Below are positions 1 through 64,000 of a DNA stretch of 64,000 nt, one piece after another. The position numbers were made by a program, and so were the translations under genes. Position 1 is the stretch's first letter; each line of letters begins with the position of its first letter. This stretch comes from Agaricicola taiwanensis (GTDB lineage Bacteria > Pseudomonadota > Alphaproteobacteria > Rhizobiales > Methylopilaceae), in NCBI RefSeq assembly GCF_014635245.1, contig NZ_BMCP01000002.1:124001-188000 (forward strand), written 5' to 3'. The notes under the pieces are model-generated. The model ran no database searches and was not told where the DNA came from. It saw only the letters and a program-made list of their open reading frames with translations.

Positions 1-30
1 AATCGCTCGCGCAGCCGGCGCTTGGCAAGA

Positions 31-921
31 TCACTTGAAGACGACGGTGCGGGTGCCGTTGAGGAGAATGCGATGCTCCGCGTGCCAGCGCACCGCGCGG
101 GACAGCACCAGCGCCTCGACGTCGCGGCCCCGGGCCACCAGTTCGTCCGGACCAGTCACCTGATCGACCCGCACGGCCTCCTGCTCGATGATGGGGCCTT
201 CGTCCAGATCCTCGGTGACGTAATGCGCGGTGGCGCCGATCAGCTTCACGCCGCGGGAAAAAGCCTGATGGTAGGGCTTCGCGCCTTTGAAGCTGGGTAG
301 GAAGGAATGATGGATGTTTATGACGCGTCCAGGAAAGCGGCGGCAGAGGCTGGGGGAGAGCACCTGCATGTAGCGGGCAAGGACGATGAGGTCGATCCGC
401 TCGTCCTCGATGATCTCCGCGAGCTTGGCCTCCGCGCGCTCCTTCGTGGCCGCGCTGATGGGAATGTGGTGATAGGGAATGTCGTGCGCGGCGACGCGCT
501 GGTAGCTGTCGCGATGATTGGACACCACTGCGGGAATTTCGATGGGGAGGGCCCCTATGCTGGTGCGGTAGAGCAGATCGTTCAGGCAGTGGTCGAACTT
601 CGACACCATGATGAGCGCGCGCAGGCGGTGGCTGCGGTCGGCCATGGTGAAGCGCATGCGGTGCTCGGCGGCGATGGGCTCGAAAGCTGTTGAAAGCGCC
701 TGTGCGTCGCTCTCGCCGGCAACGGGCTCGGCCACGATGCGCATGAAGAAGGTGCCGGTGGTCTGGTCCGTGAACTGCGCGGACTCGATGATGTTGAGCC
801 CCTGGCGAAATATGAAGCCGCAGGTTTCGGCGATGAGGCCCGGCGCGTCGGGACAGGCGAGGGTGAGCACGATGCCGCGTGACAAGGCAGGAAAATCCTT
901 TGCGAGGAACCCCGCGCTCAT
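31..921 (-). CDS. purU: Formyltetrahydrofolate deformylase
   Basis: Cytosolic enzyme that hydrolyses 10-formyl-tetrahydrofolate to formate and tetrahydrofolate, balancing one-carbon pools and feeding formate to purine synthesis. The 296-residue protein has an N-terminal ACT domain (about residues 15-95, LTLACPDAPGLIAET) and a C-terminal formyltransferase domain. The catalytic Asn-His-Asp set is visible in VVSNH, INIHHSFLPSF and TEDLDEGPII. I chose the ATG at 921; a TTG at 945, two bases after the stop of the upstream transglutaminase gene, is an alternative that adds eight residues. Length is normal for the family (about 285). It probably shares a transcript with the upstream transglutaminase-like gene. 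Confidence 0.93.
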   Translation of the reverse strand: MSAGFLAKDFPALSRGIVLTLACPDAPGLIAETCGFIFRQGLNIIESAQFTDQTTGTFFMRIVAEPVAGESDAQALSTAFEPIAAEHRMRFTMADRSHRLRALIMVSKFDHCLNDLLYRTSIGALPIEIPAVVSNHRDSYQRVAAHDIPYHHIPISAATKERAEAKLAEIIEDERIDLIVLARYMQVLSPSLCRRFPGRVINIHHSFLPSFKGAKPYHQAFSRGVKLIGATAHYVTEDLDEGPIIEQEAVRVDQVTGPDELVARGRDVEALVLSRAVRWHAEHRILLNGTRTVVFK

Positions 922-947
922 AAGGCTCGGTGCCGCCGATGGCAAGT

Positions 948-1850
948 TCAGGCGGCGGCCCGGCGGGCGCTGCGCCCCGCGCTCGTCACTTCCACCTCGA
1001 CCGTCATCCCGTCGCCATCCTCCGGCGTCCCGTCGAAGCTGCCGCCAACCGGGACCGCCTGGTGCGGGTCTCGCGTCACGGCGATGCGGATCAGATTTTC
1101 GCCGGCGATGATGCCGTTGGTGGGGTCGTATTCAATCCAGCCCGCGCCGGGAAGATAGACTTCGGCCCAGGCGTGGGTCGCGCCGGCGCCTTTGATTTCG
1201 CTGTCGGCGGCGCCATCGAGGGCGGGATCATAGAGATAGCCGGTGACAAAGCGCGCGGCAAAGCCGAGGGAGCGGAGGGCCTCGATGAAGAGCAGGGCGA
1301 AATCGCGGCAGGTGCCGGAGCCGAGCTCCAGCGTTTCCAGTGGTGTCTGGGTGCCTTCCTCCCAGCGCGTGTTGTAGGTGAAGGCGTCCTTGATGGTGGC
1401 GTTGATGTCAGCCAGCAAGGCGAGCGTGTCGGTCGGTCTCGAAGCGATGAAACCCTGCGCCCAGGCCTCGAGTTGGCCCTTGGGATCAGGATAATGTCGC
1501 TCCAGCGTGCGGCCAAGGTCGGTGCGGTCGTCGGCGGAATAGATAAAGGGATAGTTGTGGGCGTTGTCGTCCAACTCGAAACGAGGCGCGTCGAGCGCGT
1601 AGCGCTCGATGACGAGCTTGCTCTCCACCTTCAGTTCGGCGGCCGGTTCCGCGAAGATGACGACCGCGACCGAATTGCCGAACACGTCATGGATCCAGCG
1701 CACGGATGCCCGGGGCGAGAGGATCAGATCCGCCGAGATAAGACGCAGATCATGGCTGTCGCGCGGCCGCAGCATCAGGCGATGTTCGCCGAACGTCACG
1801 GGCCGCTTGTAGCGATAGACCGTGTTGTGGCGGATCGTCAGCGTTCGCAA
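948..1850 (-). CDS. Transglutaminase-like cysteine protease family protein
   Basis: A 300-residue bacterial transglutaminase-like protein. The N-terminal third (about 1-80) looks like the beta-rich bacterial transglutaminase N-terminal domain, followed by the papain-like core. The catalytic triad is in place: Cys in GSGTCRDFA, His in GATHAWAEVYL and Asp in WIEYDPTNG. No signal peptide is visible, so it is probably cytosolic. The start is a TTG preceded by GGAG about eight bases upstream; an in-frame stop just before it excludes a longer protein. Members are widespread in Alphaproteobacteria and their substrate is mostly unknown; a role in peptide or isopeptide cleavage is the family inference. 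Confidence 0.85.
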   Translation of the reverse strand: MRTLTIRHNTVYRYKRPVTFGEHRLMLRPRDSHDLRLISADLILSPRASVRWIHDVFGNSVAVVIFAEPAAELKVESKLVIERYALDAPRFELDDNAHNYPFIYSADDRTDLGRTLERHYPDPKGQLEAWAQGFIASRPTDTLALLADINATIKDAFTYNTRWEEGTQTPLETLELGSGTCRDFALLFIEALRSLGFAARFVTGYLYDPALDGAADSEIKGAGATHAWAEVYLPGAGWIEYDPTNGIIAGENLIRIAVTRDPHQAVPVGGSFDGTPEDGDGMTVEVEVTSAGRSARRAAA

Positions 1851-1917
1851 AAATCATCTCCGGCGGTGTCGTCGAGATAACGCGACTGCGGCGCTTTCGT
1901 TCACTCTGGCCGAAACG

Positions 1918-2766
1918 CTAACGGCAGTAGAGGGCGCGTTTGTTGCGGCCACGCTGCGCGAGGTCCAGGTGAAGATGCTCCTCATGATATCCATCTGACC
2001 CTGGACCGAGCACCGTTGTGAAGCGCCCACAGGCCTTCTTTCGCACCTCGGCAAAAAAACCCTTGGCTTGGCCGAGTTTTCCCACCTCGACCCAGCCGCC
2101 CGAGGCCTTCTTGAAGGCGCCTATGTCCAGGGCATTGGCCTTACCGTGTTCGCTGAGCCGCGCACCCTTGACCCTGTTGCGGCCGCGGCAGTCATAGGAG
2201 GCCGCGTTCCTCAGTTCCACAACAGGCTCCCTGAGGTGTTGACGGGCGGCTGGGATCACATCCCCCCGTACCCAGTCGGCAAGGGCCTGCGCCGGGGCGC
2301 AACGCATCGTTGCTGCCGGCGATATCGCAACGGAGCCGCCATCCGCCAGTTTGATGGCGGAAACCTTGATGGGGGAAGGGGCGCCGCAGGCGCCGTTGAC
2401 GATGGGCGGCGCCGGTTCGAAGACGAGTTGCCCATTGGCGGTAAGCGCGGCGCACGCCGGATCGGCGTCAGGCGCAGTCGCCAGCGGATTGGCGGGTGCC
2501 GTCGATTGGACCTTTGCCGTATCGGTGAGTTTTGCCGGTCGCGGTTGCGGCAAGGGCGCTGAGATCGTGGGCACATCCTTGAAGGCATCATGGATACGTC
2601 TCAGATGTGGCGGCCGTTCCGGAGGAAGCGCCGGGGCAGACTGTGGCGCTGGTGCCGCCACTTGCGGCGGTTCGGAGCGCCGCGGCCGCGGCTCAGGTTG
2701 TGGAACGGCGTAAACGCTGGAGGAAAAGGCCAGCAGGCAGGCGGCAATCGGGAGGGAGAGCCGCAA
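1918..2766 (-). CDS. Extensin-like C-terminal domain secreted protein
   Basis: A 282-residue exported protein. Residues 1-20 (RLSLPIAACLLAFSSSVYA) form a signal peptide, followed by a proline-rich low-complexity linker to about residue 110 and then the bacterial extensin-like C-terminal domain. Family hallmarks are the spaced cysteines, NAASYDCRGRN, SEHGKANALDIGAF and GYHEEHLHLDLA. The His/Asp pattern resembles metal-binding peptidoglycan peptidase folds, so cell-wall hydrolysis is a reasonable inference but unproven. The start is a TTG with a weak ribosome site, 11 bases after the stop of the upstream coiled-coil gene, so the two are probably cotranscribed. Confidence 0.8.
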   Translation of the reverse strand: MRLSLPIAACLLAFSSSVYAVPQPEPRPRRSEPPQVAAPAPQSAPALPPERPPHLRRIHDAFKDVPTISAPLPQPRPAKLTDTAKVQSTAPANPLATAPDADPACAALTANGQLVFEPAPPIVNGACGAPSPIKVSAIKLADGGSVAISPAATMRCAPAQALADWVRGDVIPAARQHLREPVVELRNAASYDCRGRNRVKGARLSEHGKANALDIGAFKKASGGWVEVGKLGQAKGFFAEVRKKACGRFTTVLGPGSDGYHEEHLHLDLAQRGRNKRALYCR

Positions 2767-2777
2767 GCCGCGAGGCC

Positions 2778-4346
2778 TTATCCCGCCGCGCCCACGGGAT
2801 TCCGTGTGCGTGCGGTTTCCGTGCCCTTCGCAAGGGGAACCACAGTGGTCTCGGCCCGGGAGGGAAGGGGAGTGACGAGGCCGCTTGCCGGAGGCAGTTC
2901 AGCACCCGCGAAGAGGGCGATCTCGTCGGCCAGCATATCGAGCCGGGCGCGCAGAACGGCGTTGCCGCTCTTGCCGCTCGCATCCGGCCCCGCTTCGACA
3001 CTGCGCTGGATGTGACGTTCGACCTTTGACCATTCGGCACGGGCGCTCGCGAGCTGAGCTTCCAGTACGGCTTTTTCCGTGCGCACCTTGGCAAGTTCGC
3101 CTTCCAATATGGCTTGGCCATCGGGACCGTTCTGGGCGGCAAGCAGCTCCTGCGAAAGCGCCTTCACGCGTTCCACGGCGCGTGCTTCAGCTGCCCGGGC
3201 CTTGGCATGTTCCTTCGTCGCCCGGTTCAGCGCCGCTTCAAGGCGCTTGGTCTCGGCCGCATAGGCTGCCTCGCGCTCCACGCTCTTGCGCTCCAGCGCC
3301 TTCATCTCGGCGGGAAGTTTCCGGGCCAGCTCATTGCGTTCCGTCTCGGCAACCTCAGCGCGCCTTTTCCATTCGCCTCGGCTGTTTTTCGCCTCCTCCA
3401 ATTCCTCCGCCAGCCGGTCGGCCCGCTTGGCGTCACGCATGGAGCGTTCGTCGGCCGCCTTCAGCGCGGTTTCCGCTTCAAACAACTTGCGGTCGAGAAT
3501 GTCACGGGCAGCCCGGCTTTTGTCGACATGAGCGCTGCGTTCGGCAAGTTCCGCCTTCAGCGCTTCGGCGCTTGCGGTGGCCTCCGCCAGAGCCTTCCGG
3601 ATGTCGCCGAGTTCGGCAGTCTGGCGATCGTATTGCTTTTTCAGATCGGTCAGTCGCGAGGAATTGTCGGTGGTCTCGGCCGTCGCGGCCTTAAGCTGCG
3701 CGGAAAGTTCGTCGCATCGTTCAAGCGCCGTTTTCAATTTGCCCTCGGCTTCCTCCAGACGGTTTGCCGACCTGGCCAGCTCACTGCGCCCATTGTCGCG
3801 ATCCGAGCGCATGTTCGCGGTCTCGACGTCCATGGCAACAAGACGAACCTTCTGGGCGTTCAGTTCCACCCGTGCTTCGGCCAGAGCCCGGCTGTCGGCA
3901 TCGAGTTTCTTGCGAAGCGCGGCGAATTCCTCCCGGGCCTTGTCACGGGCCGCTACAGCCTCGGCGCCCGATCCCTGCGCCTCACTCAGCTGCTCCTCAA
4001 GCGCGGCGATGCGGGTTTCCATTGCCGCGATGATGGTGGCTTTCTCGCTGTGGTCGAGGGCGTAGCGGGTGCGTTCGGTATCGGAGCTGGCCGCCGCCGC
4101 TTCGGCGACAACGAGCTTTGCCCGCAAGGAGGAGACGGTGCGTTCCAAAGCACGGATGCGGATGGCGCTTTCGGCACGGATCATATCCTGTGCCGCGACA
4201 ATTTCACCGACGCTGGACGGAAGCTGGTTCTCCAAACGGCGCGTGGTCAGGCGCACGGCGCGAGACCACAACATGCGGCCTCCGGCAAGCGCCAAACAGC
4301 TTGCGGCCAGAAAGCCAAGCATCACATGGAGAAAGATATCGATCAT
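2778..4346 (-). CDS. Membrane-anchored long coiled-coil protein
   Basis: A 522-residue protein with one N-terminal membrane segment (MIDIFLHVMLGFLAASCLALAGG) followed by roughly 400 residues of almost uninterrupted heptad-like, Ala/Glu/Lys/Arg-rich helix (for example LERTVSSLRAKLVVAEAAAA). The last 60 residues are Pro/Thr rich and not coiled. Few hydrophobic segments occur elsewhere, so it should be a cytoplasmic coiled coil tethered to the inner membrane, as in structural or polarity scaffolds. I do not recognise a named family. The ATG at 4346 puts the membrane segment at the extreme N terminus; an in-frame start 33 bases upstream is possible. It lies directly upstream of the extensin-like gene. 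Confidence 0.75.
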   Translation of the reverse strand: MIDIFLHVMLGFLAASCLALAGGRMLWSRAVRLTTRRLENQLPSSVGEIVAAQDMIRAESAIRIRALERTVSSLRAKLVVAEAAAASSDTERTRYALDHSEKATIIAAMETRIAALEEQLSEAQGSGAEAVAARDKAREEFAALRKKLDADSRALAEARVELNAQKVRLVAMDVETANMRSDRDNGRSELARSANRLEEAEGKLKTALERCDELSAQLKAATAETTDNSSRLTDLKKQYDRQTAELGDIRKALAEATASAEALKAELAERSAHVDKSRAARDILDRKLFEAETALKAADERSMRDAKRADRLAEELEEAKNSRGEWKRRAEVAETERNELARKLPAEMKALERKSVEREAAYAAETKRLEAALNRATKEHAKARAAEARAVERVKALSQELLAAQNGPDGQAILEGELAKVRTEKAVLEAQLASARAEWSKVERHIQRSVEAGPDASGKSGNAVLRARLDMLADEIALFAGAELPPASGLVTPLPSRAETTVVPLAKGTETARTRNPVGAAG

Positions 4347-4511
4347 TAGCGGCCCGCCTCGATATCCGTAGCATGCCACGGCTAGGAGGCGACTTCCAGA
4401 TGCGGGCGCCTGATGAGCATCTTGGTTCGATCGAATGTGGCTAAAATGCTGCGCTTTGGCGCGTTTCTCCCGTCCTCTCGTGCTCGCGGTTTTGGCCTGT
4501 CAGTCGAAGCC

Positions 4512-5234
4512 TCAGAAGGGGTTCCAGGTCGCTTCAGGTGTGAACTTCAGATAGCCCACGTTGGCACCGAGACGGACGCCGACACCGGAACGGATCGGCA
4601 CCAGCACCATGTTGTTGCTGCCGCCGAGCGCGGTCATGCCGAACCCGCCGATGAGATAGGCGGAGCCGGCGATGCCGGGGAACCGCTGAAAGAGTGCCTG
4701 GTCCGAGGGAAGATTGTAGATCAGGATCATGGTGCGGGCGCCGTCGCCGCCGAAATCCCATCCGACGGATGGGCCCTGCCAATAGACATGGCGCTGGCCA
4801 AAGAGGCGGGTGTAGAGCGTGCCTTCGCCATAGCGCAGACCGGCGACGAAGGCACCGGATCCTTCCTGGCCGAGAATATAGCCGTTGGGCTGTCCCCATT
4901 GCCGGAAGGCGCGTTCCACCAATGAGCCGAGCTCCCGGGAAACCGTGCCGAAGAACTTGTGTCCTTCGCCGACGATCTCATCGATGGTGTAGGTGCCCTG
5001 TTGCTGGGATTGGGCCGGCTGGCCGCCGTACTGGCGCGATTCCGGCTGGCCGCTGCCGCCATAGGGCTGAGCGGGCGGCGGCGCATATTGCTGCTGCTGC
5101 CCATAGGGTTGCTGGCCCTGGTAGTTGCCGCCAGGCGCACCTGACGGCGCCTGGATGACCTGCGCGGACAGTGGCGCTGCCATGGTGATAAGTGCCGCTG
5201 CTATCAGCGCGAACAGCTTCGCTGTGCCATGCAT
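4512..5234 (-). CDS. DUF1134 family exported protein
   Basis: A 240-residue protein with a clear signal peptide (MHGTAKLFALIAAALITMAAPLSAQ), then a Gln/Pro/Gly/Tyr-rich linker (about 30-80) and a conserved C-terminal domain running from TIDEIVGEGHKFFG to the end. The features GPSVGWDFGGDGAR, IYNLP and GSAYLIGGFGMTALGG match DUF1134, a YSC84-related lipid-binding-like fold common in Alphaproteobacteria. Location is periplasm or outer membrane. The function is unknown. It stands alone, transcribed divergently from the YHS-domain gene. Confidence 0.82.
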   Translation of the reverse strand: MHGTAKLFALIAAALITMAAPLSAQVIQAPSGAPGGNYQGQQPYGQQQQYAPPPAQPYGGSGQPESRQYGGQPAQSQQQGTYTIDEIVGEGHKFFGTVSRELGSLVERAFRQWGQPNGYILGQEGSGAFVAGLRYGEGTLYTRLFGQRHVYWQGPSVGWDFGGDGARTMILIYNLPSDQALFQRFPGIAGSAYLIGGFGMTALGGSNNMVLVPIRSGVGVRLGANVGYLKFTPEATWNPF

Positions 5235-5389
5235 CGAAACGCTCCCTTAACGACATGGGCAATTTTTGCCCAATGTCTTCCCGCTACATCCTCGCCGTTA
5301 ACCGGCTCGTCCAACCCGTCATGCTATCCAGCGTTTCGTCCATGGACATCATCATCCACGAATCGTTGGTACATAGGTTGCTCAAAACT

Positions 5390-5881
5390 ATGACGCGCCC
5401 AAGGCATTTCCTGCGCTCTTTTCTTGCCGGCGTCCTAATTGTTGGGCTTAGCGCCGGAACGGCTGTTCATGCAAGCATCGGATTAACGGCTTTGGTGGCC
5501 ATCAGTCCATGGAATGGTGTGGCCATCGACGGCTATGACCCGGTCAGCTACTTCACCGACGAGAAGCCACGTCCCGGCAGCCCGCTTTATGAATTCGTCT
5601 GGCGCGATGCTGTCTGGCGCTTCGCCAACGAAGGCAACCTTGCCGCCTTCAAGGCTCATCCTGATGTCTATGCGCCGCGCTTCGGCGGCTTTGACCCCAA
5701 CGGCGTCGCGCGCGGCCTCCTCGTCAAAGGCGACAGCCACGTCTTCGCCATGAGCGACATGGACAAGCGGCTCTATCTCTTCAGCAACGAGGATTCGCGC
5801 CGCACCTTCATCAGTGATCAGGACCTTGCCGCCAAAGCCAATTCCATGTGGCAGGAACTGGTGGTGAAGGTGGTTCCCTGA
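5390..5881 (+). CDS. Exported YHS-domain protein
   Basis: A 163-residue protein with an N-terminal signal or anchor segment (FLRSFLAGVLIVGLSAGTAVHA) and a YHS-like domain (VAIDGYDPVSYFTDEKP, FANEGNLAAFKAHPDVYAPRFGG, LYLFSNEDSRRTF). YHS domains occur in metal-linked contexts and several exported versions are annotated as heme or metal-associated, but no enzymatic residue set lets me name a reaction. The ATG at 5390 places the signal peptide at the N terminus; the open frame upstream has no convincing ribosome site. No operon partner is evident. Confidence 0.75.
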   Translation: MTRPRHFLRSFLAGVLIVGLSAGTAVHASIGLTALVAISPWNGVAIDGYDPVSYFTDEKPRPGSPLYEFVWRDAVWRFANEGNLAAFKAHPDVYAPRFGGFDPNGVARGLLVKGDSHVFAMSDMDKRLYLFSNEDSRRTFISDQDLAAKANSMWQELVVKVVP

Positions 5882-5965
5882 TCCACTTCCGGAGTCGCTG
5901 CAAAGGGTTGCGGCGGTATCTGCAAGAGGTGATTCATCTTCTTCATACGGCGATCGAGTATCGCG

Positions 5966-6760
5966 TCACGAGGGCGCTCGGCCCCAGGCGATGAAGGCGC
6001 CGTTGCGGTAACCTTCCTCACGCTTGCCGTAGGTGAAGGCCGTGTTGTCCGGCTTCAGCACTACACCGCCCGCCGCGGTCAAAACCGCATGACCTGCCGC
6101 CGTATCCCACTCCAACGTGGGCCCGAACCTGGGATAGACATCGGCCTGTCCTTCCGCCAGAAGCGCGAATTTCAGGGAAGAGCCGATGCAGCAGCGATCG
6201 ATCCGTCCCCAGCGCGTCAGCCAGGCTTCGGTCTGCGGATCCCTGTGGCTGATGCTGGTGACGGCAACCGGCGGATCGGTCATGGTCCGCGTCGCGATCG
6301 CGCGAAAGCTTTTGTCGGTTCCATCGCGGCGCCCGGCCCAGCCCGGTGCTCCCGCGTAGAGACGGCCAAGCTCCGGCGCTCCGACAACGCCGACAACAGG
6401 CGCGCCGTCCTCCACCAGCGCGATGTTGACCGTATATTCCGCACGCCCGGCGACGAACTCGCGGGTGCCGTCGAGAGGGTCGACAAGGAGGAAGATTCTG
6501 CCTGCCTCCGGTAACACTCCCGCGGAAACCTGTTCCTCAGCGATCAGCGGCACGTCAGGCAAAAGGTCTCGCAGCCTTTGGATGATGTGCTTCTCCGCTG
6601 CCTGATCCGCCTCCGTCACCGGGCTCGCATCAGCCTTGATCATGGTTTCAACGCCGCGGCGTTTGATGTCGAGAATGATGGTGCCCGCTTCGTCGGCAAT
6701 GTCGGCGAAGGCGGCGGCAAGGGATCGGAGATCGCGCGCTGACGGCATCATGGGCTTCAT
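5966..6760 (-). CDS. cysQ: 3'(2'),5'-bisphosphate nucleotidase CysQ
   Basis: Magnesium-dependent phosphatase of the inositol monophosphatase superfamily that removes the 3' phosphate from PAP and PAPS, preventing PAP build-up during sulfate assimilation. The 264-residue protein has the lithium-sensitive phosphatase motifs: PVTEADQAAE, IAEEQVS, DPLDGTREF (metal ligands) and WDTAAGHAVL near the C terminus. Length is typical. The ATG at 6760 is used; a second Met lies three codons in. It is convergent with the YHS gene and divergent from chpT, with only about 80 bases between the two starts. Confidence 0.88.
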   Translation of the reverse strand: MKPMMPSARDLRSLAAAFADIADEAGTIILDIKRRGVETMIKADASPVTEADQAAEKHIIQRLRDLLPDVPLIAEEQVSAGVLPEAGRIFLLVDPLDGTREFVAGRAEYTVNIALVEDGAPVVGVVGAPELGRLYAGAPGWAGRRDGTDKSFRAIATRTMTDPPVAVTSISHRDPQTEAWLTRWGRIDRCCIGSSLKFALLAEGQADVYPRFGPTLEWDTAAGHAVLTAAGGVVLKPDNTAFTYGKREEGYRNGAFIAWGRAPS

Positions 6761-6838
6761 AAAGGCAGGCCGCGCTTGGCCCTGGAGGAGGGCCGGTGTA
6801 TCACCTTCTTACTGAAAACCAAGCTCCGAGATTCGCCT

Positions 6839-7537
6839 ATGACCGCCGTTACCCTGGACTCTCTCGATCTCGCCGCTCTTCTGGCCAGCCGCATCTGCCA
6901 TGATGTCATCAGTCCGGTCGGCGCGATCGTCAATGGATTGGAAGTCCTGGAGGAGGAAAAGGACGAGCAGATGCGCGTCTTTGCCCTCGACCTGGTCAAG
7001 AAGAGCTCCAAGCAAGCTTCGGCGCGGTTGCAGTTCGCGCGCATCGCCTTCGGTGCCGCGGGTTCGGCGGGTGCCTCGATCGATACGGGCGATGCAGAGA
7101 ATGTCGCGCGGGCCTTCCTCGCCGACAGCAAGGCGGAGCTCAGCTGGACTGGTCCCCGCGCGCTGCTGCCGAAAAACCGGGTGAAGCTGCTGCTCAACCT
7201 CATCGTCATTGCATCCACCACGATTCCGCGCGGCGGCAAGATCGATGTGACGCTGGAGGGCAGCGGCTTCGATCCCGACATGACCTTCCGGATCGTGACA
7301 ACAGGTATCTCCTCCCGCATTCCGGCAGGCCTTGAGGACCTTCTGGATGGGAAGGCGCCGGAACATGGGATCGATGCCCATGTGATCCAGCCTTATTATA
7401 CCGGCCTTGTGGGCCGCGCCGCTCGCATGGACGTTTCCCTGGAGGCGCGGGAAGATGGTGTCACCCTGACGGCGACGCCGCAACCGGCGGAGGCGCAGCC
7501 GGAAAGTGGCGTCACGGAAGGCACTGCAGGAAGCTGA
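6839..7537 (+). CDS. chpT: Histidine phosphotransferase ChpT
   Basis: ChpT shuttles phosphoryl groups from the hybrid kinase CckA to CtrA and CpdR, the central relay of the alphaproteobacterial cell cycle. The 232-residue protein has the phosphotransfer helix LAALLASRICHDVISPVGAI with the expected phospho-acceptor His21, then the degenerate kinase-like C-terminal fold (RVKLLLNLIVIASTTIPRGG) that no longer binds ATP. The ATG at 6839 starts the conserved dimerisation helix; the open frame continues 21 codons upstream without conserved sequence. It lies about 100 bases ahead of cheA on the same strand, and ctrA itself is 6 kb downstream, linking relay and target. Confidence 0.9.
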   Translation: MTAVTLDSLDLAALLASRICHDVISPVGAIVNGLEVLEEEKDEQMRVFALDLVKKSSKQASARLQFARIAFGAAGSAGASIDTGDAENVARAFLADSKAELSWTGPRALLPKNRVKLLLNLIVIASTTIPRGGKIDVTLEGSGFDPDMTFRIVTTGISSRIPAGLEDLLDGKAPEHGIDAHVIQPYYTGLVGRAARMDVSLEAREDGVTLTATPQPAEAQPESGVTEGTAGS

Positions 7538-7602
7538 TTTCACGTCAGACTTCAACCTGACGGTAACGGTTGTTGCCTTAGGGTCTCTCCCGACGGAGGA
7601 AG

Positions 7603-7621
7603 CAACGCCAGGACGGCGTTG
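7603..7621 (+). other. Hairpin in the cheA leader
   Basis: A perfect 7-bp inverted repeat, CAACGCC / GGCGTTG, with a 5-base loop, lies in the chpT-cheA gap and ends 16 bases before the cheA start. No U-run follows, so it is not a standard terminator. It could modulate translation or mRNA stability of cheA. Confidence 0.35.
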
Positions 7622-7637
7622 TTCGTCGGGGATGAAG

Positions 7638-10337
7638 ATGGACGATCTTCTGCGTGAGTTTTTGACCGAGACCAATGAGAGTCTCGATGTTGTCGACGTT
7701 GAACTGGTAAAGTTCGAACAGGATCCAAATAATGCAAAGATCCTCGACAACGTTTTCCGCCTCGTACACACCATCAAGGGGACGTGCGGCTTCTTAGGTC
7801 TTCCACGGCTTGAAGCCTTGGCGCATGCCGGCGAAACGCTGATGGGCCGGTTCCGCGACGGTGTTCCGGTGACCGGCGAAGCCGTGACGGTGATCCTTTC
7901 CAGTATTGACCGGATCAAGGCAATTCTTGGCGAGCTCGACCGCACGGGTGAGGAGCCGGTCGGCAACGACCGCGACCTGATCGAGGTGCTGGAAGAGATG
8001 TCGCTGGCGAGTGGCGTCAAGGCCGCCGCCAAGAACATTCCGGTGCCGTCATCTGAGGCCGAACCGCAGCCTGCCGTGGTCCCCGAGACGGCGGGCGAGC
8101 TGACCTATCAGGTTCTGGAGCGTGAGCTACGCCCAGGCGAGGTGTCCCTGGACGAATTGGAGCGGGCCTTCCGCGAGACCGAGATTGAGCCCGTCGAAGC
8201 GGCTCCGGTGGTGGAGGAAAAGGCGCCGGCCATAAAGGTGCCGATGGTGCGCGCTTCGGCGGCAGAGGCCGAGCCGAAGGCAGAGGTTGCCGCTGCCAAC
8301 TCCACCATCCGCGTCAGCGTCGATACGCTGGAGCACATGATGACCATGGTTTCGGAACTGGTGCTGACACGCAACCAGCTCCTGGAGATCGTGCGCCATC
8401 ACGAAGACAGCGAATTCAAGGTGCCGCTGCAGCGTCTGTCCAATGTGACGGCCGAGCTGCAGGAAGGCGTCATGAAGACGCGCATGCAGCCGATCGGCAA
8501 CGCCTGGCAGAAGCTGCCGCGCATCGTGCGCGATCTGTCGGCCGAACTGCAGAAGCCGATTGATCTGGAAATGTCCGGTGCGGAAACCGAGCTGGACCGC
8601 CAGGTGCTCGATTTCATCAAGGATCCGCTGACGCATATGGTCCGCAACTCGGCGGACCACGGGCTGGAAAGTCCCGTCGAGCGCCTTGCCATCGGCAAGC
8701 CCGAACGTGGCCTCATCAAGCTCTCGGCCTACCATGAGGGCGGCCAGATCCTGATCGAGATCTCGGACGACGGCCGCGGCCTCAATCTGGGCAAGATCAA
8801 GAGAAAGGCGCTGGAGAGCGGCGTTACAACGGAAGCTGAACTGGAAAAGCTCAGCGACCAGCAGATCTACAAGTTCATTTTCGCGCCGGGCTTCTCGACG
8901 GCCGCGGAGGTGACCAGCGTCTCCGGCCGCGGCGTCGGCATGGACGTCGTCCGCAACAACATCGAGCTGATCGGCGGCACCATCGACCTGAAGACGGCGT
9001 CCGGCGAGGGCACCACCTTCACCATCAAGATCCCGCTGACGCTTGCGATCGTTCCGGCTCTTATCGTGGAAGCGGCCGGCGATCGCTATGCCATCCCGCA
9101 GCTTGCGGTGGTGGAGTTGGTGCGGGTGCAGGCGAATTCCGAGCATCGCATCGAGCTGATCAAGAACACGCCGGTTCTGCGGCTGCGCAACAAGCTGCTG
9201 CCGCTGGTGCATCTGTCCAACCTGCTTGGCCGAGGCGAGACCTCGGACATGACCGCGCAGACCGGTTTCATCGTGGTCACGCAGATCGGCGGCCTCAACT
9301 TCGGCATCGTGGTCGACGGCGTCTTCCACACCGAGGAAATCGTGGTGAAGCCCATGGCATCGCGCCTGCGGCACATCACCATGTTCTCCGGCACGACGAT
9401 CCTGGGCGATGGATCGGTGATCCTCATCATCGATCCCAATGGCGTCGCCAGCGCGGTCGGCAGCAATGTGGACCTTGCGCGCGACGACAGCGCCGAGCGC
9501 CAGGCTGCGGCGGCTGTGTCCAGTGCCATGACCTCGCTCCTGCTGTTCCGCGCCGGTGGTGACGCGCCGAAGGCCGTGCCACTGTCGCTGATCACACGCC
9601 TCGAAGAAATCGACGTTTCCACCATTGAGCGCTCCAGCGGCCGCAGCATGGTGCAGTATCGCGGCCGCCTTATGCAGCTCGTGTCTGTGTCGCCCGAAAC
9701 GGAAGAGCGCACCGAGGGAATGCAGCCGCTCCTGGTCTTCTCGGAGGGCGAGCGCTCCATCGGCCTCCTCGTCGATGAGATCGTCGACATCGTCGAAGAC
9801 CGCATGGACATCGACGTTGCCGCTGAAGCCCGCGGGGTCGTCGGCAGCGCCATCGTCAAGGGCAAGGCCACCGAGGTCATCGACGTGAGCTATTACCTCA
9901 CGCAGGTCTTCGAGGATTGGCTGCACCGCAAGGAACTCGATGTCGGGGCACCCACACGCAAGCAGCTCCTTTTCGTGGATGACAGTGCGTTCTTCCGCAA
10001 CATGCTGACACCTGTGCTGAAGGCAGCAGGTTTCGAAGTGGTCTCGGCGGAAAGCGCCAGCAACGGTCTGGCGCTGGTCAAGAGCGGACACCGCTTCGAC
10101 ATCATCGTCTCCGACATCGAAATGCCTGAGATGGACGGGTTCGCGTTCGCCGAGACGCTGCGGCAGACGGATGAGGCGCGCGATACACCGATCATCGCGC
10201 TGTCGTCGCTGGTATCGCCCGCCGCCATGGAGCGCGGACGTGCCGCCGGTTTCCATGACTATGTGGCCAAGTTCGACCGACCAGGGCTGCTCGCGGCGCT
10301 GAAGGACAAGACAAACGAAATGAGGAACGTGGCATGA
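7638..10337 (+). CDS. cheA: Chemotaxis histidine kinase CheA with second CheW-like and receiver domains
   Basis: Central kinase of chemotaxis. In this 899-residue protein, domains run: Hpt (His44 in RLVHTIKGTCGFLG), a linker, the dimerisation helices, and the HATPase (N box HMVRNSADHGLE, ISDDGRGL, SGRGVGMDVV). A CheW-like coupling domain follows, then a second CheW-like domain (SLLLFRAGGDAPKAVPL, LLVDEIVDIVED). A C-terminal receiver (about 775-899, Asp826 in VSDIEMPEMDGF) ends it. A classic CheA is about 650 residues; the extra domains are common in Alphaproteobacteria. The start is ATG 7638 (MDDLLREF), with an alternative two codons upstream. The stop overlaps cheW by four bases. Confidence 0.94.
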   Translation: MDDLLREFLTETNESLDVVDVELVKFEQDPNNAKILDNVFRLVHTIKGTCGFLGLPRLEALAHAGETLMGRFRDGVPVTGEAVTVILSSIDRIKAILGELDRTGEEPVGNDRDLIEVLEEMSLASGVKAAAKNIPVPSSEAEPQPAVVPETAGELTYQVLERELRPGEVSLDELERAFRETEIEPVEAAPVVEEKAPAIKVPMVRASAAEAEPKAEVAAANSTIRVSVDTLEHMMTMVSELVLTRNQLLEIVRHHEDSEFKVPLQRLSNVTAELQEGVMKTRMQPIGNAWQKLPRIVRDLSAELQKPIDLEMSGAETELDRQVLDFIKDPLTHMVRNSADHGLESPVERLAIGKPERGLIKLSAYHEGGQILIEISDDGRGLNLGKIKRKALESGVTTEAELEKLSDQQIYKFIFAPGFSTAAEVTSVSGRGVGMDVVRNNIELIGGTIDLKTASGEGTTFTIKIPLTLAIVPALIVEAAGDRYAIPQLAVVELVRVQANSEHRIELIKNTPVLRLRNKLLPLVHLSNLLGRGETSDMTAQTGFIVVTQIGGLNFGIVVDGVFHTEEIVVKPMASRLRHITMFSGTTILGDGSVILIIDPNGVASAVGSNVDLARDDSAERQAAAAVSSAMTSLLLFRAGGDAPKAVPLSLITRLEEIDVSTIERSSGRSMVQYRGRLMQLVSVSPETEERTEGMQPLLVFSEGERSIGLLVDEIVDIVEDRMDIDVAAEARGVVGSAIVKGKATEVIDVSYYLTQVFEDWLHRKELDVGAPTRKQLLFVDDSAFFRNMLTPVLKAAGFEVVSAESASNGLALVKSGHRFDIIVSDIEMPEMDGFAFAETLRQTDEARDTPIIALSSLVSPAAMERGRAAGFHDYVAKFDRPGLLAALKDKTNEMRNVA

Positions 10338-10789
10338 GCGGGCAGGAACTCGAAGTCGATTTCGTGACCGTCATGATCGGTGATCAGCTGTTCGGGCTGC
10401 CCATCGGCCGGGTCCATGATGTTTTCGTGCCGGAGCGCCTGACGCGGGTGCCACTGGCGGCGCCGGAAGTTTCCGGAGTTCTCAACCTGCGCGGGCGGAT
10501 CGTAACGGCGCTCGATATGCGGACCGTGCTCGGCCTGCCTCCGCGCGAGGACGGGGCACCGCTGATGGCGGTCGGCATCGAAGCCAAGGGTGAGGCATTC
10601 GGCCTCCTCATCGACAGCGTCGGAGAGGTGACAAAGCTGTCGATGTCGGAGATGGAAGCCGCCCCGGCCAATCTGGACACGCGCTGGGCGCGTGTCGCGG
10701 ATGGTGTCTACCGCCTCGACGGCCGCCTGCTGGTCATCCTGAATGTCGATCAAGTGCTTGGAACTGAACAAGAACTTGCAGCGGCTTGA
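10334..10789 (+). CDS. cheW: Chemotaxis coupling protein CheW
   Basis: Adaptor that links chemoreceptors to CheA at the cytoplasmic signalling array. The 151-residue protein is a single CheW/SH3-like domain: VTVMIGDQLFGLPIGRVHDVF, VSGVLNLRGRIVTALDMR, GLLIDSVGEV and LDGRLLVILNVDQVL are all family hallmarks. Its ATG overlaps the cheA stop (ATGA), implying translational coupling and fixed stoichiometry with CheA. Confidence 0.95.
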   Translation: MSGQELEVDFVTVMIGDQLFGLPIGRVHDVFVPERLTRVPLAAPEVSGVLNLRGRIVTALDMRTVLGLPPREDGAPLMAVGIEAKGEAFGLLIDSVGEVTKLSMSEMEAAPANLDTRWARVADGVYRLDGRLLVILNVDQVLGTEQELAAA

Positions 10790-10818
10790 GGGCTGCTCAC
10801 AGGGTTTGAGGAACCGTT

Positions 10819-11184
10819 ATGAAACACTGCCTCGTGGTGGACGATTCAAGCGTCATCCGTAAGGTTGCGCGCCGCATCCTGGAAGGCTTCGGCTTTCAGG
10901 TCGGCGAGGCAGGAGACGGCCGTCAGGCGCTCGACATATGCCTTCAGGCGATGCCGGATGCGATCCTGCTGGACTGGAACATGCCCGTCATGGATGGCTT
11001 CGAATTCCTGACGCAGCTGCGCCAGGTCCCTGACGGGGACAAGCCGAAGGTGGTGTTCTGCACCACGGAAAATGATGTGGCGCACATCGCCCGTGCCCTT
11101 CGCGCCGGCGCCAACGAATACATCATGAAGCCCTTCGACAAGGACATCGTGGAAGCGAAGTTCCAGGAAGTCGGCCTGATTTAA
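10819..11184 (+). CDS. cheY: CheY-type single-domain response regulator
   Basis: A stand-alone 121-residue receiver. Acidic pocket VVDDSS, phospho-acceptor Asp in LLDWNMPVMDGFE, switch Thr in VFCTTEND and Lys in IMKPFD are all present. In chemotaxis operons this protein, phosphorylated by CheA, binds the flagellar motor switch (FliM, FliN) to change rotation. It sits 29 bases after cheW and before cheB, within the same transcription unit. Confidence 0.93.
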   Translation: MKHCLVVDDSSVIRKVARRILEGFGFQVGEAGDGRQALDICLQAMPDAILLDWNMPVMDGFEFLTQLRQVPDGDKPKVVFCTTENDVAHIARALRAGANEYIMKPFDKDIVEAKFQEVGLI

Positions 11185-11209
11185 TTTCTGCAGCGCTTGA
11201 GGCGTGAGC

Positions 11210-12358
11210 ATGTCAATCCAAAGAGCTGATGCGCATGCTCCGCAGACCGCGGCGGATACGGCGTCGGAAACGGGCGCGGCCGTCCGCGCAATGATCGTCG
11301 ATGACTCCACCGTCGTGCGCACGCAGTTGCGGCGCTGGATGACGGAGGCTGGCATCGAGGTGGTCTCGAGCGCCCGGACAGGCCGTCAGGCTGTCGATGA
11401 CGTCAAGCGTGTCGCGCCTGACGTCATCCTCCTCGACATCGAAATGCCCGACATGACCGGCCTGGAAGCGCTGCCGCTGCTGCTTGAGGCAAAGCCCGGC
11501 ATTTCGATCATCATGGTCTCGTCCCTGACCCGCCGGAACGCCGAGATCTCGATCCGCTGTCTTTCCAAAGGCGCCGCCGACTGCATTCCGAAGCCGAATA
11601 TGACGCAGGGTCCAGACGCGCTGAGCGATTTCAAGCGGGATCTGATCGACAAGGTGAAGGTGCTCGGCACTCGTCGCGCGCCCAAGCGCGGCGCGCCGGA
11701 GTTTGGCCGCACCGCATTGCGCCAACTCCTGACGCCGAGCGTCTCGCCGGCACTGCGGCCCTTCAGCCGCACGCGTCCCAAGGTTCTGGCGATCGGCTCT
11801 TCGACCGGCGGCCCCCAGGCGCTGGCGGAAGTGTTCCGGAGCATGAAGCATCGCCCGCTGAACGTGCCGGTCTTCATCACCCAGCACATGCCGCCCAACT
11901 TCACCGCGGTGCTGGCGGAACATCTGAACGCGGCGTCGGGCTTTCCGGCTCAGGAGGGCGCCAATGGCGTCCATGCCCGTCCGGGGCACATCTATGTCGC
12001 GCCCGGCGGCCATCATATGCTGGTGACGGGTACGGCCGCGGAACCTGTGATCCGGATCACGGACGAGCCTCCGGTCAACTACTGCCGCCCTGCGGTCGAC
12101 CCGCTGTTCGCTTCACTTTCGGCGATCTACGGCCCCGCCGTACTGGGTGTCGTGCTGACCGGTATGGGCCAGGACGGCGCCCGGGGCGCCCTCGACATCG
12201 CACAGGGTGGAGGCTCCATCATCGCCCAGGATGAGGCCACGAGCGTGGTCTGGGGAATGCCGGGCCACACCGTGAAGCTAGGCGCCTGCGCGGCGGTCCT
12301 GCCGCTCAGCGAGATTGCACCCAAGATACTGTCCACCTTAGCCGGGAGTGCGTCATGA
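11210..12358 (+). CDS. cheB: Chemoreceptor glutamate methylesterase CheB
   Basis: Removes methyl groups from chemoreceptors (and deamidates glutamines) for adaptation; activated by CheA phosphorylation. The 382-residue protein has an N-terminal receiver (IVDDSTVVR, LLDIEMPDMTGLEA) and a C-terminal methylesterase with the Ser-His-Asp triad in GSSTGGPQAL, FITQHMPPNF and TGMGQDGARGA. ATG 11210 is chosen over GTG 11204 because TGAGG at 11198-11202 is better spaced from it. The stop overlaps cheR by four bases. Confidence 0.94.
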   Translation: MSIQRADAHAPQTAADTASETGAAVRAMIVDDSTVVRTQLRRWMTEAGIEVVSSARTGRQAVDDVKRVAPDVILLDIEMPDMTGLEALPLLLEAKPGISIIMVSSLTRRNAEISIRCLSKGAADCIPKPNMTQGPDALSDFKRDLIDKVKVLGTRRAPKRGAPEFGRTALRQLLTPSVSPALRPFSRTRPKVLAIGSSTGGPQALAEVFRSMKHRPLNVPVFITQHMPPNFTAVLAEHLNAASGFPAQEGANGVHARPGHIYVAPGGHHMLVTGTAAEPVIRITDEPPVNYCRPAVDPLFASLSAIYGPAVLGVVLTGMGQDGARGALDIAQGGGSIIAQDEATSVVWGMPGHTVKLGACAAVLPLSEIAPKILSTLAGSAS

Positions 12359-13206
12359 TTGACGCCGATTTCGAATTTCTGACCCGTTTCCTCCACGAGC
12401 GCTCGGGCATCGCGCTGTCGAAGGACAAGGCCTATCTGGTGGAAAGCCGGCTTCTGCCGCTGGTGCGCAGCCATAAGTTCGCCGATCTGGGGGAACTGAT
12501 CGGGCGTCTCCGCTTTGGCAGCGATGCCGTGCTCGCAGAGGAGGTCATCGATGCGATGACCACCAACGAGACCTTCTTCTTCCGCGACAAGGTGCCCTTC
12601 GACCGCTTCACGGAGGTGATGCTGCCGCAGCTGATCAAGGCCCGCGCCACCGAACGCCGTCTGCGCATCTGGTGCGCGGCCTGCTCGACCGGTCAGGAGC
12701 CCTATTCGCTGGCGATGCTTCTGAAGGAACGTGCGGCACAGCTGCCAGGCTGGAAGATCGAGATCGTCGCCACGGATCTTTCACCGACGGTGATCGACCG
12801 GGCGAGGGCAGGGGTCTACACCCAGTTTGAGGTGCAGCGCGGCCTGCCGATCCAGCTGCTCCTGAAGTATTTCGAACAGAAGGGCGAGAAGTGGGAGATA
12901 TCGCCGGTCTTGAAGCCCATGGTGCAGTTCCGCACGCTCAATCTGCTGCGCGACTTCTCGTCGCTCGGCCGCTTCGACATCGTCTTCTGCCGCAACGTTC
13001 TGATCTATTTCGATGAACGCACGCGCGGTGACATCATGGAACGTATCGCACGCCTCATGGCGCCGGATGGCTACCTGACGCTGGGAGCAGCGGAGACGGT
13101 GATCGGGCTGACCAATGCCTTCGCCGGGCACAGCGAGCATCGCGGGCTCTATCAGCCCAGTCGCAGCGTCTCCCCTCAGCCGGTGCTCGCCCGGATCGCC
13201 GGCTGA
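12355..13206 (+). CDS. cheR: Chemoreceptor glutamate methyltransferase CheR
   Basis: SAM-dependent methyltransferase that methylates receptor glutamates, opposing CheB. The 283-residue protein has the N-terminal helical domain (FLTRFLHERSGIAL, TTNETFFFRD) and the SAM-binding core (IWCAACSTGQEPYSLAM, IVFCRNVLIYFD). It is the last gene of the chemotaxis operon, overlapping cheB by four bases and ending just before a strong bidirectional terminator. Confidence 0.94.
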   Translation: MIDADFEFLTRFLHERSGIALSKDKAYLVESRLLPLVRSHKFADLGELIGRLRFGSDAVLAEEVIDAMTTNETFFFRDKVPFDRFTEVMLPQLIKARATERRLRIWCAACSTGQEPYSLAMLLKERAAQLPGWKIEIVATDLSPTVIDRARAGVYTQFEVQRGLPIQLLLKYFEQKGEKWEISPVLKPMVQFRTLNLLRDFSSLGRFDIVFCRNVLIYFDERTRGDIMERIARLMAPDGYLTLGAAETVIGLTNAFAGHSEHRGLYQPSRSVSPQPVLARIAG

Positions 13207-13234
13207 GTCATCGCTTCGGCGTCAGGCGCCGGAC

Positions 13235-13270
13235 AACAAAAAACCCGCTCCGAAGAGCGGGTTTTTTGTT
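13235..13270. terminator. Bidirectional intrinsic terminator between cheR and ctrA
   Basis: Perfect 16-bp inverted repeat (AACAAAAAACCCGCTC / GAGCGGGTTTTTTGTT) with a CGAA tetraloop. The A-tract on one side and T-tract on the other let it stop transcription from both the chemotaxis operon (plus) and ctrA (minus), whose stop codons lie 29 bases before and 16 bases after it. Confidence 0.93.
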
Positions 13271-13285
13271 TGATACGGACCAGTC

Positions 13286-13993
13286 TCAGGCGCTGGCGCG
13301 CATGGGCGCCTCGTCTTCAGCCGGCTCGCGCAGCACATAGCCGCGACCCCAGACGGTTTCGATGTAGTTCTTGCCGTCGGTGGCATTGGCGAGCTTCTTG
13401 CGCAGCTTGCAGATGAAAACGTCGATGATCTTGAGTTCGGGCTCGTCCATGCCGCCGTAGAGATGATTGAGGAACATCTCCTTGGTGAGGGTGGTGCCCT
13501 TGCGGAGCGCCAGAAGCTCCAGCATCTGGTATTCCTTGCCCGTCAGATGCACGCGCTGACCGCCGACTTCGACCGTCTTGGTGTCGAGATTGACGATGAG
13601 ATCGCCGGTGGCGATGACCGACTGGGCATGGCCCTTGGAGCGGCGCACGATGGCGTGGATGCGGGCGACCAGCTCGTCCTTGTGGAAGGGCTTGGTCATG
13701 TAATCGTCGGCACCAAAGCCGAGACCGCGTACCTTATCCTCGATGCCGGCGAGACCCGAAAGGATCAGGATCGGCGTCTTGACCTTGGCAACCCGGAGGG
13801 AGCGCAGCACTTCATAGCCGCTCATATCGGGCAGGTTCAGATCCAGAAGGATGATGTCGTAGTCGTACAGCTTACCGAGATCCACGCCCTCCTCTCCGAG
13901 GTCGGTCGTGTAGACGTTGAAACTCTCGGACTTGAGCATCAGTTCGATGCTCTGCGCGGTCGCGCTGTCGTCCTCGATCAGAAGAACGCGCAT
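13286..13993 (-). CDS. ctrA: Cell cycle master response regulator CtrA
   Basis: OmpR-family regulator controlling flagellar, chemotaxis, division and methylation genes across Alphaproteobacteria. The 235-residue protein has a receiver ([19 protein letters not shown], phospho-acceptor Asp51 in [13 protein letters not shown], Lys in [10 protein letters not shown]) and a winged-helix DNA-binding domain ([40 protein letters not shown]), very close to Caulobacter CtrA. ATG 13993 (MRVLL) is the conserved start; the open frame upstream is not conserved. The gene is divergent from fliI across an AT-rich control region and shares a terminator with the chemotaxis operon. Confidence 0.96.
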
Positions 13994-14342
13994 ATCAATC
14001 CCCAACCATCGCGCCACGCCCCGCAAACGTTAGGATGCGTCGCTGGCATCATGTGTGCTGCCTTGATTCGCGATCCTAATGTCCAAATGGTTAACAAACT
14101 CTAATTCGGACAGGCAAGCGATAAGGCAACGTTAAATTCGAGTTCCACTAAATTATTGAGTCTCAAGGTGATTCTGTTGAAAACGTATTTAACGTTTTGC
14201 TTTAACAAAATCTTGCAATCGACTCGTGGGACCCAGCTTGGTCTCATTGGCGCCGAAAAGGTTTCCCGCCTCTTAAGTGCCTGGGGTTGATCATTAACGT
14301 AGGGCGTAAACGAAAGGTTACGATGGCGCTGATTCTGGAAAA
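13994..14342. promoter_or_regulatory. ctrA-fliI divergent control region with GANTC and TTAA sites
   Basis: A 349-base gene-free stretch, distinctly AT-rich for this window. It contains five GANTC sites (starting at 14065, 14158, 14170, 14221 and 14331), the target of CcrM methyltransferase. It also has six TTAA half-sites (14091, 14132, 14189, 14202, 14273, 14294). Two spans fit the CtrA consensus TTAA-N7-TTAA with one mismatch: 14121-14135 (ATAA-N7-TTAA) and 14178-14192 (TGAA-N7-TTAA). CtrA autoregulation and methylation control of ctrA are known in Caulobacter; their use here is inferred. Confidence 0.6.
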
Positions 14343-15674
14343 ATGCCCGTGAAAAGTCTCATCGAAAACCTGCGAAACGTTCCGGACCGCGAGATTTTCG
14401 GCCGGGTGGTCGCCGTCAAGGGTCTCTTGGTGGAAGTGGCCGGTCCGATCGGTCGGATGGCGGTTGGCGGACGCATCGATATCGAGGGTGCCGGCCAAAA
14501 GTTTATTCCTTGCGAAGTGATCGGGTTCAGCGGGGAAAAGGCGCTTGTGATGCCTTTCGGCACCCTGGACGGCGTGCGTCGTGGCTGCCGGGCGATCGTC
14601 GGCGCCTCCATCAGCGGTGTGCGACCGTCTGACGCATGGCGAGGCAGGGTCATCAACGCGCTGGGTCAGCCGATCGATGGCAAGGGACCGCTTCCCTCAG
14701 GCGCGCAACTCTACCCCTACCGGGCGTCGCCGCCACCGGCCCATTCGCGCAAGAGGGTGGGCGAGCCGCTCGATGTGGGCGTGCGTGTGATGAACACTTT
14801 CATCACCTGCTGCCGCGGACAGAGGCTTGGCATCTTTGCCGGTTCCGGGGTCGGCAAATCAGTGCTGCTCGCCATGCTTGCCCGCAACACCGAAAGTGCG
14901 GTCTCCGTGATCGGCCTGATCGGTGAGCGCGGGCGTGAGGTGCAGGAGTTCCTGCAGGACGACCTCGGAGAGGAGGGCCTGAAAAACGCGGTCGTGGTGG
15001 TGGCGACTTCCGACGAGCCTGCCCTGATGCGGCGCCAGGCGGCCTATCTCACTCTGACGCTGTCGGAATATTTCCGCGACCAGGGCCAGGACGTCCTGTG
15101 CCTGATGGACAGCGTCACGCGTTTCGCCATGGCCCAGCGCGACATCGGCCTTTCCGCCGGCGAACCGCCAACCGCGAAGGGTTATACGCCGACAGTCTTT
15201 TCCGAACTGCCAAAACTCCTGGAGCGTGCCGGACCCGGTCTGGGCGAGGGGGCGATCACGGCCATCTTCACGGTGCTGGTGGAAGGCGACGACACCAACG
15301 AACCCGTGGCGGATACGGTGCGCGGAATCCTTGACGGCCATATCGTGATGCAGCGCTCGATTGCCGAGCGCGGGCGTTACCCGGCCATCAATGTGCTGAA
15401 ATCGGTGTCGCGCACCATGCCCAAGTCCATCCATCCGGACTATGTGGGCACCGTTGCGCGGGCGCGGCAGATATTGGCAACCTATGCGGATATGGAAGAG
15501 CTCATTCGCCTCGGCGCCTATCGGGCGGGTTCAAGCCCGGAAGTGGACGAGGCGATCCGCCTGAACGAGCCGCTGGAGGCCTTTCTGAAACAGGGAAAAG
15601 CCGACGCTACCCCCTTGATGGAAGGTTATGAGTGGCTGGCTCGGATTCTCGCGGATTCGGAAACCGATCGCTAA
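14343..15674 (+). CDS. fliI: Flagellar export ATPase FliI
   Basis: Hexameric ATPase that energises the flagellar type III export gate on the cytoplasmic side. The 443-residue protein is F1-beta-like: N-terminal barrel ([17 protein letters not shown]), Walker [31 protein letters not shown], Walker [19 protein letters not shown] and the ADP-contacting C-terminal helices. Length matches FliI (about 440). It is divergent from ctrA and followed 13 bases later by fliJ. Confidence 0.95.
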
Positions 15675-15687
15675 CTGATTACATGTA

Positions 15688-16110
15688 ATGTCCCTGATCA
15701 TGAAATCACGCGACACCCTTCTGCGCTTGAAGCGCTTCCAGGTCGACGAGAAGCGTCGGCATGTGACCCAGATCGAGTCCATGGTGGCCGAATTCCACCG
15801 GATGGCGACGGACCTCGATCGCGAGATCCAGCAGGAGCAGGAAAGGTCCGGCATCACGGATGTGGCCCACTACGCCTATCCGACCTATGCCAAGGCCGCC
15901 ATGACCCGGCGGGATAATCTGCTCCGCTCGGCCGATGAGTTGAAAGGCCAGCTGGACGCGGCGCGGGATGATCTCGCCGAAGCCTTCGAGGAGCTGAAGA
16001 AGCTGGAACTCCTCGACGAGCGGGACGCATCGCGCGAACGAGCGGAAGAAAACGCCCGCGAGCAGGCAGCCATGGACGAGATCGGCCTTCAAGGACGAGC
16101 CCGGGCCTGA
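15688..16110 (+). CDS. fliJ: Flagellar export protein FliJ
   Basis: A 140-residue, almost wholly helical coiled-coil protein (DTLLRLKRFQVDEKRRHVTQ, AEFHRMATDLDREIQQEQ) with the size and charge pattern of FliJ, the stalk-like chaperone that sits in the FliI hexamer and contacts FlhA. Sequence identity in the family is low, so the call rests on position directly after fliI plus coiled-coil character. ATG 15688 is used; ATG 15700 is an alternative and neither has a strong ribosome site. Confidence 0.85.
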   Translation: MSLIMKSRDTLLRLKRFQVDEKRRHVTQIESMVAEFHRMATDLDREIQQEQERSGITDVAHYAYPTYAKAAMTRRDNLLRSADELKGQLDAARDDLAEAFEELKKLELLDERDASRERAEENAREQAAMDEIGLQGRARA

Positions 16111-16187
16111 CAGGGCGCCGCTTCGCGCCATCATACGGCCGCAGTGACTGTCCAGCGTCCCCGATATTCAAGAGGGAGGAGGCGCGG

Positions 16188-16796
16188 GTGCCTGAGGCTC
16201 AATCCGAAGAACTCGTTTTCTATTCCGCCCCACAATCACGCTCGATCGTAATCGAGTGGATGCTGGCGGAGCTTGATGTTCCTTTCACCCGGCAGACTCT
16301 CGACCTGAGCAAGGGCGACCAGCGCAAGCCCGATTATCTCGCCGTAAACCCCATGGGCAAGGTCCCAAGCATCACCCACAAGGGGGTTGCTGTTTCGGAA
16401 GTCGCAGCGATCTGCACCTATCTCGCCGATGCTTTTCCTGAAAAAGGCCTGTCGGTCCCCATCGGTGACCCACAACGCGGCCCTTACATGAAATGGCTGT
16501 TCTTCGGTCCGGGCGCACTGGAGCCGGCGATCTCCGACAAGCTTTTCGAGCGGCCTTCGGTGCCGGACACCGCCAGCGGCTACGGCACTTATGATCGTGT
16601 CATGCACGTCCTGAGTGATGCTCTGTCGCGGCAGGATTACCTGGCGGACGGCCGCTTCACCGCCGCGGATGTGGTTATCGGTTCAACCCTCGGCTGGGGC
16701 ATGATGGTCAAGGCCGTCACGCCCACCCCGGAGATCGGGGCCTATCTGCAGCGCCTGCAGACACGTCGCGCCTTCCAGAGTGTGTTCGGCAACTAG
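16188..16796 (+). CDS. Glutathione S-transferase family protein
   Basis: A 202-residue cytosolic GST-like protein. The N-terminal thioredoxin-like domain shows [18 protein letters not shown], the cis-proline NPMGKVPSI and the glutathione-binding [13 protein letters not shown]; the helical C-terminal domain carries [14 protein letters not shown]. The start is a GTG behind a strong GGGAGGAGG ribosome site. The final codons overlap the stop of the convergent VOC gene by four bases. The substrate cannot be deduced. Confidence 0.88.
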
Positions 16797-17212
16797 CTGG
16801 CACTTGCCTCATAGAGCGCGGCGAACTCGGGCGAGGGCGGGATCGGCTTGATGACGTCGATCAGAACGCCGTTGGGATCGGCCGTGATGAAGTGGCGCTG
16901 GCCGAAATCCTCGTCCCTGAGCGGCGTCAGGATCGGTAGTCCCGCCGCACGGGCGCCGGCATAGAGAGCATCGGGATCTTCCACCTCGAAATTCAGGATA
17001 AGACCTCGAACGGGAGCACGTGCTTCAATCGGCACAGTCTCATGCCGGTAATCAAGGATCGCGAGATTGACGGTCTCATCGACGCTGGAGCGGACGTGCA
17101 CGTACCATTCGCTGGTGAAGGCCGGCTGTAAACGGAAATGCCGTTGATAGAAGTTCGCCGTGCCCGCAACGTCGGCCGTCATGATGACGGGATAGTAGCT
17201 CGTGATTTTCAT
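16793..17212 (-). CDS. VOC family (glyoxalase/bleomycin resistance-like) protein
   Basis: A 139-residue protein with the paired beta-alpha-beta-beta-beta modules of the vicinal oxygen chelate fold: [39 protein letters not shown] and [22 protein letters not shown], the last ending in the usual acidic metal-ligand position. It may be a dioxygenase, lyase or resistance protein; the reaction is undetermined. Its start lies 22 bases from the nearer of two TetR-type operators, so it is probably the target of the divergent TetR regulator. Confidence 0.82.
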
Positions 17213-17234
17213 GGTTGGTCATCGCCTCCAAGTA

Positions 17235-17281
17235 ACATACAATCTGTATGTATCTTAATCAATAACATACAGGCTGTATGT
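17235..17281. promoter_or_regulatory. Twin palindromic operators between the VOC gene and tetR
   Basis: Two perfect 17-bp palindromes of identical arms, ACATACA-N3-TGTATGT, at 17235-17251 and 17265-17281. Their centres are 30 bases apart, close to three helical turns. The second ends immediately before the tetR ATG; the first is 23 bases from the VOC start. The arrangement is as expected for a TetR protein repressing itself and its divergent neighbour. Confidence 0.85.
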
Positions 17282-17857
17282 ATGCAACGTACCCAGCACG
17301 AGCGAAGCGAAACTACCCGGAGGGAGCTGATCGGCGTCGCACGCCGCCTGTTCATCGAGAAGGGCTATGCTGAGACCTCCACGCCCGAGATCGTCAGGGA
17401 CGCAGGTATTACACGCGGCGCGCTCTACCATCACTTTGCCGACAAGCGCGATCTCTTCCGCGCCGTGCTGATCGCGGAAGCACGCGAGGTCGCCGACGCC
17501 ATAGAGACGGCCACGGCATCCAGTGAACTTACTCCGCGAGAGGCGCTGAAGGCCGGCAGCCTGGCCTATCTGGACGCCATGGAAAGGGAGGGGCGCACGA
17601 GGCTGATGCTGATCGAGGCTCCCGCGGTGCTGGGTCTTCAGGAACTCGACGCGATCGACGGCGCACACGCGGCGCGGACCCTGGAGGAGGGCCTCAGAGA
17701 AGCAATTGGCAAGTCTGCCACCATATCGGTGCCAGCCATGGCGATCCTGTTATCTGCGGCCTTCGATCGCGCGGCTCTGGCAGTGGCCGGCGGAGCGCCG
17801 CGAGCGGAAATGCGCGCCACCATGCTCGCTCTGGTGGACTGCGTCATTTCCGTATGA
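17282..17857 (+). CDS. TetR/AcrR family transcriptional regulator
   Basis: A 191-residue repressor. The N-terminal helix-turn-helix domain is canonical: TRRELIGVARRLFIEKGYAE, TSTPEIVRDAGITRGALYHHF, ADKRDLFRAVL. The C-terminal ligand domain is not assignable to a known inducer. The ATG at 17282 directly follows an operator palindrome; no ribosome site fits in between, so the mRNA may be leaderless. It probably controls the divergent VOC gene and possibly the downstream Old Yellow Enzyme gene, about 65 bases away on the same strand. Confidence 0.9.
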   Translation: MQRTQHERSETTRRELIGVARRLFIEKGYAETSTPEIVRDAGITRGALYHHFADKRDLFRAVLIAEAREVADAIETATASSELTPREALKAGSLAYLDAMEREGRTRLMLIEAPAVLGLQELDAIDGAHAARTLEEGLREAIGKSATISVPAMAILLSAAFDRAALAVAGGAPRAEMRATMLALVDCVISV

Positions 17858-17924
17858 TCTCTGAAAGGCACAGGCCCACGCCCGACCCACTCACCATTCA
17901 GCCTACCATTGGAGAATGTGCATC

Positions 17925-19004
17925 ATGAGCAGCCCGGCTCTTTTCACTCCCCTCGAGGTCGGTGGCCTGACGCTTGCCAACCGCATCGTCATTGCCCCCA
18001 TGTGCCAGTATTCGGCCGAGGATGGCTGCATGACCGACTGGCATCAGATCCACCTCGGTCACCTCGCATTGTCAGGCGCGGCGCTTCTCACCATCGAAGC
18101 GACTGCCGTCGTGCCGGAGGGCCGTATCACCTATGCGGATACGGGCCTCTGGGACGATGCCACGGAAGAGGCCATGGGGCGCGTGCTGGAAAGCGTGCGC
18201 CGCTGGTCGGACATGCCCATCGCCATCCAGCTTGGCCATGCCGGCCGCAAGGCTTCGACCGAGAAGCCATGGAGGGGCGGCCAGCAGATCGCGCCCGGCA
18301 CCGCCAATGGTTGGCAGACCGTCGCGCCTTCGGCGCTTGCCTATAGCGATGGCCAGCATGCGCCGGTGGCTCTGGACGCCGCAGGCCTGGCGCGGGTGCG
18401 CGATGGTTTTGCCCAGGCCGCAAGGCGCGCGGCCCAGCTCGGCATCAATGCGGTCCAGATCCATGCCGCGCATGGCTACCTCCTGCACCAGTTCTTGTCG
18501 CCGCTCTCCAACAGGCGCGACGATGAATACGGCGGCAGCCTCGAAAATCGGATGCGTTTTCCGCTGGAGGTTTTTGACGCTGTGCGTGAGGCTTTCCCGG
18601 CCGATAAACCCGTGACGGTGCGCGTGTCCGGCACCGATTGGGCGAAAGGGGGGTGGAACACCGAGGAAACCGTCGCTTTCGCCAAGGTGCTGGAAGCGAG
18701 GGGATGCAGCGCCATTCATGTTTCCGGTGGAGGTCTCACTCCGGCTCAGCAGATTTCCGTCGGGCCGAGCTATCAGGTGCCTTTGGCCAGAGCGGTCAAG
18801 CAGGCGGTGACCATGCCCGTCGTGGCGGTCGGACTGATCACCGACTACGATCAGGCTGAAGCCATTGTCGGCACCGGAGACGCGGACCTGATCGCGCTCG
18901 CCCGGACCATCCTCTATGACGCCCGATGGCCCTGGCATGCCGCCGCTCATCTGGGAGCGCGCATCAAGGCGCCCGATCAGTACCTTCGCTCACAGCCGCA
19001 GTAG
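17925..19004 (+). CDS. NADH:flavin oxidoreductase of the YqjM-type Old Yellow Enzyme family
   Basis: FMN-dependent ene-reductase that reduces activated C=C bonds such as in enones and nitro compounds. The 359-residue protein is a TIM barrel with ANRIVIAPMCQYSA (the Cys typical of the YqjM/thermophilic-like subgroup), QLGHAGRKAS, the catalytic-pair region IHAAHGYLLHQFLSPLSN, RRDDEYGGSLENR and the phosphate-binding VAVGLITDY. ATG 17925 has GGAGA about 10 bases upstream and is preferred to ATG 17916. Placement after tetR suggests an electrophile or xenobiotic response, which is inference. Confidence 0.9.
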   Translation: MSSPALFTPLEVGGLTLANRIVIAPMCQYSAEDGCMTDWHQIHLGHLALSGAALLTIEATAVVPEGRITYADTGLWDDATEEAMGRVLESVRRWSDMPIAIQLGHAGRKASTEKPWRGGQQIAPGTANGWQTVAPSALAYSDGQHAPVALDAAGLARVRDGFAQAARRAAQLGINAVQIHAAHGYLLHQFLSPLSNRRDDEYGGSLENRMRFPLEVFDAVREAFPADKPVTVRVSGTDWAKGGWNTEETVAFAKVLEARGCSAIHVSGGGLTPAQQISVGPSYQVPLARAVKQAVTMPVVAVGLITDYDQAEAIVGTGDADLIALARTILYDARWPWHAAAHLGARIKAPDQYLRSQPQ

Positions 19005-19045
19005 TTCAAGAACCTGTTTGCAGTGTAAGCGCCACGCTTTTGATC

Positions 19046-19648
19046 TCACGTTCGTGCTGCGGCGATTGCCTCGCGCAGCCCCTTCTCGTCCAGCACGCCG
19101 GGATAGGTGGTGCGCCCGATCACGAAGGAGGGCGTGCCGATGAAGCCGAAGGCGACGGCCTGGAGATAGTTGCGGTCCAGCAGCCCTGAGATCTTGGCGA
19201 AGTGCTTGTTCACGGCAGCGGCGATCTCCTTCATGGTCATACCACGGCCCGTGAGCGCCTCTTCGATGCTCTCGTGGGTCAGCCGCCCTGACGTGGACAT
19301 CAGTGCCTCAAGGGCGGCCTCATATTTACCTATCTGCGCCGCGCCCAGCGTGGCCTGCGCGGCAAAGACCGACACGTCGCCGAACACCGGCCAGTCCTTC
19401 ATCACAAGGCGGACGTTGCCATCTTCCTTGACCACCTTCATGAGCGTCGGGTGCATCGTCTTGCAGTGCGGGCACTGGTAATCGAAATATTCGACCACCG
19501 TGACATTGCCCTTGGCGTTGCCGAGGACGGGAGCATTCTTGTCGAAGAAGACAGCCTGTTCGCTCGGCTCCTGCGCCAAGGAGCTATCGGCTGTCATCAC
19601 GGCCATCGCGCCCGCCGAAATCTGAAGCAGGTGTCTGCGGGTGATCAT
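19046..19648 (-). CDS. Periplasmic DsbA-family thiol:disulfide protein with Tat-like signal
   Basis: A 200-residue thioredoxin-fold protein of the DsbA/Com1-like group. The N terminus [20 protein letters not shown] carries a twin Arg and hydrophobic stretch resembling a Tat signal. The redox motif is CPHC in VEYFDYQCPHCKTMHPTL, and the cis-Pro loop is GFIGTPSFVI. It probably oxidises or isomerises disulfides in periplasmic proteins. The start ATG overlaps the stop of the upstream L,D-transpeptidase gene by one base (TGATG), indicating coupled translation. Confidence 0.87.
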   Translation of the reverse strand: MITRRHLLQISAGAMAVMTADSSLAQEPSEQAVFFDKNAPVLGNAKGNVTVVEYFDYQCPHCKTMHPTLMKVVKEDGNVRLVMKDWPVFGDVSVFAAQATLGAAQIGKYEAALEALMSTSGRLTHESIEEALTGRGMTMKEIAAAVNKHFAKISGLLDRNYLQAVAFGFIGTPSFVIGRTTYPGVLDEKGLREAIAAART

Positions 19649-20355
19649 CAGATTTCGCCTTTTCCTGCTTCCTCTGGCCCCAGCACCACGACGCGGGATC
19701 CGTTGGGCACCCGGCTGTGAAGGTCGATGATATCCTGATTCAAGAGGCGGATGCAGCCGGATGATACAGACTGGCCAATGGACCAGGGCTCGTTGGTGCC
19801 ATGGATCCGGTAAAGGGTGTCCCTGCCTCCCTGATAGAGATAAAGCGCCCGCGCGCCGAGCGGGTTGCTCAGGCCGCCATCCAGCCCCTTGGCGAAGGCG
19901 GCATAGCGCTCCGGATCGCGTTTGATCATGTTCGGCGTCGGGGTCCATCCCGGCCATCGTGCCTTGCGGGCGATGTCTGCCTCGCCCTCGAACTCCAGCC
20001 CTGCCTTCGCGACACCGATGCCGTAGCGCATGGCTTTGCCGTTTTCCATGATGAGGTAGAGAAAACGCGCATAGGGGTCGACGACGATGGTGCCCGGTGC
20101 ATGGGGCGTCCGGTAGTCGACGATCTGACGGACGTTCTTTGGGTCCATCTTCGAAACGTCAACGCCGGGAATAAGGACGTCACCATCCTGGGCCGACGCA
20201 TACATGCCTGCAACCGCCGGGTCGATCGCCGGCCGCGCCGGCTCCGTCGTGGTCTGAACGCAGGCTCCCAGAAAGAGCGTCGCTGCTGCGGCGAGCCGCG
20301 GCGGCGAAAAGACAGTGGTCTTGATGAAAGCCAGAAGTGATAGGAGGACGCGCAA
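19648..20355 (-). CDS. L,D-transpeptidase (YkuD domain) lipoprotein
   Basis: A 235-residue envelope enzyme. Residues 1-32 form a lipoprotein signal with lipobox LGAC. The YkuD catalytic region has [15 protein letters not shown], the His motif [13 protein letters not shown] and the nucleophile motif [12 protein letters not shown]. Such enzymes make 3-3 peptidoglycan crosslinks or anchor lipoproteins. The start is inferred as TTG 20355, which places the signal peptide correctly; no ATG fits. It shares a transcript with the DsbA-like gene and is divergent from a two-component system across a PmrA-type box. Confidence 0.85.
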
Positions 20356-20396
20356 GATGGTTCCCGTTGATCGTTTTCCACGGCGTTCGATCGGCG

Positions 20397-20423
20397 CCCA
20401 CCTTAAGGCAGCCTTAAGGTGGG
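20397..20423. promoter_or_regulatory. PmrA-like response regulator box / inverted repeat
   Basis: CTTAAG-N5-CTTAAG at 20402-20418, which is the classical spacing of the PmrA/BasR/QseB box. It is embedded in a perfect 12-bp inverted repeat, CCCACCTTAAGG / CCTTAAGGTGGG, with a 3-base spacer. It lies 35 bases before the response regulator ATG and 42 bases from the divergent L,D-transpeptidase start, so it could control both. Confidence 0.7.
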
Positions 20424-20457
20424 GAGTGCGGGAACGTGGCTTTGTTCGGAGAACGCG

Positions 20458-21120
20458 ATGCGCCTGTTGGTGGTCGAGGACGACGAGGTGCTGGCTGACG
20501 GCCTGAAGGTCGGGCTCCAGATGTGCGGCTTCACCGTGGACATGGTGATGACGGTGTCGGATGCGCTGGCTGCTGTCGCGACAGATCACTTCGATGCCGT
20601 GGTGCTCGATCTCATGCTGCCGGATGGTTCGGGACTGGACGTGCTGGCCGCGATGCGAGGCGGGAGGAGCCAGACGCCGGTGCTTCTGTTGACGGCGAAG
20701 GATGGGGTGCCAGACCGGATAACGGGTCTCGATGCGGGCGCGGACGATTATCTCGGAAAACCTTTCGATCTCGATGAGGTTGCCGCTCGCTTGCGGGCCA
20801 TCATCCGTCGTGGCCAGGGCAGGGCTGAAAGCCAGATGTCCTGGCAAGGAGTTACGCTGGATCCAGCTCGCATGATCGCGCGGCGCGACGGGGAGCCGAT
20901 CCAGCTTTCCCGGCGGGAATTCGCGGTCCTCCAGGCGCTGATGAGAAACCCCGGTGTGATCCATTCGAAGTCATCGTTGGAGCAGATGCTCTATGGCTGG
21001 CAGGAAGACGTGGAAAGCAACACAGTGGAAGTTCACGTGCATAAACTGCGATCGAAGCTCGGCGCTGCCTTGATCGAAACAGTGCGCGGTGTCGGATACC
21101 GACTGAGAACGGGTGTATGA
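20458..21120 (+). CDS. OmpR/PmrA-type response regulator
   Basis: A 220-residue regulator: receiver ([19 protein letters not shown], phospho-acceptor Asp in [16 protein letters not shown], Lys in [15 protein letters not shown]) plus winged-helix effector ([41 protein letters not shown]). The sequence is closest in style to the QseB/PmrA/TctD subgroup. ATG 20458 is the conserved start. A PmrA-like box lies just upstream, suggesting autoregulation. It overlaps the kinase gene by four bases. Confidence 0.92.
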
Positions 21121-22490
21121 CCTCCATCCGGCGAAGGCTCGTCACCATTCTTCTCGCAACCACGAGTGCCGTATGGCTCTTCGCGGTCGCCTGGATTTAC
21201 GCCAGCACGCAGGAAAAGGTCGGGCGGGTGCTCGATGCACGTCTTGCCGAGGCCGCCAGAATGGTCAGCTCTCTGATCGACAACCGTCATGTCGATGTTG
21301 CCGCGGCCGTGGATGCGGCGATGCAGATCGATCCTGGCTCCTTCTTCGCCTCTCCAAGAGACTACGATCGTCAGCTCTCATGTCAGATCTGGTCTCTCCA
21401 GGGCGACCTCATCGGCCGTTCCGAAAGCGCGCCGGTGATTTCTCTGGCTGATCACAGCGATGGCTTCGCCCAAACCGATATCGGTGGCGAGCGGTGGCGC
21501 GTCTATGCCGTGGTCAACGCTGAACTGGGCGTGCGCGTGCTTGTGGGTGACAGCCTGGAGATCCGTGAGCGTCTGATAGGCGATGTGGTGAAGGGGCTTC
21601 TGTTTCCAACCATATTCATCTTGCCGCTGCTCGCGATCCTTATCTGGCTCAGCGTCGGTCACGGTCTGGAGCCGCTAAACCGGATCGCCGCCAGCCTGAC
21701 GGGGCGTGCCGCCACTGATCTTCATCCTGTCGATCATGGTGTGGCGCCGCGCGAGGTGCAGCCCATCGTCACCTCTCTCAACAGCCTGTTCGATCGTGTG
21801 CGGGAAGCCCGGGAACGGGAGCGCAATTTTACGGTATTCGCCGCACATGAGATGAAGACGCCCCTTGCCGGACTGAAGACGCAGGCGCAGATCGCCATCC
21901 GCAGCAACGACAGCGAGGTCCAGCGCAAGGCGCTGTCGCATATCGTCACCAGTGTGGACAGGACGAGCCGCATGGCGCGGCAGCTGATCGACATGGCCGC
22001 CGTCGACGCCGCGGAGCCGGGCCGGGTGCTGGAGGACGTCGATGTCCAGGCCCTCATCAGCGATGTGGCCGTTGAACTGGAGGGGCCGCTGGAACTGGCG
22101 AAAGCTCGTTTCGTTCTCACAGCCGCGCCGGGGAACGGCGCACAGACGATCACTGCCGACCGGCTGTTGCTTCGGCTCGTGCTCAGAAACATCCTTGAGA
22201 ATGCCATTCAGCACACGCCAGAGCATGGCGAGGTGATGTGTGAGCTTTCCTTCGGCGAGGGTGTGGTCACCATTGCGGTCCATGATCAGGGCCCGGGCAT
22301 CGATCCGGCCGATCAGGAGCGCGTGAAAGAGCGGTTTGTCCGCACCTCATCCGCAAATCTGCGCGGCAGCGGCCTTGGCCTTTCGATCGTGCAGATGGGG
22401 CTCGATCGTCTTGGCGGAAGCCTGAGCTTCTCCAACGCGGATTCCGGTTTCACCGTCGCCGTTCATCTGCCGTCGAAGGCGGAAGTGTAA
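21117..22490 (+). CDS. Sensor histidine kinase paired with the upstream regulator
   Basis: A 457-residue inner-membrane kinase of the QseC/PmrB style. Two membrane segments (about 8-28 and 160-180, PTIFILPLLAILIWLSVGHG) bracket a periplasmic sensor region. They are followed by HAMP, a dimerisation/phospho-acceptor helix with His in AAHEMKTPLAGL, N box RNILENAIQHTP, HDQGPGI and GSGLGLSI. Translation is coupled to the response regulator (ATGA overlap). The stimulus is unknown; the divergent L,D-transpeptidase/DsbA pair suggests envelope sensing. Confidence 0.92.
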   Translation: MTSIRRRLVTILLATTSAVWLFAVAWIYASTQEKVGRVLDARLAEAARMVSSLIDNRHVDVAAAVDAAMQIDPGSFFASPRDYDRQLSCQIWSLQGDLIGRSESAPVISLADHSDGFAQTDIGGERWRVYAVVNAELGVRVLVGDSLEIRERLIGDVVKGLLFPTIFILPLLAILIWLSVGHGLEPLNRIAASLTGRAATDLHPVDHGVAPREVQPIVTSLNSLFDRVREARERERNFTVFAAHEMKTPLAGLKTQAQIAIRSNDSEVQRKALSHIVTSVDRTSRMARQLIDMAAVDAAEPGRVLEDVDVQALISDVAVELEGPLELAKARFVLTAAPGNGAQTITADRLLLRLVLRNILENAIQHTPEHGEVMCELSFGEGVVTIAVHDQGPGIDPADQERVKERFVRTSSANLRGSGLGLSIVQMGLDRLGGSLSFSNADSGFTVAVHLPSKAEV

Positions 22491-22505
22491 TCGCTTCGTG
22501 GCGGC

Positions 22506-24710
22506 TTATACGCTCGACAGCGTCTTCAATCTTGCACGGGGGTGGATCTCAGCCTGGCTCATCACCGTGGTCTGGCTGCGGAAGCGTTCAACGATCGAGC
22601 GCACGAAGGGCCTGATCGAGGCAGAGGTGAGCAGGACCGGCACCTCGCCGATACGTGCGGCCTCCTCGAAGCGGGCGCGCACCAGGCCGATGAACTCGTG
22701 CAGTTTGGATGGCGCCATGGCGAGTTGGCGGTCGTCGCCGTTGCCGACGATGCTTTCCGCGAAAGCCTGCTCCCATTGCGGCGAGAGCACGACCAGCGGC
22801 AGATGGCCGTCGGGGCTCTGGTGCTGCGCGCAGATCTGGCGGGCGAGGCGGGCGCGGACATGCTCGGCCAGGGTCTGGGGGTTCCGGCTGAACCCCAATG
22901 CTTCGGCAATGCCTTCCAGGACGGTGCCGAGATCGCGGATGGAGACCCGCTCGGCCAGAAGAAGCTGAAGGACCCGCTGAATGCCGGTGACCGAGATCTG
23001 GCTCGGCACCAGGTCCTCCACCAATTTGGCCTGCTCCTGGGGAAGTTCCTTCAGGAGCTTCGACACCTCGGCATAGGTCAGGAGATCGGCCACATTGGCC
23101 TTGAGGATCTCGGTGAGATGCGTGGAGAGCACGGTCGGCGCATCGACCACCGTGTAGCCGCGCAGGTTCGCTTCCTCGCGCAGCGCGCTGTCGATCCAGG
23201 TGGCCGGCAGGCCGAAGGTGGGTTCCGTGGTGTGGGTGCCGGGCAGGCTGATCTGCTGCCCCTGCGGGTCCATGACCATATATTGGTTCGGGAACACCTG
23301 TCCGGAGCCGGAATCGACCTCCTTCACCTTGACGATGTAGTTGTTGGGTCCGAGCTGCACATTGTCGACGATGCGCACCGAGGGGATGACGAGGCCCATG
23401 TCCATGGCAAACTGGCGGCGCAGCGCCTTGATCTGCTCGGTGAGCTTGTCGGCGCCTTCGGGGCCGTTCACCAGCGGCAGAAGTCCGTAACCGAGCTCGA
23501 TCTTGAGATCGTCCATCTTCAGGCTGTCGCTGATCGGCTCCTCGCGCGGCGCGGCAGCGACAGCTGCCTCTTCCACCTGTTTGGTCCTGATCACTTCGGC
23601 GGCAACGTTGCGGCGGCCCTTTTCCACGCGCCAGGCGAGATAGCCCGCGCCTCCCGCAAGGCCGAGGAAGGGGATCATCGGGATGCCCGGCAGCACGGCC
23701 ATCACGGTCATCACGGCGGCGGACATTCCGAGGGCCTTCGGGTATCCGGAGAGCTGGTCCACCAACGCCTTGTCGGCGGCGCCGGACACGCCCGCCTTGG
23801 AGACGAGAAGGCCGGCGGCGGTGGAGACGATGAGAGCCGGGATCTGGCTGACGAGGCCATCGCCAACCGTCAGCAGGGTGTAGGTCTGGCCGGCTTCGCC
23901 GAAGCCCATGCCCTGCTGGCCGACGCCGATGATCATGCCGCCGATGATGTTCATGGCGGTGATGAGAAGCCCCGCGATGGCATCGCCGCGCACGAATTTC
24001 GATGCACCGTCCATGGCGCCGAAGAAGGAGCTTTCGTCCTCCAGATCCTTGCGGCGCTTCTTGGCGGTTTCTTCGTCGATGAGGCCGGCGGAGAGATCGG
24101 CGTCCACGGCCATCTGCTTGCCGGGCATGGCATCGAGGGTGAAGCGGGCGGCGACTTCCGCGATGCGGCCGGAGCCCTTGGTGATGACGACGAAATTTAC
24201 GATGACGAGAATCGTGAAGACGATGATGCCGATCACGAAGTTGCCGCTCATCACGAAGGAGCCGAAAGCTTCGATCACGTGACCGGCGGCGTCCGTGCCC
24301 TCATGGCCGTGGCCGAGGATCAGGCGCGTCGAGGCAAGGTTCAGCGCCAGCCGCAGCATGGTGGCGATGAGGAGCACCGTGGGAAAGGCCGAGAATTCCA
24401 GTGGCGAATGGATGAACAGCGCCGTCATCAGAATCAGCACGGAGAAGATGATCGAGATGGCGAGGAACAGATCCAGGACCATCGGCGACAGCGGCACGAT
24501 CAGGATCGACAGGATCACCATCACGCCGACCGCCAGCGCGAGGTCGGGGCGGTTGAAGATCGCGCTCAGACCTTTGAGTCCGGGCATCTGCAAGCCGGAG
24601 GCTCGGGTGGTATCGCCGCTGATGTCTGTCATGCGAGAGGAGCCGAGGTTCGGATGGAAGTGGTCGTGCCGGTGCGCCGGAGTGATGGAGGGAAGCGGGC
24701 TGATGTCCAT
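22506..24710 (-). CDS. flhA: Flagellar export gate protein FlhA
   Basis: Nonameric inner-membrane export gate of the flagellar type III system. This 734-residue protein has eight N-terminal membrane segments (from DLALAVGVMVILSILIVPL), the conserved FHIPEP-type region near PLEFSAFPTVLLIATMLRLA, and a large cytoplasmic C-terminal domain that binds chaperones. The ATG at 24710 has a strong GGAGGAG six bases upstream and is preferred over ATG 24632, which lacks a ribosome site. This gives an unusual His/Pro-rich 26-residue N-terminal extension. It is the last gene of the fliF operon and convergent with the kinase gene. Confidence 0.94.
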   Translation of the reverse strand: MDISPLPSITPAHRHDHFHPNLGSSRMTDISGDTTRASGLQMPGLKGLSAIFNRPDLALAVGVMVILSILIVPLSPMVLDLFLAISIIFSVLILMTALFIHSPLEFSAFPTVLLIATMLRLALNLASTRLILGHGHEGTDAAGHVIEAFGSFVMSGNFVIGIIVFTILVIVNFVVITKGSGRIAEVAARFTLDAMPGKQMAVDADLSAGLIDEETAKKRRKDLEDESSFFGAMDGASKFVRGDAIAGLLITAMNIIGGMIIGVGQQGMGFGEAGQTYTLLTVGDGLVSQIPALIVSTAAGLLVSKAGVSGAADKALVDQLSGYPKALGMSAAVMTVMAVLPGIPMIPFLGLAGGAGYLAWRVEKGRRNVAAEVIRTKQVEEAAVAAAPREEPISDSLKMDDLKIELGYGLLPLVNGPEGADKLTEQIKALRRQFAMDMGLVIPSVRIVDNVQLGPNNYIVKVKEVDSGSGQVFPNQYMVMDPQGQQISLPGTHTTEPTFGLPATWIDSALREEANLRGYTVVDAPTVLSTHLTEILKANVADLLTYAEVSKLLKELPQEQAKLVEDLVPSQISVTGIQRVLQLLLAERVSIRDLGTVLEGIAEALGFSRNPQTLAEHVRARLARQICAQHQSPDGHLPLVVLSPQWEQAFAESIVGNGDDRQLAMAPSKLHEFIGLVRARFEEAARIGEVPVLLTSASIRPFVRSIVERFRSQTTVMSQAEIHPRARLKTLSSV

Positions 24711-24790
24711 GCGCTTCTCCTCCGCCGGATCTTAGCCGAGTCGCGGATGAAAGCGGCCGACAGCGCGCCGGAAGGCCCGGGTGATCTGTC

Positions 24791-26161
24791 TCATCCGGCG
24801 ATTCCTCCACGGCTTTCCGCACCCGGAGGCGGCACGGCGTGCCCCTCGACGGTGTATTGGTTCAGCTTGTTGCGCAGGGTGCGGATGGAAATGCCGAGAA
24901 TGTTGGCGGCATGGGTCCGGTTGCCGAGGCAATGGCTGAGTGTGTCGAGGATCAGGGCGCGTTCGACATCGGCCACGGTGCGGCCGACCAGCGTGCGGGT
25001 TGCCGCCTCAGCCGTTGCGGCGGCCTGCGACGCGGGGTTCTGCGGTCCGGCCTCGATGCGTTCGCCATCCGGCGACATCAGGTCATCGGGTTCGATTTCG
25101 GAACCGGTGGAGAGCAGCACGGCGCGGTGGATGGTGTTTTCCAATTCGCGGACGTTGCCGCTCCAGCGGTTGCGCTGCAGGTCGCGCCGCGCTTCGGCGG
25201 ACAGGGTCCTGAGGGGAATGCCATTGGCTTCCGAATACTTCCGGACGAAGTAGCCTGCGAGCTCCAGGACGTCGGCGGGCCGCTCGCGCAGCGGCGGCAG
25301 CTTCAGGTTGACCACGTTGAGGCGGTAGAGCAGATCCTCGCGGAAGGTGCCCTTGCGCACTTCCTCGGAGAGGTTGCGGTTGGAGGTGGCCAGAATCCTA
25401 AGGTCCACGGGCACAGGGCGGCTGCCGCCGACGCGGTCGATGACGCGTTCCTGGAGCGCGCGGAGGAGCTTGGCTTGCAAGCGCACGTCCATTTCGGAGA
25501 TTTCGTCGAGCAGCAGCGTGCCGCCTGAGGCTTCCTCGAATTTGCCGACGCGGCGCGACACGGCGCCGGTGAAGGCGCCTTTCTCGTGACCAAATAGCTC
25601 TGATTCCAGAAGCTGATCGGGAATGGCGGCGCAGTTGACCGAAATGAAGGGCTTGTCGGCGCGGTGAGACTTCTGATGCAGGAAGCGGGCGATCACTTCC
25701 TTGCCCGTGCCGCTCTCGCCGGTGATGAGAACACTCGCGTCCGAGGGTGCGATCTGCGCCGCGAGCTTGACCACCCGTGCCATGACATCGTCGCGGTAGA
25801 TGAAGTCGCCCGCATCCTCTGTCACAGCGGCCAGTACGGCGGCGATCAGTTCGGGATCCGGCGGAAGCGGGATGTACTCCTTGGCTCCCGCCTGAATGGC
25901 CGCCACCGCGGCCCGCGCGTCGTTATCGATGCCGCAGGCGGCGATAGGCACATGAATGCGCTCGATCTCCAGCGTCCGCACGAGATCACGGATGTCGAGG
26001 GCAACGTCCACCATGAGGAGGTCGGCGCCCCGGCCGGAGCGCAGGTGCTTCAGTGCCTGTTCCGTGGTCTCGGCGTGGACGACCTTCGCTCCCCGATCGA
26101 GAGCGATCTTCGTTGCGAGCGTAAGTTGGCCGCTGAGGGCGCCGACGATCATCAAACGCAT
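24791..26161 (-). CDS. flbD: Sigma-54-dependent flagellar activator FlbD
   Basis: Bacterial enhancer-binding protein that activates late flagellar genes and represses early ones in Caulobacter. The 456-residue protein has a degenerate receiver (1-120) without the usual acidic pocket (starts RLMIVGALSGQLTL). An AAA+ domain follows (Walker A GESGTGKEV, sigma-54 contact loop GAFTGA, Walker B GGTLLLDEISEMD, RNVRELEN-type WSGNVRELENTI). A Fis-like C-terminal helix-turn-helix ends it (CLGNRTHAANILGISIRTLRNKL). AGGAG precedes the ATG. The order fliF-fliG-fliH-fliN-flbD matches Caulobacter. Confidence 0.94.
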   Translation of the reverse strand: MRLMIVGALSGQLTLATKIALDRGAKVVHAETTEQALKHLRSGRGADLLMVDVALDIRDLVRTLEIERIHVPIAACGIDNDARAAVAAIQAGAKEYIPLPPDPELIAAVLAAVTEDAGDFIYRDDVMARVVKLAAQIAPSDASVLITGESGTGKEVIARFLHQKSHRADKPFISVNCAAIPDQLLESELFGHEKGAFTGAVSRRVGKFEEASGGTLLLDEISEMDVRLQAKLLRALQERVIDRVGGSRPVPVDLRILATSNRNLSEEVRKGTFREDLLYRLNVVNLKLPPLRERPADVLELAGYFVRKYSEANGIPLRTLSAEARRDLQRNRWSGNVRELENTIHRAVLLSTGSEIEPDDLMSPDGERIEAGPQNPASQAAATAEAATRTLVGRTVADVERALILDTLSHCLGNRTHAANILGISIRTLRNKLNQYTVEGHAVPPPGAESRGGIAG

Positions 26162-26195
26162 GGGGGCAGGCTCCTGTTACCGAAACGGACGTTCA

Positions 26196-26558
26196 TCATT
26201 TCCCGCCTTTGATGATTTCAGTCATGGTGACGCCGAGCTTGTCTTCCACCAGCACCACCTCGCCGCGCGCGACGAGGCGGTCGTTGACGTAGATGTCGAT
26301 GGCTTCGCCGACCTTGCGGTCGAGCTCCAGCACCAGACCTGGCCGCATCTGCATGAGCTGGCCGACGTCGATCTTGGTGCGCCCGAGAATCGCCGATACC
26401 CGCACAGGAACGTCGAGGACGGTTTCCAGATCCTGGGCCATCTTCGGGTCGTCACCGGTGGGTTCCAGGCCGGCCTGCGGCTTGGGCTGTCGCATCTGGG
26501 TGGGGCTGCCCTGCTTCAGATCGGGCAGAGGGACGCCACTGTCGTTGGTGTTGCTCAT
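26196..26558 (-). CDS. fliN: Flagellar motor switch protein FliN
   Basis: C-ring component that with FliM and FliG sets motor rotation and docks the export apparatus. The 120-residue protein has a short Pro/Gln-rich N terminus and the SpoA domain: VLDVPVRVSAILGRTKIDVGQ, GLVLELDRKVGEAIDIYVND and LVARGEVVLVEDKLGVTMTE. The ATG overlaps the fliH stop by four bases; flbD follows 34 bases later. Confidence 0.94.
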   Translation of the reverse strand: MSNTNDSGVPLPDLKQGSPTQMRQPKPQAGLEPTGDDPKMAQDLETVLDVPVRVSAILGRTKIDVGQLMQMRPGLVLELDRKVGEAIDIYVNDRLVARGEVVLVEDKLGVTMTEIIKGGK

Positions 26559-27196
26559 GACGGGTCTTCCGCGGCAGGGGTGGTGCGAAGGTAATGGGCG
26601 ACGGCATTGGCGATGGCCGTATCAAGGGCGGCGCCGTCGCGGATGATGCCGCCGTCCGCCCATTCGAAGCGGGCGTCGCCGGGCTGGATTTCCGGCTCGC
26701 CCAGCACGATGAGGCGCCCGGCGAAGCCTTTTTCGGCAGCGATGGTGGTCAGGCGGCTCTCCACCTCTTCCACCATATCAGGAGCGATGCGGACGACGAC
26801 GTGAGGCGCGGTCCGCGTTTCCTGGAAACATTCGACCGCGGCCGCCTCGATGTCCGCCAGAGGGAAGCGGAGGACGGCGGCGCCACCGAGTTTTCGGGCA
26901 AGCGTCACGGCAAGTTCGATCGCTTCGCGCTCGTATTGTTGTTGCCGCGCATCCATCTCGCTCAGGATCTGTGCCACCTCGTTGCAGAGGCGCTCGGAGG
27001 TATCGGCGATTCGGGCGGTCTGGCTTTGCAATGTGGTGTCCCGTCCCGCCGCGAGGCCACGCGCGAAACCCGTCTCCTCGGCATCCGCGAGAAGACGTTT
27101 GTGCTGTTCCAGGTCGATGGTGGGTTTCACTTGGGGAGCGGGCTCTTCCGCCGCCTTGAAATCCCGACCGAAGTGAAAAGGAACCGGGCGCGCCAT
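26555..27196 (-). CDS. fliH: Flagellar assembly protein FliH
   Basis: Stator-like regulator of the FliI ATPase that anchors it to the C-ring. The 213-residue protein has a charged coiled-coil N-terminal half and a V-ATPase-E/FliH-like C-terminal domain (AIELAVTLARKLGGAAVLRF, IVLGEPEIQPGDARFEWADGGI). Similarity is modest, as usual for FliH (called FlbE in Caulobacter); position between fliG and fliN makes the call firm. It overlaps fliG by one base and fliN by four. Confidence 0.88.
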   Translation of the reverse strand: MARPVPFHFGRDFKAAEEPAPQVKPTIDLEQHKRLLADAEETGFARGLAAGRDTTLQSQTARIADTSERLCNEVAQILSEMDARQQQYEREAIELAVTLARKLGGAAVLRFPLADIEAAAVECFQETRTAPHVVVRIAPDMVEEVESRLTTIAAEKGFAGRLIVLGEPEIQPGDARFEWADGGIIRDGAALDTAIANAVAHYLRTTPAAEDPS

Positions 27197-28239
27197 CAGT
27201 ACACCAACTCGTCGTCGCCGCCACTCTTCTTGGAGATCATCAGCTCTCCCTTGGCGGCGAGGTCCTTGGCCGTGGCCACCATCTGGCTCTGCGCTTCATC
27301 GACATCGCGCAGGCGCACGGGGCCGAGTGCCGACATGTCGTCGACCAGTATGGCGCCGGCGCGCTGCGACATATGCTTGAGGAAAAATTCGCGCATGGTC
27401 TGGCTGGCGCCCTTCAGTGCCACCGTGAGCTGTTCGCGGTTCACCGCCCGCAGCAGGGTCTGGACGCTGGCCGCATCCATCCGCATCAGATCCTCGAAGG
27501 TGAACATCAGCGACTTGATGCGCTCGGCGCTTTCGCGGTTGTCCTCCTCCAGCGCGGTGATGAAGCGGGTCTCGGTCTGGCGGTCGAAGGCGTTGAAGAT
27601 CTCGGCGATGAGTTCATGTGCGTCGCGCCGGCTGGTCTGCGACAGATTGGACATGAATTCGGAACGCAGGGTTTGCTCAACCCGGTCGAGCACATCCTTC
27701 TGCACCGATTCCATACCGAGCATGCGCCCGATGACATCAAGCGCGAAATCTTCAGGGAGAATCGCCAGCACTTTGGCGGCGTGCTCCGACTTGATCTTCG
27801 ACAGCACCACCGCCACCGTCTGCGGATATTCGTTCTTCAGGTAGTTGGCGAGAACCTGCTCCTGCACGTTGGAGAGCTTCTCCCACATATTGCGGCCGGC
27901 CGGACCACGGATAGTTTCCATGATCTCATTGACCCGGTCCTTGGGGAGGAACTGGGTCAGCAGGCGCTCGGTGGAATCAAGCGTGCCCATCACGGCGCCG
28001 GAGGCGGACATCATGGAAACGAAATCCACCAGAAGGTTTTCGACGGTCTCCGCCTCCACGGTGCCAAGGGTCGCCATGGCATGGGAGATGTCGCGAATCT
28101 CGTCATCATCCAGATGGCGCCAGATCTCCGAGCCGAACTGTTCGCCCAGGCTCAGCATCAGGAGTGCCGCCCGTTTCGCTCCGTTCAGCTTCGGCGGAGT
28201 TCCTGCAGGATTCGCGAGGGGCTGTGCTGCTAATGCCAT
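27196..28239 (-). CDS. fliG: Flagellar motor switch protein FliG
   Basis: C-ring torque protein that interacts with stator MotA and with the MS ring. The 347-residue protein has the three FliG domains: N-terminal ([19 protein letters not shown]), middle ([21 protein letters not shown], in place of the EHPQ motif) and C-terminal ([20 protein letters not shown] with charged residues facing the stator, [20 protein letters not shown]). It starts eight bases after the fliF stop and overlaps fliH by one base. Confidence 0.95.
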
Positions 28240-28246
28240 GTCTTAA

Positions 28247-29890
28247 TCACGCGGGTTCACTGAGCCATTGCCGGATGATGGCAACAGTCTCTTGGGGGTT
28301 CTCTTCGGCAAGCTTGCCGACCTGTTCGAGCGTCTGGGCACGGACCTTGCCGTTGACCTGGGCCATCTCGACCATGCGCGATGCATTGGAGGGAGGCGCC
28401 GAAAGGGCGCCCTCGTCAGCTGCGGCTGTGGGAGCCTCACCCGCACCCGCCATAGGAAGGGGCGAGGGAAGGTACGATTGGCCCTCCGGCTTCGGCAGTT
28501 CCGTGGGAGCAAACATGCGACGCATCAGCGGGCGGACCACCGCGAAGATGACGATCAGGCAGACCAGCAGGAGCACCAGCGTCTCGGCGGCACGGATGAT
28601 GTTGTCAGTGGTGAGCCCGAACGGCCATTGGCTCTGCGGCTCAATCGTAAGATCATTGCTGGGCCCCTCCGCGAAGCGCAGATTGACCACCTCGAGCTGG
28701 TCGCCGCGCTGCTGGTCGTAGCCCATGGCCGAACGCACCAGGGAAGCGATGCGATCAAGCTCCTCCTGCGTTCGGGGTGTATAGGTCACGGCGCCTTCGG
28801 GCCCGGTGCCATAGATGCCGTCCACAAGCACCGCGACCGAGATCCGCTTTACGCTGCCGGGTTCCTGCACCTGGGTGCGGGTGGTGCGGGAAATCTCGTA
28901 GTTGGTGACTTCCTCGGTCTTGGTGGAATTTTCCTGATTGGCCGGCTGGTTGGGGCCGGTCGCATCGGCATTGGGCAGTTCGTTGGCGACCGTGACGCCT
29001 TCGTTCTGCTCCAGGCTCTGGTTGGTTTCCTCGCGCGTCTGGGTGGAACGAGCGACGCGGCTTTCCGGATCGAAGTTGTCGGAGGTCTGGGTGACGCGGG
29101 AAAGGTCCAGCTCGGCACGGACCTCGGCGCGCCCCCGTCCGGGTCCAACGACGCTTTCAAGGATGCCTTCGATCTGCCGTTTCAGCCGCGTTTCCACCGC
29201 GACTACGCGCTCGTCGGTGGAGCCGTTCATCAAGGGATCGGTCTGCCCATCGCCGGAAGCGAGTAGGCGGCCGCTTTCGTCGACGATGGAGATACGCTCT
29301 GTCTTCAGGCCTGGCACGGCCGAGGCGACGAGGTGACGAACCGCCCGGATCTGTTCGGCGCCAAGTTCACCCTGAACGCGCAGCACGATGGAGGCCGAAG
29401 GCTCCGGCGCATCGCGGCGGAACAACGGACGGTCGGGCATGACAAGGTGAACCCGTGCGGCCGATACCCGGTTGAGTGAAGAGATCGAGCGCGCGAGCTC
29501 GCCTTCCATGGCGCGCAGTTTGTTGACGTTCTGCAGGAAGCTTGTCGCCGACAGGCTGTCGCCCTTGTCGAAGATCTCATAGCCGACGTTGCCCCCGGCG
29601 GGCAGGCCGCTTTCGGCGAGGCGCATGCGGGCGCGGGCGATGTCCTCGCGCGGCACCATGATGGTAGCGCCGTCCAGGCGGGTCTCGTAGACAATTCCCT
29701 GGGCATCGAGCTCACGGGTGACCGCGGCGCTGTCCTTGATGGTGAGGTCCGTGAACAGCGGTGCCATGGTCGGTGTCGTCAACCTGAGGGTGACGAAGGC
29801 GAAGAAGCCGACCAGCGCGAGAGTGACCACGGCCATGGCCATGAGACGGGCCGTGCCGAGAGTCCGGAAGAAGTTAACAAATCCGCCCAC
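28247..29890 (-). CDS. fliF: Flagellar MS-ring protein FliF
   Basis: Inner-membrane ring on which the flagellum is built. The 547-residue protein has an N-terminal membrane segment (LMAMAVVTLALVGFFAFVTL), the secretin-like ring-building motifs (APLFTDLTIKDSAAVTREL, ARVHLVMPDRPLFRRD), a long periplasmic domain, a second membrane segment (ETLVLLLVCLIVIFAVVRPL) and the FliG-binding C terminus (VAIIRQWLSEPA). The start is set at GTG 29890 (GGFVNFFRTLG), where family similarity begins, behind AGGCGGG. The open frame runs about 100 codons further upstream without family resemblance and across promoter-like sequence. Confidence 0.92.
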   Translation of the reverse strand: MGGFVNFFRTLGTARLMAMAVVTLALVGFFAFVTLRLTTPTMAPLFTDLTIKDSAAVTRELDAQGIVYETRLDGATIMVPREDIARARMRLAESGLPAGGNVGYEIFDKGDSLSATSFLQNVNKLRAMEGELARSISSLNRVSAARVHLVMPDRPLFRRDAPEPSASIVLRVQGELGAEQIRAVRHLVASAVPGLKTERISIVDESGRLLASGDGQTDPLMNGSTDERVVAVETRLKRQIEGILESVVGPGRGRAEVRAELDLSRVTQTSDNFDPESRVARSTQTREETNQSLEQNEGVTVANELPNADATGPNQPANQENSTKTEEVTNYEISRTTRTQVQEPGSVKRISVAVLVDGIYGTGPEGAVTYTPRTQEELDRIASLVRSAMGYDQQRGDQLEVVNLRFAEGPSNDLTIEPQSQWPFGLTTDNIIRAAETLVLLLVCLIVIFAVVRPLMRRMFAPTELPKPEGQSYLPSPLPMAGAGEAPTAAADEGALSAPPSNASRMVEMAQVNGKVRAQTLEQVGKLAEENPQETVAIIRQWLSEPA

Positions 29891-29956
29891 GATCCCGCCT
29901 ACCGAAAACCTGAAGCCGCGCTTCAACTCACCCGGCAAGAATTGCCTGCCATGCGG

Positions 29957-29971
29957 TAAACGAGTGGTTAA
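29957..29971 (-). promoter_or_regulatory. Candidate CtrA box upstream of fliF
   Basis: Read on the minus strand it is TTAA-CCACTCG-TTTA, matching TTAA-N7-TTAA at seven of eight bases, 67 bases before the fliF start. fliF is a direct CtrA target in Caulobacter. The surrounding 29891-30197 gap (about 300 bases) is AT-rich and has no other gene; a -24/-12 element with correct spacing was not found in it. Confidence 0.5.
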
Positions 29972-30197
29972 TATGGGCGAAAAAGGACTAAATTCTCTTA
30001 AGGCCTGTCCCGGGATGGGAAGGTGCCCGGCAGATTTTTCCGGATTTGTTAACTGGCCATTTACCATAAGCTGCGAGCTTTCACTCCAAGCGGTGTCGCT
30101 TTGGGGTTGGATCAGCAGTCTCAAGCCGTGCGTCGCTGAACGCTTTGCCAGGCGGCGGGTCGGTCTCATCCCGCCGCTTGGGTCAAGGCTTAAACGC

Positions 30198-30225
30198 AAA
30201 ACGCCGGCCCATGGGCCGGCGTTTT
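30198..30225 (-). terminator. Intrinsic terminator downstream of sciP
   Basis: A 28-base perfect palindrome with GC-rich arms, AAAACGCCGGCCC / GGGCCGGCGTTTT, flanked by A and T runs. It lies 33 bases past the sciP stop and would also shield sciP from any rightward transcript. Confidence 0.85.
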
Positions 30226-30257
30226 GAAGGGATGTTCACTCTGAGGCGACGAGCGCG

Positions 30258-30536
30258 TCAGGCGAGGCGGTACTGCTGGATTCGCGTCGTGCGGAGCCCG
30301 GCCAGACCATGGCTTTCAATGGACGCCTGCCACGACAGGAATTCTTCGACCGTCAACGTGTAACGCTCGCATGCTTCTTCGAGGCTCAAAAGGCCGCCTC
30401 TTACAGCTGCCACAACCTCAGCCTTGCGCCGGATGACCCAGCGCTTGGTCTGCGGGGGAGGCAGATCCGAGATCGTCAGCGGACTTCCGTCCGGACCGAT
30501 CACATATTTCACCATCAGACGTGACGTCTTGGTCAT
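30258..30536 (-). CDS. sciP: CtrA inhibitory protein SciP (DUF1153)
   Basis: Small helix-turn-helix protein that blocks CtrA-dependent transcription in the G1 phase of Caulobacter by preventing CtrA from recruiting RNA polymerase. The 92-residue protein is a near-complete match: KYVIGPDGSPLTISDLPPP, RWVIRRKAEVVAAVRGGLLS, LEEACERYTLTVEEFLSWQ and HGLAGLRTTRIQQYR. ATG 30536 gives the family length; a TTG nine codons upstream is also open. It is monocistronic, followed by a terminator and preceded by a candidate CtrA box. Confidence 0.93.
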   Translation of the reverse strand: MTKTSRLMVKYVIGPDGSPLTISDLPPPQTKRWVIRRKAEVVAAVRGGLLSLEEACERYTLTVEEFLSWQASIESHGLAGLRTTRIQQYRLA

Positions 30537-30590
30537 GGGTACTCTCACACTTCGACTGACCAAACCGAAGAGAACCCTAGATCCGACGGC

Positions 30591-30605
30591 TTAAGATTTA
30601 CCTAA
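30591..30605 (-). promoter_or_regulatory. Candidate CtrA box upstream of sciP
   Basis: TTAA-GATTTAC-CTAA on the plus strand fits TTAA-N7-TTAA with one mismatch. It is centred about 60 bases before the sciP start. CtrA directly activates sciP in Caulobacter, so the position is meaningful; binding here is inferred. Confidence 0.5.
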
Positions 30606-30786
30606 GCTGTTTTGGTGATTTGCATCTATCTCCGAATCTCCCTATAGGCGCGCGGTTTTTCGCGGCGAGGCGGAGCGGTACCTTCATGCCGGTGCCGGGG
30701 CAGTTTTTGCCGACCGAGGTTCAGGCAGAGATTCTGTCTCTTGGCTTAAGGCCCTGAAATAGTTAGGTAAAAAATCACGCCGAAAG

Positions 30787-30803
30787 TTGGCTTGGCTCTT
30801 GCT
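30787..30803 (+). promoter_or_regulatory. Sigma-54 -24/-12 promoter of fliK
   Basis: TTGGC-TTGGCTC-TTGCT: the invariant GG (30789-30790) and GC (30801-30802) are separated by exactly 10 bases, and the flanks match the TGGCAC-N5-TTGC consensus well. Transcription should start near 30813, giving a roughly 18-base leader containing GGAAAGG before the fliK ATG at 30832. FlbD, encoded nearby, is the expected activator. Confidence 0.8.
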
Positions 30804-30831
30804 TTGGTAAGGCTCGGAAAGGTACCCGAGC

Positions 30832-32706
30832 ATGCCATCTATGCCCTTTGATTTCGCCATGCCTGCGTCTCCCGGCGTCAACGCGATGTCGTCTGGTGCC
30901 ACGCAGAAGGCAGGAACATCGTCCAAGGCCGACAGCACCAGCTCATCCTCCGGCGCCTTTGCCGGCATGCTGAATGAGGAGGTGGCCGATGCCGCCGCCG
31001 CCCCTGCGGGCAAGGATGCGGCTGATGTGACCGCGAGCGATCAGGTAGCCCAGGTGGCTCCCGCCGTTCCGGTCGCGCCTGTGGTGCCGAACGTTCCGCC
31101 TGTTGCCGCCGAGCCTCTCAATGGGGCTGTGCGTTCCAACGGCCTGTCCGCGGAAGCCGCCGCGGCGGCTGGCGCTGGCTTTATCAAGAAGGCGCCTCCC
31201 CAGGGTGAGATTCCGGTGGTGGTGGAGGCCGGCACCAACACCAACACCAACACCAACACCAGCGCCGATCCGGAAGTTGCGGGTGAATCCACATCGCCGG
31301 CCGGTCTCGGTGGTGCAGGCGCGGGCGCCGGTACGGGCGCAAATGCCGGCACAGGCACGGCTACCGGGCCAGGCAAAGGCCTTGCCGACGTCGTGCGCAC
31401 CGAAGCCTCGGGCGTGGCGCAGCATATGACCCCGGGATCGGCGGTGCCGGTGACCGATCAGGCCGCCCCGTCCGAACAGGCCCAGGGCTCTCAGGACGGG
31501 CAGGCGGCCGCATCATCGGAGACTGCCGCAGATGTAACGGTCGAGCCGGTGCGTCAACCGACCGAAGCCGAACTCGCCACCGAGCTTAAAACCGTGGTGA
31601 AAGCTCCGGTGGAGAGCGGGACGGCTGAGCCGGACCTGCCAGCCGAGCCGGCAAAGCCGACGCCGCCCACGCAGCCGACCCAGCCCGTGCCCCCCGCATC
31701 GGCTGCCGATGCTGAGGCGGGAGGGGAGGCGGCGCCTGCGCCGACCACAACCACAACCACAACCACAACCACCACGCCGGTACGAACCAATGGCGATCCG
31801 GCTGCGGCCGCAGCTGCTGCCAATGAAGAAACCGCGGGTCAGGTGTCCAACACGACTCAGGTGACGGCAGCTGCCGCGACGGCGGCCACCCTGACCATCC
31901 GGGGCGCCGGCGCGCAGGGCGAGGATATCGCTGTTTCGCCGGTCGTACGGCAGGACGCAGTGGCTTCGACCGCCATGAAGCCCTTCACGGCGCCTCAAAC
32001 GCCGCAGGATGCGGCGGAGGCTGCCATCGCAGAGGGCGAGGGGCAGGGTGAGGGTGCCGCCAATGGGCGTGACCGCGCGCAAGGCACCGAAGGCAGGGTT
32101 GAGCGGCCACGTGCCGACATCGACGCCCTTGCCCGCCGTCAGCCGGCCGAGGCACGTGCCGGCAACCCAACCTCTCAGCATATCCAACTGCCGGAGAGCC
32201 TCAATGCGGCTCCGACGGCGACCGCTGGCGTGACGCAAGGACAGCAGGTGGCAACACCGCAGTTCGCCGGTGGAAACATGCCGATGGCCGCGACACTGGC
32301 AGTGGCCTCTGAAATGGTGGCGCAACACCGGGCGGGAGCCAGTCGTTTCGAAATCCGGCTTGATCCGCCGGAACTTGGCCGCATCGATGTGCGGCTTGAT
32401 GTCGATAAGTCCGGGAATGTGCGCTCGCATCTGATCGTGGAGCGTTCCGAGACTCTGGACCTGCTGCGCGCCGACCAGCGCAACCTGGAAAGAACGCTGG
32501 AACAAGCAGGTTTCAAGTCCGATCCCAATGGAATCTCAATGAGCCTGCGCGATGATCGCGGCGGGTCCCAGCAGAATGCGCGGTCCTTCCAGCAGGACAT
32601 CGCCCAGGTAACGGTAAGCCCGGTGCAGGACGAGATCGCGCCGATCGCCGCGCCCGCGCCACGGCCGGGCGTCTCGGATACGTCCAACCTCGATATTCGC
32701 GTGTAG
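30832..32706 (+). CDS. fliK: Flagellar hook-length control protein FliK
   Basis: Secreted molecular ruler that ends hook growth and switches export specificity. The 624-residue protein is long, Ala/Pro/Thr/Gly-rich and probably disordered over residues 1-470. It has the conserved FliK C-terminal domain at about 480-580: AGASRFEIRLDPPELGRIDV, HLIVERSETLDLLRADQRNL, LEQAGFKSDPNGISM. Two hexanucleotide repeat tracts lie in the disordered region. It is driven by a sigma-54 promoter and followed 18 bases later by flgD. Confidence 0.9.
   Translation: MPSMPFDFAMPASPGVNAMSSGATQKAGTSSKADSTSSSSGAFAGMLNEEVADAAAAPAGKDAADVTASDQVAQVAPAVPVAPVVPNVPPVAAEPLNGAVRSNGLSAEAAAAAGAGFIKKAPPQGEIPVVVEAGTNTNTNTNTSADPEVAGESTSPAGLGGAGAGAGTGANAGTGTATGPGKGLADVVRTEASGVAQHMTPGSAVPVTDQAAPSEQAQGSQDGQAAASSETAADVTVEPVRQPTEAELATELKTVVKAPVESGTAEPDLPAEPAKPTPPTQPTQPVPPASAADAEAGGEAAPAPTTTTTTTTTTTPVRTNGDPAAAAAAANEETAGQVSNTTQVTAAAATAATLTIRGAGAQGEDIAVSPVVRQDAVASTAMKPFTAPQTPQDAAEAAIAEGEGQGEGAANGRDRAQGTEGRVERPRADIDALARRQPAEARAGNPTSQHIQLPESLNAAPTATAGVTQGQQVATPQFAGGNMPMAATLAVASEMVAQHRAGASRFEIRLDPPELGRIDVRLDVDKSGNVRSHLIVERSETLDLLRADQRNLERTLEQAGFKSDPNGISMSLRDDRGGSQQNARSFQQDIAQVTVSPVQDEIAPIAAPAPRPGVSDTSNLDIRV
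31234..31263 (+). repeat. Hexanucleotide tandem repeat in fliK (Asn-Thr)
   Basis: Four exact ACCAAC copies followed by ACCAGC, encoding an Asn-Thr run in the FliK ruler. The unit length of six keeps frame on slippage, so copy number can vary without breaking the gene. Confidence 0.8.
31744..31776 (+). repeat. Hexanucleotide tandem repeat in fliK (poly-Thr)
   Basis: Four exact ACCACA copies followed by ACC-ACC-ACG, encoding a run of about eleven threonines. As with the upstream tract, slippage would change the ruler length by two residues at a time. Confidence 0.8.
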
Positions 32707-32724
32707 CGTTAGGAGTAGGGTGTC

Positions 32725-33414
32725 ATGGCTGATGTTTCAGGCGCCGTTCCCGGCACAAGGTCTTCCTCGACGTCCACCACGTCGAACGCCTCGGCGACCA
32801 TCGCCAAGAACTTCGATCAGTTCCTTCTGCTGCTGACCACCCAGCTTCAGAACCAGAACCCGCTCGATCCGCTTGATACCAACCAGTTCACCCAGCAACT
32901 GGTGCAGTTCGCCTCGGTGGAACAGCAGATCCAGACCAACACGACCTTGAGCGCACTGCTCGCCATGTCCGAATCGAATAAGGTCTCCGATGCGGTCGGC
33001 TTCCTCGGAGCCAAGGTAGTGGCCGAGGGCTCCTCGACTTTGTTCGACGGTAAGACGGCCGAGTGGAACATCAGCACCGCCAGCAATGCCTCCCGCGTCC
33101 AGGTTGAGGTGCTCGATGTCAACGGCAACGTGGTCTACACCGATGAGATCAGCATGTCGGGCACATCGGCGAAATACACCTGGAACGGCGATCTCTCCAC
33201 CAACGGGAAGGCTGGGCAGGGCATCTATCGGTTGTCGGTTCGGGCCTTCGATGAGAACAGCAAGGCGATCTCCGCCAGCACCGACATCATGGGAACGGTT
33301 GACGGCATCGACCTCACCGGTTCTGAGCCGGTGCTCAAGATCGGTGACCTCCTGGTTCCCATGAGCCTGGTGAAGACCGTCACCAAACAGACCGCAACGG
33401 CTCCGGCAGCCTGA
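32725..33414 (+). CDS. flgD: Flagellar hook assembly scaffold FlgD
   Basis: Hook-capping protein required to polymerise FlgE. The 229-residue protein has the family N-terminal signature [20 protein letters not shown] followed by [20 protein letters not shown], then the FlgD Ig-like/tudor C-terminal domain with [16 protein letters not shown] and [17 protein letters not shown]. It is cotranscribed with fliK. The hook gene itself is not in the window. Confidence 0.94.
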
Positions 33415-33536
33415 TCATACGCTCACGGAGGTGGGCGTTTTTGCCCTGGCGTTCGGCCGGGACTGGATCATTGTCGGTCGAAGGCATATCTTGCGCGCCA
33501 TCGCGGCCATTGGCTGCCACACTTTGCTTTGACGTT

Positions 33537-34715
33537 ATGGATATTGATCTTGACCTTCCCGGCCCGCGCGCTTCGTCCCGCGTTGTGGTTGCCATGTCCG
33601 GCGGTGTGGATTCCTCCGTCGTCGCGGCGCTGCTCGCGCGGGCAGGCTATGACGTGGTCGGCATCACCCTCCAGCTCTACGATCACGGCGCCGCCATCCA
33701 CCGCAAGGGCGCCTGCTGCGCCGGCCAGGATATCAACGATGCGCGCCTGGTGGCCGAACAGATCGGCATTCCCCATTACGTCCTCGATTATGAGTCCCGA
33801 TTCCGTACGGCGGTGATCGATCGCTTCGCCGCCAGCTACGCGGAGGGCGAGACGCCGATCCCCTGCATCGACTGCAACCAGCGCATCAAGTTCACCGAGC
33901 TTCTGACGACAGCGCGGGACCTCGGCGCGGCGGTGCTTGCCACCGGCCATTATGTGGCGAGCCGCGCCGTGCCCGGCGGGCGCGGCCTTTTCCGCGCCGC
34001 CGATTCCTCGCGTGACCAAAGCTATTTCCTCTACGGCACCACTCCGGAGCAGCTTTCGCTGCTGCGCTTTCCGCTGGGCGATCTGCCGAAGACGGCGACA
34101 CGTGAGTTGGCGGAGGAGTTTGGCCTTGGGGTCGCGGCAAAGCCTGACAGCCAGGACATCTGCTTCGTGCCGCATGGCCGCTACACCGACATCGTCGCCA
34201 AACTGCGGCCCGATGCGGCGCAGGAGGGTGACATCGTCCATGTGGATGGCCGCGTTCTCGGCCGCCACAACGGCATCATGCATTTCACCATCGGCCAGCG
34301 CAAAGGGCTGGGGATCGCCTCGGGCGAGCCGCTCTATGTCGTGAGGATGGATGCGGTCAGGCGGCGGGTGATCGTCGGCGCGCGCGAGCATCTCGCGGCG
34401 GCAAGCCTGACGCTGCGCGAGATGAACTGGATCGGCGACGGCGCGCTGTCGGATCTGCCCGACGATGGGATGCCGGTCGCCGTGAGGGTGCGCTCCACCC
34501 GCTCGCCCGTGGAGGCCCAGCTCTTCTTCCGTGACGGCATTGCTTCGGTTGAGATCATGGGCGGTGAAGAAGGCGTCTCTCCGGGGCAGGCCTGCGTGAT
34601 TTACGAGAACAATTTGGACCGCGCGCGCGTTCTTGGTGGTGGCATCATCGATTCAACTGAAACGATGTCTGCCGCGCAGACCCGCTCCCTTCTGCCGGAA
34701 GCCAATGTTGCATGA
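33537..34715 (+). CDS. mnmA: tRNA-specific 2-thiouridylase MnmA
   Basis: ATP-dependent enzyme that thiolates U34 of tRNA-Lys, -Glu and -Gln. The 392-residue protein has the PP-loop [18 protein letters not shown], catalytic Cys in [14 protein letters not shown] and the second Cys in [12 protein letters not shown], plus ATGHYVASR and the C-terminal barrel [23 protein letters not shown] 33537 is used; the open frame upstream lacks conservation. The stop overlaps the methyltransferase start by four bases. Confidence 0.95.
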
Positions 34716-35419
34716 CTGACGCCGCTCTCAAGGACAAAGCCGCTGTGCGCCGCAATCTCGACGACGGTGCCATTCGCAAAGCCTACAAGCGCTGGGCACC
34801 CGTCTATGACCTCGTCTTCGGCGCGGTCTTCGACAAGGGGCGCCAGAAGGCGCTGGAGATCATCAACAGCCGCACCGGCACGCTGCTAGAGGTGGGTGTC
34901 GGCACCGGCATCGCGCTTCCCGCCTACGGCCAGCAGGTCACGGTCACAGGCATAGACCTGTCCCATGACATGCTCATGAAAGCCCAGGAGCGGGTGACGG
35001 GGCAGAGGCTTTCCAACGTGACGGGCGTTGCCGTGATGGATGCGACGCAGACCGGCTTTGCCGATGCCAGCTTCGACATGGCGGTCGCCATGTACCTCAT
35101 CACCGTGGTGCCCGATCCGGAAGGCGTGCTTCAGGAGATGGCGCGGCTTGTGAAGCCCGGCGGCGATGTGATCCTCGTCAATCATTTCGTGGCGGAGGAG
35201 GGGGTGCGCGCCAAGATCGAAAAGGGCATCGCGCCTTTCTCGCATTCGCTGGGCTGGCATCCTGATTTTCCCATGGAACGTGTGCTGGGCTGCCCCGACC
35301 TTGAGCTCATCGATCGGGTGCCGATCGGCGCTCTTGGCATCTACACGCTGCTGCATTTCCGGCGGAAGGCGGCAGCACCGCCTGTGCCGAACGACGGAGC
35401 GGGCGCTTCCTTCGCTTGA
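34712..35419 (+). CDS. PmtA-like phospholipid N-methyltransferase
   Basis: A 235-residue class I SAM methyltransferase resembling Rhodobacter-type PmtA, which converts phosphatidylethanolamine to phosphatidylcholine. It has the amphipathic N-terminal segment ([20 protein letters not shown]), the SAM motif [13 protein letters not shown], the acidic [12 protein letters not shown] and [30 protein letters not shown]. Phosphatidylcholine is a common alphaproteobacterial lipid. An alternative is a ubiquinone/menaquinone-type methyltransferase, which seems less likely given the N-terminal motif. It is coupled to mnmA by ATGA. Confidence 0.8.
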
Positions 35420-35473
35420 CACTGCGATGCCGCCTTCCTTATATCGCGCCCGTGACGGTCGCGACTGCGCCGT

Positions 35474-35550
35474 GGCGGAGTAGCTCAGCTGGTTAGAGCA
35501 GCGGAATCATAATCCGCGTGTCGGGGGTTCGAGTCCCTCCTCCGCTACCA
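35474..35550 (+). tRNA. tRNA with CAT anticodon (elongator tRNA-Met likely)
   Basis: A 77-base cloverleaf with encoded CCA. The acceptor stem GGCGGAG pairs with CTCCGCT (one G-U), the D arm is GCTC/GAGC, the anticodon stem GCGGA/TCCGC holds loop ATCATAA, and the T stem GGGGG/CCCTC closes TTCGAGT. The paired first base excludes an initiator tRNA. Elongator Met is favoured; tRNA-Ile2 with lysidine-modified CAT cannot be fully excluded by eye. Confidence 0.93.
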
Positions 35551-35638
35551 ATCTTCCCTTTGAAATAAATGGTTTGTTCGGAAGTCCTCATGTTGAGCAT
35601 GAGATCTGGCGACGCGTGTTCCGCGCCGCCTTTTCAGG

Positions 35639-36391
35639 TCAGTGCAGCTGATTGAGCAGGCTGAAGACCTGATCGTAATCGCCGCGCGCTTCGGCGAAGC
35701 GCAGGAATTTCACGCGTTCCACCAGTATCTCCTCGGCATTTGGCTGGGTCTCGATCAGCGCCATGACCTCGGCGATGTAGTCGGCGAGGGGCATGGAGTT
35801 CGGGTTGGTGTCGTGGCCGGGCTGTAGCGGGGTCGCGACGGCCGGCGGTGCGAGTTCGACGACCTCGACGTTGGTGTCCTTCAACTGATGGCGCAGCGAC
35901 TGGCTCCAGGAATGGATCGCGGCCTTGGTGGCGTTGTAGGTCGGCGTGCGCGTCAGCGGCACGAAGGCGAGGCCGGAGGACACGGTCATGACCGTGGCCT
36001 TTGGCTGGCGGCGCAGATGCGGCAAGAGGGCCGCCGTCAGACGGATCGGCCCGAGCAGGTTGGTGGTGATGATGGCCTCGGCATCGGACAGATCGAGGGG
36101 ATCTGCCAAAAGATCCTCGTCGCGCATGATGCCGGCATTGTTGATGACGACGTTGAGGGAAGGGTGCTCGGCGATCACCTTCGCGGCGAAGGTCTTGATC
36201 GCCTCGGCGTCGTCCACATCGAGCACGTCGGCGGACATGCCGCGATGGGCGGCGGTGATCGCCTCCAGCGCCTCGCGGCGGCGGCCCGCGATGATCACCT
36301 TGTTGCCGGCCTTGTGAAAGGCTTCGGCGAGGCCCTGGCCGATGCCGGAGTTGCCGCCGGTGATGAGGATGGTGTTGCCGGAGATGTTCAT
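35639..36391 (-). CDS. Short-chain dehydrogenase/reductase (DltE-like)
   Basis: A 250-residue classical SDR. The NAD(P) motif is TGGNSGIGQGLAEAF, followed by NNAGIM, the catalytic Ser in MTVSSGLAFVP and the catalytic pair YNATK. The protein resembles the DltE/YdfG-like oxidoreductases often found beside HxlR regulators; its substrate is unknown. The divergent HxlR-type gene, 115 bases away, probably controls it. Confidence 0.87.
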   Translation of the reverse strand: MNISGNTILITGGNSGIGQGLAEAFHKAGNKVIIAGRRREALEAITAAHRGMSADVLDVDDAEAIKTFAAKVIAEHPSLNVVINNAGIMRDEDLLADPLDLSDAEAIITTNLLGPIRLTAALLPHLRRQPKATVMTVSSGLAFVPLTRTPTYNATKAAIHSWSQSLRHQLKDTNVEVVELAPPAVATPLQPGHDTNPNSMPLADYIAEVMALIETQPNAEEILVERVKFLRFAEARGDYDQVFSLLNQLH

Positions 36392-36460
36392 GAGGGCTGT
36401 TCCCTTTTGCTGCGGATCGATGCTTGTGGGAACTGATATACCGTGTCACTCTCTTATCGA

Positions 36461-36490
36461 AAGTAGGCACCAGAAATAATGGTACTTACC
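36461..36490. promoter_or_regulatory. Possible HxlR operator in the SDR-hxlR gap
   Basis: GGTA-CT-TACC (36481-36490) is a near-perfect short palindrome, and AAGTA (36461-36465) mirrors TACTT (36483-36487) across 17 bases. HxlR-family operators often contain GTACTTAC-like arms. The element lies just before the AAAGGAG ribosome site of the regulator gene. Confidence 0.4.
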
Positions 36491-36506
36491 AAAAGGAGAG
36501 TAATTG

Positions 36507-36920
36507 ATGTCCTTGCCTTCTGCCGTGGCATCGCCCGCCGCGCACGATGCCTATCCCGACGATCTCGATCCGCGCGTCGAGGCGCTGGTGAAGGATCTGA
36601 TCGGCAAGGTCGCGGACAAATGGACCTTGATCATCCTGGAGGTTCTGACCGAACACGGCGAGCAGCGCTTCTCCCGGCTTGGCGATCTCGTCGGCGGCAT
36701 CAGCCAGAAGATGCTGACGCAGACCCTGCGCCAGATGGAGCGCGACGGGCTGCTGATACGCACCATCCACCCCGTTATCCCGCCGCGCGTGGAGTACAGG
36801 CTGACGGAACTTGGTCTCAGTCTGAGCGAGGCCTTCTGCGGCGTCTGGATCTGGGCCGCAAAACACCTGGAAGAGGTGGATCGCGCGCGGCAGGCCTTCG
36901 ACGAGCGGGCGAAGGGCTGA
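36507..36920 (+). CDS. HxlR family transcriptional regulator
   Basis: A 137-residue winged-helix regulator. The HxlR domain covers most of it: LIGKVADKWTLIILEVLTEHGEQRFSRL (in two parts), GGISQKMLTQTLRQMERDGLL and PPRVEYRLTELGLSL. Members of this group respond to electrophiles, quinones or hypochlorite through cysteines; here the only Cys (FCGVW) lies near the C terminus. ATG 36507 follows AAAGGAG. It is divergent from the SDR gene. Confidence 0.9.
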   Translation: MSLPSAVASPAAHDAYPDDLDPRVEALVKDLIGKVADKWTLIILEVLTEHGEQRFSRLGDLVGGISQKMLTQTLRQMERDGLLIRTIHPVIPPRVEYRLTELGLSLSEAFCGVWIWAAKHLEEVDRARQAFDERAKG

Positions 36921-36924
36921 CGGT

Positions 36925-38184
36925 TCAGGATCGGAAGCGGCGGCTCGCATCGAGGGCGAGGCCGAAGCCGACGCTGCCGAACATGTCGCCATCCACCACA
37001 GCCGCGCCGGGAAAGAACTCGAGCACCGCGCGGCGCACCAGCGGAATGCCGGTCGAGCCGCCGGTGAAGAAGACCGTGCCGATCCGGTCCGGCGCCACGC
37101 CAGCGGCCTCCACTGTCGCGGCGATGGTCGTGCGGATGCGGCCGACCGAGCGCGCGATGGCCGTGTCGAAGGTTTCGCGGGTCAGCGTGATTGGTGCCAG
37201 ATCGCTCAGGAAGGGTAGGGCCAGCTTGATCTCCGATTCTTCGGAGAGCTTGATCTTGGCTTCCTCGACACGGCCCGCCAGTTCATGGCCGCGGCGTTGC
37301 TCAACCACGGCGATGATCCGGTCGACAAGACCGGGTTCGGCGGCCTCGTAGCGGATCTCCCGCAGCTCCGCCATCGCCTTGTTGTTGTAGAGCATGTTGA
37401 TCATTTGCCAGGTGGCGAGATCGAAATAGGGGCCGGATGGCAGCTCGCGCTTGCCGTCCTTCGTTCGCGTGCCGTAACCGAAGTGCGGCATGACCTGAGC
37501 CATGCTCAGTTGCCGGTCGAAATCCGTGCCGCCGATGTGCACGCCGGTGTTGGCGAGAATGTCGTTCTTGCGTTCGGAGGCCTTTGCCCGTTCCGGAGAC
37601 ACCCGAACGATGGAAAAGTCCGAGGTGCCGCCGCCGATGTCCACCACCAGCGCCAGTTCCTCCCGCGTCACCCGCTGCTCATAGCTGAGGGCCGCGGCGA
37701 TCGGCTCATACTGGAAGAGAATGTTCCTGAAGCCCTGGCTGAGTGCGGCTTTTTCAAGCTCGTCCTGGGCCTTGCGGTCGGCCGCCTCATCCTCGTCGAC
37801 GAAATGCACGGGACGGCCGAGGACGACGTCGGCCACCTCACAGCCGCTTTCCTGCTCCAGCCGCTTCTTCAGGTGGCCGATGTAGATCGCGAGAATCTGC
37901 GAGAAGGTGAGGGTGCGCGCTTTCACGCGGGTTTTCTCGCCGATCAGCGATGTCCCGAGCACGCTTTTGAGCGCCCGCATCAGGCGTCCATCGACGCCAT
38001 CGGTGTAATGCGCGACGGCGGAGCGGCCGAAATAGGAGCAATCATCATCGAAGTTGAAGAACAGGGCGCTCGGCATGACGCTGTGCCCGCCTTCGAGCGG
38101 AACGAGCCGCGTGCTTCCCTGTGCCGTCAGGCCGACGGTCGAGTTAGATGTGCCGAAATCGATGCCGGCAGAGATGTGGCTCAT
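36925..38184 (-). CDS. Hsp70-like ATPase of the YegD type
   Basis: A 419-residue protein containing only the actin-like ATPase part of Hsp70: phosphate 1 motif AGIDFGTSNSTVGL, EPIAAALSYE, phosphate 2 LVVDIGGGTSDFSIV and the adenosine motif VFFTGGSTGIPLVRRAV. The substrate-binding beta domain and lid of DnaK are missing, as in E. coli YegD, so it is unlikely to be a general foldase. Its client is unknown. ATG 38184 begins the conserved strand. It overlaps nothing and is convergent with hxlR (four-base gap). Confidence 0.87.
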   Translation of the reverse strand: MSHISAGIDFGTSNSTVGLTAQGSTRLVPLEGGHSVMPSALFFNFDDDCSYFGRSAVAHYTDGVDGRLMRALKSVLGTSLIGEKTRVKARTLTFSQILAIYIGHLKKRLEQESGCEVADVVLGRPVHFVDEDEAADRKAQDELEKAALSQGFRNILFQYEPIAAALSYEQRVTREELALVVDIGGGTSDFSIVRVSPERAKASERKNDILANTGVHIGGTDFDRQLSMAQVMPHFGYGTRTKDGKRELPSGPYFDLATWQMINMLYNNKAMAELREIRYEAAEPGLVDRIIAVVEQRRGHELAGRVEEAKIKLSEESEIKLALPFLSDLAPITLTRETFDTAIARSVGRIRTTIAATVEAAGVAPDRIGTVFFTGGSTGIPLVRRAVLEFFPGAAVVDGDMFGSVGFGLALDASRRFRS

Positions 38185-38280
38185 TGGGGAAGGCGCCTGT
38201 CTGGAATGCGTGGGACGGCGTCGATAGGCCATCAATCCGGACGAAACAAGCGCGGGAGGCAATCCCCACCCTCTTGTCCG

Positions 38281-39597
38281 CTACTCCGCCGCCTGCCGGA
38301 ACACCCGCAGCGGACTGATAGGAGAAGCGTGGCTCTTCAGGCCAAGCAACCGGTTTGCCATCACGCAGCAGGCGAGCGTTTGAATGATGTTCGCTCCGGC
38401 CATCACCGCAGCCAGACCGACGATGCCCCACTCAGCCATGGCCATGCTCGCAAGGACAATGGCCAGGCCGCCGATCGTCAACGACAGGCACATGAAGGTC
38501 TTCTGGTGGCCCAGCAGCAGGAGGAGATAGCCGCTGGAGCCGCCGAGCGTGTGGACGAGCTGGCCGAATCCAAGGATCACGCCGACGAGGAGCGCCGGCT
38601 CATAGGACGCGTCCCAGACGGGCTGTGGCCCGATCACAGCGAAGATCGCCAGACCTCCAAAGCCGAGCACGGCGCAGAGGCTGGCCGTCGTGGCCGAGGA
38701 GACCAGGAGCCATTGCAGGCGTCGCCGGCGGCCCTTGGCCCAGAGCGAAACGATTTGCGGCATGATGGCGGCATTAACGATGGCCAGCGGCAATGTGAGC
38801 AGGGCCGACAGGCGCAGTCCGAGGCCATAATGACCGGCGTCGACAGCGCCTCCGATGATCCCGGCGATGGTCTGGTCGGCCAGAGAGATCACAAGTCCGC
38901 CGACGCTGGTTACGAAGGCGGGCCAGGTGCTGAGAGCAAGGTGGGCGATACCGACAGGATGCCTGCTCACCGGTGTGCGCAGCTCAGCCCGCCGCAGCAG
39001 GGCACCGACGCCGATCATCACCGCCACGACGAGGCCGGCGAGACCGGCGAACAGCAGCTGTGTGACGCTCGGGCGCAGGGCGAGGAGAAATGCCAGGAGA
39101 GTGATCGCTGCGACACCGCCGCTTTGGGCGTTCGGCAGCAGCGAAGCCAAGGTGATGTCGCGGTATGCGCGATGCATCTCGGTAAGCACGGCGCAAAGGG
39201 CGGCAAAGGGAATGATGGCGAGAATGGCCACCGGAACAAGCCCGTCGATGCCGAGTGATGCGAGAGCGCCGGCAGGCCAGGTGCGAACCAGCAGCAGGCC
39301 GATGAGGCATACGGCCGCCGAGGCGAGCAGGCATTGCAGCATGGCGGTTCGGCAAAGACTTCTGGCCTTGCCCGAATCATTCCGGGCGATCGCCTCGCCA
39401 ATCAGCGCCGGCAAGGCGAGGGTCAGGCCGGATTGGGCGAGGACGGCACCGGCGGCGATGGCAACCTGCGACAGGAAATAGGTGCCGAGTTCTGCCGGCG
39501 AGATCAGCAGGGGGAGAAGCAGGGCGATCGCCGTGCCGAGCGACAGCTGCAGCATTCGGCCGCTCAGGGCGATGGTGCTGGTTCGCAGCAATGCCAT
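38281..39597 (-). CDS. Polysaccharide flippase-like membrane protein (MOP superfamily)
   Basis: A 438-residue integral membrane protein with about 12 hydrophobic helices, in the size range and style of Wzx/MATE-like flippases (LSLGTAIALLLPLLISPAE, LGTYFLSQVAIAAGAVLAQS). It would flip undecaprenyl-linked repeat units across the inner membrane. Sequence is too variable to state which polysaccharide. It is the last gene of the eight-gene minus-strand locus that begins at the WbuB-like gene. Confidence 0.75.
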   Translation of the reverse strand: MALLRTSTIALSGRMLQLSLGTAIALLLPLLISPAELGTYFLSQVAIAAGAVLAQSGLTLALPALIGEAIARNDSGKARSLCRTAMLQCLLASAAVCLIGLLLVRTWPAGALASLGIDGLVPVAILAIIPFAALCAVLTEMHRAYRDITLASLLPNAQSGGVAAITLLAFLLALRPSVTQLLFAGLAGLVVAVMIGVGALLRRAELRTPVSRHPVGIAHLALSTWPAFVTSVGGLVISLADQTIAGIIGGAVDAGHYGLGLRLSALLTLPLAIVNAAIMPQIVSLWAKGRRRRLQWLLVSSATTASLCAVLGFGGLAIFAVIGPQPVWDASYEPALLVGVILGFGQLVHTLGGSSGYLLLLLGHQKTFMCLSLTIGGLAIVLASMAMAEWGIVGLAAVMAGANIIQTLACCVMANRLLGLKSHASPISPLRVFRQAAE

Positions 39598-39615
39598 GCG
39601 TGCCTCGCCCCGGCC

Positions 39616-41148
39616 TTAGCGCGCGAGGGGAACTGTTGGAGATATCCGGCCTGCCGGTGTTCTCATGACGCGGGCGAAGAGGCTCACGGCAAAGACCGCG
39701 AGAAGAAGTTCGATGACGAAGAAGAACAGGGTGCGCGGGAAGTTCAGCTGCACCAGGAGATAGGCCATCGCAACGCCGGCCACCGCCGCGATTGCCGGAT
39801 TAGCGGTCAGCCGGCCAGCCAGGCCTTCGATCAACGTTCCGGCCATGACGGCTGCGGCCATGAAGAGGAAGCAAAGGACCGCGCTGCCGCTGAAGGCCGC
39901 GACGGCGACCGGACCGGGGATGGTCATGAAGACGAATTTGTCCAGCCGTGCGTAAGGAGAGCCGGACATCTTCTGATAGATGGCATCGACCCCGACGGCG
40001 GGCTGTTCCAGTGCAGCGCGGCGCAACAGCGGCATGCCCAATTCGTCGTCTGCAACGGTGGCCAGAACACCGTCGAGGCCGACCCAACGCATCACAAAGA
40101 GGCGGCTGATCTCATGAGGGATCGTGCGGAGGCTCGATGCGACGGCCATCTCGCGTTTTTTCTCCGCGTCGATGGGAGCGGCGTCCCTAGAAGGCGCAGC
40201 GTTTCCAGGCGCGGTGGTCTGCCCTGCCGTCTCGGCAGGTACGGTCGCGATCGCCTCGGCGAAGGAAATCGCGCGATCGACAGAGACGAGCAGAAGGGTG
40301 CCTATGAAGAGCGGGGCCACGATGACGGCGAGTTTCAGCAGGCCCGTGATGGAGATACGCCACCCCCGCCACCGCATTCCGCACCCCAGGGCGAACAGCC
40401 CCGCCAGCACGTGCAGGATCATCTGCACCCGGCTGCCCATGGAAAGGGTTGCAAGCGCCCCTTCAGCCGCAGCGATGTAGACGAGGGCCGACGGCGGCAA
40501 CCGCCCTCGTTCAATGAGCCACCACGTAAGACCGAGGAGCCACAGCAGGATTCCCCAGCTGACCGCGAAGGCGACCGGAACGTAGAGAAACGGATGCAGA
40601 GAGAGCTTCGGCACGAAGCCGATGCGCAGGATCGCATAGCCGTAATTGAAAGCAAAAACGGCCAGGGCAAGCACGGATGAAATGACCAGGATCGCAACAC
40701 CGAAGCGCACCAGGAGGTCGGCCGAACCGCCACCTGCCGGCTGAGGCCGGGGCTCAAGCCGCGGCATGCAGACAAGAGCCGCCACCACGCCCGCCAGGCC
40801 GGCGGAAGCGATCGTGAGCGCCTGATCCCAGGCCGCGGGTGTGCCCGCGAAGTTTCCGATGGGCTCGATGAATGCGGCGCCAACGGCGAAGTGGGCGACG
40901 AACTTGGCCCAGAAGCCGAGCGCGAGGAACAGTGCGGTCAGCACCCTGAACGGCGAATGGAGGTTCAGGGTGGCGAGAGGCAATAGCCCACCGGAGATCA
41001 GACAGAACAGGACCGCCTGCCAGGTGCCGCCCGGATAGGACAGGATGGCCGGAACGGATCCGACGACGACTGCCGTTGCCGCGCTCGCTGCGAGAAGACG
41101 GCGCAGGAGTGCGGGCTGTGACGCCACGGTGGAGAAAATCTTGTTCAA
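39616..41148 (-). CDS. Polytopic membrane protein, possible polysaccharide polymerase
   Basis: A 510-residue protein with about ten hydrophobic segments and one large hydrophilic loop (about 290-400), a topology compatible with Wzy-type O-antigen/exopolysaccharide polymerases. No motif proves this; the call rests on topology and position between a flippase and glycosyltransferases. The start is inferred as TTG 41148, whose codon overlaps the stop of the upstream glycosyltransferase (TTGA), implying translational coupling. The open frame extends 39 codons further upstream inside that gene but is basic and unconserved. Confidence 0.6.
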   Translation of the reverse strand: MNKIFSTVASQPALLRRLLAASAATAVVVGSVPAILSYPGGTWQAVLFCLISGGLLPLATLNLHSPFRVLTALFLALGFWAKFVAHFAVGAAFIEPIGNFAGTPAAWDQALTIASAGLAGVVAALVCMPRLEPRPQPAGGGSADLLVRFGVAILVISSVLALAVFAFNYGYAILRIGFVPKLSLHPFLYVPVAFAVSWGILLWLLGLTWWLIERGRLPPSALVYIAAAEGALATLSMGSRVQMILHVLAGLFALGCGMRWRGWRISITGLLKLAVIVAPLFIGTLLLVSVDRAISFAEAIATVPAETAGQTTAPGNAAPSRDAAPIDAEKKREMAVASSLRTIPHEISRLFVMRWVGLDGVLATVADDELGMPLLRRAALEQPAVGVDAIYQKMSGSPYARLDKFVFMTIPGPVAVAAFSGSAVLCFLFMAAAVMAGTLIEGLAGRLTANPAIAAVAGVAMAYLLVQLNFPRTLFFFVIELLLAVFAVSLFARVMRTPAGRISPTVPLAR

Positions 41149-42047
41149 CGGCGGGTTCGCTTCAGGTTGGCGGCGGCGGAGTCCGCGATGAAACCGAGGG
41201 TTTTTCGGGTGGGCAGCACGCGCGGATCGGCGAGGAACGCACGGAGGAAACGGCTCGTGGCGCATCGCGGGCGGAGCGAGCGGCCGTGCATGACCCCGGA
41301 CAGAAGCAGCGCGTTGGCTTTCGCCTCGCGGTGATAGCGGCGGATGCGGTCCGGCAGATCCGTCCGGCCGAAGTATTGGTCCACCACGCGTAGCGGCTCA
41401 TCCGCACGGTCCGGCGTCGCTGGACGATAGGTGGTCGCGCCTGCGTGGATGCGATAGTCCGCGAGAACATGGGGCACCCGGACGAAAGGGCCAAGCAGAG
41501 CCATCCGCAGGAAGAAGTCGAGGTCGGGGATCTGTCGCAAGCCCGGATCCCAGGGACCTGCCCTTTCATAGGCGTCGCGGCGGAACAGGGCGCCGGGGCC
41601 CGGCAGACAATGCAACTGCCCGATGAGCCGCCGTTCGTCATAATCCGGCGTGATGACCTGGTCGGTGGCGCGTGAGGTTTCATCAATGAGGCCGAAGTCG
41701 GGATAGCCGAGAACCGCCTGCGGCGCGTCCGTCAGCGCTTTCGCGATCGTCGTGATGGCCCCGGGGCGCAACAGATCGTCGGCACTCAGATATCCCAGCA
41801 GAATGCCGGAAGCCTGGGCCCAGCCTGTCGCCAGCGCCACGCTCTGCCCGGCATTCTGCTGCTGCAGCAGTGTGACACGGGGCAGGAACGGGCGAACCAG
41901 TTCGATCGTGTCGTCTGTGGAGCCATCGTCGACGACGATAAGTTCGAGTGCCGGATAGTCCTGGGACAGAACACTCTCGATGGCGTCTTGGATGAACGCA
42001 CGGCCGTTGAAGACGGGAATGATGACGGAGACGGGCGGTCCAGTCAT
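41145..42047 (-). CDS. Family 2 glycosyltransferase
   Basis: A 300-residue GT-A fold enzyme that adds a sugar from a nucleotide donor, with inversion, to the growing lipid-linked oligosaccharide. It has PVSVIIPVFNGRAFIQDAI, the nucleotide-binding VVDDGSTDDT, the DxD-region LGYLSADDLLRPGA and the acceptor-side FLRMALLGPFVRV. Start and stop both overlap neighbours by four bases, so it is inside a tightly coupled operon. Donor and acceptor are unknown. Confidence 0.88.
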   Translation of the reverse strand: MTGPPVSVIIPVFNGRAFIQDAIESVLSQDYPALELIVVDDGSTDDTIELVRPFLPRVTLLQQQNAGQSVALATGWAQASGILLGYLSADDLLRPGAITTIAKALTDAPQAVLGYPDFGLIDETSRATDQVITPDYDERRLIGQLHCLPGPGALFRRDAYERAGPWDPGLRQIPDLDFFLRMALLGPFVRVPHVLADYRIHAGATTYRPATPDRADEPLRVVDQYFGRTDLPDRIRRYHREAKANALLLSGVMHGRSLRPRCATSRFLRAFLADPRVLPTRKTLGFIADSAAANLKRTRR

Positions 42048-43162
42048 CGCGGCACAGGTCCGAGCGTTGAAAGGTGTTGGTCGAGGAGCCCCGCAACTTT
42101 CGGCCAGGCATAGTGTGCGCCGACGTGATCGCGCAGCCGCTGCCCCCTGGCGCCGAGCGTCTCGCGTTCGGCCAGAAGCTCTTCCAGCCCTTCGCTCAGG
42201 TCGGTGACAGTTGCCGGTACAACGGTGCCGCCCCCCACCGCCGCGACCTCGTCAAAACCGCATTGATCGGTCAGAAGGACCGGCAGTCCCGCTGCGCCGG
42301 CTTCCAGCGCGATAAGCGACATGGCTTCGGCGCGCGAAGGTATGCACACGAGCAGCGCGCGTTCGAGGAGCCTGTTTCGAGTCTCTTCGTCGACAAAGCC
42401 GACCAGTGAGGCACGCTCTTCAAGACCTAGCTCTGCGATGCGGGCCGAGAGCTGAGCGGCGAGCCCGAAGTCGGGGCCGGCCAGGATGAGTTCGACATCC
42501 GGGTAGCGATCGGCGATGAGTGCGAAGGCTTCGAGCAGCAGATCAGGTCCTTTGATGGGAGCAAGCCGCCCGATGAAGACCAGCGCCGTTCTGGTCGCGA
42601 AGGTTGCCGGTCGCGCGGGGGCAGGCGAGATCGTCACGCCGTTGGGAATGACGGCGATCGGCGGGGCGAAATGACCGAAACGGGCTCCGATCTGATCACG
42701 CTCCAGAGGCGTGATGGCGATGATGGAGCGCGCGTTCCTGATCATGCCGATGCCAAAAAGCCGGTGAAAACAGACGTTCGCCGGTCGGGGACATTCGAGC
42801 GCGGTGAACTCACCAGCCGCCGACAAGGCATAGGGCCGGCCTGAAGCCCGCGCCACCCAGGCACTCGCAACCGACAGGAGATTCCAGTACCCAAGAATGT
42901 GCACGCGGTCTGCCCACTTCACCAGCCGGTAGAGAGCGGCGAGATTAACGAGCGGTATGTGGAATTTCCATCGGATATAACCCGTGATGTGCACGGGGAT
43001 AGCCGCGGCACGCAGCGCCTGGGCATGGGCGCCATCCTCCATCGCCACGACAGTGCATTGTCTGCCGAGAGCGGTGAGATGCAGGGCAAGTTGCCGCGTG
43101 CGTTCCGCCGTACCGCCGCCGCGCTGCCCGTGCAGCGAAATGGTGACGAGAAGGATCCTCAC
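42044..43162 (-). CDS. Family 4 glycosyltransferase (GT-B fold)
   Basis: A 372-residue retaining glycosyltransferase. N-terminal Rossmann domain RILLVTISLHGQRGGGTAERT, and C-terminal donor-binding domain with TALVFIGRLAPIKGPDLLLEA, LVGFVDEETRN and the EX7E-type EAMSLIALEAGAAGLPVL. It would act on the cytoplasmic face of the inner membrane in assembling the repeat unit. It is separated by three bases from the epimerase gene and overlaps the family 2 gene by four. Confidence 0.88.
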   Translation of the reverse strand: MRILLVTISLHGQRGGGTAERTRQLALHLTALGRQCTVVAMEDGAHAQALRAAAIPVHITGYIRWKFHIPLVNLAALYRLVKWADRVHILGYWNLLSVASAWVARASGRPYALSAAGEFTALECPRPANVCFHRLFGIGMIRNARSIIAITPLERDQIGARFGHFAPPIAVIPNGVTISPAPARPATFATRTALVFIGRLAPIKGPDLLLEAFALIADRYPDVELILAGPDFGLAAQLSARIAELGLEERASLVGFVDEETRNRLLERALLVCIPSRAEAMSLIALEAGAAGLPVLLTDQCGFDEVAAVGGGTVVPATVTDLSEGLEELLAERETLGARGQRLRDHVGAHYAWPKVAGLLDQHLSTLGPVPR

Positions 43163-43165
43163 AGG

Positions 43166-44128
43166 TCACCCGCTCCGAAGATGCGCCGTGAGCGCGTCGA
43201 TATAGGCCTTCAATCGCTCGGGGAAATACGCTATCGCCGTGCTGTCGACCTCCGGCAGCCCCGTGGCGGAGAAACGCCGGTGTGCAAGCGCAGGCGGGTA
43301 GCCGCGCAACGCCAGGACGGCATGGAGCACCGAGCGGGGCAGGACCGGCGTGGAGGCGACGGAAGGCCGCTGCAATGCCGCGATCAGGAGGTCCTGTGCG
43401 TAGGCGAAATTGTTGGTGGGCGCGGCATCATCCGTGATCACAAGGCGCGGCGGCGTGTCTGCCGTCCCGATGAGGGTCAGGATCGCCTCGGTGACTGTCT
43501 CCAGGCTGACGAGATGAAGACGGCGCGTGCCGTTCAGCGAGCGTCGTGCCGCGAGGCGCCATGCTGGCGCCTTGGCGGTTTCGCTCGCCAGCGAGGCGAG
43601 GTTCTTGCTTCCGGGGCCAAAGACGGCGCCCAGTCGAAGAACGCTGCTTGGAACGGACCTGCTTTCCGCGAGCCGTTCGGCCGCGAGGTGTTCACGGGCA
43701 TAGTCCGATACCGGCTCCGGCGGCGTATCCGCATCCACGAGTTCGGTTTTGCAGGCACCGTATACATCGATGCTGCTCGCATGGAGAACACGCCGCACGT
43801 TTGAACGCCTGATCACCTCACCGAGGCATTCGGCGGCCCGGATGCGCCAGCCGTCGCCGACTGGGCGCAGGAGATCGATCACGACGGTTGCATCATCAAG
43901 CGCCCGCAGCAGATCATCCGCCGATTGCAGGTCGACGCGGTGCGACACAACATGATCGCGCCTCTGCCACTGCGGCCGCGTGCGATGAAACAGCAGCCGG
44001 AGCCGGCAGCCGCCGGCCGGCCAGCGTTCGGCCAGTGCCCGGCCGATCATCCCGCTGGCGCCAAGCACGGCGACGCTGCCTTGATCGTCAGCCCTTGCCT
44101 GGATGTCCGCTTGGCGCGCGCTGATCAC
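43166..44128 (-). CDS. NAD-dependent epimerase/dehydratase-like protein with altered catalytic pair
   Basis: A 320-residue extended SDR: cofactor motif VAVLGASGMIGRALAERW, VVIDLLRPVGD, VLHASSIDVYG and LRLGAVFGPG. The usual YxxxK catalytic pair appears as YAREH, with His in place of the Lys, so normal dehydrogenase/epimerase chemistry is doubtful. It may be a reductase with relaxed requirements or a non-catalytic member. It overlaps the FnlC-like gene by four bases in the polysaccharide operon. Confidence 0.78.
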   Translation of the reverse strand: MISARQADIQARADDQGSVAVLGASGMIGRALAERWPAGGCRLRLLFHRTRPQWQRRDHVVSHRVDLQSADDLLRALDDATVVIDLLRPVGDGWRIRAAECLGEVIRRSNVRRVLHASSIDVYGACKTELVDADTPPEPVSDYAREHLAAERLAESRSVPSSVLRLGAVFGPGSKNLASLASETAKAPAWRLAARRSLNGTRRLHLVSLETVTEAILTLIGTADTPPRLVITDDAAPTNNFAYAQDLLIAALQRPSVASTPVLPRSVLHAVLALRGYPPALAHRRFSATGLPEVDSTAIAYFPERLKAYIDALTAHLRSG

Positions 44129-45264
44129 GGCGCCGCCAGCCGTTCGGCCTCGCGCCAGACGGTCCGCCGCACGTAGCCGGCATAGCTGAAGATGATCCTG
44201 ACCACCTTGGTCGATACCAGATCGGCGGCATAATCCTCGACGAGGCGCGGCCGGAACCCGCGTTCATGCTGCTGCATCGCCAGCGTAACCGCTGCCAGAA
44301 TGCTGTCTGGAGCAAGCCCGCTCATGACCACTGTCGCCTCGTCCATGCCTTCCGGACGCTCGTGCGCATTGCGGATCATGACGGAGGGAAAGCCAAGAAT
44401 GGAGGCTTCTTCGGTCAAGGTCCCGCTATCGGAGATGACACAGGCGGCGTTCATTTCCAGCTTCACGTAATCGAAGAACCGGAATGGCTGGGCGAAACGG
44501 ATGAGAGGGTTGAGCCGGCCAAGATTCATGGCCGCCAGTCGCTGACCTGTGCGGGGATGGGTAGATACCAGCACCGGCATTCCATGTTGCCGGATGAGAA
44601 GATCGAGCGCGGTTATCAGACCGCGCAGGTTCTCCTCCATGTCCACATTCTCCTCGCGATGGGCGCTGACAACGAAATAGCGGCCGGCCTCGAGCGCCTG
44701 ATCGCTCAGCACGGTGGAGTCTGCGATAGCCTGGCGGTGATGATCGAGAACCTCCCGCATGGGCGAGCCGGTCTTGATGACTGTCTCCGGCCTGAGGCCC
44801 TCGGACAGAAGATAGCGGCGCGCATGCTCGGTATAGGTGAGATTGACGTCGCTGGTGTGGTCGATGATGCGCCGGTTGATTTCCTCCGGCACGCGCTGAT
44901 CGAAGCAACGGTTGCCCGCTTCCATATGGAAGATGGGGATTTTCCGACGTTTGGCGGCGATGATGCCGAGGCCGGTGTTGGTGTCGCCGAGCAGCAGCAT
45001 GGCATCGGGCTGCTCGACCGCGAGAACATCGTCAAACCGCTCGATGACGCGCGCGATCATCTGCGCGGGCGTTGTGCCGCCCGCATCCAGGAAATGGTCC
45101 GGCTTGCGAAGGCCGAGGTCGCGGAACATCGCGCCGCTGAGCTCGTCATCGAAGTTCTGGCCGCTATGGACCAGGACATGGTCGCACGTCCGGTCCAGCT
45201 CCTGAGCGATGAGGCTCAGCTTGATGATCTCGGGTCGCGTGCCGACCAGCGTGACGACTTTCAT
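44125..45264 (-). CDS. UDP-sugar 2-epimerase of the FnlC/WbjD type
   Basis: A 379-residue non-hydrolysing C2 epimerase of the WecB superfamily. Sequence features (VTLVGTRPEIIKLSLIAQEL, HVLVHSGQNFDDELSG, LLGDTNTGLGIIAAKR, IFHMEAGNRCFDQRVPEE, YTEHARRYLLSEG) resemble FnlC/WbjD/Cap5G, which makes UDP-N-acetyl-L-fucosamine from its talosamine precursor, more than WecB. ATG 45264 is the conserved start. A 164-base gap with no recognisable signal separates it from the preceding RmlD-like gene. Confidence 0.85.
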   Translation of the reverse strand: MKVVTLVGTRPEIIKLSLIAQELDRTCDHVLVHSGQNFDDELSGAMFRDLGLRKPDHFLDAGGTTPAQMIARVIERFDDVLAVEQPDAMLLLGDTNTGLGIIAAKRRKIPIFHMEAGNRCFDQRVPEEINRRIIDHTSDVNLTYTEHARRYLLSEGLRPETVIKTGSPMREVLDHHRQAIADSTVLSDQALEAGRYFVVSAHREENVDMEENLRGLITALDLLIRQHGMPVLVSTHPRTGQRLAAMNLGRLNPLIRFAQPFRFFDYVKLEMNAACVISDSGTLTEEASILGFPSVMIRNAHERPEGMDEATVVMSGLAPDSILAAVTLAMQQHERGFRPRLVEDYAADLVSTKVVRIIFSYAGYVRRTVWREAERLAAP

Positions 45265-45428
45265 CGGCACGAAACACCAGAACGTTCTAGAGCCTTGAGG
45301 ACAGGGACCGCAAAGCAAGCGCTACGACGGACCGTCGGCGGCATTTCCGTATCGGACATCATGAGCTCGTTCAATGTTCCATCTGGGCGCATTCTTGGCC
45401 ATCTCGATAGTGATGTGGCGGGGGCCGA

Positions 45429-46328
45429 CTAAGGCTGCCGCAGGTATCTCAGGGAGGGCGAGACGGCGGAGTGATCGGCTTGGATATGACAGAGATCGGC
45501 AATCATTTTCTCCCAGCTTGGCGACTGATAGCTGAACCTTTCATTGAAAAGGCTTCCGTCCAGGCTGCGATCCACCGCCACGCCCTCATCGGGAATAATC
45601 TCGATCGGCAGGCCGAACGAGCGCTTGATGAGGGTAAGCAGGCGGAACTTGTCGATCGGTCTTGATGCGAGGTGATAAAGGCCGGAGGCCGAGGGGTGGC
45701 GCTCGACGATCAGGCGCAGGACGTGGCTGAGCTCGTGCGCCGTCAGGCCCGAGAAGACCGCACGGGTGAACCCACGGATCTGTCCGCGTTGGGCCAGCAG
45801 CCATTCAAGCAAGCTGCGCTTGCGCGATAATTCGTAGCCGATGAAGGAGGTCCGCAATGTGAGGCAGCCCGGATCACAGACCTCACCGAGGAGCTTGGTC
45901 CTGCCATAGATGTCCTCGGCATCGGCGACATCCGCTTCACGGTAGAGCCCGCGCCGCCCGGAGAATACGCAGTCCGTGCTGATGTGAATGAGGCGCGCTC
46001 CTCGTGTCCGGCACAGCGCGGCCAGCCGGTGCGGCAGCATGGAATTGATCTCTATGGCCAATAATCTGTCATTGGCATCGTCACGCTGCTTCACGAGACC
46101 GATGGCATTGATCACGACCTCTGGCTCGAAGGCATCGACAGCCCGCGCAATGGTGTCGAAGGAGCGTGCGTCGACGCCGCAGAAGCTGCGCTCCGGCGCA
46201 AATAAGCCAAAGCAGTGATAATCCCGGAACGGCCGGCGCAGCGTCACGGCCACATCATGCGTGGCTTCGAATTCGGACAGCAGGTGATGCCCGAGCATTC
46301 CGTCACCGCCGAGGATCAGGATGCGCAT
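45429..46328 (-). CDS. RmlD-like sugar nucleotide reductase
   Basis: A 299-residue extended SDR: RILILGGDGMLGHHLLSEF, VVINAIGLVKQRDDAND, HISTDCVFSGRRG and the catalytic YGRTKLLGE. Similar to RmlD and to the reductase domain of FnlB/WbjC, but without the C-terminal cupin domain of FnlB. A nucleotide-sugar 4-reductase role fits its place next to the FnlC-like epimerase. The start overlaps the 3' end of the WbuB-like gene by 13 bases. Confidence 0.84.
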   Translation of the reverse strand: MRILILGGDGMLGHHLLSEFEATHDVAVTLRRPFRDYHCFGLFAPERSFCGVDARSFDTIARAVDAFEPEVVINAIGLVKQRDDANDRLLAIEINSMLPHRLAALCRTRGARLIHISTDCVFSGRRGLYREADVADAEDIYGRTKLLGEVCDPGCLTLRTSFIGYELSRKRSLLEWLLAQRGQIRGFTRAVFSGLTAHELSHVLRLIVERHPSASGLYHLASRPIDKFRLLTLIKRSFGLPIEIIPDEGVAVDRSLDGSLFNERFSYQSPSWEKMIADLCHIQADHSAVSPSLRYLRQP

Positions 46329-47584
46329 CTTCGGCTTCCATCGAGTTCGGTCAGCCAGCCCTCGATTCGCGCGACGATCTGGTCGAGGGCGAACTCGCGG
46401 GCATAATAGGTGCGCCCCGCACCTCCCATGGCCTGACGCGCGGTGGCGTCGAGCAGTGACATCTGGATGGTAGCCTCGGCGAGCGCTTCGGCATCCCCCG
46501 CAGGGCAAGCAATACCGGCACCGGCCTCACGTACGATGCGCGCGGTTTCGCCGTCGGTCGCTGCCAGAATGGGCTTGCCTGCCGCGAGATAGGTTTGCAG
46601 CTTGGATGGTACCGTGAGCGCGAAAAGCGGATCCTTGTGCAAGGCCACCAGCAGGACGTCCGCTTGCGCGAGCAGGTTCGGCATGGCTGATTGGGGAAAA
46701 GGCCCTGTGATGAAGACGGTGTCCTCCAGTTTCTCTATCTCGATCCGCGATCGCAGCGCCGGGCCTGCGCGGCCATCTCCGACAAGGATCCATTTGATGT
46801 GGGGCAGATGGCGCGTGCGGTGCGCGGCGTCGAGGACCGTGTGGAGGCCCTGAGCGGCACCAAAGTTGCCGGCGAAGAGGATGCGGAACCCGGCCGGCAG
46901 GAGATGCTTCTGCTCGTCATGCGGCGCGTCCGATGGCTCCTGCGGCTCCGGGTTGGCGGGATTGGGCAGGTAGCGGACGTCGGCATCCGGCGACAGGGAC
47001 CGGACGGGCTGTTCGAACGCGCGTGAGGAAACGCCGATGATATCCGACCGGCGGTAGAGAAATCGCACGAGCCGCCTGACGGTGGCGATGATCATGCGGC
47101 TGCGCGTTGCGCCCGTTGCGGCCAGGCTTTCCGGCCATAGGTCCTGCACCCAGAAGATCAGACGTGCGCCGTTCAGCCATTTCACCACGAGCGCGGGTAT
47201 GCCAACCGTTACCGGGGACGGTTGGAAAACGAGGACGAGGTCGGCCCGTGGCCGGCAAAGAAACGCAGCGACACTCGCTGAAACCGCGAAGGAGAGATAG
47301 TTGAGGACCAGTTGGACTGCCGAGCTGCCCCGGGGGATGATCGGCACGCGGAAAACACCGACCCGCCCCTGTGCTTCCCGGCGCGGTGCGAACCCCCGGT
47401 AGCCTGGAAAGAGCCGTCCCGTGGGATAATTGGGCATGCCGGTCAGGACGTTGACCCTGTGGCCCAAGGCCGCTAGCCGCTGCGAGACAGTATTTATAAT
47501 AAAGTTTTCAGGATCGTAATACTGGGAAACAACTAGCAGATCGAGCGTAAGCCCCGATTGTTCTGAGGGCCTACAGTTTACCAT
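46316..47584 (-). CDS. WbuB-like family 4 glycosyltransferase
   Basis: A 422-residue GT-B glycosyltransferase. Features: LLVVSQYYDPENFIINTVSQ, GMPNYPTGRLFPGY, IFWVQDLWPESL, FAGNFGAAQGLHTVLDA and LTVPSKLQTYLAAGKPIL. These resemble WbuB-type transferases, proposed to transfer N-acetyl-L-fucosamine in E. coli O antigens, matching the FnlC-like enzyme downstream. It is the first gene of the polysaccharide operon; the 231-base region upstream (47585-47815) has no gene and no clear promoter. Confidence 0.82.
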   Translation of the reverse strand: MVNCRPSEQSGLTLDLLVVSQYYDPENFIINTVSQRLAALGHRVNVLTGMPNYPTGRLFPGYRGFAPRREAQGRVGVFRVPIIPRGSSAVQLVLNYLSFAVSASVAAFLCRPRADLVLVFQPSPVTVGIPALVVKWLNGARLIFWVQDLWPESLAATGATRSRMIIATVRRLVRFLYRRSDIIGVSSRAFEQPVRSLSPDADVRYLPNPANPEPQEPSDAPHDEQKHLLPAGFRILFAGNFGAAQGLHTVLDAAHRTRHLPHIKWILVGDGRAGPALRSRIEIEKLEDTVFITGPFPQSAMPNLLAQADVLLVALHKDPLFALTVPSKLQTYLAAGKPILAATDGETARIVREAGAGIACPAGDAEALAEATIQMSLLDATARQAMGGAGRTYYAREFALDQIVARIEGWLTELDGSRRCAS

Positions 47585-47815
47585 GATCGACCCTCAATCT
47601 TTTCTGCCGGATCTTCTGTGTGGCAGTGCATTATCAGTGCGGATGCTACCAAGTTGGCATGCCCCAGCCCGTCGCTTGAAGTCAACCGCCACACGGGAAA
47701 CTGAAAGCACCGGTGGGGAAAACTACCCGGATGAGATGACCGCCAGCCCTCCCGTCCGCGTCGATGGCGCCTATATCCCTGCTATCAACACAGCATGTGC
47801 AGCAAGGATCATCGC

Positions 47816-48646
47816 ATGACCTCCCAACCCATCGTCACCTTGAACGACAGCCGCTCCATCCCGCAGATCGGCCTCGGTGTCTGGAAAACGCCTGATGATA
47901 CCGCCGTCGCGGTGGTCGACACCGCGCTGAAGGCCGGATACCGGCACATCGACACGGCCGCGATCTATGAGAATGAAGCCGGTGTGGGGAAGGGGCTGAA
48001 GGCCTCAGGCGTGGCGCGTGAGGACATCTTCATCACCACGAAGCTCTGGAATGACGAACAGGGATTCGACAAGACGCTGCGGGCTTTTGATGCCAGTCTC
48101 AAGCGGCTCGGCCTCGATTATGTTGACCTCTACCTCATCCACTGGCCGTCGCCGGCGCGGGGAGCCTATGTGGATAGCTGGAAGGCCTTCCTGCGGCTGA
48201 AGGAGGAGGGCCGCGCCAGGTCCATCGGCGTCTCCAACTTCGAGGTGGAACATCTCGACCGCCTGATCGGCGAGACGGGCGTGACACCTGTTCTCAACCA
48301 GATCGAGCTTCATCCGCGCTTTCAGCAGCGGGCGCTCCGCAAAGCCCATGCGCAACGCGGCATCGCCACTCAGTCCTGGAGCCCGCTGGGTCAGGGCACG
48401 CTGCTGGCTGATCCGGCGATCACCTCGATCGCGAAGAAGCACGGGCGGACGCCGGCACAGGTCATCATCCGCTGGCACATCGACAACGGGCTGGTCGTGA
48501 TCCCGAAATCGGTGACGCCCAGCCGGATCAAAGAGAACTTCGATGTGTTCGGGTTCAAGCTCGATGGCGAAGATCTCAAGGCCATCGAGGGGCTCGACAG
48601 CCGGGATGGCCGGATCGGTCCCAATCCGGTGACTGCGGAATTCTGA
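47816..48646 (+). CDS. Aldo/keto reductase
   Basis: A 276-residue NADPH-dependent carbonyl reductase of the DkgA-like group (2,5-diketo-D-gluconate reductase or methylglyoxal reductase are typical activities). The tetrad is visible: Asp and Tyr in HIDTAAIYENEAGVG, Lys in ITTKLWN and His in LIHWPSP. NADP motif VVIPKSVTPSRIKENFDVF is present. ATG 47816 follows AAGGA by seven bases. It runs away from the polysaccharide locus. Confidence 0.9.
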   Translation: MTSQPIVTLNDSRSIPQIGLGVWKTPDDTAVAVVDTALKAGYRHIDTAAIYENEAGVGKGLKASGVAREDIFITTKLWNDEQGFDKTLRAFDASLKRLGLDYVDLYLIHWPSPARGAYVDSWKAFLRLKEEGRARSIGVSNFEVEHLDRLIGETGVTPVLNQIELHPRFQQRALRKAHAQRGIATQSWSPLGQGTLLADPAITSIAKKHGRTPAQVIIRWHIDNGLVVIPKSVTPSRIKENFDVFGFKLDGEDLKAIEGLDSRDGRIGPNPVTAEF

Positions 48647-48768
48647 GAGCAAGGTCAATGGCGGCCCGCGTCGCGCCTTTGACCTCACAAGTTGCGCCGC
48701 CATTGCAACTGCGTTGCGTTGACTGTAGACAATTCTGCAGAGCAGATAACAAAGCTGTCGGAGGAATC

Positions 48769-49938
48769 ATGGGTCGCCCGTTACGTTCGGTCATCATGCG
48801 GGGTGGGACCAGCAAGGCTGTGTTCCTGAAGGAAGCCGATCTGCCGCAGGACGAGGCAGCGCGGACCAAAACCATCCTTCAGGTCTTCGGCTCACCCGAC
48901 AAACGCCAGATCGACGGGCTTGGCGGCGCGGATCCCCTCACCAGCAAGCTCGCCATCATCGGACCGGCGCGCCAGGGTGTGGAGCGGGCGAAGGATACCC
49001 ACATCACCTACACCTTCGGGCAGGTGGAAATCGCCCATCCCGACATCGACTGGTACAGCCTCTGCGGCAATATCTCGGCCGCTGTCGGCGCTTTTGCAAT
49101 CTACGAGGGAATGGTGGTGCCGACAGCACCGCTGACCTCGGTGCGCTGCTACAACACCAACCTCGATCGCGTGCTGACCATCGAAGTGCCAGTGGAAAAC
49201 GGCAGGCCTCTGGAGGCGGGGGACTATGTGGTGCCGGGCGTGCCGGGAACGGGCGCTCGCATCCAGGTGGATTTCTCCGATACTGCCGGCGGCACCACGG
49301 GGGCGCTTCTGCCCACGGGTAATCCGACCGACATCCTCACCATCCCCGACTTCGGCGAGGTGGAGGTCACGCTGATCGATACCGGCAACGCCCATGTCTT
49401 CGTGCGCGCCAGGGATCTCGGCATCAAGGGCACGGAAACGGCGGCGGAGATCGACCAGAATAAGCCGCTGATCGCGCTTCTTGAGAAGATCCGCGGCGCG
49501 GGCGCTTTCCGCATGGGCATGGTCTCCTCGCCGGAAGCGGCGCGGCATGAAAGCCCGGCAACTCCGCTGATCGGCATGGTGAGCGAGCCAGCGGACTATC
49601 ACGATGCTATCGCCGACCGCACGATCTCGGCCGATGATGTCGATGTGGTCTCGCGGTTGATGTTCATGCAGCAGATGCACAAGGCATATGCCGCCACCAG
49701 CACGGCCTGCACCGGGGTCGCGAGCCAGGTGCCGGGTACGCTCGTCTATGAGATGACGCGGCCCGAGGCGCGGACGGCTCTGCGCAACCGCCGCGAGGTC
49801 AGGATCGGCCATCCCGCCGGCGTCATCGAGACCGAGACGGAGCTGGAAGAGGTCGACGGTGGCTATAAGGTGAAGCGGGCGACGGTGTCGCGCACAGCCC
49901 GGCGCATCATGGAAGGCTATGTCTTCGTGCCGGAGTGA
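48769..49938 (+). CDS. PrpF/GalD family isomerase (4-oxalomesaconate tautomerase-like)
   Basis: A 389-residue protein of the PrpF superfamily (diaminopimelate-epimerase fold) that isomerises unsaturated carboxylic acids: 2-methylaconitate (PrpF), 4-oxalomesaconate (GalD) or methylitaconate. Features: RSVIMRGGTSKAVF, QIDGLGGADPLTSK, the probable catalytic Cys99 in SLCGNISAAVG, and LINTGNAHVF-type VTLIDTGNAHVFV. No propionate or gallate pathway genes adjoin it, so the substrate is open. ATG 48769 is behind GGAGGA. Confidence 0.84.
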   Translation: MGRPLRSVIMRGGTSKAVFLKEADLPQDEAARTKTILQVFGSPDKRQIDGLGGADPLTSKLAIIGPARQGVERAKDTHITYTFGQVEIAHPDIDWYSLCGNISAAVGAFAIYEGMVVPTAPLTSVRCYNTNLDRVLTIEVPVENGRPLEAGDYVVPGVPGTGARIQVDFSDTAGGTTGALLPTGNPTDILTIPDFGEVEVTLIDTGNAHVFVRARDLGIKGTETAAEIDQNKPLIALLEKIRGAGAFRMGMVSSPEAARHESPATPLIGMVSEPADYHDAIADRTISADDVDVVSRLMFMQQMHKAYAATSTACTGVASQVPGTLVYEMTRPEARTALRNRREVRIGHPAGVIETETELEEVDGGYKVKRATVSRTARRIMEGYVFVPE

Positions 49939-49971
49939 TCCGGCACGAAGCGATGATGTGCTCCTGAAGCC

Positions 49972-52326
49972 TTATTCCGCGGCTTCTCTCAGCTCCCCGC
50001 GCAGCACGCGGGCAGCTTCCACCATGTTGATGAGGGCAGGGCGCACCTCGTCCCATTTGCGGGTCTTCAACCCGCAGTCCGGGTTGACCCAGATCTGCTC
50101 CGGGGACAGATGCCGCCCCGCGCGCTGCAGGAGGTCGACCATCTCGGCCGTGGCTGGGCAGCGCGGCGAGTGGATGTCGTAAACGCCGGGCCCGATGTCG
50201 TTCGGATAGCGGTAGCTGACGAAGGCTTCCAACAGCTCCATCTTGGACCGTGAGGTCTCGATGGAGATGACATCGGCGTCCATGTTGCCGATGGCGGTGA
50301 TGATGTCGTTGAACTCCGAGTAGCACATATGGGTGTGGATCTGGGTTTCATCCCTGACGCCCGAGGCCGTGATGCGGAAGCTCTCCACCGCCCAGTCCAA
50401 ATAGTGCTGCCAATCGGCGCGACGGAGCGGCAGGCCCTCGCGCAGGGCGGCCTCGTCGATCTGGATGATCTTCGCGCCTGCGGCTTCGAGGTCGATCACC
50501 TCATCACGAATGGCGAGTGCGATCTGGCGGCAGACCGCATCACGGGTGACATCGTCGCGGACGAAAGACCAGTTGAGAATGGTGACCGGGCCCGTGAGCA
50601 TGCCCTTCATGGGTTTTTCCGCCAGGGACTGCGCGTGCTTCCAAGTGTCGACCGTTATGGGTTCTGGGCGCGAGACATCACCGAAGAGCAGCGGTGGCCG
50701 CACGTAGCGCGAACCATAACTTTGCACCCAGCCGTGCTGGGTGAAGGCGAAGCCTGACAGGCGCTCGCCGAAATACTGCACCATGTCGTTGCGCTCGAAC
50801 TCGCCGTGGACCAGCACATCGAGGCCGATCTCTTCCTGCCACTGCACGCAGGCCGCCGTTTCCCTGGCAAGGAAGGCATCATAATCCGCCTGACTGAGCT
50901 GGCCCTTGCCGAACTGGGAGCGAGCCTTGCGCACCTCCGGCGTCTGGGGGAAAGAGCCGATGGTGGTTGTCGGGTAGGAGGGGAGATCGAGCCTCTCCTG
51001 CTGCTTCGCCCGCCGCTCAATGAAAGGCGTGGCCCTTATCGCCATGTCAGGCGTCAGCGCACCCATCCTCTTGGCCACCGCGCTGTTGTGCACCTTTGGC
51101 GAGGTGCGTCGCGATTCGGCTGCACTGGATGAGGCCCTGAGCTCTTCCGCTGCGGCATCCCGGCCATCGGTCAGGGCGCGGCCGAGAACGGAAAGCTCGC
51201 TCATCTTCTGAACCGCGAAGGCGAGCCAACTCTTGAGATCGGGATCGAGGCGCATTTCCTGTTCGAGGTCGATGGGCACATGGAGCAGCGAGCACGACGG
51301 CGCCAGCATCACATGATCGCGGCCGCGCTGAGCTACCACGGGCTCGATCCGTTCGAGGATCTTCTCCAGATCGGCGCGCCAGATGTTGCGGCCGTCGATG
51401 ATCCCGAGCGAAAGGACGAGACCTTCCCGTGCCTTCTCCACCACGGCATCAAGCTGATCAGCGCCCCGCACAAGGTCGAGATGGAGGCCGGCCACAGGAA
51501 GGCTGAGCGCCGTCTCGAGGTTGTTGCCGAGATCGCCGAAATAGGTCGTCAGCATGATCTTCACGTTGGGCAGCGCGCGGGCGAGGACGGCATAGGTATC
51601 GCGCAGCGCCCGACGAGCCGTATCATCGAGATCGAGCACCAGGCACGGCTCGTCGATCTGCACCCATTCCGCGCCGTTGGCCGAAAGGCGCCGCAGAACC
51701 TCGGTATAGACGGGCAGGATGTTCGGCAGCAGCGAGAGTGGGTTGAGCGTGGCGTCTTTCGACTTGCCGAGTTTGAGGAAGGTGACGGGCCCGAGCAGGA
51801 CAGGGCGCGTCTGATAGCCAAGCGCCTTTGCCTCCCGGTACTCATCCATCGGCTTGGTCGAGCTGAGAGTGAAGGTCTGACCACGCGTGAACTCAGGCAC
51901 CATGTAATGGTAATTGGTGTCGAACCACTTGGTCATTTCCAGAGCCGGAACGCCGTGGCCGGCGCCATGGCTATGCCCGTGGGCGCAGGCTTCGCCTGAT
52001 TGTTGCTGGCTGCCACGCGCCATGGCGAAATAGGTGTCCAGCGAAACCTCGCCGCCGTTCCAGCCGTAGATCTCAGGGATGGCGCCGACCATGCAGCTGG
52101 TGTCGAGCACCTGATCGTAGAGCGAGAAGTCGTTGGACGGGATTTCGGTCACGCCGAGCGCGTGCTGGCGCGCCCAGTTGGCGGCGCGCAGTTCTGCCGC
52201 CGTTGCAAGCAGCGCTGCTGCGTCGGTCTTGCCCGACCAGTAGCTTTCGAGCGCCAGCTTTAATTCGCGGCGCGGCCCGATGCGCGGGACGCCAAGGCTG
52301 GCTATGGAAAGAGATTTCTTAGACAT
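49972..52326 (-). CDS. metE: Cobalamin-independent methionine synthase MetE
   Basis: Zinc enzyme that transfers a methyl group from 5-methyltetrahydropteroyl-triglutamate to homocysteine. The 784-residue protein is full length with both barrels: N-terminal VPRIGPRRELKLALESYW, substrate region SYPTTTIGSFPQTPEVR, and zinc ligands in IHTHMCYSEF and NPDCGLKTRKW. ATG 52326 is the conserved start; the open frame continues upstream through the riboswitch but is not coding. A cobalamin riboswitch in the leader should repress it when B12 is present. Confidence 0.95.
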   Translation of the reverse strand: MSKKSLSIASLGVPRIGPRRELKLALESYWSGKTDAAALLATAAELRAANWARQHALGVTEIPSNDFSLYDQVLDTSCMVGAIPEIYGWNGGEVSLDTYFAMARGSQQQSGEACAHGHSHGAGHGVPALEMTKWFDTNYHYMVPEFTRGQTFTLSSTKPMDEYREAKALGYQTRPVLLGPVTFLKLGKSKDATLNPLSLLPNILPVYTEVLRRLSANGAEWVQIDEPCLVLDLDDTARRALRDTYAVLARALPNVKIMLTTYFGDLGNNLETALSLPVAGLHLDLVRGADQLDAVVEKAREGLVLSLGIIDGRNIWRADLEKILERIEPVVAQRGRDHVMLAPSCSLLHVPIDLEQEMRLDPDLKSWLAFAVQKMSELSVLGRALTDGRDAAAEELRASSSAAESRRTSPKVHNSAVAKRMGALTPDMAIRATPFIERRAKQQERLDLPSYPTTTIGSFPQTPEVRKARSQFGKGQLSQADYDAFLARETAACVQWQEEIGLDVLVHGEFERNDMVQYFGERLSGFAFTQHGWVQSYGSRYVRPPLLFGDVSRPEPITVDTWKHAQSLAEKPMKGMLTGPVTILNWSFVRDDVTRDAVCRQIALAIRDEVIDLEAAGAKIIQIDEAALREGLPLRRADWQHYLDWAVESFRITASGVRDETQIHTHMCYSEFNDIITAIGNMDADVISIETSRSKMELLEAFVSYRYPNDIGPGVYDIHSPRCPATAEMVDLLQRAGRHLSPEQIWVNPDCGLKTRKWDEVRPALINMVEAARVLRGELREAAE

Positions 52327-52407
52327 CGGCTTGAACCCCAGAAGTTTGGGGGCAAAGGCCGAGCGGACGCGTGTTCGGCGACAAGCAAACGCCGGCCGCA
52401 GTCCTCC

Positions 52408-52440
52408 GCGACACACTGGGACACCCCGCCCGTGGACGTT
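52408..52440 (-). other. Conserved 33-base block downstream of the metE riboswitch
   Basis: On the minus strand this block (ACGTCCACGGGCGGGGTG at its core) matches 30 of 33 bases with 56062-56094 downstream of the nrdA riboswitch. It lies outside the conserved cobalamin aptamer and before the metE start, so it may be a shared expression platform. Confidence 0.6.
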
Positions 52441-52612
52441 ATCTCGCCGGGGCAGGTCTCCTGGCTCGCGGGTCAAAGCTTGGGGCTGTCTTCCCGGCAT
52501 CGCCGCCAGTGACATCTGAGCCCTTCGCTCATCGCTTACAGTTGCGGGGGCAGCTCCGGCATTAAACCGGATTCCCTCTTAGCTCCCGACGCAGTGTCGG
52601 AAGAACCTCGAC
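52437..52612 (-). promoter_or_regulatory. Cobalamin riboswitch of metE
   Basis: The minus strand carries the ordered conserved elements of the adenosylcobalamin aptamer. AGAGGGAATCCGG is at about 52567-52579, the B12 box GCCGGAGCTGCCCCCGCAACTG at 52539-52560 (in pieces), and GAGCCAGGAGACCTGCC at 52451-52467. It lies in the 422-base gap between metE and GH15 and precedes metE by about 110 bases. Confidence 0.95.
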
Positions 52613-52748
52613 AACTTCAGGGTGGCTTAAGCAGGGCCATCCGTCAAGGTGCATATAAGGACATCTTTATATCTCTAATCGGCATTCGGCCTTTCATTTC
52701 CCGACAGGCCTCCTATGTTTTTCCAAGAGCGGCAACGGGGAGACAAGC

Positions 52749-54572
52749 TTGACCATCCGAATCGAAGACTACGCGATGATCGGTGACTGCGAGACGGCGG
52801 CCCTCGTATCGCACAACGGGTCGATCGACTGGCTCTGCTTTCCCCGATTTGATTCCTCTGCCTGTTTTGCCGCTCTGCTGGGAAATCCGGACAACGGACG
52901 CTGGCTGCTGACGCCGAAGGGACCATTGCTCCACCGCAGCAGGCGCTATCGCCGTGACACGCTGATCCTGGAGACGGAATACGAAACCGCCACAGGGGCG
53001 GCGACGGTGATCGACTTCATGCCGCTGCGCGACGGCTCGCGCGATCTCATCCGCATTGTTGCCGGAACGCGGGGCGAGGTCGAATTCGAGGTGGAGTTCA
53101 CCCTGCGCTGTGATTACGGACGCAGTGTCCCCTGGATCTCGCATGCCGATGATGGGGCGTTGGTGGCCATCGCCGGCCCGGACATGCTCGTTCTGCGCAC
53201 GCCTGTCGATCTCAAGGGCGAGGACATGCACACCGTCGGCACCTTCACTGTCTCGGCGGGTGAGAGGGTGCCATTCGTCCTGACGCATGCCGCCTCCCAT
53301 CTCGCCCCCCCGCCAGGCCGCAAGCCGTTCGGCGCGCTGGAGGAGACGGAGGCCTTCTGGCGAGACTTCACCGGCCGCTGTCCCAATGTCGGTCCCTGGA
53401 CCGAGGATGTGAAGCGCTCGCTGATCACGCTGAAGGCGCTGACCTATATGCCGACGGGCGGCATCGTGGCGGCCGCCACGACCTCCTTGCCCGAGCACAT
53501 CGGCGGCACGCGCAACTGGGACTATCGCATCTGCTGGCTGCGCGATGCCACCATGACGCTGCTCGCCTTCATGAAGCTCGGCTATTACGAGGAGGCGGAG
53601 GCCTGGCGCAACTGGCTGCTCCGCGCTGTCGCCGGCGATCCGGGCCAGATGCAGATCATGTACGGCCTGTCGGGCGAGCGGAACCTTCTGGAATGGGAAG
53701 TGCCCTGGCTGGAGGGCTTTCAGAATTCCAAGCCGGTGCGCGTCGGCAACGCCGCCGCCGAGCAATTCCAGCTCGATGTCTATGGCGAAGTGGCCGATGC
53801 CATGACGCAAGCCCTGCGCGGTGGGCTGCCCCGGCATCCGCGCACGGGTGCGCTGGCCGAAGTCATCATGCCCTATCTGGAGAAAGCCTGGCGGGAGCCG
53901 GACGAAGGCATCTGGGAGGTGCGGGGCCCGCGTCAGCACTTCACCCATTCAAAGGTGATGGCCTGGGTTGCCTTCGACCGCATCGCCACGCTTGCCGCCG
54001 AGACAGAAGGTGGCGACGAACTCGCTCGCCGATGGCGCCGCGCGGCCGATGAAATTCACGCCGATGTCTGCGAAAAAGGGTTTGATCCTGAACTGAACAC
54101 CTTCGTTCAAGCCTACGGATCCAAGGCCTTGGACGCCAGCCTGCTGCATATTCCGATGATGGGGTTCCTGCCACCGGACGATCCGCGGGTGATCGGCCTG
54201 GTAGCCGCCATCGAGCAGCACCTGACGGTGGACGGCCTCGTTCAGCGATATTCCACACATATGACAAACGATGGTTTGCCACCCGGCGAGGGCGTTTTCA
54301 TCGCGTGCAGCTTCTGGCTGGCCGACGTGCTCAACATGCAGGGCCGCAAGGAAGACGCGTTGCGCCTGTTCGAACGGCTGCGGGGGCTTGCCAACGACGT
54401 CGGTCTGATGTCGGAGGAGTACGACCCGGCGGCCAGGCAGATGCTGGGCAACTTCCCGCAGGCTTTCAGTCACGTGGGATTGATCAACACGGCGCTGAAC
54501 CTCGCCAGCCACCATGGACCGGCCGAGGAACGTGCGAAAACGGCCGAGGAGGCTGTTTTCGAGGCCGACTGA
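52749..54572 (+). CDS. Glycoside hydrolase family 15 protein (glucoamylase/trehalase-like)
   Basis: A 607-residue GH15 enzyme: N-terminal beta domain (IEDYAMIGDCETAALVSHNG, SIDWLCFPRFDSSACF) and the alpha/alpha barrel (GTRNWDYRICWLRDATMTL, QIMYGLSGERNLLEWEVPWL, EGIWEVRGPRQHFTHSKVM, LPPGEGVFIACSFWLADVL). The catalytic Glu pair is expected in the EGIWE and GEGVF segments. This bacterial subgroup includes trehalases and alpha-glucosidases; the substrate is not certain. The start is TTG 52749 behind GGGGAGA. No signal peptide, so cytosolic. Confidence 0.88.
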   Translation: MTIRIEDYAMIGDCETAALVSHNGSIDWLCFPRFDSSACFAALLGNPDNGRWLLTPKGPLLHRSRRYRRDTLILETEYETATGAATVIDFMPLRDGSRDLIRIVAGTRGEVEFEVEFTLRCDYGRSVPWISHADDGALVAIAGPDMLVLRTPVDLKGEDMHTVGTFTVSAGERVPFVLTHAASHLAPPPGRKPFGALEETEAFWRDFTGRCPNVGPWTEDVKRSLITLKALTYMPTGGIVAAATTSLPEHIGGTRNWDYRICWLRDATMTLLAFMKLGYYEEAEAWRNWLLRAVAGDPGQMQIMYGLSGERNLLEWEVPWLEGFQNSKPVRVGNAAAEQFQLDVYGEVADAMTQALRGGLPRHPRTGALAEVIMPYLEKAWREPDEGIWEVRGPRQHFTHSKVMAWVAFDRIATLAAETEGGDELARRWRRAADEIHADVCEKGFDPELNTFVQAYGSKALDASLLHIPMMGFLPPDDPRVIGLVAAIEQHLTVDGLVQRYSTHMTNDGLPPGEGVFIACSFWLADVLNMQGRKEDALRLFERLRGLANDVGLMSEEYDPAARQMLGNFPQAFSHVGLINTALNLASHHGPAEERAKTAEEAVFEAD

Positions 54573-54638
54573 GATCGAGCTTCTTGTGCCGAACGGCACG
54601 TTGAAGCTACAGAGGCCGGGGGAGCGGGGACCAGGCTG

Positions 54639-55055
54639 ATGAAAATCTCAAAGATCGCGGTGGCGTGCGCCTTCGTATTGATGCTGTCCGCATGCCAGTC
54701 AACTTCAGGGGGATCCGCTGGACAGGCGGCTCGAGCACATCACCATTCAGATAGGGTTCTTCTCGAGCAGAGAAGGCGGCTGGGCGACATCCCCGAGCGC
54801 GTCAGGCCTGTGGACGTGCGCTTCACAGGAAGTGCTTCTGGAATCCGGGAGTTCAAGCGGCGGATTAGTCGCGACGGCAAATGGAAGATTGTTCAGACGG
54901 TTTCTCTTGAGGGTGGTCGTTGGGCACTCGACATTCAGCGCTCGCAAGCTGTGACTCCGGAAGACGTCCGCGGCTTGGCCAAGGCCGGTATCGAGGCTGA
55001 ACTCCTGCACGACATTGAGTATGACGGCTGGGGCGCTGTTATCGTCACGAAATGA
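54639..55055 (+). CDS. Small lipoprotein with an RraB-like domain
   Basis: A 138-residue lipoprotein: signal MKISKIAVACAFVLMLSACQ with lipobox LSAC. After a Gly/Ala/His linker, the C-terminal 80 residues (VRFTGSASGIREFKRRI, WALDIQRSQAVTPEDVRGLA, AELLHDIEYDGWGAVIV) resemble the RraB/RNase E-inhibitor fold, whose signature is a terminal GxYDGW segment. Location in the periplasmic side of an envelope membrane would rule out RNase E as its target. The fold assignment is from pattern only. It follows the GH15 gene by 66 bases. Confidence 0.6.
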   Translation: MKISKIAVACAFVLMLSACQSTSGGSAGQAARAHHHSDRVLLEQRRRLGDIPERVRPVDVRFTGSASGIREFKRRISRDGKWKIVQTVSLEGGRWALDIQRSQAVTPEDVRGLAKAGIEAELLHDIEYDGWGAVIVTK

Positions 55056-55164
55056 GATTTCGCGCGCGACCACCCCTCAGCTTTCGATCACCGTTCCTGC
55101 CTTGAAAAAGCAGTCTGAGGATTTGATTCCGATTTTGACGGTAGCGCTTTGATGCTACTCGGCT

Positions 55165-55653
55165 TTAAGCAAAGCCCGCGCGCTTCAACCGTACGAAGAT
55201 CAGGTCCAGCGCCGAGAGGAAAGCGGACCGATCCTTGGCCGCGAAGGGGCGGGGGCCTCCGGTGACTTCACCGGCGGAACGCAACTGGTCCATGAGATTG
55301 CGGGTCGCCAAGGTCATGCCGATGCTTTCCTCGGTAAAGGGCTTTCCCTTCGGCGAGAGCACATCGGCGCCCGCCGCCACGCAGCGCGCGGCCAGCGGGA
55401 TGTCGGTGGTGATGACCACGGTGCCGCGACGGGCGCGTTCGGCGATCCAGTCGTCGGCCACATCGGGGCCGGCCGGGACGATCACGCGCTCGATCAGCGG
55501 ATCGCGCGGCACCTGCATGAAGCTGTTCGCCACGACATAGGTTTTGACGCCGTGGCGTACGGCCACGCGATAGGTCTCGTCCTTCACGGGGCAGGCGTCG
55601 GCGTCGATGTAGACCAGGATCTTTCGATCGTCGGAGGCAGTTTGGTTTTCCAT
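55165..55653 (-). CDS. DUF188 (YaiI/YqxD, UPF0178) family protein
   Basis: A 162-residue protein with a PIN-like fold family signature: [74 protein letters not shown] and [17 protein letters not shown]. Acidic residues suggest a metal-binding nuclease-like site, but the cellular role of the family is not established. ATG 55653 starts the conserved region; the open frame upstream is unconserved. It is transcribed away from the nrdA riboswitch. Confidence 0.88.
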
Positions 55654-55860
55654 ACCGTGGGGAATAGCGCGGGTTTGGCGGCAGGGAAACAGGAGAGGGC
55701 GATCGCCGCCAACCGGCGGCCGCCCCGACAGTTTCAACGCCGCTTCAAAGCGCCAGTCCACCTCTCGCGAAATTCCTGCCTCTGGGGATTGCGGTGAAAT
55801 GTCGATGCTCGCTCCACGACCTATTGACGGCTTCATGCTTCTGGATACTAAATCTAGTCA

Positions 55861-56049
55861 TCGTGGTGCTCCCGACTCAGGATCGGGCTGGGAGCTAAGA
55901 GGGAATCCGGTAGGGCTGAGAGCAGCCTGATCCGGAGCTGCCCCCGCAACTGTGAGCGGTGAGCGTGTGCCGACCGGAGGCCACTGGTGTTTCGACACCG
56001 GGAAGGCCGGCACGACGCGACGATCCGCGAGCCAGGAGACCTGCCACGA
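55861..56049 (+). promoter_or_regulatory. Cobalamin riboswitch of nrdAB
   Basis: Full aptamer: P1 strands TCGTGG (55861-55866) and CCACGA (56044-56049) pair perfectly, enclosing AGAGGGAATCCGG (55898-55910), the B12 box CCGGAGCTGCCCCCGCAACTG and GCGAGCCAGGAGACCTGCC (56027-56045). It sits 131 bases before the nrdA ATG within a 526-base gap (55654-56179); the part before 55861 holds nothing else recognised. Confidence 0.96.
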
Positions 56050-56061
56050 CAAGTAAGTTTG

Positions 56062-56094
56062 AACGTCCACGGGCGGGGTGTACCGGTGGGTCGC
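56062..56094 (+). other. Conserved 33-base block downstream of the nrdA riboswitch
   Basis: Matches 30 of 33 bases with the block following the metE riboswitch (52440 down to 52408); the first 20 bases are identical. It begins 12 bases after the P1 stem closes. Confidence 0.6.
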
Positions 56095-56179
56095 TTGGCG
56101 AAGCGTGCGCACAGCCATGTGCGCCCGCCGTCTTGCCGTCCCTTCGGCCCATCTCCCAAAACAGTTGGGAAGAATGCCG

Positions 56180-59053
56180 ATGTCTCTCACTCTCGAAACC
56201 AGATCCGCCGATGGCGCCGGCCCCGCTCCAGTGGCACCGACGATCGCGCGCACGCCTGCCGAACCGGGATTCCAGGTCATCCGCCGCAACGGCGGAGTGA
56301 CGCCCTTCGACGCCACCAAGATCACCGTTGCCCTGACCAAGGCCTTCCTGGCTGTGGAAGGACATAGCGCGGCGGCCTCACGCCGCGTGCATGAGAGCGT
56401 CGAGGAGATGACGAGTCAGGTCGTCACCGCCCTGATGCGCCGCGCCGATACCGGCCGCACCTTCCACATCGAGGACATTCAGGACCAGGTGGAACTGGCC
56501 CTGATGCGCAGTGAGCACCACAAGGTGGCCCGCGCCTATGTGCTCTACCGCGAGGAGCGGGCTCGCGAGCGGTTGCAGGCCAAGGAAGAAACGCGGGAGG
56601 AGGCGTTCAGCCCCGCTCTGCGCATGAAAAACGCCGAGGGCGACCTCGTGCCGCTTAACGCCGCGCGCCTGACGATGCTGATCCGGGAAGCCTGCGAAGG
56701 CCTCGCCGACGTTTCGGCCGAGCCTGTACTCACCGAGACCAAGCGCAACCTTTATGATGGCATCTCAATCAAGGAACTGGCCCAGGCGCCGATCCTGGCC
56801 GCCCGCACGCTGATCGAGACCGAGCCGAACTACTCCTATGTTTCGGCCCGCCTGCTGCTCGACCTCTTGCGCCGTGAGGTTCTCACCGGCGTCATGGGAG
56901 CGCCTGAAGAGGCCACCCAGGCGCAGATGACCAAGCGTTACGCCGAATATTTCCCGGCCTATATCGCCAAGGGCATCCACGTCGATCTGCTCGACCCCGA
57001 GCTTGGCCGTTTTGACCTGGCGAGGCTCGCCGCCGCGCTGAAGCCGGAGCGCGACCTCAACTTCCAGTTCCTCGGCCTTCAGACGCTCTATGACCGCTAC
57101 TTCCTGCATCATCGCGGCACCCGCATCGAGCTGCCGCAGGCCTTCTTCATGCGCGTCGCCATGGGTCTTGCCCTGCGCGAGATCGATCGTGAAGCGAAAG
57201 CCATTGAGTTCTACGACCTGCTGTCGTCCTTCGACTTCATGGCCTCCACCCCGACGCTGTTCAACTCCGGCACCCAGCGTTCGCAGCTCTCGTCCTGCTT
57301 CCTGACCACCGTTGCCGATGACCTCGACGGCATCTTCAAGGCCATCAAGGACAATGCGCTGCTCGCCAAATATTCCGGCGGTCTCGGTAACGACTGGACG
57401 CCGGTGCGCGGCCTCGGCGCCCACATCAAGGGCACCAACGGCGAGAGCCAGGGCGTTGTGCCCTTCCTGAAGGTCGCCAACGACACGGCCATCGCCGTGA
57501 ACCAGGGCGGCAAACGCAAGGGCGCGGTCTGCGCTTACCTCGAGACCTGGCACATCGACCTCGAGGAATTCCTCGACCTCAGGAAGAACACGGGCGACGA
57601 TCGTCGCCGCACCCATGACATGAACACCGCAAACTGGGTGCCCGACCTCTTCATGCAGCGCGTGGAGGAAAACGGCGACTGGACCCTGTTCTCGCCCGAC
57701 GAGACGCCCGACCTGCACGACCTCTACGGTCCGGCCTTCGCCAAGGCCTATGAGGCCTATGAGGCGAAAGCGGCACGCGGCGAGATGCGCGTCTACAAGC
57801 AGATCAAGGCGCTGGACCTGTGGCGGCGCATGCTGACCATGCTGTTCGAGACCGGCCATCCCTGGGTCACCTTCAAGGATCCCTGCAATATCCGGTCGCC
57901 CCAGGGCCATGTGGGCGTGGTGCATTCGTCCAACCTCTGCACCGAGATCACGCTCAACACGTCGAAGGACGAGGTGGCGGTCTGCAACCTGGGTTCCATC
58001 AACCTCGCCCAGCATGTGACGCCCCAAGGCCTCGACATGGAGCGCCTGGCGCGCACGGTGAAGACGGCGACGCGGATGCTCGACAATGTCATCGACATCA
58101 ACTTCTACACCATCCCGGAGGCGCGGAACTCCAACCTGAAGCACCGGCCGGTCGGCCTTGGTCTCATGGGCTTCCAGGACGCGCTGCACACGCTGCGCAT
58201 CCCGACGGAATCGCAGGAAGCGGTGGAATTTGCCGACCGCAGCATGGAGGCGATCTCCTACCATGCCATCTCCGGCTCGGTGGATCTTGCCGAGGAGCGT
58301 GGCCGCTATCCGTCCTTCCAAGGCTCGCTCTGGTCCAAGGGCGTGCTGCCGATCGACAGCATTGAGCGGCTGGCGGAGGCGCGCGGCGGCGTGCTGGAGA
58401 TGGATCGTTCGCAGACGCTCGATTGGGAAGCCCTGCGCAAGCGGGTGAAGAAGAGCGGCATGCGCAACTCCAACGTCATGGCGATCGCGCCCACGGCGAC
58501 GATCTCCAACATCTGCGGCGTCGCCCAGTCCATCGAGCCCGCCTATCGCAACCTCTATGTGAAGTCGAACATGTCGGGCGATTTCACGCTGGTGAACCCG
58601 GCGCTGGTCAAGGACCTGAAGGAGCGCGGCCTCTGGGACGAGGTGATGATCTCGGACCTGAAGTATTTCGACGGCAGCCTTGGCGCCATCGACCGTGTGC
58701 CCGATGACCTGAAGGCGCTCTATGCGACCGCCTTCGAGATCGACAGCTCCTGGCTGATCGAGGCGGCGTCGCGCCGGCAGAAGTGGATCGACCAGGCGCA
58801 GTCGCTCAACCTCTATATCGCCAACCCGAACGGCAAGAAGCTGGACGCGCTCTATCGCTTCGCCTGGAAGCGCGGCCTGAAGACCACCTATTACCTGCGT
58901 TCGCAGAGCGCGACGCATGTGGAGAAATCGACGCTGAAGGGGACGGACGGCAAGCTGAACGCCGTTTCTGCCACGGTGGCGACGGCGGCTGAGCCCATCA
59001 CGGTTCCGAACGCCTGCTCCATCGACGATCCCACCTGTGAGGCTTGCCAGTAA
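56180..59053 (+). CDS. nrdA: Class I ribonucleotide reductase large subunit NrdA
   Basis: Reduces ribonucleoside diphosphates to deoxy forms together with NrdB. The 957-residue protein has an N-terminal ATP cone (about 25-125, FQVIRRNGGVTPFDATKITV). The ten-stranded barrel has the active-site residues: redox Cys in QRSQLSSCFLTT, Asn-Cys-Glu in SSNLCTEITL and the partner Cys in AVCNLGSINLAQ. The C terminus ends in a Cys pair (PTCEACQ) for reactivation by thioredoxin or glutaredoxin. ATG 56180 has GGGAAG seven bases upstream; ATG 56174 is possible. Controlled by a cobalamin riboswitch; nrdB follows 82 bases later. Confidence 0.95.
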   Translation: MSLTLETRSADGAGPAPVAPTIARTPAEPGFQVIRRNGGVTPFDATKITVALTKAFLAVEGHSAAASRRVHESVEEMTSQVVTALMRRADTGRTFHIEDIQDQVELALMRSEHHKVARAYVLYREERARERLQAKEETREEAFSPALRMKNAEGDLVPLNAARLTMLIREACEGLADVSAEPVLTETKRNLYDGISIKELAQAPILAARTLIETEPNYSYVSARLLLDLLRREVLTGVMGAPEEATQAQMTKRYAEYFPAYIAKGIHVDLLDPELGRFDLARLAAALKPERDLNFQFLGLQTLYDRYFLHHRGTRIELPQAFFMRVAMGLALREIDREAKAIEFYDLLSSFDFMASTPTLFNSGTQRSQLSSCFLTTVADDLDGIFKAIKDNALLAKYSGGLGNDWTPVRGLGAHIKGTNGESQGVVPFLKVANDTAIAVNQGGKRKGAVCAYLETWHIDLEEFLDLRKNTGDDRRRTHDMNTANWVPDLFMQRVEENGDWTLFSPDETPDLHDLYGPAFAKAYEAYEAKAARGEMRVYKQIKALDLWRRMLTMLFETGHPWVTFKDPCNIRSPQGHVGVVHSSNLCTEITLNTSKDEVAVCNLGSINLAQHVTPQGLDMERLARTVKTATRMLDNVIDINFYTIPEARNSNLKHRPVGLGLMGFQDALHTLRIPTESQEAVEFADRSMEAISYHAISGSVDLAEERGRYPSFQGSLWSKGVLPIDSIERLAEARGGVLEMDRSQTLDWEALRKRVKKSGMRNSNVMAIAPTATISNICGVAQSIEPAYRNLYVKSNMSGDFTLVNPALVKDLKERGLWDEVMISDLKYFDGSLGAIDRVPDDLKALYATAFEIDSSWLIEAASRRQKWIDQAQSLNLYIANPNGKKLDALYRFAWKRGLKTTYYLRSQSATHVEKSTLKGTDGKLNAVSATVATAAEPITVPNACSIDDPTCEACQ

Positions 59054-59135
59054 GGCCGCTTGTTACCATCCAACGTCATGGCTGGGCCTGGCCCGGCTAT
59101 GACGGAGAAAGCCAATCAACTCCAAGGATACCGCC

Positions 59136-60257
59136 ATGCTCGACTGGTCCGAACCGTCTGCAACTCCCAAAGTCCCCGTGGCCCCGCAGGCTGGCCCCAA
59201 GGCCGACGCCACCGGCCTCGGTGAGATCGAACGCGGCGGTGCCCGGGTTTCGGTCGACGACAAGGCCATGATCAACTGCCGCGCCGACGTGAACCAGCTC
59301 CTGCCGCTGAAATACAAATGGGCTTGGGACAAGTACCTCGCCGGCTGCAACAACCATTGGATGCCGACCGAAGTCTCCATGCAGGCGGACATCGCGCTGT
59401 GGAAGTCGCGCGACGGCCTGACCGAGGACGAGCGCCGCGCCATCAAACGCAACCTCGGCTTTTTCGCCGCCTCCGAGAGCCTCGTCGCCAACAACATCGT
59501 GCTGGCGATCTACCGCCACCTGACCAACCCCGAGTGCCGGCAGTATCTCTTGCGCCAAGCCTTCGAGGAGGCGGTGCACACCCACACCTTCCAGTACATC
59601 GTGGAGAGCCTTGGCCTCGATGAGGGTGAACTCTTCAACATGTACCGTGAGGTGCCCTCGATCACGGACAAGGCTGCCTGGGCGCTGAAGCACACCCAGA
59701 ACCTGGAGAACCCAGACTTCCAAACGGGCACGCTTGAGAGCGATCAGGCCTTCGTGCGCGATCTCATTGCCTTCTACGTCATCTTCGAAGGCATGTGGTT
59801 CTATACGGGCTTTGCACAGATCCTGTCGCTGGGCCGCCGCAACAAGATGGTCGGCATCGCCGAGCAGTACCAGTACATCCTGCGCGACGAGAGCATCCAT
59901 CTGAACTTCGGCATCGACGTGATCAACCAGATCAAGATCGAGAACCCGCAGATCTGGACCAAGACCTTCCAGGATGAGGTCCGTCAGATGGTGAAGGAGG
60001 CCGCCGAGCTGGAAGCCGCCTATGGCCGCGATACCATGCCGCGTGGCTTCCTCGGCCTGAACCCGGCGCTGTGCGAGCAGTACATGCACTTCATCGCCAA
60101 CCGTCGCTGCCAGCAGATCGGCCTCGCGCCTGTGTTCGCCGAGACGGAGAACCCGTTCCCCTGGATGTCTGAGGCCATGGACCTCAAGAAGGAGAAGAAC
60201 TTCTTCGAAACCCGCGTCATCGAATATCAGAACGGCGGCTCGCTGGCCTGGGACTGA
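59136..60257 (+). CDS. nrdB: Ribonucleotide reductase small subunit, class Ic type
   Basis: Makes the radical-generating metal site for NrdA. The 373-residue ferritin-like protein has metal ligands Glu114, Glu145, His148, Glu218, Glu252 and His255. The residue four after His148, a Tyr in class Ia enzymes, is Phe152, followed by Tyr154 ([14 protein letters not shown]). Every spacing equals that of Chlamydia R2 (E89, E120, H123, F127, Y129, E193, E227, H230) with a constant offset of 25, so this is predicted to be a class Ic Mn/Fe enzyme without a tyrosyl radical. Cotranscribed with nrdA. Confidence 0.94.
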
Positions 60258-60350
60258 CCCTCAGTCCTCTTGAACTTGCTTCGCATCGACATAGCTCGAA
60301 GGGGCGGCCGTCTGGTCGCTCCCTTTCTCATTTCAGCGGAACAGAGACCT

Positions 60351-61148
60351 ATGCAGATCGACCTCAGCGGCAAGACCGCCATCGTGACCGGCTCCACCGA
60401 AGGCATCGGCTATGCGGCCGCCGAGGGCCTCGTGCGTGCTGGTGCCAGTGTCGTGATCAACGGACGCGGGCAGGGCAAGGTGGATGTCGCCGTGGCGCGT
60501 GTGGGGGCGGCGGTCGCGGGTGCCACCGTGCGTGGTGTCGCGGCTGATCTCTCGACCGCCGAGGGCTGCGGGATCCTCACACGGGCTGTTCCGTCGGCAG
60601 ATATTCTCGTCAACAACCTCGGCGTCTTTGGCCCGCAGCCGTTCTTCGACATTCCCGACGGCGAATGGGAGCGTTTCTTCCAGACCAACATCATGTCGGG
60701 TGTCCGTCTGTCGCGCGCCTACATGACGGGCATGATGGAGCGCGGATGGGGAAGGGTGGTGTTCCTGTCCTCCGAATCCGCCCTCAACATTCCGGCTGAC
60801 ATGATCCACTACGGCGTGACGAAGACGGCTCTGCTTGGCCTCTCGCGCGGTCTGGCTAAACTGGCGGCCGGCAGCGGCGTCACGGTGAATGCTGTGCTTC
60901 CCGGGCCCACGATGTCGGAAGGTGTCGAGCGCATGCTGTCTGATGAAGCTGAAAAGTCGGGCAAGACGCTCGAGCAGACGGGCGAGGAATTCGTGAAGCG
61001 CGAGCGGCCGTCATCGATCATCCAGCGTGTCGCGCGGCCGGAGGAGGTCGCCAATATGATCGTCTATGTCTGCTCGCCTCAGGCCTCGGCCAGCACCGGC
61101 GCGGCGCTCAGGGTCGACGGCGGTGTGGTCGACAGCATCGTGCCGTAG
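60351..61148 (+). CDS. Short-chain dehydrogenase/reductase
   Basis: A 265-residue classical SDR: NAD(P) motif VTGSTEGIGYAAAEGL, NNLGVFGPQPFF, catalytic Ser in VVFLSSESALN and YGVTK, and the C-terminal STGAALRVDGGVVDSI. The sequence resembles oxidoreductases of unknown substrate found widely in Proteobacteria. ATG 60351 starts the conserved first strand (MQIDLSGKTAIV). It follows nrdB by about 90 bases and may be partly cotranscribed. Confidence 0.88.
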   Translation: MQIDLSGKTAIVTGSTEGIGYAAAEGLVRAGASVVINGRGQGKVDVAVARVGAAVAGATVRGVAADLSTAEGCGILTRAVPSADILVNNLGVFGPQPFFDIPDGEWERFFQTNIMSGVRLSRAYMTGMMERGWGRVVFLSSESALNIPADMIHYGVTKTALLGLSRGLAKLAAGSGVTVNAVLPGPTMSEGVERMLSDEAEKSGKTLEQTGEEFVKRERPSSIIQRVARPEEVANMIVYVCSPQASASTGAALRVDGGVVDSIVP

Positions 61149-61157
61149 CGGCACGCG

Positions 61158-62024
61158 TCAGATCAGGTCGCCGGTCCAGGTGACCTTGAAGGCGCCGTCG
61201 GTGCTGCGCGAGCGGAGGGCCGCGCGGCAGGTCCAGGCTCCCGGGCCGCCTTCGATGTCATAGACCAGATAGCCGCCGGCGCAGGAGGGCCCGCCCATGA
61301 CGGGGATGCGGTGCCCGTTGCCCACCATTTCCGTGCGCTCCAGCTTGTGGTCGTGCCCGTGGATGATGAGCTCCGCCCCGCCTTCGAGGATGGCATCGGC
61401 CACCCGCCGGATGTCGGTGAGGCGGCGCACACGCGCAACGCCGAAGGCATTGGGAGGGTGATGGATCATCAGGATGCGGAAGAGGCCGCGCCCGTCGAGG
61501 CTCTTCAATGTCGTCGCCAGCCGTTCCGTCTGCTCGCGCCCCAGTTTGCCGGAAGCCGAGAAAGGGCCCGTCGGCACGGCGGAGGACACACCCACGAAGG
61601 CGATGTTGCCGCGCAGCCGGACGTAGGGGAAGTTGTGATCGTTGTCCGTGAGACCCTCATCACCGCGCATGTAGCCGCCCCAGAGGCGTTCAGGCTCACC
61701 GATGATGGCTTTTACATAGGCATCGTGGTTGCCCGGCACGAAGGAGACGTCCGCGGGCGCGCCCATGCTTTCCAGAAAGAGCTTGGCCACTTCGAATTCG
61801 CCGGGCAGGGCGATGTTGACAAGATCGCCGGTGACAGCGGTGTGATCAGGTTTCTGCTCGAGGACGTCAGCCACCAAGGCTTCGATCAGCCCGCCCCTGT
61901 TCTTCCTTCGCCGCAGAAGCTGAAAGTTGGTGAAGCCAAGGACGCGCTTGCCCGCCAACTCGCGAAGGCGAGGGCGTGGCAGGGGCCCCAGATGGGCGTC
62001 AGTTACATGAGCAAGACGAAACAC
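61158..62024 (-). CDS. Calcineurin-like metallophosphoesterase
   Basis: A 288-residue dinuclear-metal phosphoesterase. All five motif blocks are visible: HVTDAHLG, TAVTGDLVN, FVPGNHDAYV, MIHHPPNAF and IIHGHDHKLE. The fold acts on nucleotides, cyclic nucleotides, lipid-linked diphosphates or proteins; nothing here fixes the substrate. It is convergent with the SDR gene, nine bases apart. Confidence 0.89.
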   Translation of the reverse strand: MFRLAHVTDAHLGPLPRPRLRELAGKRVLGFTNFQLLRRRKNRGGLIEALVADVLEQKPDHTAVTGDLVNIALPGEFEVAKLFLESMGAPADVSFVPGNHDAYVKAIIGEPERLWGGYMRGDEGLTDNDHNFPYVRLRGNIAFVGVSSAVPTGPFSASGKLGREQTERLATTLKSLDGRGLFRILMIHHPPNAFGVARVRRLTDIRRVADAILEGGAELIIHGHDHKLERTEMVGNGHRIPVMGGPSCAGGYLVYDIEGGPGAWTCRAALRSRSTDGAFKVTWTGDLI

Positions 62025-62093
62025 GAGTGGGGTCTAACGCGCTCGCAAGGTCGCAATCAATCGGCATTCTTCGTTATGGTGCGAAAAATGCAA

Positions 62094-62115
62094 AAGGCCA
62101 GCGACGGCTGGCCTT
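62094..62115 (-). terminator. Intrinsic terminator after the small ORF
   Basis: Stem AAGGCCAGC / GCTGGCCTT with a GACG loop. Read on the minus strand it is followed by a TTTT-containing run (TTTTGCATTTTT), so it ends a leftward transcript coming from the small ORF at 62147-62260. Confidence 0.8.
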
Positions 62116-62146
62116 CAATCCTGGTAGCTGAACCCCGTTTAGGAGA

Positions 62147-62260
62147 TCAGTTGCCGCTGAAGGTCATCAGTTCCGATGCCACGCGACTGTCATGCGGCGC
62201 GAGTGACGGGGCCCAGACATAGCGCTTGGTGAGAAAGCGGGTGATGAAGGCGGTCAACAT
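62147..62260 (-). CDS. Small ORF, 37-residue hypothetical protein
   Basis: ATG at 62260 with AGGA eight bases upstream opens a 37-residue frame ending in TGA at 62147. The peptide starts MLTAFITRFLTKRYVWAP and ends SELMTFSGN; the first half is amphipathic and basic. An intrinsic terminator follows 31 bases past the stop and an inverted repeat lies just upstream, so this looks like a dedicated transcription unit rather than chance. I do not recognise the family. It could alternatively be a small RNA that happens to contain the frame. Confidence 0.55.
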   Translation of the reverse strand: MLTAFITRFLTKRYVWAPSLAPHDSRVASELMTFSGN

Positions 62261-62276
62261 TATCGTGTCCTAGTGG

Positions 62277-62295
62277 GTGATGAGTTTTTCATCAC
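62277..62295 (-). promoter_or_regulatory. Inverted repeat upstream of the small ORF
   Basis: GTGATGA / TCATCAC, a perfect 7-bp inverted repeat with a 5-base spacer, ending 17 bases before the small ORF start. It could be an operator or a leader hairpin. An AT-rich TATATA lies beyond it at about 62306-62313. Confidence 0.45.
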
Positions 62296-62442
62296 TTCAT
62301 GGCGCGTATATAGGCAATTACGTTGTTCCGGACCAACGCAAAGGTTGAGGTGCAGCCATGCGATATTCGCGGAGCACGGCATGAAAACCGTTCATTCTTC
62401 GGTCATAAATATGAGTCCTCGACAGTTCGTGTTGCCCTCCCG

Positions 62443-62907
62443 ATGATGCAGATCTTCAAGCCGCTGGTGCGCAACGTCCTGGCACTTTATTGGCGGATGT
62501 CCCGCGGTCTGACCCTTGGTGTCCGCGCGATCGTCATCGATGGCGACCGGGTGCTGCTGGTGCGTCATGGTTATGTCGCGGGCTGGCACCTTCCGGGAGG
62601 TGGCGTGGAAGCCGGAGAAACGGCGCAGACGGCGCTCGTGCGGGAGTTGGAGGAGGAAACCGGTGTGGCGGCGATGGCGCCGGGCCGGCTGATGAGCGTG
62701 CATCACCACGCGGGACTGGCCGGGCGCGACCATGTCCTCGTCTATCAGGTCACGGACTGGCGGGCGGGTCCGGTGCCGCCGCCGACGAAGGAGATCGCCG
62801 AGATCGGTTGGTTTTCTCTCGACGCGCTGCCGCCGGGCGTGACCCGGGCCACCCGGACGCGGCTCATGGAGATGAAGGAGGGATCGGCCCCCGATCCCAG
62901 TTGGTAG
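62443..62907 (+). CDS. Nudix hydrolase
   Basis: A 154-residue Nudix-fold hydrolase. The Nudix box is complete: [20 protein letters not shown] followed by ETGV, supplying the metal-binding glutamates. These enzymes cleave nucleoside diphosphates linked to another moiety; the substrate is not predictable here. ATG 62443 begins just before a basic, hydrophobic N-terminal helix ([17 protein letters not shown]), which may associate with the membrane. ATG 62446 is equally possible. Its stop is four bases from that of the next, convergent gene. Confidence 0.87.
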
Positions 62908-62910
62908 GCG

Positions 62911-63861
62911 TCAGCCGAGCCGCGTCCGGTCATGCGGGCCTTCGTAATCGAGCAGCGGCCCGTCCGGAATGATGCCGGTCGGATTGATCGTCGGATGGCT
63001 GGTGTAATAGTGGCGTTTGATGTGCTCCAGGTTCACCGTCTCGGCGACGCCTGGCACCTGATAGAGATCTTTCACATAGCCGGAAAGATTGGGATAGTCG
63101 GCGATGCGGCGCAGGTTGCATTTGAAGTGGCCGACATAGACGGGATCGAACCGCACCAGCGTGGTGAACAGCCTCCAGTCCGCCTCGGTGACGGTGCTGC
63201 CCAGGAGGTAACGGCGGCTCGAAAGCCTATTTTCCAGCCGATCCAGCATTTCGAACAGTTCGGAAAAAGTCTGGCTGTAGGCTTCCTGGCTCGTCGCGAA
63301 GCCTGCTTTGTAGACCCCATTGTTGACCTTGGCATAGATCTCTGCGTTAAGCGCGTCGATCTCCTCCCGCAGTGTCTGCGGATAGAAATCGAGATCGGAA
63401 CCGGTGAGGCCGTTGAAGGCCTCATTGAACATGCGGATGATCTCGGCGCTCTCGTTTGAGACGATGGTCTCCTTCTCCCTGTCCCAGAGCGCGGGCACCG
63501 TGACGCGGCCGGTGTAATTGGGCTTGGCCTTGAGATAGACCTCATAGAGACGCCGCGCGCCGTTGATGGGATCGGCGCCCTCGCTGAGCGTCCAACCCTC
63601 CGAGCCCATATGAGGATCGACGACGGACACCGAGATCAGATCCTCCAGCTTCTTCAGCTTGCGGAAGATGAGCGCGCGATGAGCCCAGGGGCAGGCGAGA
63701 GAGACATAGAGGTGATAGCGGCCGGCTTCCGCCTTGAAGCCGCTGGAACCGTCGGCGGTGATCCTGTCACGGAAGGCCGCGTCCTGGCGCTTGAAGCGCC
63801 CACCGGTCGATTTGGTGTCGTACCATTGATCCTGCCAGATGCCGTCGACCAGCAATCCCAT
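62911..63861 (-). CDS. Glutathionyl-hydroquinone reductase (YqjG/ECM4 type GST)
   Basis: A 316-residue omega/xi-class GST that reduces glutathionyl-hydroquinones using glutathione. Features: RYHLYVSLACPWAHRALIF with the catalytic Cys, VPALWDREKETIVSNESAEI for glutathione binding, FDPVYVGHFKCNLRRI and the C-terminal GIIPDGPLLDYEGPHDRTRLG, all typical of YqjG. ATG 63861 starts the conserved sequence. The last 139 bases of the window beyond it (63862-64000) contain nothing I can support. Confidence 0.9.
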   Translation of the reverse strand: MGLLVDGIWQDQWYDTKSTGGRFKRQDAAFRDRITADGSSGFKAEAGRYHLYVSLACPWAHRALIFRKLKKLEDLISVSVVDPHMGSEGWTLSEGADPINGARRLYEVYLKAKPNYTGRVTVPALWDREKETIVSNESAEIIRMFNEAFNGLTGSDLDFYPQTLREEIDALNAEIYAKVNNGVYKAGFATSQEAYSQTFSELFEMLDRLENRLSSRRYLLGSTVTEADWRLFTTLVRFDPVYVGHFKCNLRRIADYPNLSGYVKDLYQVPGVAETVNLEHIKRHYYTSHPTINPTGIIPDGPLLDYEGPHDRTRLG

Positions 63862-64000
63862 CGTGCTTTTCCTTGTTCTGAATGTCATCAGGGAGATGGC
63901 GCAGCGAGGAAGCCGAGGCAACCAGCCACGATGCAAGAGCCGCCATGCAGCCATGCAAGACATGGACGTTACGGACGCGCCATGATATCGCGCATCTCAA

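Follow-up and report, generated by a model that had tools for sequence, protein, structure and literature searches.

Cobalamin riboswitches of family RF00174 in which loop L13 kisses the aptamer loop L5 have been described (PMC10907184, PMC9600662). The two leaders studied here have the same aptamer, the same L5, the same complementarity and a P13/L13 hairpin at the same place, right 3' of P1. In env8 the P13 loop itself carries the ribosome site, whereas in the present leaders P13 stands 112 bases (metE) and 116 bases (nrdA) upstream of the start codon and would act on a separate hairpin; in neither leader does the ribosome site lie inside the L5-kissed loop. The general sequestor/antisequestor logic of translational riboswitches, in which the ligand breaks an antisequestor and thereby turns expression OFF, is outlined in PMC2258182 and is the logic proposed here, with the difference that most riboswitches switch via P1, whereas these leaders would do so via P13 captured by L5. 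The metE riboswitch of Priestia megaterium (PMC10653944) parallels the switch logic proposed for these leaders, but its OFF hairpin is an intrinsic terminator whereas the one found here lies over the ribosome site; also, unlike in Priestia, L13 itself would join the alternative pairing. The introduction of that article, which dissected two transcriptional switches, calls the passing of the signal from aptamer to platform unknown.

The window, i.e. the whole stretch of 64,000 nucleotides of Agaricicola taiwanensis DNA that was analysed, carries two RF00174 matches. The first (minus strand, 52434..52625; 138.7 bits, gathering threshold 31.5) precedes metE, the cobalamin-independent methionine synthase gene (minus strand, 49975..52326; TIGR01371, 1121.5 bits, cut-off 929.95). 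The second (plus strand, 55847..56062; 129.5 bits, gathering threshold 31.5) precedes nrdA, for the ribonucleotide reductase (RNR) large subunit (plus strand, 56180..59053; NF005544, 1731.3 bits, cut-off 965), and nrdB, for the small subunit (plus strand, 59136..60257; NF005550, 679.1 bits, cut-off 309). The nrdA start at 56180 was picked by likeness to relatives, an alternative ATG being present at 56174. The B12-dependent isozymes are also encoded in the genome: metH (Met_synt_B12, 422.7 bits) and NrdJ (NrdJ_Z, 461.3 bits, or 561.2 bits with its neighbour in the frame).

As a sequence-only reading had reported, a 33-base block is found immediately 3' of P1 at both loci: AACGTCCACGGGCGGGGTGTCCCAGTGTGTCGC before metE (minus strand, 52440-52408) and AACGTCCACGGGCGGGGTGTACCGGTGGGTCGC before nrdA (plus strand, 56062-56094). 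Direct reading confirms agreement at 30 of 33 bases, with bases 1-20 identical. In the Rfam model RF00174, the 3' flank, which is unpaired, takes in the initial seven bases of the metE block but just one, the first, of the nrdA block. This identity exceeds chance, because the 20-mer, searched with up to three mismatches, has exactly two sites in the whole 3.76 Mb genome, both in the window, and the reversed 20-mer has none under the same conditions. Scored on 150 of 5030 candidates, the platform model likewise found no genomic site but these two. Cobalamin riboswitches number three in this genome, the third, at C2:1186485, being without the block. The gene 3' of it resembles those for TonB-dependent B12 receptors (the 444 residues fetched score below the curated cut-off).

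Judged by its sequence, the block is P13/L13, the known cobalamin-riboswitch hairpin whose loop kisses L5. P13 covers approximately 52438-52409 before metE and 56064-56093 before nrdA, with L13, CGGGGTGT, at 52428-52421 and 56074-56081, respectively. Both aptamers have GCTGCCCCCGC as L5 (minus strand, 52544..52554 for metE; plus strand, 55937..55947 for nrdA), and the CCCCGC which it contains is complementary to the GCGGGG of L13 in both leaders, a statement about complementarity and not about contact. A variant L5, CTGTACCCGC (rows L113 and L144), is accompanied by GCGGGT 3' of the aptamer. Among 80 riboswitches found by their aptamer alone, 69 have P13 arms that pair better with each other than with arms from other families (family means: 23/30, p 0.0022). 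The pattern-selected set shows neither covariation of P13 (equalled or exceeded by 451 of 500 shuffles) nor own-arm preference (24/44, p 0.3); there the search pattern fixed one P13 arm and P13 covariation is therefore biased. Scanning loosely for hairpins that carry an L5 complement was uninformative (88/93 against 425/465 shuffles, no gain).

The block was also sought after the cobalamin riboswitches of relatives, where it is again found ahead of metE and RNR genes. By hand count, the pattern listing contained 142 matches, of which 72 had no more than one mismatch; since the reversed control pattern gave around 53 matches, many of the 2-mismatch matches are probably due to chance. Eighty matches were fetched, 63 with at most one mismatch and 17 with two, and 76 of them are preceded by a B12 box and L5 (30/30 with no mismatch, 33/33 with one, 13/17 with two). 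The other nine close matches were either already in the riboswitch set (7) or on further contigs of genome G252, and left out (2). That riboswitch set came from a separate listing, of which 120 matches were fetched; it leaves aside weak matches and genomes G020, G039, G040, G058 and G059 among others. As to copies at places unrelated to riboswitches, which the sequence-only reading had regarded as damaging, there are none in the genome for the 20-mer at up to three mismatches, and all 63 fetched matches with at most one mismatch are 3' of a B12 aptamer; 60 of them precede metE (29) or the RNR large subunit gene (31). Of the 40 rows labelled nrdA, 7 match the NrdA of the window at less than 45%, and for these the label means an RNR of whichever class. 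Of the 19 platform-model matches in other orders of the class, 17 are 3' of an aptamer and 6 are without a metE or nrdA match; most of the RNR rows there are also below 45%, and their label is to be read in the same way. Outside the host order, Rhizobiales, the model is rarely matched (16 of 288 other genomes sampled, under strict filters). By these matches, the candidate platform is conserved before metE and RNR genes in Rhizobiales, with rarer occurrences in other parts of the class.

Local copying of one riboswitch, by duplication or gene conversion, had been put forward as one way to explain the identity of the two blocks; we hold it to be highly improbable. Although the blocks are 3.6 kb apart and the similarity of the window aptamers somewhat exceeds that of cross-family pairs (0.715 versus 0.640), these two aptamers share only about 72% of their positions, and a genome from another family (L300) has, also before metE, a block identical to the metE block at 33 of 33 positions. 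A quick aptamer tree groups the labels by gene (5 metE/nrdA changes versus 10-19 in 40 shuffles). Own block identity is not above the cross-family value (0.764 versus 0.751, p 0.42), and own metE and nrdA aptamers are barely more alike than cross-family ones (0.665 versus 0.649). The L300 identity, the clustering by gene and the comparison of block identities led us to reject a recent local copy of the block. The grouping of the window metE aptamer with nrdA aptamers (support 92, not starred) goes the other way, and we give a low weight to an old exchange of the aptamer in this lineage.

The other possibility offered by the sequence-only reading, a functional platform acting as partner of an aptamer loop or as ribosome-site mask, gains computational support: L13 is complementary to L5 and, by the model, P13/L13 governs the mask. 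A conserved hairpin covers the ribosome site directly 5' of both start codons: TCGGC..CCCC..GGGG..GCCG before metE (minus strand, 52327..52362, adjoining the ATG at 52326) and TCGGC..CCCAA..TTGGG..GCCGA before nrdA (plus strand, 56144..56180, adjoining the ATG at 56180). L13 and the P13 3' strand have their complement in the 5' arm of this sequestor and the GCGUCCGC that precedes it; GCGUCCGC is conserved in the leader alignment despite its distance from the aptamer. The predicted antisequestor strands are GCGTCCGCTCGGCCTTTGCCC for metE (minus strand, 52350..52370; pairing with L13 and the P13 3' strand in the truncated fold) and GCCGTCCCTTCGGCCCATCTCCC for nrdA (plus strand, 56135..56157; from folding of leaders). 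We propose, with a probability of about 0.73, that capture of P13/L13 by L5 controls an antisequestor/sequestor switch masking the ribosome site before metE and nrdAB. Without B12, the P13 3' strand and loop would pair with the downstream strand as the latter emerges, leaving the ribosome site free and translation on; this pairing of the 3' side of P13 with the 5' side of the OFF hairpin is a computational prediction. With B12 bound, L13 would be captured by L5 and P13 held closed, the downstream strand would be released, and the sequestor would form and mask the ribosome site; the B12-independent enzymes would then be off, with MetH and NrdJ taking over. Conservation beyond that of a plain hairpin would follow, because the letters of the block would serve three pairings.

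The swap and folding tests drew on the 74 leaders in which block and start are no less than 100 bases apart (100-128 bases), or on a reduced sample of one leader per genus and gene (44 leaders, 17 families). Left out were L267, a copy of L266, and, for want of a start within 130 bases, L293 and L295; alignment A1 additionally omits L324 (43 rows), and the start codons set by hand include those of L283, L286, L316 and L036. In the swap test, the antisequestor's own partner beat cross-family ones in 34/44 leaders (family means: 14/17, p 0.0016), and p was 0.87-1 in three control pairings. When the RNA was cut 20 bases 5' of the start, the minimum-energy fold had at least 8 bases of the stretch 46-20 bases before the start, i.e. 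GCGUCCGC and the sequestor 5' arm, paired with the loop of P13 or its 3' strand in 42/44 leaders and 16/17 families; mean pairing was 0.65 with the own P13 versus 0.51 with that of another family, the own being higher in 37/44. The region also folds better than shuffles (z -1.64; 31/44 leaders below -1), and antisequestor covariation was 0.221 versus 0.194 for shuffled alignments, none of the 500 being as high. For the sequestor, one shuffle in 500 was as high in covariation and the fold z was -1.20; its swap test was weak by family (9/17, p 0.18).

These results bear on a simpler explanation, that of a kissing hairpin alone, with the ribosome-site hairpin independent or otherwise coupled and no antisequestor. 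Cobalamin riboswitches regularly include P13/L13; the remark of the sequence-only reading that aptamers are conserved and platforms usually not holds in general, but not for this hairpin. The simpler explanation is also favoured by the energy of the duplex between the P13 3' strand and downstream sequence (RNAduplex): shuffled downstream sequence did just as well (mean z -0.25, n=78), and for the window metE the energy was worse than that of its own shuffles (z 0.76). Two-sided changes among the antisequestor pairs are confined to the half formed by the P13 3' strand; in the L13 half there are none, 10 of its 12 pairs being variable on a single side. Slid registers likewise yield many two-sided changes. 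Holding P13 lowered the predicted accessibility of the ribosome site in 59/74 leaders, from 0.381 to 0.340; this change is small and the model therefore relies on folding order. Yet the own-partner pairing in 14 of 17 families, the truncated folds, the advantage over swapped P13, the covariation and the distant conservation of GCGUCCGC all count against a hairpin acting alone, which we consider unlikely. RNAalifold on whole leaders recovered the sequestor core and not the antisequestor; the stretch 62-46 5' of the start showed no own-partner preference (17/44, p 0.83), and the linker between showed no excess structure (z -0.21, n=31). Whole-leader folds of the two window leaders mix states and were not used as evidence. 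In a check for leader peptides, 51/74 leaders were open in the frame of the gene versus 39.3 expected from shuffles, a modest excess.

A relative has been assayed. The metE leader of Caulobacter crescentus has, like the window leaders, a block, AACGTCCTCCGGCGGGGTGTCCGG, and a strand, GCGCGTCC, as well as a GCCTCGCC..GGCAGAGGC hairpin before the ATG, which is 124 bases from the block start; its sequestor letters differ from those of the window, and the platform is undescribed in the text consulted (PMC6538847). There, B12 represses a reporter in vivo with a K1/2 of 0.062 nM. In its predicted fold, the L13 part pairs as the model predicts, but the linker, and not GCGCGUCC, is the partner of the P13 3' strand. 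By analogy with this assayed case, the window leaders would sense cobalamin and alter expression. Should bound B12 instead stop transcription (by intrinsic or Rho-dependent termination), the start-site hairpin would be secondary. The Priestia metE riboswitch, with its similar pairing logic, is indeed transcriptional, but a terminator-like site is absent from both window leaders, TTTTT is found 3' of the block in just 5/74 leaders and the conserved hairpin adjoins the start codon. The Caulobacter authors call the effect on their reporter a translational shutoff, although a 5'UTR fusion alone is still compatible with termination. An intrinsic terminator as OFF hairpin was accordingly rejected, control of transcription is judged quite improbable, and the expression platform is probably translational.

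To conclude, L5 capture feeding an antisequestor/sequestor switch is the reading that we prefer. An even chance is given to its extension, a portable alphaproteobacterial platform in which L13 would toggle between L5 and the sequestor 5' arm, the P13 5' strand (CGUCCAC) and GCGUCCGC would compete as mimics, and the whole, inherited by gene and not through local copying, would serve both methionine and deoxynucleotide synthesis. The principle is known, and the ribosome-site version may be undescribed: the literature searched gave no earlier description of the platform, and the early cobalamin-riboswitch papers might contain one. The ribosome-site version, conserved across many families, would allow the question of how the aptamer signals to its platform to be answered by comparison; its pairings can be tested, and Caulobacter provides a reporter that has already been assayed. 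The platform model also extends annotation by marking B12-controlled metE and RNR operons.

The 33-base stretches at 52440-52408 (minus strand, upstream of metE) and 56062-56094 (plus strand, upstream of nrdAB; both gene families named by profile match) agree at 30 bases, the first 20 being identical; direct reading bears out this near-identity. Both lie directly 3' of the P1 stem of Rfam cobalamin riboswitches. No further site for the 20-mer was found in the whole genome at up to 3 mismatches, and a covariance model of the platform, with 150 of 5030 candidates scored, matched the two window sites only. The block is lacking from the genome's third cobalamin riboswitch, L037 (G000:C2:1186435-1188198), which carries a different P13 hairpin (TGTGC-GGGGC-GCGCA) and precedes a gene like those of TonB-dependent B12 receptors (TIGR01779 169.7 bits for the fetched 444 residues, below the cut-off of 599.7). 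The frames of metE (49972-52515, minus) and nrdA (56078-59053, plus) are open far upstream, that of metE into the aptamer; in relatives, the block-to-start interval is open in the gene's frame in 51 of 74 leaders versus 39.3 expected. Between the blocks, some 3.6 kb apart, lie a gene that resembles trehalase but scores below the curated cut-off, a short ORF matching no family, and one gene of the YaiI/YqxD family.

The sequence-only reading had proposed to look for the block after other cobalamin riboswitches in this genome and its relatives. A pattern for the block, allowed up to 2 mismatches, hit 142 places by hand count (versus about 53 for a reversed control), spread over 92 of 397 genomes from the order; 76 of the 80 matches fetched had a B12 box and L5, the aptamer loop, upstream. 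At close similarity the block was not seen at random places: a B12 box and L5 preceded all fetched matches with 0 (30/30) or 1 mismatch (33/33), and 13 of 17 with 2. The downstream gene was metE for 31 of the 80, the RNR large subunit for 40 and neither by query for 9; for the 63 close matches the figures were 29, 31 and 3. Among 288 other genomes sampled from the class, 16 had matches to the covariance model, 19 in all; an aptamer lay upstream of 17. Several relatives have metE and nrdA back to back, each with its riboswitch, at a distance of a few hundred bases (L042/L045, L329/L330, L301/L302, L303/L304). A second platform type, perhaps a short direct mask, was seen by eye: CCCTCGGTGGGAGGG hairpins in L039, L046, L053, L063 and other riboswitches of the window's family, and CCGTCGGGTGGACGG hairpins in other families, the start codon being only some 20-30 bases beyond.

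In the consensus of relatives, the block RNA can take the form CGUCCAC-GGG-[CGGGGUGU]-CCC-G-GUGGA-U-CG, a P13 hairpin with loop L13. GCGGGG in L13 and its neighbour is the complement of CCCCGC, present in L5 of both aptamers, which is consistent with the suggested pairing to an aptamer loop. When 120 riboswitches of relatives were fetched by aptamer alone, 80 had the GGGG core at the inspected place; in 69 of these the P13 arms paired better with their own than with an other-family partner (family means 23/30, p 0.0022). A rare L5 variant, CTGTACCCGC (L113 and L144), is accompanied by a matching GCGGGT 3' of the aptamer. Because of this own-arm preference and matched variant, we identify the block, on sequence grounds, as the L5-L13 element of cobalamin riboswitches described in PMC10653944, PMC9600662 and PMC10907184. 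In the pattern-selected set, P13 showed neither covariation nor own-arm preference (24/44), and a loose scan, which asked of a hairpin only a 4-base complement to L5, did not rise above shuffles. P13 alone folded no better than shuffles (z 0.08), the expected behaviour if the stem needs the kissing contact.

Across families, a conserved string, GCGUCCGCUCGGCCUUUGCCCCCAA-loop-UUGGGGUU-AGCCGAUGUCU, precedes the metE and nrdA start codons and forms a hairpin over the ribosome site (CCCC with GGGG, UCGGC with GCCGA). We examined 44 leaders from 17 families, a single one for each combination of genus and gene, taken from the 74 with at least 100 bases from block to start. Covariation in this sequestor was 0.084 versus 0.066 when shuffled (1/500 shuffles), five pairs had two-sided changes versus 1.6, and its fold beat shuffles (mean z -1.20; 25/44 below -1). 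The swap test favoured the own partner by row (27/44, p 0.0023) and was unsupported by family (9/17, p 0.18). The ribosome-site mask, one of the functions suggested for the block, is a separate downstream hairpin; L13 and the P13 3' strand of the block are complementary to the 5' arm of the mask and the preceding GCGUCCGC.

The consensus of this alternative pairing, a probable antisequestor, sets GGGCGGGGUGUCCCGGUGG-CGC-UGC opposite GC-GCG-UCCGCUCGGCCUUUGCCC, the two being separated by a variable linker. RNAs ending 20 bases short of the start were folded; in the minimum-energy structure the P13 loop or 3' strand engaged 8 or more bases of the stretch 46-20 before the start in 42 of 44 leaders (16 of 17 families), and 12 or more in 38. 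The twelve strongest pairs had summed probabilities of 24-31 over 43 rows. Mean pairing of this stretch was 0.65 with its own P13 and 0.51 with that of another family, the own value being the higher in 37/44 (p 7e-7). Duplex energy favoured the own partner in 34 of 44 leaders, and in 14 of 17 families (p 0.0016), a preference absent from three control pairings in the same test. Covariation was 0.221 versus 0.194 (0/500 shuffles as high), ten pairs changed on both sides versus 7.1 (10/500), and the region's fold beat shuffles (mean z -1.64; 31/44 below -1).

Other tests were neutral or negative. The bare duplex energy was unremarkable against dinucleotide shuffles (mean z -0.25, n=78; in the window, 0.76 for metE and -1.90 for nrdA), and the stretch 62-46 before the start showed no own-partner preference (17/44, p 0.83). 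Holding P13 closed lowered predicted ribosome-site accessibility only slightly, from 0.381 to 0.340 (lower in 59/74). Two-sided changes were confined to the half involving the P13 3' strand. Changes in the other half, formed with L13, were all one-sided, in part because L13 was fixed by the search pattern. Shifting the register by 1 to 3 bases reduced the paired cells from 78.8% to 56.2% or less and left the number of two-sided changes about the same. RNAalifold on whole leaders recovered the sequestor core and not the antisequestor. Because of these results, we infer regulation from pairing potential. It would likely depend on the order of folding, in which the P13 region, followed by the downstream strand, emerges ahead of the ribosome-site GGGG.

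As to origin, local copying of one riboswitch had been offered as an alternative. The block was not copied locally in recent time: in L300, a riboswitch from another family, the metE block equals the window's metE block at all 33 bases. Among 27 genomes having both genes, metE-nrdA block identity was 0.764 within genomes and 0.751 across families (p 0.42), and aptamer identity 0.665 versus 0.649 (p 0.022). In a quick tree of 126 aptamers (70 of 123 inner branches unsupported), label changes numbered 4 for metE plus nrdA versus others (31-42 in 40 shuffles) and 5 for metE versus nrdA (10-19). Since the window's metE aptamer groups among nrdA aptamers (support 92, not starred), an old exchange in the window's family is possible. 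A 20-bp palindrome, ATATAAAGATGTCCTTATAT, lies 5' of this aptamer (52653-52672, minus); the motif ATATAAAGA..TCTTTATAT, allowing 4 substitutions at most, precedes the aptamer in 28 of 36 metE versus 3 of 43 nrdA leaders. In size the palindrome would suit a SahR site, described as a 20-bp palindrome in PMC4239095.

The Caulobacter crescentus metE leader, whose 5'UTR reporter is described in PMC6538847 as giving B12-dependent shutoff in vivo, contains AACGTCCTCCGGCGGGGTGTCCGG, GCGCGTCC and a GCCTCGCC..GGCAGAGGC hairpin, the distance from block to ATG being 124 bases. When this RNA ends ahead of the hairpin 3' arm, its minimum-energy fold pairs GGCGGGGU with GCCUCGCC; given its full length, it is predicted to form the start-site hairpin in place of that pairing. 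It differs in that its P13 3' strand is predicted to pair with linker bases, not with GCGCGUCC. The P. megaterium metE riboswitch (PMC10653944) follows the same idea, but its OFF element is a terminator. No earlier description of the present platform was found in the part of the literature searched. The block is a real element, recognisable as P13/L13, within a conserved platform; the probable antisequestor arrangement of this platform is a variant of a known mechanism. Since the genome encodes both MetH and NrdJ, shutoff of metE and nrdAB by B12 would be expected from isozyme logic.
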